Below, one piece after another: positions 1 to 32,726 of a stretch of DNA of 32,726 nucleotides. Position 1 is the first letter of the stretch, and each line of letters begins with the position of its first letter. The DNA is from Candidatus Hydrogenedentota bacterium (GTDB taxonomy: Bacteria > Hydrogenedentota > Hydrogenedentia > Hydrogenedentales > CAITNO01), in contig JAAYBR010000098.1 in the NCBI GenBank assembly GCA_012730045.1, positions 1 to 32,726 of the forward strand, written 5' to 3'. Made by a program: the position numbers and the translations under genes. The notes below the pieces were generated by a model. It was not told the DNA's origin. It saw nothing but the letters and a program-made list of their open reading frames with translations, and ran no database searches.

Positions 1-180
1 CGCCCCCTGGGCTCGCCAAGCTCCAGCTTGGCCTCTTGGGTTCTTCCGCGCGGGCCTGTTCGATCCGTGTTTCCCCGAAAGCCAAGGGGAAGCGTGGCGA
101 TCCCAGGGGCGCGGCCGCTCCAGCGAACCCGGTACTTTCTTGGCAGGCGGCCACCCCGGGCCGCCGCGGCAATCTCTTGT
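1..180 (-). repeat. Dispersed structured repeat, copy A
   Basis: This stretch is the reverse complement of a segment near the other end of the window (about 32397-32550). The core 29-93 matches 32451-32515 with no mismatch over 65 bases, and weaker similarity extends on both sides. It contains a short hairpin at 15-32 (8-bp arms, 2-base gap). No credible protein is encoded; the short ORFs crossing it are present in both copies only because the DNA is repeated. It is probably one member of a genome-wide intergenic family (REP/MITE-like). Its mobilising enzyme, if any, is not visible. Confidence 0.8.
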
Positions 181-326
181 CGGAAGACCTCGGGTTTTCC
201 ATACCTCATGGGTGAGCACGCCCCTTCCACGCCGCAGCCGCTTTCACTGCGGATCCCCAAGGTGTGCGTTCCTTCGAACACGTCCGCGACCGGTTCTTAT
301 CCGGCGATCCGAACTGAAAATAGTGC

Positions 327-355
327 TTGACTCTGGGAGCCTTTTGGGGTAGCAT
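327..355 (+). promoter_or_regulatory. Probable sigma70-type promoter of the Ig-repeat gene
   Basis: TTGACT at 327-332 (5/6 to the -35 consensus) is followed after exactly 17 bases by TAGCAT at 350-355 (4/6 to the -10 consensus). It lies in a locally AT-richer patch between the repeat and the 579 start. Transcription would begin near 362 and leave a leader of about 215 bases. Confidence 0.5.
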
Positions 356-374
356 TCTTGTGACAGAGGGAAGA

Positions 375-441
375 GTTCCGTGTGCGGAACGGACGTGAGT
401 GTCGGTTGTGACGGGCGGAGACAAGTGCCGTGGGCACTTGT
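375..441 (+). promoter_or_regulatory. Structured 5' leader (two hairpins)
   Basis: In the untranslated leader between the predicted promoter and the start at 579 there are two perfect hairpins. One is 375-380 with 385-390 (6 bp, loop TGTG). The other is 421-429 with 433-441 (9 bp, 3-base loop). I could not match the leader to a known riboswitch class. The remaining bases from 181 to 326 and 442 to 578 show no gene that I can support. Confidence 0.35.
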
Positions 442-578
442 GGACAGTTTATGCTTGTTCACCGATTTAGGGCACGTCCAAGGGCTGGTTTCGGACACGG
501 CGCGCTCTCCCGGCGTTCGGGGGGCATGCGTTTCGCGACCCGTTCAAGGCGGTCCACAACCGTGAAAGGGTCGTCGGC

Positions 579-1217
579 ATGTTGAAACGCGTCCTCTTCC
601 CCATGATGGTGCTCCTCTGCGGGGCACTCCTCCTCCCCCCACCGGCAATGGCCGCCAACGAGCGGGACATTGACTTCGACTGGATCGGCACCATGCTCGA
701 CACCCTGCTGTCCGGGTTCATCCCGGGGCTCGGCGTCCGGCTGGCGGATGCCGACCGCGACGGCGACGGCATCAACGAAGATGATGCCCTCGCCCTCCTC
801 AGTGCCGTGTTGCGGGGGGGCACCCGCGTGCCCACCTCCGTCATCAGCGCCGCCGACCAGGAGCAGATACGGGCGGACTTCGTGGCCAACCGCGACGCAG
901 TGCACAATGACTTTCATGTGTACGGAGAAAGACAGTTACTATTTTTCCGGCCGGCCGATGAATTCCTGCGGGGACAGTACGGGAACGAGCGGATTCCCTC
1001 CGTGCTTACCGACGTGCTCGGTGCCCATGGCGGGTCCCTGACCAGGGAACTGTTGCTGGACTACATGGCCGGACTCGTCACCATTGGCAACAACACCACC
1101 TCGTTCACGGCCATCAATGGTGACTTCATCGGCAAGCTGATTGACGCCCTGTGCGCCAGCATGGAGAATCAGGACCTTGCCGGCTTGGACAACATGTGGA
1201 ATTTGCTTCGCGCATAG
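579..1217 (+). CDS. Exported N-terminal piece of the Ig-repeat surface protein (ends at in-frame TAG)
   Basis: This 212-residue product starts with a classical Sec signal peptide: K3-R4, then a hydrophobic stretch to about residue 25 ending PAMA-A. Near residues 58-75 is a calcium-loop/dockerin-like segment (DADRDGDGINEDDA). The rest resembles a helical region found ahead of Ig-like repeats in large surface proteins, but I do not recognise a named family. The start follows GAAAGGG with about 8 bases spacing. The stop TAG at 1215-1217 is in the same frame as the 2773-residue ORF that follows, with only five codons between the stop and that ORF's GTG. I infer that both are one ancestral gene in which a sense codon (perhaps TAT/TAC) became TAG. 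Alternatives are a sequencing error or programmed readthrough. As it stands this piece would be secreted alone, without an anchor. Confidence 0.75.
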   Translation: MLKRVLFPMMVLLCGALLLPPPAMAANERDIDFDWIGTMLDTLLSGFIPGLGVRLADADRDGDGINEDDALALLSAVLRGGTRVPTSVISAADQEQIRADFVANRDAVHNDFHVYGERQLLFFRPADEFLRGQYGNERIPSVLTDVLGAHGGSLTRELLLDYMAGLVTIGNNTTSFTAINGDFIGKLIDALCASMENQDLAGLDNMWNLLRA

Positions 1218-1232
1218 AAGAGCAACAACGGT

Positions 1233-4200
1233 GTGTATCTTAACTCCGGAAACAGCGCCTACCGCCGCTGGGGCACGAGTCCCACCTCCGGCAGGCGCAA
1301 CGTGTTTGGCCCCGGCGGAAACTTCAACAACACGGGCAACACCAACCTCCAGAGCTACTCCGCTGCGGGTGGCGTGGCGATCCTTCCCACCGCCACCACC
1401 TGGCCCCCCAACACCTGGCGCGAGGCGTTCATGACGGGGGAGGGGATCACGCAGCATCCCATCCGCATCACGAACCAGCCCGCTGGCACCCCGCAGGTCA
1501 CCCACATTACCAACGGCGACCAGAAAGTGAGCGGTTCCTGGACGCTGGGCACCGGCTGGGACCGGTGGAACCAGGGGCAAACGGACTTTGGAGGGCCAGA
1601 GTATTTCTGGGTGCTCCGGAAAGCCGCCGGCAACACCAACGAGGTGACGCAGACCCAGGCCCAGCAGCCTGCGGCGGCCAAGATCACCGAGGGCGTGACC
1701 TACCGTGTGGAGTTCGCCTACCGGTGGACCAACGACGATGACGCGACGCAGAGCGCAAACGGAATCAGCGTGGCTCTGGGCACCAGCGTTTCCGGCACCT
1801 TTACCTCCACCAACGAAAACTGGCACAACGAGGTTGTCTACCTCACGGCTGGCGGGGCAAACCCCTCCTTCCGCATCATCCCCACGGCGAATTTCGCAGG
1901 CCTCGTGGACAACGTGCGCGTGAAAGTGGCGGCGTTGTCGGGGGACGAGTTGGACCTGGGTGTCGTCACCCATGTCGGCGGCACCGGTCCCATCACCCGG
2001 GTCTGGGAGGATGCCCACAGTTTCCCGAGCTCGGAGGGGGGAAACCAGCTCAACAACGGCTCTTTTGGAGACAACCCCACCGACAATGCCCGGTGGACTC
2101 TTGGGTCTTTCGGCTGGCAGGAAAATGGCGGGCCCCTTAGCGTTATCCCCTCCGAGCGGGTGAGGAAGACCGCTAACGGAACAGGAGCGCTGGTGCAGCT
2201 TTCGACCAGCATGAAGCGTCCGCTCATTCCGGGGCAGCGCTACATTGTCAGCTACACCATCCGCCTCACTGCGGGCACCGTGCAGGCCTCCCTGGGCGGC
2301 ACTGCGGGCCTGGTCCGGACCTCCCCCATCGGGGCGGCCAACAACGCGTATGGGGCCTCAGGGGGGGATGGCTCTTTCCCGAACTGCGAAATGATGAAGG
2401 AATTCATCGTCTGCGGGTCCGGCACGCAGGACTTCCGCATCACCCCCAGCAATGATGCCCGGTGCGAGATCACGGTCTGCGATGTCCGCCTGTTCAACTA
2501 CTACGAACTCGACCCGTACTGGACGGGCGACCCGCCCGGCAGCCGGACGCCGGATTTCGTGGCCGACGGCAACGGCTACGCCGGCCTGGCAACGAACCAC
2601 CTCCAGTTCTCGTACCTGCTGCCCAGCCACAACAATATCAAGCCGTGGCTGCGCCACTCGGACACCTACACCTCGCCGACCTATACCTCCGCGACCATCT
2701 ACAACCCGCCCGATCCGCTTGGGGCGGTTCCGCCGAACGCGATTGCGGCGGACGCCCTGGGCGGCCGCACGACACGGATGGCCGTCATTGAGGTCGGCTG
2801 GCGGGCGCCTGAGATTTACCCGCAGCCGACCGACCAGACCGTGCCGCAGGGCGGCACCCTCACGCTCACCTCGGGTGCGCGCGGCGGCGACAGCGTGCCC
2901 ACCTACCAGTGGCAGAAGAACATCTCCGGCACGTGGACAAACATCGCCGGCGCCACGTCAAAGACCTACACGAAGTCGGGCGTGGTTTCGGGCGACGCCG
3001 GCCAGTACCGCCTTCTGGCGACTTGGCCCGCCCCGACGTCCATGAGCATTGGATCCAACATCGTCACGGTGACCGTGGTCCTGCCGCCGAGCATCGTGTC
3101 GCAGCCTGTCGGCGGAAACAAGGCCGTGGGCGGCAGCCATGACTTCTCCGTCACCATCAGTGGCGGCGTGCCCCCCTACACCTACGGCGGCTACGTGAAC
3201 GGCGTTTGGGCCGCAGACATCGGGCCGACTGCCGACACCACCGCGACTTTCACGCTCAGCCCGCTGGTGGCCGGCAACCAGGCGGACTACTTTATCCGCA
3301 TCACCGACAACTCCGGCGCGTGGGTGGACACCAACACGGTCACGCTGACGGTGCTCGCCATTCAGACGCAGCCCGTCCCGGACACGGCGACCACGGGAAC
3401 GGCCGCGTCCTTCTCCGTCACCCCGCTCGCCGGCAGCGGCGTGCCCGGCTACACCTACCGGTGGTTCAAGGACGGCACCCTCATTCCCGGCGCCACCAAC
3501 GCCACCTACGACATCGCGGCCTGCGTCATGGCCGACGCGGGCAGCTACACCTGCGAGGTGCGCGACAGCGCCGGCGCCATTCTGGTGTCCAGCGCGGCCG
3601 TGCTCACGGTGAATGCCGCGGCCATGTCCGTCAACATCGCCGCCGCCCCCGCGAGCCCGATCTACCTGACCCAGAGCACCACGCTCACGGCGACGGTGAA
3701 CGGCGGCTCCGGGTTCGCCAAGACCTACCGGTGGCAGAAGGGCGGGGTGGACATCCCCGGCGCCACCAACGCCACGTACGTGATCGGCTCCGCCACCGCG
3801 GGCGACGCGGGCGCCTACACCTGCATCGTCGGCGAGGCGGGGGTCCGTCCTCCGGCGGCCCTGGTCACGTCCAGCACCCTGCCCCTCGCGGTGAACGTCG
3901 CGACGATCAGCATCGCCCCGCAGCCCTCGGGCGGGTCGCGGTTCGTCACGCAGACGTTCAACTTCAGCCTCACGGCCACGGCGCCCGCCGGCACCCTGTC
4001 CTACCAGTGGCAGAAGTACAACACCGCGACGTCAACGTGGGTGAATGTGGCCGGCGGCTCCGGCGCCACCACCGCCTCCTACACCACGGCGGCCCTCACC
4101 CTGGCCGACGCCGGGGACTACAGCTGCCTGGTCACCTGCACGGCGAACCCCACCCCGCAGCGCAGCAACACGGCGACCCTGGTGGTCAACCCCCGCACGC

Positions 4201-7200
4201 CGGTGCTCACGGGCCCGAACAGCCCGACGGTCTATGTCAGCCAGACGGCCACGATCACCGTGGGCGCGACGGAGCCTCTGGGCGGCCCCATGAACTACCA
4301 GTGGCAGCGGCTCAACGGCGCGGTGTGGGAGAATGTGGTCGGCGGCTCCGGCGCCACCACCGCCTCCTACACCACCCCGGCCCTCGCCATCGGTGACAAC
4401 GGCGCGCGGTACCGCTGCATTGTCACCAGCACGGCCGACGGATCCACCGCCACCAGCGCCGACGGCGTGGTGACGGTGCAGAACATTCCGGTGAGCATCA
4501 CGGTCCATCCGTCCAACGCCACCCGGTACATTTCCCAGACCGCGGTGTTCTCGGTGACGGCGGCCGCGCCGCCCGTGGGCGCGAACACCTACCAGTGGCA
4601 GCGGCTCAACGGCGCGGTGTGGGAGAATGTGGTCGGCGGCTCCGGCGCCACCACCGCCTCCTACACCACCGCGGCCCTGGTCCTCGCGGACAACAATGCG
4701 CAGTTCCGGTGCGTGGTCGGCAACACCCTCGACCCGGGGGCTTCGGCCAACAGCAATGCGGCCACCCTGACCGTGCAGATTGTCCAGGCCGCCATCACCA
4801 CCCAGCCCGTGGGCGGGTCGCGGTTTGTCAGCGAGTCCTTCACCTTCTCCGTGGAAGCGACGCCCCCGCCCCTCGGTTCGCCGACTTACCAGTGGTACAA
4901 GGACGGCACGCTCATCTCCGGGGCCACCAACTCCACCTACACGCGGTCCCCGCTCGTGGGGGCCGACTCGGGCAGTTACACCTGCGTGGTTGGCAACACC
5001 GTGAATCCCGGCCAGGGAACGGTCACCAGCAATGCGGCCGTTCTCACGGTGACCGAGTCCCCCATCGTGTTCTCGCAGCAGCCGGCGGGCGGACAGAAGT
5101 ATGTCGGCGGCTCGCACAGCTTCACCGTGGCGGTCACCGGAAATGTCGGCACGGCCACCTACCGGTGGCAGAGTGCAACGGCTCTCGCCGGGCCTTACAC
5201 GAACATCGCCGGCGCGACCAGCGCCACCTACGACATCCCGGTTCTGGCTCTGGCGAACGAGCGGTACTACCGCTGCTGGGTGGGCGACAACGCGCGGCCC
5301 TCGCAGCTGCCCGAAGTCCTCTCCAACCCCGTCCTGCTGGAGGTCCGGAACCCCGTCTCCATCTCGGTGCAGCCGGTGGGCGCCAACCTCGCCGCAGGCG
5401 CGTCGCACACCTTCAGCGTCACCGCCGCGGGCGGTTACACCCCGCTTAACTACCAGTGGTACCGCGGCGCGGTCGCCGTGGGCGGCAATTCCGCCACGCT
5501 GGCCCTCACCAACCTCACCTACGCCGACCAGGGCGTGTACACCTGCGTGGTGTCTGACAGCCTCACCAGCACGGCGACGACGGCCAACCGGACCCTGACG
5601 GTGCTGGAAATCCAGTCCCAGCCGGCCGGCGGCGACAAGGTGCCCGGACAGTCCCACACCTTCTCCATCGTGGTCACGCCGAACAGCGGCGTGCCCGGGT
5701 ACACCTACCAGTGGAAGAAGGACGGGACGAACATTGCCCAGACCGGCAGTTCGTTCACCATCGGCTCGCTCGTGGCCGGCGACACGGGCACCTACACCTG
5801 CGAGGTGCGGGACGCGGCAAACGTCCTGATCGTCTCGGCAAACGCGGTGCTGAACGTCACGGCCAACCCGATCAACTTCACCACCCAGCCGGCGGGCGGC
5901 GCCATGTGGGTCACGGAATCCCACAGCTTCCAGGTGGTCTGCACGGGCGGCACCGGCGCGCTCACCTACCAGTGGGAGAAGCACGATGGCGCGGCGTTCG
6001 TGCCTGTCGGCGGCGCCACCAGCGCCACCTACACCATCGGGTCGCTGGCCGATGCGGACTCCGGCCGCTACCGCTGCCGCGTCGGCGACACCACGCGGCC
6101 CCCGGAGCCCTACGCCTACTCTGACGAGGCGGTGCTGACCGTGAGCCTGGTCGTGCCCAACATCACGGCGCAGCCCGAGGGCGGGGCCAAGTACTTCACG
6201 CAGTCGCACACCTTCAGCGTGACCGTGGCCTCCCCGCCCGTGGGCTCCCTCTCCTACCAGTGGCAGAAGGACGGGGCAAACATTGCCCAGACGGGCAGCT
6301 CGTTCACCATCCCCAGCCTCGCCGCCGGCGACGCGGGTGACTATCAGTGCCTCGTCACCTGTTCGGCGAATCCCGTGGCCACGCCGGCGACCCCGTCCAG
6401 CCTGGTCACCCTCTCGGTGTCGAACATCCCGGTCACCATCACGGACCAGCCCGACCCGGCCACCCGGTATGTGAGCGAGTTGGTCTCCATGACCGTGGTG
6501 GCGGAGAGCCCCGCGGACACCACCGGCACCATTCTCTATGTGTGGCAGAAGAACACCGGCACGTGGACGAACATCGGCGTCACCACGCCGACCCTGACGC
6601 TGAACAACCTGCAGACCACGGACGGCGGAACCTACCGCTGCCGCCTGTACAACAACGCGAACCCCGCCGGAACCTTCGTCTACACCGACCAGGTGGTCCT
6701 CACGGTGAACAACATCCCGGTCTCCATCACGGCCCATCCGGCCCCGGCGACCCGGTACATCTCGCAGACCGCAGTGTTCTCCGTGACGGCCGCCGCGCCG
6801 CCGCTGGGCGCAAACACCTACCAGTGGACCAGGGACGGGGTGGACATCCCCGGCGCCAACTCGGACAGCTACACCACCGGCGCCCTGACGCTGGCGGACA
6901 ATGGCGCCCAGTTCCGGTGTCGTGTCAGCAACACCCTCGACCCGGCGTCCATTGACACCAGCAACGCGGCGCAGCTGACGGTTGAGATTGTTCCGGCTGC
7001 CGTGGTCACAGACCCTGTTGGCGCCACGAAGTACGTCAGCGAGTCCCACACCTTCTCCGTGGTGGCGGCGGTTCCGCCTGCGGGCGCGCCGACCTACCAG
7101 TGGCAGAAGAACGGGGTGGACCTTCCCGGGCAGACGGGCGCGTCCCTCGACCTGACCGACCTGCAGCTGGCCGACAGCGGGAGTTACCGCTGCGTCGTCG

Positions 7201-9554
7201 GCAATTCCGTGAATCCGGCTGGTCAGGGCACGGCCAGCAGCGCTGCGGCCCTGCTCACGGTGCAGCTGTCCGCGCTCACCATCTCCACGCAGCCCCTGGG
7301 CGCGCAGAAGGTCGTGGGCGGCAGCCACACCATGACGGTGGCGGCCTCCGGCGCCTTCGGCACGGTCACCTACCAGTGGCAGAAGGACGGCGCGGACCTT
7401 GTCGGCGAGAACGCCGCAGGCCTCGTTCTGTCCGACCTCCAGCTGACCGACGGCGGGTCCTACACCTGCCTGGTCGGTGACGCCTCGCGCACCGGCGGGG
7501 ACCGGATCGCCTCGAACGCGGCGGTCCTCGAGGTGCGGGTGCCCGTCTCCTTCACCGCCGACCCGGTCGGCGCGAACAAGAAGGCCGGCGACAGCCACAC
7601 CTTCACCGTCACGGCGGCGAACGGCTACATGCCCTACACCTACCAGTGGTACTGCGGCGCCACGGCCGTGGGCGGAAACTCCGACACGCTGGACCTCTCC
7701 AACCTGACGGCGGCCGACCAGGGCACCTACACCTGCGAGGTCACCGGCGCGGGCGGCACCTCGTCCACCAGCGCGGGCGCCCTGCTCACGGTTCTGGCCA
7801 TCCAGACCCAGCCCGCCCCGCAGACGGCGGACGTGCACGCGCCTGCCGCCTTCTCCGTGGTCGTGGCCGCCGGCAGCGGTGTGCCCGGGTACACCTACCA
7901 GTGGCGGTACAAGGGCGCGGACATCGCCGGCGCGACCGGCGCGACCCTGACCCTGCCTGACTGCCAGGCGGGCGCGCCGGACGGCGTGCCGGCTCCGGTC
8001 AACCCCACGGGAACCGAGGGCGAGTACTCCTGCGTCGTCACCGACAACGCCGGTGTGGTCCTCGTGTCCGACGGCGCGGTCCTGACGGTCACCGCCGATC
8101 CCCTGACGTTCTCCACGCAGCCCGTCGGCGGCAGGGCCTATGAGGGCGGCTCCTTCACCCTCACGGCCGCGCTGCAGGGCGGCTACGGCCCCGCGTACAC
8201 CTACCAGTGGAGCAAGGACGGCACGGACATCCCCGGCGCCAACGGCGCGACCTATGTGGTCAACCCGGTCACGGCGGCCTCCGGCGGTGTCTACACCTGC
8301 GCGGCCGGCGAGGCGGGCATCCGCCCGGCCCAGCTGCCGCTCGTTGTGTCGGATCCCGCCACCCTGCAGACGGCGCCGGCCCTCGCGGTCACCGCGCAGC
8401 CCGTGGGCGCCCACCTCTACGTCGGCGAGACCTTCACGGCCACGGTGGCGGCCACCGGTGGTTTTGGGACGCTCACGTACCAGTGGCGCAGGGACGGTGT
8501 GGACATCGGCGGGCAGACTGCGGCAACCCTGACCATCACCGGGGTCGGCGCGGCCGACGCCGCGTCTTACACCTGCGCTGTCTCGGACGAGCACACCGCG
8601 ACCGTCGTCTCCGACGCCGCCGTGCTTCAGGTGTCGCCCAACATCACGATCACGACCCCGCCTGTTGGCGCTGATCTGAACCCGGGTGACTCGTATACCA
8701 TGACCGCCGCCGCCACGGGCGGCAAGGGTGCCCTGACCTACCGCTGGACCCGCGGCGGGACCGAGGTGGGCTTCGGCCCCAGCTACACCATCGCCTCGGC
8801 GGGCATGGCGGATGCCGGCATCTACCGCTGCGAGGTGACGGACAGCGGGACCCCGGTGCCCCAGACCGTGACTTCGAACCCAGCGTTTGTCAACATCAAC
8901 GCGGTGTTCGGATTCTCGCGTCAGCCTGCAAGCGAGAAGAAGTACATCGGGGAGGACCTCGTCATCAACTGCGAGGTGGTGTTCAACACGGGCGACGTCA
9001 CCTATGTCTTCTACGACCCGCTCGGGCAGGTGATGGAGGGGTACTTCGCGTGGCCGGTCAATGAGCGCCGTTTGGGCAACCTGCAGGAGGCGAACTCCGG
9101 CAACTACTACGTGGTCGTGACGGACGACATGGGCACGCCCACCGACACGTCCGACGATCAGAGCATCACGTCGAACAACGCGCTGATCACAGTGCGGCCG
9201 CACCTCCAGATCGTCACGCAGCCGACGGGCGGCGAGGTGCCTCTGGGCGGCTCGGTCACCCTCACGGTGACCACGTCCGGCGGCCACCTGCCCATTGCCT
9301 ACGAGTGGCGCAAGGAAGGCAGCCCGGCGTCGCTTGGCAACTCGGCGACCCTGATCCTCACCGGTCTGGCAGAAGGCGATGCGGGCACCTACTACGTGAT
9401 GGCCATGGACAACCACACGGACATCGTCGAGTCGCAGCACGTCCAAGTGTCGGTCAAGAACGTCGGCGCGCCGGCGGCGGCGGGCCTCGGCCTGGCGCTT
9501 CTGGCGGCCCTGACCGCCCTCGGCGGGGCGGTGACGATCCGCCGCCGGAAGTAA
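1233..9554 (+). CDS. Giant Ig-like-repeat surface protein (2773 aa), lacking its own signal peptide
   Basis: Residues 1-526 hold two regions that look like carbohydrate-binding jelly rolls (about 85-235 and 269-425; each has the N-G...W-T-L-G...W pattern of CBM4/9-like domains). From residue 527 (DNA 2811) to about 2743 I count 24 Ig-like domains of 85-100 residues, each with a Y-Q-W core and usually Y-x-C-x-V in strand F. The tail is A-P-A-A-A-G, a hydrophobic helix and RRRK at the C-terminus, the layout of exosortase/PEP-CTERM-like sorting signals, so the protein is probably displayed on the cell envelope. The GTG at 1233 has a weak upstream purine run (AGAAGAG) and gives no export signal. 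The signal peptide sits in the same frame upstream (579-1217), beyond a TAG. The intended product is probably 579-9554. Role inferred: adhesion or polysaccharide/cell contact. Two hairpins close the transcript. Confidence 0.85.
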   Translation: MYLNSGNSAYRRWGTSPTSGRRNVFGPGGNFNNTGNTNLQSYSAAGGVAILPTATTWPPNTWREAFMTGEGITQHPIRITNQPAGTPQVTHITNGDQKVSGSWTLGTGWDRWNQGQTDFGGPEYFWVLRKAAGNTNEVTQTQAQQPAAAKITEGVTYRVEFAYRWTNDDDATQSANGISVALGTSVSGTFTSTNENWHNEVVYLTAGGANPSFRIIPTANFAGLVDNVRVKVAALSGDELDLGVVTHVGGTGPITRVWEDAHSFPSSEGGNQLNNGSFGDNPTDNARWTLGSFGWQENGGPLSVIPSERVRKTANGTGALVQLSTSMKRPLIPGQRYIVSYTIRLTAGTVQASLGGTAGLVRTSPIGAANNAYGASGGDGSFPNCEMMKEFIVCGSGTQDFRITPSNDARCEITVCDVRLFNYYELDPYWTGDPPGSRTPDFVADGNGYAGLATNHLQFSYLLPSHNNIKPWLRHSDTYTSPTYTSATIYNPPDPLGAVPPNAIAADALGGRTTRMAVIEVGWRAPEIYPQPTDQTVPQGGTLTLTSGARGGDSVPTYQWQKNISGTWTNIAGATSKTYTKSGVVSGDAGQYRLLATWPAPTSMSIGSNIVTVTVVLPPSIVSQPVGGNKAVGGSHDFSVTISGGVPPYTYGGYVNGVWAADIGPTADTTATFTLSPLVAGNQADYFIRITDNSGAWVDTNTVTLTVLAIQTQPVPDTATTGTAASFSVTPLAGSGVPGYTYRWFKDGTLIPGATNATYDIAACVMADAGSYTCEVRDSAGAILVSSAAVLTVNAAAMSVNIAAAPASPIYLTQSTTLTATVNGGSGFAKTYRWQKGGVDIPGATNATYVIGSATAGDAGAYTCIVGEAGVRPPAALVTSSTLPLAVNVATISIAPQPSGGSRFVTQTFNFSLTATAPAGTLSYQWQKYNTATSTWVNVAGGSGATTASYTTAALTLADAGDYSCLVTCTANPTPQRSNTATLVVNPRTPVLTGPNSPTVYVSQTATITVGATEPLGGPMNYQWQRLNGAVWENVVGGSGATTASYTTPALAIGDNGARYRCIVTSTADGSTATSADGVVTVQNIPVSITVHPSNATRYISQTAVFSVTAAAPPVGANTYQWQRLNGAVWENVVGGSGATTASYTTAALVLADNNAQFRCVVGNTLDPGASANSNAATLTVQIVQAAITTQPVGGSRFVSESFTFSVEATPPPLGSPTYQWYKDGTLISGATNSTYTRSPLVGADSGSYTCVVGNTVNPGQGTVTSNAAVLTVTESPIVFSQQPAGGQKYVGGSHSFTVAVTGNVGTATYRWQSATALAGPYTNIAGATSATYDIPVLALANERYYRCWVGDNARPSQLPEVLSNPVLLEVRNPVSISVQPVGANLAAGASHTFSVTAAGGYTPLNYQWYRGAVAVGGNSATLALTNLTYADQGVYTCVVSDSLTSTATTANRTLTVLEIQSQPAGGDKVPGQSHTFSIVVTPNSGVPGYTYQWKKDGTNIAQTGSSFTIGSLVAGDTGTYTCEVRDAANVLIVSANAVLNVTANPINFTTQPAGGAMWVTESHSFQVVCTGGTGALTYQWEKHDGAAFVPVGGATSATYTIGSLADADSGRYRCRVGDTTRPPEPYAYSDEAVLTVSLVVPNITAQPEGGAKYFTQSHTFSVTVASPPVGSLSYQWQKDGANIAQTGSSFTIPSLAAGDAGDYQCLVTCSANPVATPATPSSLVTLSVSNIPVTITDQPDPATRYVSELVSMTVVAESPADTTGTILYVWQKNTGTWTNIGVTTPTLTLNNLQTTDGGTYRCRLYNNANPAGTFVYTDQVVLTVNNIPVSITAHPAPATRYISQTAVFSVTAAAPPLGANTYQWTRDGVDIPGANSDSYTTGALTLADNGAQFRCRVSNTLDPASIDTSNAAQLTVEIVPAAVVTDPVGATKYVSESHTFSVVAAVPPAGAPTYQWQKNGVDLPGQTGASLDLTDLQLADSGSYRCVVGNSVNPAGQGTASSAAALLTVQLSALTISTQPLGAQKVVGGSHTMTVAASGAFGTVTYQWQKDGADLVGENAAGLVLSDLQLTDGGSYTCLVGDASRTGGDRIASNAAVLEVRVPVSFTADPVGANKKAGDSHTFTVTAANGYMPYTYQWYCGATAVGGNSDTLDLSNLTAADQGTYTCEVTGAGGTSSTSAGALLTVLAIQTQPAPQTADVHAPAAFSVVVAAGSGVPGYTYQWRYKGADIAGATGATLTLPDCQAGAPDGVPAPVNPTGTEGEYSCVVTDNAGVVLVSDGAVLTVTADPLTFSTQPVGGRAYEGGSFTLTAALQGGYGPAYTYQWSKDGTDIPGANGATYVVNPVTAASGGVYTCAAGEAGIRPAQLPLVVSDPATLQTAPALAVTAQPVGAHLYVGETFTATVAATGGFGTLTYQWRRDGVDIGGQTAATLTITGVGAADAASYTCAVSDEHTATVVSDAAVLQVSPNITITTPPVGADLNPGDSYTMTAAATGGKGALTYRWTRGGTEVGFGPSYTIASAGMADAGIYRCEVTDSGTPVPQTVTSNPAFVNINAVFGFSRQPASEKKYIGEDLVINCEVVFNTGDVTYVFYDPLGQVMEGYFAWPVNERRLGNLQEANSGNYYVVVTDDMGTPTDTSDDQSITSNNALITVRPHLQIVTQPTGGEVPLGGSVTLTVTTSGGHLPIAYEWRKEGSPASLGNSATLILTGLAEGDAGTYYVMAMDNHTDIVESQHVQVSVKNVGAPAAAGLGLALLAALTALGGAVTIRRRK
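4295..4376 (+). repeat. 82-bp exact direct repeat, copy 1
   Basis: It is identical by eye to 4589-4670 (offset 294 bases, one Ig domain). It encodes the same 27-residue core in domains 6 and 7. The flanks differ, so this looks like recent gene conversion or a slippage tract rather than a whole-domain duplication. Confidence 0.75.
4589..4670 (+). repeat. 82-bp exact direct repeat, copy 2
   Basis: Second copy of the tract at 4295-4376, inside Ig domain 7. The bases immediately outside it (4588 and 4671) already mismatch copy 1. Confidence 0.75.
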
Positions 9555-9564
9555 CCGAATCAAC

Positions 9565-9592
9565 AGCGGGCGCCGCTTCGGCGGCGCCCGCT
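9565..9592 (+). terminator. GC-rich TTCG hairpin after the Ig gene
   Basis: A perfect 12-bp stem (9565-9576 with 9581-9592) is closed by a TTCG tetraloop, 11 bases after the TAA at 9552-9554. No T-run follows directly, so it may act together with the next hairpin or protect the 3' end. Confidence 0.55.
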
Positions 9593-9603
9593 CACGGCAA
9601 TAC

Positions 9604-9640
9604 AACCGCCGGCCCGCAGAAGCGGGTCGGCGGTTTCTCT
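9604..9640 (+). terminator. Rho-independent terminator of the Ig gene
   Basis: A 14-bp stem (9604-9617 with 9622-9635, one G-T pair, loop AGAA) is followed by T-rich TCTCT. It ends the 579-9554 transcript. Confidence 0.7.
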
Positions 9641-9690
9641 ATGCCATGAGAGTGCCCATCGCATCCATCGCGCCCAACAGACCTGTCGGA

Positions 9691-9780
9691 CCGGACCCGT
9701 CGGACCCGTCGGACCCGTCGGACCCGTCGGATCGGTCGGATCGGTCGGATCGGTCGGGGCGACAGGGGCGGTCGGGGCGA
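9691..9780. repeat. 9-bp minisatellite, 10 units
   Basis: Units of 9 bp run without spacers: an initial CCGGACCCG, three TCGGACCCG, three TCGGATCGG, then three G-rich variants (TCGGGGCGA or CAGGGGCGG). The array lies in the 347-base non-coding gap between the terminators of the converging Ig gene and the minus-strand operon. An ORF (9646-9969) crosses it as a DPS/DRS repeat, but this is an effect of the 9-bp period. Nothing else is seen in 9641-9810. Confidence 0.85.
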
Positions 9781-9810
9781 CAGCGGTGGATCAGAGGGCG
9801 CGGGGGGGCG

Positions 9811-9853
9811 AAAAAAAAGAACCGGCCCGCCGCAAAGGGCTGCGGCGGGCCGG
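9811..9853 (-). terminator. Intrinsic terminator of the oxidoreductase-isomerase operon
   Basis: Read on the minus strand, a perfect 13-bp GC stem (9853-9841 with 9834-9822, 6-base loop) is followed by a T tract (TTCTTTTTTTT, 9821-9811). This is a textbook rho-independent terminator, 49 bases downstream of the stop at 9902. Confidence 0.85.
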
Positions 9854-9901
9854 GGGTGTTTCCGGCAGGCGGGGCGCTTCGGCGCGGCGCCCGTCTGGCT
9901 C

Positions 9902-10750
9902 CTACAGACCGAGCACCGTGTCCATCTCCCTGGAAATCTGCGTCATGCGGTCCTTGTCGCCGCCGTTGACCTCCGCCGTGGCCCAGCCGTTGAAGTCAAT
10001 GGCCGCCAGTTCCCTGCGGACTTCCGCCCAGTTGGCGCTGCCCTCGCCGATGTTCACGTCGAATCCGGGCCAAAGGCCCTTCTCTTCCATGATCTTCTTG
10101 CTGTAGTCCTTGATGTGAATCTTCTTGATCCGCTTGCCCAGCACTCGGACCCACTGCTCGGACCAGCCATAGCGGAGGATGTTGCCCACGTCGAAGTACG
10201 CCGCCAGCCAGGGGCTGTCCAGCTCGTCCACGTAGCGTGCCATTTCCAGCGGGCTCAGCAGGAAGTTGTTCCACACGTTCTCGACCAGCAGCGGCACCTT
10301 TTTCTCGGCCGCGTAGGGGATGGCCACCTCCCGGTAAACCTTCTGGGACCGGGCGTACAGCTCGTCGTAAAACACCCCGTCCTCCACCTTCCCGGGCACG
10401 ATCAGCACCGAGTCCGCCCCGACGGCGGCGGCGTAGTCAATGCTCTTGGGGATGTCGTCCAGCGACCAGCCGTGGACCACGCCGTGCACTTTCATGCCCG
10501 CCTCCTCGGCGGCCTTGTTCAGCACGTCGGGGTCCACCTCGTTCGGGCCGACTTCAACGCCGTCAAACCCCACCTCCCTGAGCAGCTTGAGCTTGTCGGC
10601 CGGGCCGCCGGACACCTTGGCCATGCCCAGCCCCACGGCCTTCTTGATCCGTCCCCTGAGGGAGACGTCCTCCGCGGCGCACGAGACGCCCGAGAGGGCC
10701 GTCACCCCCGCTGCCACCGCGGCCATTTTCAAGAAATCGCGTCGTTCCAT
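9902..10750 (-). CDS. Tat-exported sugar isomerase/epimerase (xylose isomerase-like TIM barrel)
   Basis: 282 residues. The N-terminus MERRDFLK with a following hydrophobic A-rich segment is a twin-arginine signal, so the enzyme acts outside the cytoplasm. The mature part is an AP-endonuclease-2-like TIM barrel. It shows GFDGVEVGP early, VHGVVHGWS, PLLVENVWNN, AAYFDVGN, KKIHIKDY and a late ATAEVNGG segment, whose E, D and H residues fit the metal site of this fold. The substrate is unknown; relatives isomerise or epimerise sugars and inositols. Start ATG at 10750 follows GGAG with 7 bases spacing. It lies 57 bases downstream of the Gfo/Idh/MocA gene, an arrangement common in planctomycete-like genomes where both act on the same exported sugar substrate. 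An intercistronic hairpin separates them. Confidence 0.85.
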   Translation of the reverse strand: MERRDFLKMAAVAAGVTALSGVSCAAEDVSLRGRIKKAVGLGMAKVSGGPADKLKLLREVGFDGVEVGPNEVDPDVLNKAAEEAGMKVHGVVHGWSLDDIPKSIDYAAAVGADSVLIVPGKVEDGVFYDELYARSQKVYREVAIPYAAEKKVPLLVENVWNNFLLSPLEMARYVDELDSPWLAAYFDVGNILRYGWSEQWVRVLGKRIKKIHIKDYSKKIMEEKGLWPGFDVNIGEGSANWAEVRRELAAIDFNGWATAEVNGGDKDRMTQISREMDTVLGL

Positions 10751-10766
10751 CTGTTTGCTCCATGGT

Positions 10767-10788
10767 GCCGGGCCCTTCCGGGCCCGGC
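10767..10788 (-). other. Intercistronic hairpin
   Basis: A perfect 9-bp inverted repeat (10767-10775 with 10780-10788, 4-base loop) lies between the oxidoreductase stop and the ribosome site of the next gene. There is no T tract, so I read it as a processing or mRNA-stability element rather than a terminator. Confidence 0.5.
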
Positions 10789-10807
10789 GGTTCGCACGGG
10801 TTATGTC

Positions 10808-12085
10808 CTAGAAGTAGCGCCGCCCCTTCTGTCCGGGCACGGGAACGGGGTTGGCCTCCAGGTCGCCGAACTGGAGATCCTCGGGGACCAGCGCCAGGTC
10901 GGAGTTCATGCACTGGTCCCAGGTGACCGTCTGGCCGCTGTACGCGGCCATGCGGGCCATCACCGCCGCGGCGTTGCTCTTCACCATGTAGTCGCCGTTG
11001 TTGATCACCTCCCCCGCGCGGATCGCGCGGAAAAGGGCGTCCAGCTCGTTCTGGTACATGTCATCGGGCTCCTCGGAGGACCACTTCCACGCGTCCCCGC
11101 CCGCGGGCAGGATCGTGTGCTCCTGAATCTTGGCGGTCCCCTTCGTGCCGTAGACATTGTCATACACCGCCGTGACGGCGTTCTCCCACTGGCGGCACGA
11201 GCTGAAGGCGCGCACGCCGTTCTCCCACTCGAAGACCGTGTTGAAATGGTCCCAGACATTGCCGTACTTCGCGTCCGTGCGCACCGTGCGCCCACCGCTG
11301 GCGGTGGCCTTCGTGGGCGGCGCGTCGCCCATGACCCACATCATCTTGTCCAGGCTGTGGATGTGCTGCTCCACGATGTGGTCGCCCGAAAGCCAGTCGA
11401 AGTAGATCCAGTTGCGGAGCTGGTACTCCAGCCGCGACCACTCCTTCTTGTCGCCCCGGTGCCAGAGGCCGCTCGTGTTGTAGACCGTCTCGATGGTGAC
11501 AATGTCGCCCACCGCCCCGTCCTGGACCCGCTTGATCGTCTCCCGCTTCTTGTTCTCATAGCGGTAGCAGAGGCCCGAAACGACATTCAGCCCCTTCTTC
11601 GCCGCCTCCTCGCACGTCGCCCGCACGGCGCGGAGCCCCGGTCCGTCCACCGCCACCGGCTTCTCGCAGAAACAGTGCTTCCCGGCGTCCACCACCGCCT
11701 TGAGATGGGCCGGACGGAACGCGGGCGGCGCGGCCAGCACGACCACATCGCACATCTCCAGCAGTTTCTTGTAGCCGTCGAGGCCCGAAAACTTGCCGCC
11801 GTCGTCCACGGACACGCGGTCCTTCGCGGGGCCCTTCTTCAGGCTTTTCAGGCTCTCCTCGATGCGGTCGGCAAAACCGTCCGCCATCGCCACCAGCCGC
11901 GTGTTGGGGTCCGCCAGCAGGGCGTTCTGCATGGCGCCCGTGCCGCGCCCGCCGCAGCCGATGAGGCCGAGCTTGAGTTCTTCGGCGGAGGCGGCCCGCG
12001 CGGCGCGCGACGCCAGGGTCATGCCCGCGAGGGCTGCGCCGCCGGCAATCATGAAATCGCGGCGGCTCTGGGAGGAAATGGACAT
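10808..12085 (-). CDS. Tat-exported Gfo/Idh/MocA family oxidoreductase
   Basis: 425 residues from the ATG at 12085, chosen because AGGAG stands 7 bases upstream and because it starts just before SRRDFM, a twin-arginine motif followed by a hydrophobic A/G-rich segment. The Rossmann motif GLIGCGGRGTGA is at about residues 40-51. E141-K142-P143 (EKPVAVDG) is the family signature that positions cofactor and substrate. The C-terminal half is the alpha/beta substrate domain (GDHIVEQHIHSLDKMMW supplies the usual catalytic-region histidines). Relatives oxidise or reduce sugars with NAD(P). Export of a folded NAD(P)-binding enzyme is typical of planctomycete-like lineages, where it must travel with its cofactor. 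A longer in-frame N-terminus up to 12196 has no signal logic and is rejected. Substrate not determined. Confidence 0.88.
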   Translation of the reverse strand: MSISSQSRRDFMIAGGAALAGMTLASRAARAASAEELKLGLIGCGGRGTGAMQNALLADPNTRLVAMADGFADRIEESLKSLKKGPAKDRVSVDDGGKFSGLDGYKKLLEMCDVVVLAAPPAFRPAHLKAVVDAGKHCFCEKPVAVDGPGLRAVRATCEEAAKKGLNVVSGLCYRYENKKRETIKRVQDGAVGDIVTIETVYNTSGLWHRGDKKEWSRLEYQLRNWIYFDWLSGDHIVEQHIHSLDKMMWVMGDAPPTKATASGGRTVRTDAKYGNVWDHFNTVFEWENGVRAFSSCRQWENAVTAVYDNVYGTKGTAKIQEHTILPAGGDAWKWSSEEPDDMYQNELDALFRAIRAGEVINNGDYMVKSNAAAVMARMAAYSGQTVTWDQCMNSDLALVPEDLQFGDLEANPVPVPGQKGRRYF

Positions 12086-12166
12086 GCGATGCTCCTGCGG
12101 GCGGCCGGCATCAGACCGGTCCGCCGGTTGTCGGTGAACAGGGGAAAACCCTTTTTCCGAAGCCCT

Positions 12167-12196
12167 ATCAAACCACTTTCGCCCCGGCGTTTTCAA
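12167..12196 (-). promoter_or_regulatory. Candidate promoter for the oxidoreductase-isomerase pair
   Basis: On the minus strand TTGAAA (12196-12191, 5/6) and TTTGAT (12172-12167, 4/6) are 18 bases apart. This places a start near 12160, about 75 bases before the ATG at 12085. It sits in the 136-base gap behind the SDR gene, suggesting that the exported pair is transcribed separately. Confidence 0.4.
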
Positions 12197-12221
12197 TCTT
12201 GCGGCGGCGAAAAAAGGGCGG

Positions 12222-13073
12222 TCACGCGCTGTCGGGCGGGCCGGGGCGCGTGTTGCGGCGGGCGGCCTGGAACTTGGCCAGCTTTCCCCGCGTCATGCGG
12301 CGGACGACCCACCGCACCAGGCGGGGAGACAGCCGGTTCAGGCGGGCGAGCCACCGCGCATGGGCGGTGATGAACACCACGGGCCTGCGCCGGTGCAGGG
12401 CGCGCAGCATGTCCGCCGCCGCCTTCTCCGCCGGCAGGACCAGCCACTGCGGCACCGGGTCGGGATTCCCCGTGTATTTCCCCTCATTGTTGACGCTGCG
12501 GATCTCGCTGGCCACGAAGCCCGGGTTGATGCACGTCACGGACACCCCGTGCTCGTCCAGCTCGTGGTAGACCGACTCGGTCAGGGACATCACGGCGGCC
12601 TTGCTCGCGTTGTACGCCGACGTGGTGGGGCTGCCAAAGCATCCGGCGAGGCTTCCCACGACGCCCAGCCGCCCCTTTGACCGGATCAGGTGGGGAAGGA
12701 CCGCCTGGATCGTGGCGATGACGCCGAAGAAATTCACCTCAAACTGGCGCCGGTAGTCCCCGAGGGTCAGCGCCTCCAGGCATCCGGAAACGCCGAATCC
12801 CGCGTTGGCGACCACCACGTCTATGCCGCCCAGCGCCTCCGCGGCGGTGTCTGCGGCGGCGCGCAGCCCCTCCGCGTCCGCCACATCGCACGCGCACACC
12901 AGCGCGCGCCCCCCGGCGGCCTCAATGTCCCGGCTTACCTGCTCCAGCCGGTCCGGCCGCCGCGCCACCAGGGCCACATTCGCCCCCTCCGCCGCAAAGG
13001 CGCGCGCCAGCGCCGCGCCGATGCCCGAAGAGGCCCCCGTGATGAACACCGAAGCGCCCTCAAACCGCCGCAT
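12222..13073 (-). CDS. Short-chain dehydrogenase/reductase (classical SDR)
   Basis: 283 residues from the ATG at 13073 (GGAGG about 8 bases upstream). Cofactor motif TGASSGIG is at 12-19, NAG at 90-92, and the catalytic set S141, Y154, K158 (YNASK) is complete. NPGF follows at the expected place. The C-terminus is longer than in minimal SDRs and ends in an Arg-rich segment (RHRRRP, later RLSPRLVRWVVRRM) that may be amphipathic and touch a membrane, as in the DltE/YqjQ-like or retinol-type SDRs. Arg at the end of beta-2 (ALVARRPDR) favours NADP. It lies 32 bases downstream of the small membrane protein, so probably the second gene of that pair. Substrate unknown. Confidence 0.9.
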   Translation of the reverse strand: MRRFEGASVFITGASSGIGAALARAFAAEGANVALVARRPDRLEQVSRDIEAAGGRALVCACDVADAEGLRAAADTAAEALGGIDVVVANAGFGVSGCLEALTLGDYRRQFEVNFFGVIATIQAVLPHLIRSKGRLGVVGSLAGCFGSPTTSAYNASKAAVMSLTESVYHELDEHGVSVTCINPGFVASEIRSVNNEGKYTGNPDPVPQWLVLPAEKAAADMLRALHRRRPVVFITAHARWLARLNRLSPRLVRWVVRRMTRGKLAKFQAARRNTRPGPPDSA

Positions 13074-13105
13074 GGCTTTTGTCCTCCCGGGCGCGCCGCC
13101 CGAAC

Positions 13106-13597
13106 CTAATGGATACGCTTCAGGGCGCGCCCCTGGTACCAGAGGTTGTTCCCCTTGATCTCCGCGACAATGCTGATGTTCTGCCCCATGGCGCTGGCCG
13201 TGGCGCTCACCTGGTTTCCGGAGACGTTCCACGTTCCCCCCACCGCGCCCACCATCTGGTGATGCGCCACCAGCTGCCCCCCGGGGTTTAGCTGAATCTG
13301 GATGGTCCCGTAGGGCGTCGGCGCCTGCCAGGCGGTGCCGGGCAGCGTGGCGGCGCTCAGGCCCGACTGCGCGGGCATCGCCGGCGCCGGCTGCGGGGCG
13401 AAGGCCTGCGGCGGCGGCGTCTGGGCGGCGGGGGCGGCCGGGGGCGGGGCAAAGGCGGGCCCCGGCGCGGCCGCTGGGGCCGCCGCGGGGGCGGTGGCTG
13501 GGGCCGGAGGCTCCCGCAGGGCGTTCATCACCAGCGGCGCGGCCAGAAAGAGCACCACCAGGATGATGACGATGATCGGGAACTTGCTGTTGTCCAT
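13106..13597 (-). CDS. Small membrane-anchored Ala/Pro-rich protein with C-terminal beta domain
   Basis: 163 residues from the ATG at 13597. MDNSKFP leads directly into a hydrophobic helix (about residues 7-25). An Ala/Pro low-complexity linker follows to about residue 85. The last ~75 residues form a compact beta-rich module (LPGTAWQAPTPYGTIQIQL ... GGTWNVSGNQVSATA ... NNLWYQGRAL) resembling lipocalin-like or META-like small barrels. The domain probably faces outward on a flexible stalk. No catalytic motif is seen. The extension upstream to 13750 is rejected because it destroys the N-terminal helix. I do not recognise a named family; it is probably co-transcribed with the SDR. Confidence 0.7.
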   Translation of the reverse strand: MDNSKFPIIVIILVVLFLAAPLVMNALREPPAPATAPAAAPAAAPGPAFAPPPAAPAAQTPPPQAFAPQPAPAMPAQSGLSAATLPGTAWQAPTPYGTIQIQLNPGGQLVAHHQMVGAVGGTWNVSGNQVSATASAMGQNISIVAEIKGNNLWYQGRALKRIH

Positions 13598-13811
13598 GGG
13601 TATAACATCCACAGGGGACGGGGGGTGCCGCCAAACCAGACACCAGCCCGCGCCCCTACTCTTGGGATAATACCCCTTTTCGCCGGATGGTTCCACCCCG
13701 GGCCGGGCTAACACCTCCTGAACAATTATGGGGTATGATACTTCCAGCATGCCGGACGGTGGCCGGCCTCATGCCGCGGGACGCGGCAAACCCTCCCTTT
13801 GGAAACAGCCC
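13598..13811. promoter_or_regulatory. Divergent promoter region
   Basis: 214 bases separate the divergent starts at 13597 (minus) and 13812 (plus). -10-like hexamers are visible: TATTAT on the minus strand (13672-13667) and TATGAT on the plus strand (13734-13739). Neither has a convincing -35 partner, so exact promoters are not assigned. Confidence 0.35.
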
Positions 13812-14576
13812 ATGAACACGCCAAGAAACTACCTTATAGACATGGACGGGGTGCTGGTGCGGGGACGCACGGCGGTCCCCGGCGCGCAGGACTTCATCGC
13901 GCGCCTGCGCGGGCGCGACGCCAAATACCTCGTGCTGACCAACAACCCCATGTACACCCCCGCCGACCTGGCGCACCGGCTCCAGAACAGCGGGCTCGAC
14001 ATTCCCGCCGACCGCATCTTCACCTCCGCCATGGCCACGGCCCAGTTTCTGCACTGGCAGCGCCCCCGGGGCACGGCCTTCGTCATCGGCGAGAGCGGCG
14101 TGACCAGCGCGCTCCACGAGGCGGGCTACATCATCACCGACCACGCCCCGGACTACGTCGTCCTCGGCGAGACCACCTCGCTGAACTTCGAGTCCATCAC
14201 CAAGGCCATCCGGCTGATCGCCGGGGGCGCCCGCTTCATCGCCACCAACCCCGACTCCTCCGGCCCCACGGAGGACGGCATCGTGCCCGCCTGCGGGGCC
14301 ATGGCGGCGCTCATCGAGCGGGCCACGGGCCGGTCGCCCCTGTTCATCGGCAAGCCCGCGCCCCTCATGATGCGCAGCGCCATGAACCACCTCGGCGTCC
14401 ACTCCCAGAACACGGTCATGGTGGGCGACCGCATGGACACAGACATCATCGCCGGGCTTCAGGCGGGCATGGACACCATCCTGGTGCTCAGCGGCGTCAC
14501 CGCGCCCGAGGCCATAGACCGGTTCCCCTACCGCCCGACCTGGGTGCTCAACTCGGTCGCCGACATCGAAGTGTAG
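13812..14576 (+). CDS. nagD: HAD-IIA phosphatase, NagD type
   Basis: 254 residues, close to the 250 of E. coli NagD and recognisably similar along its length. It has DMDGVLV (nucleophile D10, D12), [42 protein letters not shown] and [10 protein letters not shown], covering HAD motifs I-IV with the C2a cap of NagD. Known NagD dephosphorylates nucleotides such as UMP and other small phosphates in the cytosol. The ATG at 13812 is chosen because homology begins there; the in-frame extension upstream to 13728 has no conserved content. Only 8 bases separate its stop from the MFS start, so the two are co-transcribed. Confidence 0.9.
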
Positions 14577-14584
14577 GGGGCGCG

Positions 14585-15964
14585 ATGGTCCGCATCCCCC
14601 TCTTCGGCAGCATGCGCGAGCTCGGTCCCCCGCCGAGGTATTTCCTGCTGTTCGTCGCGGTGAACGTTGTCTCCTGGCAGAACATCGTCGGCCCCTCCAT
14701 GGTGCTGCTGGCGCGCAAGATCGGCATGCCCGAGTTCTTCGTAGGCATGATGCTCTCGTTCCTGCCCTTCACCTCCGTGCTCATGCTGCTCACCGTCCCC
14801 TGGGTGCCCCGGCTGGGACCCAAGCGCGTCATGATGTGGGCCTGGGGCCTGCGCAACATCATCTGCTGCATCGTCTTCACCCTGCCTTTGGCCCTCGCCT
14901 GGGGAAGGCCCCAGTTTTCGTGGGTTGTCTTCGGCACAGCCATCCTCGGCTTCTGCGTCATGCGCGCCCTCGGCGCGGGGGGATGGCTTCCCTGGCTCCA
15001 CGAGATCGTGCCCGCCGGCCAGCGCTCGGCCTACTTCAGCAGCGAGACCGCCGTCACCCAGGTGATCAACGTGCTCATCATGCTGGCCCAGGCCGCCCTG
15101 CTCGCGGGCGGCGACGCGGGCATAGACCGTTTCCTCGCCATCTACGCCATCGGCATCCTGATGGGTTTCTGGAGCCTTCTGTGGATGCGCCGCATTCCCG
15201 GCGGCACCGCCGTGGAGGGGATGAGCGCCGTCCGGTTCCGCGAGGAGTTTCAGACCTGCGCCGCCGCCGTGCGCGACGCCTCCTTCCTCAAATTCATGCT
15301 GGTGGCCTCCTTCGGCATCTCCAGCATGTCCTGGTTCGGCGCCGCCAATGTCATGTACATGCGCGACGTGCTGCTCCTGCCCGACAGCGCCACCATGTCC
15401 ATCAACGCCCTCTCCAGCCTCGGTGTCCTGTTCACCGTCGGATCGTGGGGCCGTTTCACCCAGCAGAACGGCAGCGGCCGCGCCATGTTCAAGAGCCTCA
15501 TCGGCCACGGCTGCGCCGTGTTCACCGTGCTGCTGCTGCCGGTCGGCTCCCCCTTGGCCGACTACGGCATGGCCGGGGTCATGGTCCTCGGCGCCGTTTT
15601 CTGCGCCGCCTTCAACGTTGCGGCCAACCGCGCCATGCTCAACCAGGTTCCGGAAACCAACCGCGTCGGCTATACCGCCGTCTGGACCGTCATCACCGCC
15701 CTCGCCCTCGGGATCACGCCCCTGCTCGCCGGCGCCGTCATCGGCGCCTGGGGCCTGCGCGGCTTCCAGACCTGCTTCGTCATTTCGTCCGCCTGGGCGG
15801 TGCTCGCGGGCATCGTCAGCCTCTGGACCGTCCACGACAGCCACCTGGTGCCTCCGTCCGTCACCGCCATGCTCAACCCCCTGCTGCCCCTGCGCACCCT
15901 CGGGCGCATCCTCTGGATCACCATCGGCCTGGATGAGAGCAACACCCGCCCCCCCTCGGAATAA
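14585..15964 (+). CDS. Major facilitator superfamily transporter
   Basis: 459 residues with about 12 hydrophobic helices and a central cytoplasmic stretch near 220-240 (RRIPGGTAVEGMSAVRFREE), the typical 6+6 MFS layout. A motif-A-like segment (VPRLGPKRVMMWAWGLRN) lies after helix 2. AGGGGG immediately precedes the ATG at 14585. Placed 8 bases after nagD, it may import or export the compound whose phosphate NagD removes, but the sequence gives no substrate. The C-terminus ends in a short hydrophilic tail. Confidence 0.85.
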   Translation: MVRIPLFGSMRELGPPPRYFLLFVAVNVVSWQNIVGPSMVLLARKIGMPEFFVGMMLSFLPFTSVLMLLTVPWVPRLGPKRVMMWAWGLRNIICCIVFTLPLALAWGRPQFSWVVFGTAILGFCVMRALGAGGWLPWLHEIVPAGQRSAYFSSETAVTQVINVLIMLAQAALLAGGDAGIDRFLAIYAIGILMGFWSLLWMRRIPGGTAVEGMSAVRFREEFQTCAAAVRDASFLKFMLVASFGISSMSWFGAANVMYMRDVLLLPDSATMSINALSSLGVLFTVGSWGRFTQQNGSGRAMFKSLIGHGCAVFTVLLLPVGSPLADYGMAGVMVLGAVFCAAFNVAANRAMLNQVPETNRVGYTAVWTVITALALGITPLLAGAVIGAWGLRGFQTCFVISSAWAVLAGIVSLWTVHDSHLVPPSVTAMLNPLLPLRTLGRILWITIGLDESNTRPPSE

Positions 15965-15980
15965 CGCGGGACGCCGATGC

Positions 15981-16009
15981 GGGGGCAGGGGATAGGGGAT
16001 AGGGGGGGG
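15981..16009 (+). other. Possible G-quadruplex tract
   Basis: Four runs of four or more G lie within 29 bases (GGGGG, GGGG, GGGG, then G8) with loops CA, ATA and ATA. It lies 17 bases after the MFS stop in the 177-base gap before the Cys-rich gene. It could fold in DNA or in the nagD-MFS mRNA tail. No function is shown. Confidence 0.5.
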
Positions 16010-16141
16010 CGCTCCCAGGCTTCCCATGATTTCCCCCCTTCCCATCTCCGGGAATAAGCGGGCGCACCGGATGTTAACCATGGTGAACGCAAGGTTCAGA
16101 GATAAACAACCGGCCGGCCACTGGCGGTCAAGGAGAGTCAA

Positions 16142-16699
16142 ATGAGCGAAAACAAACAAACCCCTGAGGTTGTGGAAGAATCCCCCAAGGGCGGCTGCGG
16201 ATGCAACTGTTCCTGCGGCGGCGAGTCGGAGGATGCGCCGTATGTCTGGGAAAACCAGGCGTCGCCCAAACCGCCCAAGAAGACGGGGCGCAGCCTCCTG
16301 CTGATCCTGTTGCTCGGCATGCTGTTTGCGGGCGGTCTCAGCATGGCCACCGCCATGGCCGGCGACGGTTCGGCCACGGCCGGAACGTCCTGCGAGGGCA
16401 GTGCCTGCCCCGTCATGCGTCTGAAAGAGGCGGTGTTCCCGTCGAAGGCCTCCTGCGGTGACCAGGAAGGCAAGAGCTGCGGCGAGAAAGTCGGCGCCTG
16501 CCCCGTGAGCGGCGCGTCCTCGGAAGCCGCGCCGGCGTCAGGAGAGGCGAAACTCCACGAAACCGCCGCGCCCCGCGTGGACGCGTCGGTGCAGGCGCAG
16601 ACCGTGAGCGCCGCCCTGGCCTCCTCCACAACGGAATGCCCGGCGGACAAGAGCACCTGCTGCAAGGGCAAGAGCTGCGGCGGGAAAGACAAGAAATAA
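16142..16699 (+). CDS. Cysteine-rich single-pass membrane protein
   Basis: 185 residues; GGAG lies about 7 bases before the ATG. A short N-terminal cytosolic segment carries GGCGCNCSCGG (four Cys in seven residues). A hydrophobic helix lies at about 52-77. The outer part has C-rich knots: SCEGSAC, SCGDQEGKSCGEKVGAC and ECPADKSTCCKGKSCGG. I count 13 Cys in all, four before and nine after the helix. The pattern suggests metal or cluster binding, or disulphides outside, but no known family is recognised. It stands alone between a G-rich gap and a shared terminator. Confidence 0.75.
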   Translation: MSENKQTPEVVEESPKGGCGCNCSCGGESEDAPYVWENQASPKPPKKTGRSLLLILLLGMLFAGGLSMATAMAGDGSATAGTSCEGSACPVMRLKEAVFPSKASCGDQEGKSCGEKVGACPVSGASSEAAPASGEAKLHETAAPRVDASVQAQTVSAALASSTTECPADKSTCCKGKSCGGKDKK

Positions 16700-16762
16700 C
16701 CGGCCGACCCCCGACGGCCTGAAACGAAGACCTCCTCCCTGGTGATGTGACCCATCCCCTGG

Positions 16763-16795
16763 AAATGCCGGAGCGGACCCTTCGCTCCGGCATTT
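16763..16795. terminator. Bidirectional hairpin between convergent genes
   Basis: A perfect 13-bp stem (16763-16775 with 16783-16795, 7-base loop) has an A-run on its 5' side and TTT on its 3' side. It lies between the stop of the Cys-rich gene and the stop of the GatB/YqeY gene at 16800, so it can serve both. Confidence 0.7.
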
Positions 16796-16799
16796 CTCC

Positions 16800-17246
16800 T
16801 TATTGCCCCAGCGCCTTCTTGCAGAGTTCCATGAGCATCCGCCCGTCGGCCAGGTCGCCCAGCTCCTTCTTCAGCGCTCCGGTGAGTTTCCCGGCGTGGT
16901 TAACCTCGGGGTGCTCCGCAAGATAGGCCCGGATGCGCGCCTCGAGGTCGGCCTCGCCGAGCTGCACCGGCAGGAACTCCTCAATGATGGCGATTTCCTG
17001 CTCCAGCTGCTCCACCATTTCCAGGCGGTTCACCTGCCGGAAGGTCTCCATGCTCTGCTGGCGCTTCTTCACCTCGGCGCGCAGGGCGGCGACCGCCTCC
17101 TCGTCGCTGACGCCGTCGGCGTGGGGCGACTCCTTCTCCTTGAGCAGCAGCGCCCCCTTCGCCATGCGCAGGGTCTCCGTGCGCAGGGTGTTCCGGTCCT
17201 TCGTCGCCTGCTTGATGCCTTCCTGAATGCGCTCGCGAATGGTCAT
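16800..17246 (-). CDS. GatB/YqeY domain protein
   Basis: 148 residues, the normal length of stand-alone YqeY proteins. It begins MTIRERIQEGIKQATK and has LRMAKGALLLKEKE, EEVKKRQQSMETFRQ, EIAIIEEFLPVQL and the C-terminal KLTGALKKEL..ADGRML. These match the helical tRNA-binding-like tail shared with amidotransferase subunit GatB. The stand-alone protein has no settled function; a role with tRNA or amidation is inferred from the domain only. AGGAGG lies 7 bases before the ATG at 17246, which settles the start. It is divergent from the methyltransferase (104-base gap). Confidence 0.9.
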   Translation of the reverse strand: MTIRERIQEGIKQATKDRNTLRTETLRMAKGALLLKEKESPHADGVSDEEAVAALRAEVKKRQQSMETFRQVNRLEMVEQLEQEIAIIEEFLPVQLGEADLEARIRAYLAEHPEVNHAGKLTGALKKELGDLADGRMLMELCKKALGQ

Positions 17247-17350
17247 GATGGGGCCTCCTTGCCCGTGCCGGGGACATGCTCCCCGCGCGGGGGATATGCT
17301 ACCCTGTTCCGCGCGGCCGCCGCAAAGAAACGGCAAAGAGGAGACGACCG

Positions 17351-18100
17351 ATGGAACTGCCTCCCATGTTTTTCGAGGTGCACCGCGACATGCCGCGCCA
17401 GGGCCCCGGGTCCGACGATTCCACCCTCCGGGCCCTGCGCCTGGCCGGGCCGCTCCCCACAGCCCCGGACATCCTGGACATCGGCTGCGGCCCCGGCGCG
17501 CAGACGCTCTGCCTGGCCCGCGCCACCGGCGGCCTTGTCACGGCGGTGGACACCCATCAGCCTTTCCTCGACGATCTGGCGGCCAGGGCCGCCGAGGCCG
17601 GCCTGTCCGAAAAGATCATTCCCCGCAACCAGTCCATGTGTGCCCTGGCCGACCCGGACGGCGCCTACGATGTGGTCTGGTCCGAGGGCGCCGTGTACTT
17701 CATGGGTTTCGAGGCGGGGGCGGGCGCCTGGCGCCGCCTGCTGCGGCCCGGCGGCGTGCTGGGCCTGAGCGAGGCTGTCTGGCTGACGGACACCCCGCCC
17801 GCGGAAGCCCGCGCCTTCTGGGATTCGGAATACCCCGCCATCACCTCCGTCGGGGAAAACCTCGACCTGCTGGCCCGTTCGGGCTACCGGGTCCTCGGGC
17901 ATTTCATCCTGCCCTCCTCCGACTGGATGGACGGATACTACCTGCCCATCCGCGCGCGGCTGGCCATCCTGCGTCCGCTCCACGCCGGGAATCCCGGGGC
18001 GCAGGAGGTCTTCGCCCTGGAAGAGCGCGAAATCCGCATGTACGAGGAGCACGGCGACAGCTACGGCTACGCGTTCTTTGTCGCCCGCCGCGACGACTGA
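17351..18100 (+). CDS. Class I SAM-dependent methyltransferase
   Basis: 249 residues from the ATG at 17351 (GAGGAG about 7 bases upstream). The SAM-binding motif I, LDIGCGPGAQT, is at about 42-52. An acidic residue after beta-2 follows (VTAVDTHQPFLDDL), then a motif-IV-like region (YDVVWSEGAVYFMGF) and LLRPGGVLGLSE. This is the layout of Methyltransf_11/25 enzymes on small molecules. The C-terminal 80 residues (SDWMDGYYLPI ... REIRMYEEHGDSYGYAFFVARR) resemble UbiE/arsenite-type small-molecule methyltransferases. The substrate cannot be told. It is a single gene with no operon partner. Confidence 0.88.
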   Translation: MELPPMFFEVHRDMPRQGPGSDDSTLRALRLAGPLPTAPDILDIGCGPGAQTLCLARATGGLVTAVDTHQPFLDDLAARAAEAGLSEKIIPRNQSMCALADPDGAYDVVWSEGAVYFMGFEAGAGAWRRLLRPGGVLGLSEAVWLTDTPPAEARAFWDSEYPAITSVGENLDLLARSGYRVLGHFILPSSDWMDGYYLPIRARLAILRPLHAGNPGAQEVFALEEREIRMYEEHGDSYGYAFFVARRDD

Positions 18101-18286
18101 TCCCCGGCCTTTCCATGCCCTCATAGCCCCGGCATAGGCGCGCCGTTCCCCGCCGCGCAAATCAAAGCCCCGGCATCGAATAGTCATTCACCGGGCAAAG
18201 TACTTTTTCGCGCGTCCCCCCGCACACTCTCCGCGCAACACCAACCTGCGGACCGTTTGCGGCCCGCCAACACGGGGAGACGCGCG

Positions 18287-18679
18287 ATGAAGCACGCCGG
18301 AGACTATGAGGACGCACTGGAGAAGGACGAGAGCCGGGGGAACCGCCTGGGGGTGCCTGTGGCGCCGGAGCGGCTGCGGGACCTGCCCGCGTCGCGGGCC
18401 ATGTGGTACGAGAGCGACGAGGACCTGCGCGAGCGCCTCGCGGCGGGAAAGGTGCGGGAGCGCCGCCTGCGCTGGGTGCGCGCGGCGCTGGCGCTGCTGT
18501 GCACGCCCCGCGAGCAGGCCTGCGTGCGGTTCTATTACTTCGGGGGGCTCGACATGCGGAGCGCCGCGGCGCGGGCGGGCACCAGCCCCGCGACGGCCTG
18601 CCGCGACCTGCGCTCGGCGGTGGCCAAGCTGCGGGAGGCGGCGCGGGCCCTTCCGAAGGACCACTTCGATGGGGAATGA
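18287..18679 (+). CDS. Small HTH protein resembling sigma factor region 4
   Basis: 130 residues from the ATG at 18287, supported by GGGGAG 7 bases upstream. The C-terminal half (LLCTPREQACVRFYYFGGLDMRSAAARAGTSPATACRDLRSAVAKL) reads like a sigma-70 region-4 helix-turn-helix. The helix 'REQACVRFYYF' parallels the usual 'REREVLLLRYFEG', and the recognition helix is near TSPATACRDL. There is no region 2, so it cannot be a complete sigma factor. It could be an anti-terminator or transcription accessory, or a remnant. Residues 1-75 are charged and helical. Its stop is 7 bases from the stop of the convergent nucleotidyltransferase. The 186 bases upstream show no clear promoter. Confidence 0.7.
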   Translation: MKHAGDYEDALEKDESRGNRLGVPVAPERLRDLPASRAMWYESDEDLRERLAAGKVRERRLRWVRAALALLCTPREQACVRFYYFGGLDMRSAAARAGTSPATACRDLRSAVAKLREAARALPKDHFDGE

Positions 18680-18686
18680 AAAGGGG

Positions 18687-19625
18687 TCAGGCCTGGAGGC
18701 GGGCGGTCCGCGTGATGACCATGTCCGACAGGTCGGCCCCGTCATCCAGCACCGCGCCCGGCATGACCACGCAGCGCTCCAGCCGCGCGGGCCGCCGGAT
18801 TTCCACCCCGTCGCCCAGCACCGTCTCGACCAGCTCGGTCCCCGGCGCGATGCGGCAGCCCCCGCCGGTGAGCGAGGGGACCCCGAGCGCGGCCAGCCGG
18901 CGGCGGGAGCAGGCGACCAGGTCGCCGATGTAGGTGAGGTTCATGTCCCACGCCACCACCGGCACGGCGCGCACCTCCAAATCGAGGTCCACGAGGATCT
19001 GGATCGAGTCCGTCAGCTCGTACTCGTCGCGCAGGGACGTGCGCGGGGTCCGCCGGATCGCGTCGAAGATGTGGAGGCTGAACAGGTACAGGCCGCAGCC
19101 CTTGAGCATGCTCTCGACGAAGCGCGGCTTTTCGATGACCCGCAGGACACGCCCGTCGCCGTCCGTGCGCACGCTGAAATTGCGGCGCACCGCCTCCACG
19201 TCCGTCTCCTCCCGCACGGCCAGCGCGGCCGCCGCGCCGCGCGCCTCGAACTCCGCCACCAGACGCTCCGGCCGGTCCATCTCGAAGAAGATGTCGCCGA
19301 GGAAGAGCAGGAAGGGGCGGTCCACAAGCGTTTCCAGCTGGCCGACGGCGTGGGCGAGGCCCAGCCGCTTCTCCTGCTCCACATAGCGCAGGCGCACGCC
19401 GAAGGCGGACCCGTCCCCCAGCGCGGCGGTGATGCGGTGGCCCAGATGGCCGATGACCACGAGGATGTCCGTGACGCCCAGCGCCCGCAGGTGCTCGATC
19501 TGGTAGACGAGCAGGGGCTTGTTGCAGACCGGCGCGACGGGCTTGGGCACCTCCTCGCCGAAGGGGCCCATGCGCGAGCCGTGGCCCGCCGCCAGAATCA
19601 CGCCCAGGTACTTGCCGTCCGGCAT
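18687..19625 (-). CDS. Sugar-1-phosphate nucleotidyltransferase with short left-handed beta-helix tail
   Basis: 312 residues. The NTP-binding signature LAAGHGSRM is at 11-19, with K28-P29 after it (EVPKPV). LGDIFFEMD supplies the metal-binding Asp, and EKPRF and DEYELTDSIQ match the sugar-binding side. The last ~60 residues (GGGCRIAPGTELVETVLGDGVEIRRPARLERCVVMPGAVLDDGA) are hexapeptide-type turns as in GlmU/ManC-like enzymes. It should make an NDP-sugar from NTP and sugar-1-phosphate in the cytosol; the sugar is not determined. Its ATG (19625-19623) overlaps the TGA of the macro-domain gene by one base, so the two are translationally coupled. Confidence 0.88.
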   Translation of the reverse strand: MPDGKYLGVILAAGHGSRMGPFGEEVPKPVAPVCNKPLLVYQIEHLRALGVTDILVVIGHLGHRITAALGDGSAFGVRLRYVEQEKRLGLAHAVGQLETLVDRPFLLFLGDIFFEMDRPERLVAEFEARGAAAALAVREETDVEAVRRNFSVRTDGDGRVLRVIEKPRFVESMLKGCGLYLFSLHIFDAIRRTPRTSLRDEYELTDSIQILVDLDLEVRAVPVVAWDMNLTYIGDLVACSRRRLAALGVPSLTGGGCRIAPGTELVETVLGDGVEIRRPARLERCVVMPGAVLDDGADLSDMVITRTARLQA

Positions 19626-20191
19626 CACTCCTCCTCGTTTGCGGGCGGGGCCGCCGCCTCGGGCAGACCGGCCAGCGCCGCGCGGAACGCCCGCAGCACG
19701 TCCGGGGCAAACAGCAGGAAGCGGACCTTCTTCAGGCCGGGACGCTTCCGCAGGAAGTCCGCCGTCGTTCCCAGCGCGACGCGCGCGGCCTCCTCCGGGG
19801 GATACCCGTAGACCCCGCAGCTGACGGCGGGAAACGACACCGTCTCCAGCCCGTGCTCCAGCGCCAGCCGGAGGCACTTCTCATGGCACGACGCCAGCAT
19901 CTCCGCCTCGCGGCCCCGCCCGTCGCGGTAGACCGGGCCCACCGTGTGGATCACATGCCGCGCCGGGAGATTGTGGCCTTTGGTGATCTTTGCGTCCCCC
20001 GTGGCGCATCCGCCCAGCGTGCGGCACTCCTCGAAGAGTCCCGGCCCGGCGGCCCGGTGGATCGCGCCGTCCACGCCGCCCCCCCCCAGCAGCGTGCTGT
20101 TCGCCGCGTTCACGATGGCGTCCACCCGCTCCCGCGTGATGTCGCCCGCCGCCAGTTCCAGCACCGCGCCGTTGATGACCACCGCGTCCAT
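19625..20191 (-). CDS. Macro-domain ADP-ribose hydrolase (YmdB/O-acetyl-ADP-ribose deacetylase type)
   Basis: 188 residues. It has [24 protein letters not shown] (N28 and N31, glycine-rich loop at 36-40), [22 protein letters not shown] and [13 protein letters not shown]. These are the full set for MacroD-type macro domains, which remove acetyl from O-acetyl-ADP-ribose or ADP-ribose from proteins. The tail ([12 protein letters not shown]) is low-complexity. The start at 20191 follows GGAAAGGG. Coupling to a nucleotidyltransferase suggests a nucleotide-sugar or ADP-ribose repair setting, but that is only inference from position. Confidence 0.92.
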
Positions 20192-20293
20192 GATGCGCCC
20201 TTTCCATGCCGCCGCGGACATTGTGGGCCAAACCCCCGCGCCCGCGCAAGCGGGAGGGGAATGGCCGCAGGAAAAGCGCACCCCCCGGGAGGC

Positions 20294-20381
20294 ATGGACA
20301 GGATGGACAACATGGACAGGATGGACAACATGGACAGGATGGACAACATGGACAGGATGGACAACATGGACAGGATGGACT
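20294..20381. repeat. 18-bp minisatellite (four full units and one partial)
   Basis: Units ATGGACAGGATGGACAAC start at 20294, 20312, 20330 and 20348, with a partial unit to 20381. Each unit is two 9-mers, ATGGACAGG and ATGGACAAC. There are no spacers, so it is not CRISPR. It lies in the 239-base gap between the FG-GAP gene and the macro-domain gene, both on the minus strand. Confidence 0.95.
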
Positions 20382-20383
20382 TT

Positions 20384-20423
20384 GTCCGTGAGGGTCCGTG
20401 CAAGTCCGTGCTGGTCCGTGCTC
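20384..20423. repeat. 10-bp tandem repeat GTCCGTGnnn, four units
   Basis: GTCCGTG recurs at 20384, 20394, 20404 and 20414 with a 10-base period, directly after the 18-bp array and only 8 bases before the FG-GAP stop at 20431. On the other strand the unit contains CACGGAC, sharing GGAC with the adjoining array. Confidence 0.85.
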
Positions 20424-20430
20424 CCCGGCC

Positions 20431-21804
20431 CTAGAACAGCACCACGTCCACCCGTTTCGCGTTCTTGCCGCCGGGGTGGAAGAGGAGAATGTCCTCCGCC
20501 GGGTTGCCGTTGAGGGACGCGGGTTCGGCGATGCCGAAACTGGGCACCTCCACGGAGGCGCAGGGCTTGGAGGCGAGAAACTGTTTCTCCTCCCCCGCGC
20601 GGACCACCAGGGTGTCTGCGGACTTCCCGTAGGCCACGTCCAGCCGGCCGTCGCCGGTGAAGTCGCCGAAGGTGTAGGCCACGCGCTCGCGGCCCTCCGG
20701 CGCGTCCATCGTGAGGTTGGTGGAGAAGGTGGGCTTCTTTCCGAAGTCCGTCCCGTTGAACAGGTACACCTCGGAGTGGATGGCGATCTTGCCGCGCACG
20801 AAGTAGTTGATGAAGTTGGTCACGCCCAGGGGAATGCTGATCTGGACGATGTCCTGCCGCCCGTCGCCGTCCACGTCCTTGAGCACCGGCGCGGACACGC
20901 CGCCTTTGAATGTGAACTCCGCCGCCGGCGTTTCCGGGTAGGTGAAAGGCTTCTCCGCGAGGTAGACATGCGTCTTGGCGACCATTTTCACCGTGCCCTT
21001 CACCTGCGTCACCACCAGGTCGGGCAGGCCGTTTCCGGAGATGTCCTCCATGGCCGTGTGGGCGTCCCACTTCTCGTCCAGCGTCATGGGCACCTTGAAC
21101 CGGTGCGTCTCTTTCCACCCCTCACCGGAGGCGAAGTCGGCGTACTCGTCGCTGAGAAACGCGAGGGCTTTCACCCTCTCCCCGGGCAGGGTGAACGGGT
21201 GGACCGCCGGAAGCCGGTGGGTGATGTGCGTGGACTCATAGCGGCGGATTTCGCTGCGCACGTCGCAGGCGACCGTGGCCACCGGGCCGTCCAGCCGCTG
21301 CAGGAGCAGCCCCGACGGCGACGGGATCAGCCAGACATCCCGCCCGTCGCCCAGCAGGTCCACGGCGGCTTTCTTGAGGAAGACAGGCTCCCGCGAGCCG
21401 CAGGGAAGGAGGGAGGGGAAGCGCGCCCCGCCGGTCTTCTCAAACGCGCCGTTGCGGAACCCGTGGACCGTCGCGCCGTAGGCGTCCAGCACGACCACCT
21501 CCTTGGGCGGCGTCCCGTCGCACTCCGCCAGCAGGACGGCGCCGGACATCTCCGGCAGGGGGAGGGTGGCGCTGGGCGAGGCGGGATAGCCCCCGGCCTC
21601 ATCGGCGAGGAAGAGCAGGACCTCCTTGTCCAGGGGCGACGCCTCCTCGTCCGAGCAGAGGAGCAGCACGTCCGTCCGGCCGTCCCCGTTCATGTCCCCC
21701 TTTTCCACGTCCCACACATTGACCCTGGCCGACAGGGCGAAAACCTGCGGGGATTCCCCGGCCGCGCCGAGCAGCGCGGCGAGCAAAAGACATGCGCACC
21801 CCAT
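20431..21804 (-). CDS. Secreted FG-GAP/VCBS-repeat protein
   Basis: 457 residues with a short signal peptide ([17 protein letters not shown]). FG-GAP-type Ca-binding loops occur at DMNGDGRTD (near residue 37), [18 protein letters not shown] and DFTGDGRLD. Spacing of the blades suggests a beta-propeller of six or seven blades. Such proteins are exported and often bind ligands or carbohydrates; no catalytic motif is seen. C4 in the signal could in principle make it a lipoprotein, but there is no LxGC box. AGGAG stands about 8 bases before the ATG at 21804. It has its own promoter candidate. Confidence 0.85.
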
Positions 21805-21857
21805 GGGAACGTCTCCTGGCGGTTGTTACAGGCGTCCGCGGGGCGGACGGCACCGCC

Positions 21858-21886
21858 ATAATACCCGATTCCCCCGCGACCGTCAC
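21858..21886 (-). promoter_or_regulatory. Promoter candidate for the FG-GAP gene
   Basis: On the minus strand GTGACG (21886-21881, 4/6) and TATTAT (21863-21858, 5/6) are separated by exactly 17 bases. Start of transcription would be near 21851, 47 bases before the ATG. The -35 lies inside the loop of a small hairpin. Confidence 0.4.
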
Positions 21887-21893
21887 GCGGGGG
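21871..21893 (-). terminator. Hairpin abutting the stop of the Pro-rich protein
   Basis: An 8-bp stem (21871-21878 with 21886-21893, 7-base loop) begins on the base after the TGA at 21896-21894. Only an AT-rich patch follows, so it is at best a weak terminator. Confidence 0.35.
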
Positions 21894-22553
21894 TCAGCCT
21901 GCGGGCGCGGTCTCTGCGGGCGGGGCCGCCGCCGCGGCGGGCTGCATCATGGCCTCTGCGGGCGCGCTGCGCAGTTCACCGCCCGTTTTGCGGAAGACCG
22001 CCTGGGCGCGCAGGGCCGCGGGGGCCGACGCCGCTGCGTCGGGCACGGCGCGGAAGGTGAAGACAAAGGGGAACACGGGGGGCTGGATCCACGCGAAGGT
22101 GATCTCGCCGCGCGTGCCGGGTTTCGGGGCAACCACGGGCCGGTCGCCGCCCACGGCCTCCTGATAGGCCCACCCCGGCGGCAGGTCCTGCATCAGGCCC
22201 AGCGCGGTGACGGGCCCGTCGCCGGAATACTCCATGAGCACCGTGATGTCCGCAGGCTGTCCCGGCGTGAAGGCCGCGCCGTCCCCCACGAACTCCAGCA
22301 GGATCTCCGTGGAAAGCGTGTAAGGGTCCGCGGGCGGGGCGGCGGGCGGCGGCGCCGGCTTCGGCGGCGCGGGCACGGGCACGGGGGCGGCGGGCATGGG
22401 AGCGGCGGGCGCAGGGCCTGCGGGGGCCTCCCCCTCGTCCACGCTGACGGGGTTGGCGGATGGGGCGGAGGCGTCCCTGGCGGGGATCCAGACCAGCCAC
22501 GCGCCGACGGCAACGAGTCCGGCGGCAAATCCCAGGACGTACCAGCGCTTCAT
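21894..22553 (-). CDS. Membrane-anchored Pro/Ala-rich protein with a beta-sandwich-like domain
   Basis: 219 residues. MKRWYVLGFAAGLVAVGAWLVW is an uncleaved-looking N-terminal anchor. Residues ~30-80 are Pro/Ala-rich. From ~80 to 185 is a beta-rich domain (FVGDGAAFTPGQPADITVLMEYSGDGPVTALGLMQDLPPGWAYQEAVGG ... GEITFAWIQPPVFPFVFTFRA) that looks like the DUF11/cohesin-type sandwiches of surface proteins. The tail is Ala/Pro-rich again. Its ATG overlaps the DUF502 stop by four bases (ATGA), so it is translated with that gene and probably sits in the same membrane. No known family is named with confidence. Confidence 0.7.
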   Translation of the reverse strand: MKRWYVLGFAAGLVAVGAWLVWIPARDASAPSANPVSVDEGEAPAGPAPAAPMPAAPVPVPAPPKPAPPPAAPPADPYTLSTEILLEFVGDGAAFTPGQPADITVLMEYSGDGPVTALGLMQDLPPGWAYQEAVGGDRPVVAPKPGTRGEITFAWIQPPVFPFVFTFRAVPDAAASAPAALRAQAVFRKTGGELRSAPAEAMMQPAAAAAPPAETAPAG

Positions 22554-23965
22554 GGCGTCTCCCCCCGATCCTCTTCCGCGCGCGTTCCGGGCATCCTCAC
22601 GGACTCGGTCTCAAAGCGGTCGGGGGCCAGTATGCCTCCGGAGACAATCGCCTTCACCGCGTCCTCCACCGTCATCCGGCACACAAGGACATCCTCCTCG
22701 GGATACAGCTCCAGCATGCCCACGGTGATGTTGGGGGTCGTCGGCAGATACACGCGCTGGTACACGGTGCCGCCCGCGTCGCGCGCGGTTCCGATGAGGA
22801 AACCGAGGCAGTAGGCCCCCCGGAACGGGAACGGCACGAGCACGGGCACCTTTGCGGTCTCCCCGGCATTTTGAAAGGTCAGCGCCTCCACCATCTGCTT
22901 GGACGCCCCATAGATGGTCTTCACCAGGGGCAGCTGCTCGATGAAGAACTCGCCCATCTGCACCAGTTTGCGGCCGAGGAAGGCGGTGGTGACCGCGCCC
23001 ACGAGGTACACCCCGGCGATGAAGGCCGCCACGGACAGGACGGTGACCACCTGCGCGGGAAAGTCCCCGAAGGCCGACTGGGCGAGGGGGGTCAGTTTTC
23101 CGATGCTGATGTTGTAGATGAAGCGGATGACCATCACCGTGATCACGATGGGCACGATGAGCAGCAATCCGGAGAGAAGGCGGTTCCGCACCAGCACGCT
23201 CACGCGCCGCCCAAGGCGCCGTGCGCGGCGGCGGAGTTTCATCGCGGGCTGCGGGTCGGCGGGGTCATCCTCGTCCCGCTCGGCGCCCACCTCGGGCAGG
23301 AGGGCATCCACATCCGAGATGGGGCGCATGTCCATGTCGGACGGCATCAGGATGCCCCCGGACAGGGCGGATTTCACAGCGTCCTCCACGGAGATGCCGG
23401 ACGAGTACACGTTCCCCGCCGGATACAGGACAAAGTAGCCGCTGGTCGGGTTCGGCGTGGTGGGAACGAAGACGCGCACCCGGTCCCCCACGCCCTCCAC
23501 ATGGGACTTTCCCGTCAGAAACCCCAGGGAAAAGACGTTGCGCGTGGGGAAACTTACCAGCACGGCGGCCTTGTACTTGACCTGCTCCTCGCCGGGGCTC
23601 ATGGTCTCCACCACCTGCTTGGCCGCCCCGTAGATCGTCTTGACCACGGGAATCTTCTGGAGGACCAGCTCCAGCAGGCGGATGAGGCGCTTGCCCAGGG
23701 CGGCCCGGGCGACCACGCCGAGCACGAAAAGCGCGGCGAGAAAGAGAAAGACGGCGGCCAGCACCACCGCCGCGTCGGGAAGCTCCCCGGCGACGGGGCG
23801 CACGAAGGGGACCAGCCGCGCTGCGGTGAACCGGTAGATGAAGACCACGGCGTAGAGGCTGATGCCCAGGGGCACCACCACCAGCAGGCCGCGGAAGAGA
23901 TAGGCCTGGAGGCGCGCCGCGACCCGCGCGCGAAACCCCTTCTTCACTTCGGGGGCGGGACTCAT
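22550..23965 (-). CDS. Tandem DUF502 membrane protein (internal duplication)
   Basis: 471 residues, about twice the length of ordinary DUF502 proteins. Residues ~25-230 and ~265-450 are two copies of the family. Each has a paired-helix start (VVPLGISLYAVVFIYRF / IVPIVITVMVIRFIYNI), a middle motif (IPVVKTIYGAAKQVVE / LPLVKTIYGASKQMVE), and an end motif (VPTTPNPTSG...SVEDAVKSALSGGILMP / LPTTPNITVG...TVEDAVKAIVSGGILAP). A charged, acidic-then-Arg-rich linker joins them. The function of DUF502 is unknown. The ATG at 23965 overlaps the TGA of the aro fusion by four bases, and its own stop overlaps the next start likewise. Confidence 0.9.
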   Translation of the reverse strand: MSPAPEVKKGFRARVAARLQAYLFRGLLVVVPLGISLYAVVFIYRFTAARLVPFVRPVAGELPDAAVVLAAVFLFLAALFVLGVVARAALGKRLIRLLELVLQKIPVVKTIYGAAKQVVETMSPGEEQVKYKAAVLVSFPTRNVFSLGFLTGKSHVEGVGDRVRVFVPTTPNPTSGYFVLYPAGNVYSSGISVEDAVKSALSGGILMPSDMDMRPISDVDALLPEVGAERDEDDPADPQPAMKLRRRARRLGRRVSVLVRNRLLSGLLLIVPIVITVMVIRFIYNISIGKLTPLAQSAFGDFPAQVVTVLSVAAFIAGVYLVGAVTTAFLGRKLVQMGEFFIEQLPLVKTIYGASKQMVEALTFQNAGETAKVPVLVPFPFRGAYCLGFLIGTARDAGGTVYQRVYLPTTPNITVGMLELYPEEDVLVCRMTVEDAVKAIVSGGILAPDRFETESVRMPGTRAEEDRGETP

Positions 23966-25611
23966 TTTTTGGCCTTTCCGTCCGTGTCCCCGCAGGGCGG
24001 AACGGGGCGCGCGCGCCACTCGGGGTTGATCCGTTCCTGCACCTCCCAGGCGTCCAGAATCACCAGCGCCGCCATGTTCTCCACCACCGGCACGGCGCGC
24101 GGGACGATGCAGGGGTCGTGCCGGCCGAGCACCTCCACCTCCACCGCATTGCCCTGGAGGTCCATTGTGCGCTGTTTGGAGGCGATGGACGCCGTCGGCT
24201 TCACCACAATGCGCAGGATGACGGGCTCGCCCGACGAGATGCCGCCGAGGATGCCGCCGTGGTGGTTGGTGACGTGGCGGCCGTCCGCCATGGCGTCGTT
24301 CGCCTCGCTGCCGCGCATGCGCGCGAGGGCGAAGCCGGATCCGACCTCCACCCCCTTGATCGCGCCGATGGTCATGATGGCCGACACCAGCCGCGCGTCG
24401 AGTTTTCCGAACACGGGATCGCCGAGGCCCGGCGGCAGGTTGTGTATTTCAAGCTGGATGATCCCGCCCACGGAGTCGCGCAGGCCGCGTGCGTCGAGGA
24501 TGGCCTTCTCCATGGCCGGGGCCGCGTCCGGGTCCGCGCAGCGCACGGGGTTGGACTCGATGGTTTCGTAGTCGCATTTTTCCGCGCGGATGCCCGCCAC
24601 CTCCACCGCGTGGGCCACGATGCGGACACCCTCGGCCTCCAGAATCTTTCGCGCCACGGCGCCCGCAGCCACGCGGCAGGCCGTCTCGCGGCCAGACTGC
24701 CGCCCGCCGCCGCGGTGGTCGCGGTGGCCGTACTTGCTGTAGAAGGTGAAGTCGCCGTGGCCGGGGCGGAACAGGTCCTTCAGGGTGTCGTAGTTTATGG
24801 AGCGCTGGTCTTCGTTGCAGATGACCATCGCGATGGGCGCGCCGGTGGTTTTGCCCTCGTAGACCCCGGAGAGGAGGTGCACCCGGTCCGCCTCGCGGCG
24901 CTGGGTGACCACTTTGCTCTGGCCCGGCCGTCGGCGGTCCAGCTCCTTTTGGATGTCCTCCTCGCTGATTTCCACGCCCGGCCGGACGCCGTCCAGCACC
25001 GCGCCGACGGCCTTTCCGTGGCTCTCGCCGAAGGTGGTCACGCGGATGACCTCGCCGCAGGTGTTCGCCGCCGTCTGGCGCACCGCCAGCTCCTCCGCCA
25101 CCAGGTCACGGAGCGTCTCCGCCAGTTCCTCCGGCGCGGCGGAGGTGGTGTCCAGCACAAGGTCCGCGAAGGGCCGAAGCACCTCGTCCCGGTGACGGGT
25201 CTGCTCCTGGAAACGGTCCCGCCCGTCCGGCACCTCCAGCCAGGGCGGCAGCCCGTGCTTCGTGGCGCGCTCCCAGAGGACCTCCTCCTCCGCGCGCAGG
25301 TAGACCATCACCGCGCCGAGGCGCAGGGCGCGCCGGGTCTCCGGGTCGAGCATGAGCCCGCCGCCGGTGACCACCACGGTGAAGTCCCGCCCCGCCGCCG
25401 CGAGGGCCACCTCGCGTTCCAGCGCGCGGAACGGCGCCTCCCCCACCGCGCGGAAGATTTCCCGGCAGGTCTTCGCGAGCCCCGTGCGGGTGCGGTAAAG
25501 GGCCTCTATCTCGGCGTCCGTGTCAAAAACGTTCAGGCCGGTGGCCGAGGCAAAGGCTCCGCCGACGGTGCTCTTTCCCGTGCCCTTCTGACCGAAGATG
25601 ACGATGTTCAT
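23962..25611 (-). CDS. aroKC: Shikimate kinase-chorismate synthase fusion
   Basis: 549 residues. Part 1 (about 1-170) is shikimate kinase: Walker A GQKGTGKST, VFDTDAEIE (shikimate-binding Asp), PFRALERE, TGGGLML and a closing R-H-R-D. The usual lid R-P-L is replaced by G-L-P-P-W-L. Part 2 (about 180-545) is chorismate synthase: TFGESHG, RRRPGQSK, NEDQRSINY, RPGHGD and the signature DHRGGGRQSGRE, with EVEVLGRHDPCIVPRAVPV near the end. The protein would phosphorylate shikimate and make chorismate (FMN-dependent) in one chain, with EPSP synthase (aroA) acting between. aroA lies 34 bases upstream on the same strand. The ATG at 25611 is preceded by AAAGGA; the N-terminal extension to 25800 is out of character. 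Confidence 0.92.
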   Translation of the reverse strand: MNIVIFGQKGTGKSTVGGAFASATGLNVFDTDAEIEALYRTRTGLAKTCREIFRAVGEAPFRALEREVALAAAGRDFTVVVTGGGLMLDPETRRALRLGAVMVYLRAEEEVLWERATKHGLPPWLEVPDGRDRFQEQTRHRDEVLRPFADLVLDTTSAAPEELAETLRDLVAEELAVRQTAANTCGEVIRVTTFGESHGKAVGAVLDGVRPGVEISEEDIQKELDRRRPGQSKVVTQRREADRVHLLSGVYEGKTTGAPIAMVICNEDQRSINYDTLKDLFRPGHGDFTFYSKYGHRDHRGGGRQSGRETACRVAAGAVARKILEAEGVRIVAHAVEVAGIRAEKCDYETIESNPVRCADPDAAPAMEKAILDARGLRDSVGGIIQLEIHNLPPGLGDPVFGKLDARLVSAIMTIGAIKGVEVGSGFALARMRGSEANDAMADGRHVTNHHGGILGGISSGEPVILRIVVKPTASIASKQRTMDLQGNAVEVEVLGRHDPCIVPRAVPVVENMAALVILDAWEVQERINPEWRARPVPPCGDTDGKAKK

Positions 25612-25645
25612 GGGAAACGTCCTTTCGTGCCCGGCGGGGGGGCGC

Positions 25646-26941
25646 TCAGGTTCCGCCGTTCTCTTCCGTCTTCTCCAGGCGGCCGCCCAGGGCGGCCACA
25701 TGGTCGGGAAACTTGGGATACGTGACCTCAACGGCTTCCGCCGCCCGAATAATGGTCTCGCCCGCCGCGCGGGTTCCCGCGACGGCGAGGGCCATGGCAA
25801 TCCGGTGGTCGTCGTGGCTCTCCACCATGGCGCCGCGCAAAGGACTCTCCGAAACGACGAGTCCGTCGGGAAGCTCCGTGATCCGCGCCCCCATCTTCTC
25901 CAGCTCCCGGCGCATGACGGCGATGCGGTCGGTCTCCTTGAGGCGCGCCTGGGGCACGTTCACCAGCCGGGTCTCCCCGGCGGCGAAACAGCCCATCACC
26001 GCCATCATGGGCAGGGCGTCGGGGGTGGCGTTCATGTCAATTTCGACGCCGCGCAGCGCGTCGGCGGAAACGCGCACGCCGTCGCCCTCCACGGACACCC
26101 GCGCGCCCATGGCCCGCAGGTATTCCACCACGGCCTTGTCGCCCTGGGTGTCCGTCATGTCCAGGCCGCGGCAGAACACCTCGTTGTCCGGCAGGGCCCC
26201 CGCGGCCAGAAAGAACGTCGCGGAGCTGAAGTCCCCCGGAATGTCGCGGTTGACCGGCTGAAAGGACTGTCCGCCGGGGATGTGGTACTCCATCAGGGAG
26301 GGGTCGGTGTGGACCGTCACGCCCTGCCGGGCGAGCCAGTCCAGGGTCATCTCCACATAGGGTTTCTCGTTCAGCAGGGTCACCCGCAGCCGCGTGTCGT
26401 CCGGCGCGAGGGGGCAGCAGAACAGCAGGGAGCTGACATACTGGCTCGTGACGGCCTCCAACTCGGCCTCGCCGCCGGACAGGGCGCCCTCCACCACGAA
26501 GGGGGGGGTGCCCGTGCCGCGCGTGGAGCGCACCGAGGCGCCCAGGGCGGTCAGGGTCTCGGCCAGGGGACCGCAGGGGCGCCGCCGCACCTGGGCGTCC
26601 CCCGTGAGCACCACCGCGCCCGGCCCGTCGAGCAATGCCGCCGTGCCCAGGGCGATCCGCATGGTCGTGCCGGAGTTCCGAACGTCAATGACATTCTCCG
26701 GCACACGGGGCCGGCCGCCCAGCCCGCGCACGCGCCAGCGGTCGCCCTCCTCCGTGATTTCCGCGCCCAGCAGCCGGTAGGCGTCGCGGGCGGCCAGGGC
26801 ATCCGCCGACACCAGGGGCCGTCCGATGACGCTTTCCCCCTCCGCCAGCGCGGCCACGCACACCGCCCGGATCGTGTGCGATTTCGATCCGGGAATGCGC
26901 ACCTCCCCGCGAAGGGGGGAACTGTTTATCCGAAATTCCAT
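25646..26941 (-). CDS. aroA: 3-phosphoshikimate 1-carboxyvinyltransferase (EPSP synthase)
   Basis: 431 residues, the normal length. It transfers enolpyruvyl from PEP to shikimate-3-phosphate. Visible motifs: PGSKSHTIRA (substrate loop; H in place of the common I/L), NSGTTMRIALG (phosphate loop), RRRPCGPL, TSQYVSSLL, DALPMMAVMG (active-site Asp), RLKETDRI and DDHRIAMALAVAG. The loop NSGTT is nearer the class II type than the GNAGTA of E. coli, so glyphosate tolerance cannot be judged by eye but is worth testing. First gene of the minus-strand operon. The ATG at 26941 has AGGA about 10 bases upstream. A 187-base divergent gap separates it from the glycoside hydrolase. Confidence 0.95.
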   Translation of the reverse strand: MEFRINSSPLRGEVRIPGSKSHTIRAVCVAALAEGESVIGRPLVSADALAARDAYRLLGAEITEEGDRWRVRGLGGRPRVPENVIDVRNSGTTMRIALGTAALLDGPGAVVLTGDAQVRRRPCGPLAETLTALGASVRSTRGTGTPPFVVEGALSGGEAELEAVTSQYVSSLLFCCPLAPDDTRLRVTLLNEKPYVEMTLDWLARQGVTVHTDPSLMEYHIPGGQSFQPVNRDIPGDFSSATFFLAAGALPDNEVFCRGLDMTDTQGDKAVVEYLRAMGARVSVEGDGVRVSADALRGVEIDMNATPDALPMMAVMGCFAAGETRLVNVPQARLKETDRIAVMRRELEKMGARITELPDGLVVSESPLRGAMVESHDDHRIAMALAVAGTRAAGETIIRAAEAVEVTYPKFPDHVAALGGRLEKTEENGGT

Positions 26942-27128
26942 TATGGATGTCCTGAATGCCGGGGCACCGGGGTGAAACCGCGCGAAATCCGTGAGAAAAG
27001 ATTAATGGTTTGAGCGGCGGCGGCGCAACTTTCCCGGCGGAAACAGGCGCAAAACGCCGCGCTTTCTTGCACAACGGCCCCGGAAAAAGGTTTCATATCC
27101 CTGAATCCAACCACGAAGGAGTTTTTTC

Positions 27129-30100
27129 ATGCGGTCTTTCTTTCTGATGATCCCGCTGCTTCTCGCCGCCGCCGCGCAGGGGCAGCCCCTGGCGGGGCTC
27201 TACGGCGTGGAACTGGACGGGTCCCCGTGGGGACCCGTGGCCGGGGCGGCCGCCGCCGCCTTCACTGAAGCGGGATACACGGTGGAGCGTCTGCCGGAAG
27301 ATTTCTTCTCCGGCGGAACACCGCCGGACCTCTCCCGCTTCGCGGTGCTGGTGCTGCCGGATGCCGGACGCCTTCCCAAGGATGCGTTGTCCGCGTTGGA
27401 GGCCTTCGCACGGCAGGGGGGAGGCATCGCCGCGCTGAACACGCCGCTGGGACGGGAGGCGCTGGTGCCGCTGAACGGGCGGTGGATGACCGTGCCCGCC
27501 TTCCGCGAGGCCTACGCGGCGGAGACGCCCAAGACGCCGCTGGTGGATTTTGCCGCCGAGGACATCTCCACCTGGCGGCCGGGTTTCCGCACGGCGGAGA
27601 TGGCGGGGAAACACACGGTGGCCAACGGCGCGCTCCTGGTGGAAATCGCCAAGATGGACGGGTGGGACACCTTCGCCAAGGACTTCGCGTCGTCCCCCTT
27701 TCCCGGCGGGCACACCGCCACCCTGGTCCGCGCGCGCGCCGTCCGCAACGCCACCCATCTGGCGGTGGAGTGGACCGAGGCCGACGGATCCCGGTGGATC
27801 GCCTCCATGCCCCTGTCCCCCGAATGGCGGGACTATGTGCTCACGCCGGAGGACTTCCATTTCTGGGAGAGCGTGCCCGCGCGCGCCGGCACGGTGTTCA
27901 ACCCGGAGAACGCCCGCAGCCTCACGCTGACCCAGGCCTTCACCCACACGGGCTACGCCGACCGCGACCTGGCCTACGAGGTGGCGACGGTGCACACCGC
28001 CCCGCTCTCTGAAGAGGCCTCGGCCGCCCTGCGCGGCCACAAGCCCGTGAAACTGGAAACGCTCTGCCCCGCGTACAAGTTCTTCCCTGTGGCCGACACG
28101 GCGCGCATGCGCGCCCGCGGGTGCCTGGAGGGGATCGGCGACCCGGGCCTGCCCGGCGCGTTCATGGGGCTGCACCCGCGCCCCACGCCCAACGGCTTCG
28201 ACAAGGGGCGCGCGTATGCCTGGGAGCCCCTGCTGGCCGCCGAGTCCGCCTCGGGCGACTACCGGGGTGCCGTTGCCGCGCTGATGACCCATGCGGACGG
28301 CCCCTTTAAGGGCTCCCTGTGGGCCTCCTTCGCCGTGCAGGACCCCGCATGGTACCTGTCTCCGGCGGGGGGCGAAGCCCTGGCCCGCACGGCGCGGCGC
28401 ATCAAGGAACCGGTGGTGCTGGTGGACGGCGGCGCGGACTTCTTCACCTGCCTGGAGGGGCAGGAGCTGCGTCTGGGCGCCACCCTGTTCAATCGCGGCC
28501 CGGAGGCCGTGGAGGGGCTCCGCGTGACCGCCTCCCTGACGGTCGGCGGCGCGGCACCGTTTGAGGCGGCCGAGGACGCCGTGCGCCTCGCGCCGGGGGA
28601 ATCCCGGCAGATCGCGTTCCCCGTGCCCGCCTTTGACGGCGCCGCGACGGCCTCGGTGCGTGTGGAGCGCGGCGGGGAGACGGTGGCCGCCGCGGCGCAC
28701 GAGGTGCGGGAATGGAAACCCCGCGCAACGCCGAAGTACGTCACGGCGGCGGACGGGCGCTTCGAGCTGGGCGGCGCGCGTTGGCGGCCCCACGGCATCA
28801 ACTACATGCCGTCGTCCGGCGTCGCCACGGAGGACCAGCCGTATTTCGAGCGCTGGCTCAGCCGCCGCTCCTACGACCCGGAGGTCATCCAGCGCGACCT
28901 GGAGCGCTGCCGGAACATGGGGTGCAACGCCCTCTCCGTCTTCCTCTACTACGACGACCTTAAGGCGCAGAACCTGCTCGACCTCCTGCGGCGCATGGAC
29001 GCCCTCGGCATGAAGGCAAACGTGTCGTTGCGCCCCGGCACACCCATGGAGTTCCCCTGGGAACAGGTCCGCGAGATGATCACGTGTCTCCGCCTCGCGG
29101 AAAACGACACGGTCTTCGCCTACGACCTGGCGTGGGAGCCCCAGTTCCGCCCCTCCGAGCGCGACCCGTTCAACAAGGACTGGGAGGAGTGGATTATCGA
29201 GCGCTACGGCAGCCTGGAAAACGCCGAGAAGGACTGGGGCGCTCCCGTGCCCCGCGACGCCCGGGGAAACATCACCAACTTCACGGAGGAGATGATCGGC
29301 GTGGAGGGGCCGTGGAGCCCCATGATCGCGGCGTACCGCCGCTTCCTGGACACGCTGCTCTACGCGAAGTACAGCCGCGCCCGCGACCTCATTCGGCGGA
29401 TTGACCCGAACCACCATGTGAGCTTCCGCATGTCCATGGCGGGCGACCCCACGGACACCCAGCGGAATACCATGCTCTACGACTTCGCGTACTTGGGCGG
29501 CGCGGTGGACCTGTTTGAGCCCGAGGCCTACGGCCGCATCGGCGACTGGGAGCGCGTGAAGCCCGGGGCCTTCACCCAGACCTACGCCCGCTGGGCCAAC
29601 CCCGCCCTGCCCATGATCTGGGCCGAGGCCGGGGTCCATGTGTGGGACATGGCGTCCATGTCCGTCCCGGAGGACAAGCTCGCCTTCCAGGAGCGGTTCT
29701 ACACCGACTTCTACCGGATGGTCCTTGAGAGCGGGGCGGACGGCGTCCTCTGGTGGTGGTACCCCGGAGGCTTCCGGTCCAACGAGAACAGTGACTACGG
29801 CGTGATCAACCCCGACGGCACGGACCGTCCGGTGACGGCGGTGATCCGCAAACACGCCCCGCTGGTGGAGAACGCCCCCGACCCCGCGCCGGAGGATCTG
29901 CGGCTCGCCTTTGACCGCGACAGCCACACCAACGGCCTGTCCGGGGTGTACACCGCCCTGCAGGGGGAGTACTGGGACGCCGTGACGGCGGGGAAGACCC
30001 CCGGCCTGCGCACGGAGGGCACGGGCACCACATCGGCGGACTGCCCGCTCGTGGCCGTCGGCAACCGTCCCTGCACCGGGTCAAACCCGCCCAAATATCT

Positions 30101-30461
30101 TGATGCGTTTTTTGATGCCGTTCTGACCGGCGGAGGAAAACTGCTGGAGAGCGGCGCGACGGTGTCCGCCGCCGACCTGTCGCAGACCCCCTTCCTGGTG
30201 GTGACCCTGACCAATCTTGGCGAGGCCGCCCTGCTGGGCGGCGTGGACGCGGCGGGCCCCGGGACCGTCATGCTGACCGTGACGGCGGGAGGGGCGGCGG
30301 AGTCCGTGCCCCTGCCCCGGACGCTGGCCCGGTTCGAGCGGACCCGCGTGCGCGTGCCCCTGCCGAAGGGATGGCAGGCCCCCTGCGACTTGGTCCTCTC
30401 GCTGGAGGCGCGGGAACGGACGCCCTTCGGGCCGCGTCCCCGGATTTCGGTTGCCCCCTGA
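27129..30461 (+). CDS. Large exported glycoside hydrolase-like protein (clan GH-A barrel)
   Basis: 1110 residues; AAGGAG then a T-run precede the ATG. A Sec signal peptide (residues 1-18) is followed by a ThuA/GATase-like flavodoxin fold (20-135), a beta region (~150-430), an Ig-like sandwich (~438-528), and a TIM barrel from about 547 (RWRPHGINYMPSSG). The barrel carries ALAWEP-type acid/base (E670 in LAWEPQF) and nucleophile (E833 in IWAEAGVHVW), then WWWYPGGF. Those two glutamates fit a retaining GH-A enzyme such as GH5/GH42/GH2-like. The C-terminal 150 residues are beta-rich. It should cleave a beta-linked plant or animal glycan outside the cell. The exact family is not assigned. It runs into a terminator shared with xylA. 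Confidence 0.8.
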   Translation: MRSFFLMIPLLLAAAAQGQPLAGLYGVELDGSPWGPVAGAAAAAFTEAGYTVERLPEDFFSGGTPPDLSRFAVLVLPDAGRLPKDALSALEAFARQGGGIAALNTPLGREALVPLNGRWMTVPAFREAYAAETPKTPLVDFAAEDISTWRPGFRTAEMAGKHTVANGALLVEIAKMDGWDTFAKDFASSPFPGGHTATLVRARAVRNATHLAVEWTEADGSRWIASMPLSPEWRDYVLTPEDFHFWESVPARAGTVFNPENARSLTLTQAFTHTGYADRDLAYEVATVHTAPLSEEASAALRGHKPVKLETLCPAYKFFPVADTARMRARGCLEGIGDPGLPGAFMGLHPRPTPNGFDKGRAYAWEPLLAAESASGDYRGAVAALMTHADGPFKGSLWASFAVQDPAWYLSPAGGEALARTARRIKEPVVLVDGGADFFTCLEGQELRLGATLFNRGPEAVEGLRVTASLTVGGAAPFEAAEDAVRLAPGESRQIAFPVPAFDGAATASVRVERGGETVAAAAHEVREWKPRATPKYVTAADGRFELGGARWRPHGINYMPSSGVATEDQPYFERWLSRRSYDPEVIQRDLERCRNMGCNALSVFLYYDDLKAQNLLDLLRRMDALGMKANVSLRPGTPMEFPWEQVREMITCLRLAENDTVFAYDLAWEPQFRPSERDPFNKDWEEWIIERYGSLENAEKDWGAPVPRDARGNITNFTEEMIGVEGPWSPMIAAYRRFLDTLLYAKYSRARDLIRRIDPNHHVSFRMSMAGDPTDTQRNTMLYDFAYLGGAVDLFEPEAYGRIGDWERVKPGAFTQTYARWANPALPMIWAEAGVHVWDMASMSVPEDKLAFQERFYTDFYRMVLESGADGVLWWWYPGGFRSNENSDYGVINPDGTDRPVTAVIRKHAPLVENAPDPAPEDLRLAFDRDSHTNGLSGVYTALQGEYWDAVTAGKTPGLRTEGTGTTSADCPLVAVGNRPCTGSNPPKYLDAFFDAVLTGGGKLLESGATVSAADLSQTPFLVVTLTNLGEAALLGGVDAAGPGTVMLTVTAGGAAESVPLPRTLARFERTRVRVPLPKGWQAPCDLVLSLEARERTPFGPRPRISVAP

Positions 30462-30479
30462 GGTGTGCTGAAAACACAC

Positions 30480-30509
30480 GCGGGCGCGGGGAAGACTCCC
30501 CGCGCCCGC
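30480..30509. terminator. Bidirectional terminator between the hydrolase and xylA
   Basis: A 13-bp stem (30480-30492 with 30497-30509, 4-base loop) is flanked by AATCTTT on the plus side and TGTGTTTTC on the minus side. Both genes end within 25 bases of it. Confidence 0.7.
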
Positions 30510-30531
30510 AATCTTTGGGCGTCCGCCGGAA

Positions 30532-31848
30532 TCAGCGGATGTAGTCGTTGAGGATATTCTCCAGGTACTCCTGGCGGCCGCTGACGATCTTCGGCTCGCC
30601 GTTCTTGACGGTGTACGCCTCCAGATCGGCGAAGCCCACCTTGCCCTCCTCAATCAGCTTGCCGATGCCCTTGTTCCACCCGGCGTAGCGCTTCTGGACG
30701 AACTTCTCGATGGCCTTGTCCTTCATCAGGCGCGCGGCGATCTTGAGGCCCCGGGCGAAGCAGTCCATCGCGCCGATGTGCGCGTGGAACAGGTCTTCGG
30801 TGTCAATGGACTGGCGGCGGATGTGCGCGTCGAAGTTGAGGCCGCCCGTCTTGAACCCGCCGTACTTCGTGATGATGTACATCGCGAGGGAGGTCTCGTA
30901 GAGGTTCGTCGGGAACTGGTCGGTGTCCCAGCCGAGCATCTCGTCGCCCCGGTTGGCGTCCACGGACCCGAGGATATTGTTGGCCCCGGCGTACTCCAGC
31001 TCGTGCAGCAGCGTGTGCCCCGCCAGCGTGGCGTGGTTCGCCTCGATGTTGAACTTGAACACGTCGGCCAGCCCGTACTTCTGGAGGAAGGCGTGGCAGC
31101 TCGCCGAGTCGAAGTCGTACTGGTGCTTCGTCGGCTCCTTCGGCTTGGGCTCGATGTAGAACTGGCCCTTGAACCCGATCTTCTTCGCGTAGTCCACCGC
31201 CATGTTCAGGAACAGGCCCAGGTGGTCCAGCTCGCGGCCCATGTCGGTGTTCAGGAGGGTCTCATAGCCCTCGCGGCCGCCCCAGAACACATAGCCCTGG
31301 CCGCCGAGATACTTGGTGACCTCAAGGGCCTTCTTGACCTTCGTGGCCGCGAAGGCGAACACGTCCGGGGAGGGGTTCGTGGACGCGCCGGACATGAACC
31401 GGGGGTGCGAAAAGAGATTGCAGGTGCCCCAGAGGAGCTTCACGCCCGTCTCCTCCTGCTTCTTCTTCGCCAGCTTCACGATGTGGTCGAGACGCTTGTT
31501 TGTCTCGGCCAGCGTGTCCGCCTCCGGCGAGATGTCCGTGTCGTGGAAGCACCAGAAGCCCACGCCCAGCTTCGTGAAGAACTCGAAGGCCGCGTCCAGC
31601 GTCTGCTCGGCGACCTGGAGGGGGCTGTCGCCCGTGTTGTAGGCGCGGTTGTAGACCGGCGCGCCGAACATGTCGGCGCCGGCCGACTTGAAGGTGTGCC
31701 AGTAGCACACGGCAAAGCGCAGGTGGTCGGCCATGGTCTTCCCCATGACCTTTTCCTTCGGGTTGTAGTGCTTGAAGGACAGCGGGTTCTTGGAATCCGG
31801 CCCCTCATACTTCACCTTGCTCTGGACTTCGGGGAAATAGACGGTCAT
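30532..31848 (-). CDS. xylA: Xylose isomerase
   Basis: 438 residues, the class II length. It converts D-xylose to D-xylulose (and glucose to fructose) in the cytosol with two divalent metals. Motifs: CFHDTDISPEAD (catalytic H102, D105), VFWGGREGYETLLNTD, YIEPKPKEPTKHQYD (metal Glu and Lys), FNIEANHATLAGHT and FDAHIRRQS. All key residues appear present. The ATG at 31848 has AGGAG about 8 bases upstream. A long in-frame extension to 32508 is not part of the protein. It stands alone with its own promoter candidate; no kinase xylB is seen here. It fits the saccharide-degrading character of its neighbours. Confidence 0.97.
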   Translation of the reverse strand: MTVYFPEVQSKVKYEGPDSKNPLSFKHYNPKEKVMGKTMADHLRFAVCYWHTFKSAGADMFGAPVYNRAYNTGDSPLQVAEQTLDAAFEFFTKLGVGFWCFHDTDISPEADTLAETNKRLDHIVKLAKKKQEETGVKLLWGTCNLFSHPRFMSGASTNPSPDVFAFAATKVKKALEVTKYLGGQGYVFWGGREGYETLLNTDMGRELDHLGLFLNMAVDYAKKIGFKGQFYIEPKPKEPTKHQYDFDSASCHAFLQKYGLADVFKFNIEANHATLAGHTLLHELEYAGANNILGSVDANRGDEMLGWDTDQFPTNLYETSLAMYIITKYGGFKTGGLNFDAHIRRQSIDTEDLFHAHIGAMDCFARGLKIAARLMKDKAIEKFVQKRYAGWNKGIGKLIEEGKVGFADLEAYTVKNGEPKIVSGRQEYLENILNDYIR

Positions 31849-31939
31849 GCCATGGTCTCCTGTTTTTGGCGGTCTCAGTTGCTGCGTGCCCCACCGGACT
31901 CCTTGGGGAAGGGCGGGACTTCTTTTAGGAACGCGCTCC

Positions 31940-31969
31940 ACCATACCCCCGATTCCCGCCCCGTTGCAA
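31940..31969 (-). promoter_or_regulatory. Promoter candidate for xylA
   Basis: On the minus strand TTGCAA (31969-31964, 4/6) and TATGGT (31945-31940, 4/6) are 18 bases apart, about 85 bases before the xylA ATG. Confidence 0.3.
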
Positions 31970-32047
31970 GCGCCGAATAATTCCAGGGGCCCCGGCGTTT
32001 CCGTACAGGCGGCGCGCGGAACGCGTCCCCAGGCAAGGAGCCGCAGC

Positions 32048-32323
32048 GTGGAAAAGAAGAAGGCGAAAGAGGACGGGTGCGTGGTGTTCTGCGGGGGGAA
32101 GGGCTGCCGGAAGGCCGGCGGGGACCGCGTGCGCAAGGAGCTCGAAAAACTTGCGGAAAAGGAAAAAGTGCGCCTGACCGTCGCAGAGACGGACGACTGC
32201 ATGGGGAAATGCCCCCAGGGGCCCGTAGCCGTGGTGTGGCCCGCCGGGAAATGCTGCGTCGAACTCTCCAAAAAGGACGCCGAAAACCTGCTGGAACTGG
32301 CCACCGCCAGGAAAGGCGAGTAG
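32048..32323 (+). CDS. Small [2Fe-2S] thioredoxin-like ferredoxin
   Basis: 91 residues from GTG at 32048, supported by AAGGAG with 7 bases spacing; ends TAG. Seven Cys: 11, 15, 20, 51, 55, 69, 70. The likely cluster ligands are C15-x4-C20 and C51-x3-C55 (FCGGKGC ... DCMGKC), as in the NuoE/thioredoxin-like ferredoxin fold. PQGPVAVVWPAGKCC-VELS matches the usual 'GP...v.P.g..Y..v' end. It is probably a soluble electron carrier; partner unknown. The upstream in-frame region to 31847 is not coding in style. Confidence 0.85.
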   Translation: MEKKKAKEDGCVVFCGGKGCRKAGGDRVRKELEKLAEKEKVRLTVAETDDCMGKCPQGPVAVVWPAGKCCVELSKKDAENLLELATARKGE

Positions 32324-32362
32324 GCGCTGCTTCCCTGATTCCCGAATATCACGCCGTGAGAA

Positions 32363-32378
32363 CCGGGGCCGTGGCGGG
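32363..32378 (+). repeat. Direct repeat left of repeat copy B
   Basis: The 16 bases CCGGGGCCGTGGCGGG occur here and at 32566-32581. Imperfect similarity continues for about 24 bases after each (18 of 24 identical). They bracket the dispersed repeat. Confidence 0.75.
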
Positions 32379-32396
32379 CAAGAGATGGCTTTGCTT

Positions 32397-32550
32397 GGCT
32401 GCCAAGAAAGAGCAGGGTTTGCCGGGGCAGCCGCACCCTGGGATCGCCAAGCTTCCCCTTGGCTTTCGGGGAAACACGGATCGAACAGGCCCGCGCGGAA
32501 GAACCCAAGAGGCCAGGCTGGAGCCTGGCGATTCCAGGGGCGCGTGGTTT
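32397..32550 (+). repeat. Dispersed structured repeat, copy B
   Basis: Inverted relative to copy A at 1-180; 32451-32515 equals the reverse complement of 29-93 base for base. A hairpin at 32512-32519 with 32522-32529 matches that of copy A but with one A-T pair changed to G-C on both arms. The whole 403-base tail of the window (32324-32726) holds this repeat, its flanking direct repeats and a palindrome, and no gene. Confidence 0.85.
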
Positions 32551-32565
32551 GGGGGATGGAGGCAG

Positions 32566-32581
32566 CCGGGGCCGTGGCGGG
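32566..32581 (+). repeat. Direct repeat right of repeat copy B
   Basis: Second copy of the 16-base sequence at 32363-32378, followed by the similar GAGATCGCTT stretch. Confidence 0.75.
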
Positions 32582-32634
32582 AACGAGATCGCTTCGCTGC
32601 GCTGCTAATGAAGTAAGTCGGCGAGAACGCCCGC

Positions 32635-32712
32635 AAAGTAGACGCGCCATCTTGGCGCGTTCTTGGGGTTTTCGTTGGCTCAAAGAACGCGCCAAGATGG
32701 CGCGTCTACTTT
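32635..32712. repeat. Perfect 30-bp-arm palindrome
   Basis: 32635-32664 is the exact reverse complement of 32683-32712, with an 18-base loop. The arms themselves contain the smaller palindrome GCGCCATCTTGGCGC-like core. It may be a mobile REP/MITE-type hairpin or a transcription block. It is in the intergenic tail with no T-run typical of a terminator. Confidence 0.95.
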
Positions 32713-32726
32713 CCGGCCCTCCCGCA

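Follow-up and report, generated by a model that had tools for sequence, protein, structure and literature searches.

An in-frame TAG divides a predicted giant Ig-domain surface protein gene in a Candidatus Hydrogenedentota genome

Comparison with relatives from the same order shows that two neighboring reading frames in an uncultured environmental Candidatus Hydrogenedentota bacterium are, as judged from sequence, a single gene that one sense-to-TAG change has interrupted and not two genes, because a full-length orthologue and a conserved N-terminal module both run through the TAG and because seven sibling proteins sharing the same C-terminal tail are each encoded by a single open reading frame (ORF). 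The most likely explanation is a recent nonsense mutation or a strain polymorphism, which would make this an ordinary, recently broken gene.

Results

One TAG in an otherwise open frame

The window, i.e. the whole stretch of DNA analyzed here, is a complete 32.7-kb contig (C98) of a 4.46-Mb MAG of 155 contigs. The frame from 579 to 9554 is open apart from one TAG at 1215-1217, which ends an upstream ORF of 212 aa (579-1217). The 2778-codon open frame that follows has its first GTG at 1233, from which a downstream ORF of 2773 aa runs in the same frame to a TAA (1233-9554), and five codons (1218-1232, AAG AGC AAC AAC GGT) lie between the TAG and this GTG. GC3 is high both before and after the TAG. 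The 212-aa piece carries a clear N-terminal signal peptide (MLKRVLFPMMVLLCGALLLPPPAMA) and no anchor, and matches no family in Pfam or NCBIfam; the downstream piece contains ~18 Ig_3 matches in a Pfam scan and a hydrophobic tail ending in RRRK, and has no signal peptide. The first-pass annotation had described both this geometry and the division of signal peptide and sorting tail between the two pieces, and sequence and translation bear it out. The features of the locus, all on the plus strand, are as follows.

327..355, possible sigma-70-like promoter (TTGACT-17-TAGCAT), weak, upstream of the gene (consensus scan only)
579..1214, 5' portion of the gene, with the signal peptide and the first two thirds of the conserved Hydrogenedentota N-terminal module, with a DxDxDG Ca-binding-like motif and a GLVT/GYMT block (translation, homology in order genomes, identity to the orthologue)
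1215..1217, in-frame TAG, opposite a Glu codon of the full-length orthologue (alignment)
1218..1490, 3' third of the N-terminal module, conserved across the TAG, pattern Y-x(3)-G ... GxxG ... N...Y ... WRE...P.RI (invariant columns on both sides, orthologue)
1233..9554, GTG-start ORF from mechanical ORF calling (ORF list)
1491..2820 (approximate boundaries), middle region that the orthologue also has, lying after the N-terminal module and before the Ig repeats (pairwise alignment)
2821..9440, tandem Ig-like domains, boundaries approximate (Pfam scan)
9462..9554, C-terminal anchor- or sorting-like tail (hydrophobic stretch plus RRRK) and TAA (translation, tail in seven further proteins of the genome)

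The gene leader also contains a perfect inverted repeat at 421-441 (ACAAGTGCC-GTG-GGCACTTGT), and an Rfam search of the window returned no match. Elsewhere in the window we observe a perfect tandem repeat of an 18-mer in 4.9 copies at 20293-20380 (CATGGACAGGATGGACAA) and a 1110-aa ORF at 27129-30461 whose GC3 (0.91) is strongly coding and which matches no Pfam family.

Homology across the stop

The full-length orthologue (L127:2201-9136, minus strand, in G047:C41) comes from a different family of the order and is a single ORF of 2311 aa, shorter than the ~2990 residues of the window gene, comprising a signal peptide, the N-terminal module, the middle region, an Ig array and a hydrophobic tail with a basic end. 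It is 48% identical to the window gene over 2186 aligned residues, identity being 51% upstream of the TAG and 46% over the 212 columns that follow it. The stop lies opposite a Glu codon (GAA) within an ungapped conserved block, NMWNLLRA-stop-K in the window and NMWAVLRQEK in the orthologue (NMWxxLRx[stop/E]K), and the orthologous frame continues without a break across this position. We found no further full orthologue in the 68 genomes of the phylum that were searched, none in the genus or family of the window, and no relative when genome contigs were searched with the window protein alone. The only full-length orthologue thus belongs to another family of the order, a patchy distribution that suggests transfer or repeated loss.

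The N-terminal module provides a broader comparison. In an alignment of the window sequence (with X at the stop) and ten order-level relatives, invariant columns are found before the TAG (e.g. D35, D37, G40, L47 and N80) as well as after it (Y204, G208, G220, G223, N232, Y236 and R257). A profile search of 68 genomes of the order yielded 54 module matches, ~20 of which cover the TAG-equivalent position; only the window sequence has an internal stop, and the 53 others have none. The named relatives carrying the module are Candidatus Hydrogenedentota. The first-pass annotation had proposed a single sense-to-TAG change; the Glu in the orthologue and the module running through the site in the order relatives support this proposal, and none of the homologues found is arranged as two separate genes, the module being a single ORF in all relatives.

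The module itself, ~230-280 aa long, recurs in Hydrogenedentota surface proteins (window 579-1490; L002-L020, L069-L098) and consists of a signal peptide, a DxDGNG motif, an AGYMTxGD block and an NYLGxxGDxDxNG block. It is uncatalogued, with no significant Pfam, NCBIfam or PDB match. In its predicted structure (mean pLDDT 65) the TAG-equivalent residue falls in a low-confidence helix, and a Foldseek search of this model against the PDB returned nothing significant.

Same-frame neighbors and the two-gene alternative

The base rate of same-frame adjacency was estimated from 432 kb of the same genome (20 stretches plus the window), using a codon model that flags a stop when it has 60 coding-like open codons in frame on each side. 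Twenty-three stops were flagged, including the window TAG. By eye, the 22 others separate ordinary neighboring genes or reflect weak coding calls, most having a start codon within a few codons downstream, and inspection of the sample recognized no other split gene. In-frame adjacency by itself, part of the original argument for a single gene, is therefore real at this site but weak evidence, since same-frame neighbors are common in this genome. It is the homology across the stop that exceeds chance and decides the one-gene case.

Gene fission, with a genuine secreted protein of 212 aa followed by an independent Ig protein that starts at GTG 1233, would draw some support from this abundance of same-frame neighbors and from a weak SD-like AGAAGA 11 nt before the GTG. 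However, the stop lies inside a module that is uninterrupted in every relative, and the second ORF would bear a cell-surface tail without a signal peptide, unlike all seven tail-bearing siblings. Contradicted by both the orthologue and the module that span the TAG, two separate genes are extremely improbable.

A shared C-terminal tail

The C-terminal tail of the window gene recurs in other proteins of the genome. In full sequence, each of the seven tail-bearing siblings combines a signal-peptide-like N-terminus and the tail within a single ORF; a further weak match is present on contig C143, and among the tail-bearing proteins of the genome a split was seen in the window gene alone. The tail can be written ~[LV]PxAGGxGLxxLA...RRRK and is found on eight exported proteins (window 9462-9551; L116, L154-L158, L160). 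It resembles IPTL-CTERM, VPEID-CTERM and similar signals in placing a hydrophobic C-terminal segment before arginines on exported proteins, but differs from them in that all tail matches score below the curated cut-offs of the known CTERM models in NCBIfam (the best IPTL_CTERM scores are 15.5 bits, for the window tail, and 18.3, for a paralogue on C84, against a cut-off of 20.5). Judging by sequence, the shared tail is possibly a Hydrogenedentota-specific sorting signal.

TAG as a stop codon in this genome

TAG is a normal stop here. Of 122 long, strongly coding ORFs in the sample, 39 (~32%) end in TAG. In the window it also ends nagD (13728-14576, as noted in the first-pass annotation) and at least three more genes with matched domains, and the other TAGs in the 432-kb sample act as terminators. 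RF1 is intact (509.7 bits against a cut-off of 423), no CTA-anticodon tRNA occurs among the 43 distinct tRNAs found (a few may be missing from the MAG), and pylS is not found above cut-off in the genome. These observations agree with the earlier judgment that wholesale TAG recoding is unlikely, and the intact RF1, the usage of TAG and the other stops of the sample rule it out.

Compared with known readthrough and recoding systems (suppressor tRNA, pyrrolysine, UAG reassignment), the locus is alike in having an in-frame TAG followed by a conserved frame. It differs in the lack of any detected CTA tRNA or pylS, in the presence of RF1, in the use of TAG as a common terminator without loss of RF1 or avoidance of TAG, and in the fact that the in-frame TAG is not conserved in relatives. 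Searches for pyrrolysine or suppressor-tRNA decoding thus found nothing, and a readthrough-stimulating RNA structure can likewise be set aside, as the 101 nt that follow the TAG show no more stable folding than shuffled sequences (z = -0.47).

Leaky termination would not need such machinery: near-cognate decoding of UAG could give a little full-length anchored protein, perhaps enough to be useful. The downstream frame is intact and its similarity to the orthologue is nearly that of the upstream part, frequent readthrough of bacterial in-frame stops has been proposed (PMC7918605), and the tRNA-Lys(CTT) of this genome is unpaired at 27-43. Against it stand the absence of the TAG from every relative, the intact RF1, the unremarkable downstream RNA, the failure to find a suppressor tRNA or pylS, and the other TAGs of the sample, which terminate, so we regard this possibility as rather improbable. 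A more specific version, in which the TAG is tolerated through low and perhaps regulated readthrough, for instance by the tRNA-Lys(CTT) with its four-pair anticodon stem, and a trickle of anchored giant Ig protein accompanies a secreted N-terminal fragment that makes up most of the product, seems very unlikely.

The G27-A43 mismatch, which leaves a 4-bp anticodon stem, is confined to tRNA-Trp(CCA) and tRNA-Lys(CTT) among the 43 distinct tRNAs (two of 43; G000:C127, L045, and G000:C84, L031). The same mismatch in Hydrogenedentota tRNA-Trp has been linked to UGA readthrough, in an account whose consulted portion makes no mention of the Lys case (PMC13092985). One further locus (L068, G000:C109:4998-5272) gives a weak tRNA match that resembles only the 3' half of a tRNA of the Val(TAC) type and may be what is left of an attachment site.

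Age and origin of the stop

Other than the TAG, the 2991 codons of the gene contain no stop or frame break. Under a simple neutral substitution model, in which ~2.5% of changes would create a stop, the lack of a second lesion bounds the neutral divergence since inactivation at ~1.3% (95% bound), and the fact that the remaining ~2780 codons are open indicates that the change is recent or still segregating. The absence of a second lesion would also fit a consensus error. Selection maintained by readthrough would likewise be compatible with it, and with the long intact frame downstream.

Consensus or assembly error, in which cells of the population carry a sense codon here and the consensus of the MAG is wrong or reflects a minority base, has several points in its favor: the sequence comes from a MAG of many contigs, all other homologues are open and the gene is otherwise intact. 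However, the TAG site is neither a homopolymer nor a repeat, and isolated substitution errors are rare in assembled consensus sequence. We consider such an artefact unlikely.

A reversible off state resembling phase variation had also been suggested, and on/off switching is biologically plausible for a surface protein. The sequence gives it no support: the stop is of the substitution type, no simple repeat lies nearby, no inverted repeat surrounds the TAG except for one 12-nt pair upstream, and no invertible element was found at the gene. No known switching mechanism based on repeats or inversion therefore applies, and a phase-variable state is scarcely credible.

The preferred reading, a recent or segregating nonsense change, has close parallels among the nonsense-interrupted genes and single-stop pseudogenes described previously (PMC7918605), which likewise carry a lone in-frame stop, are otherwise intact, have an open orthologue and are expected to be short-lived; the window case differs in being known from one genome of its species. 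According to that survey, in-frame stops in bacterial genes for the most part last only as long as population polymorphisms do; its authors also argue that many are read through and that a single such stop marks a pseudogene poorly (PMC7918605).

Discussion

The locus comprises one gene, one stop and normal TAG usage. The ancestral single gene would have encoded a giant Ig-domain surface protein of ~2990 residues, exported and anchored at its C terminus; in this genome the premature TAG stands at residue 213, inside the conserved N-terminal module. We infer that the stop is probably real in cells and the product truncated. Translation would most likely end at the TAG. The cell would then secrete a short fragment, the Ig array with its anchor would not reach the surface, and a protein initiated at GTG 1233, if there is one, would lack a signal peptide. 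The change may be recent or still segregating, as a strain-level nonsense polymorphism.

The main consequence is for annotation, where the two predicted genes should be merged into one that is interrupted. A TAG that is real and segregating would be a simple example of how a very large surface protein is gained or lost in an uncultured phylum. If it is read through, the locus would offer a test of whether tRNAs with short anticodon stems allow UAG leakiness in Hydrogenedentota.
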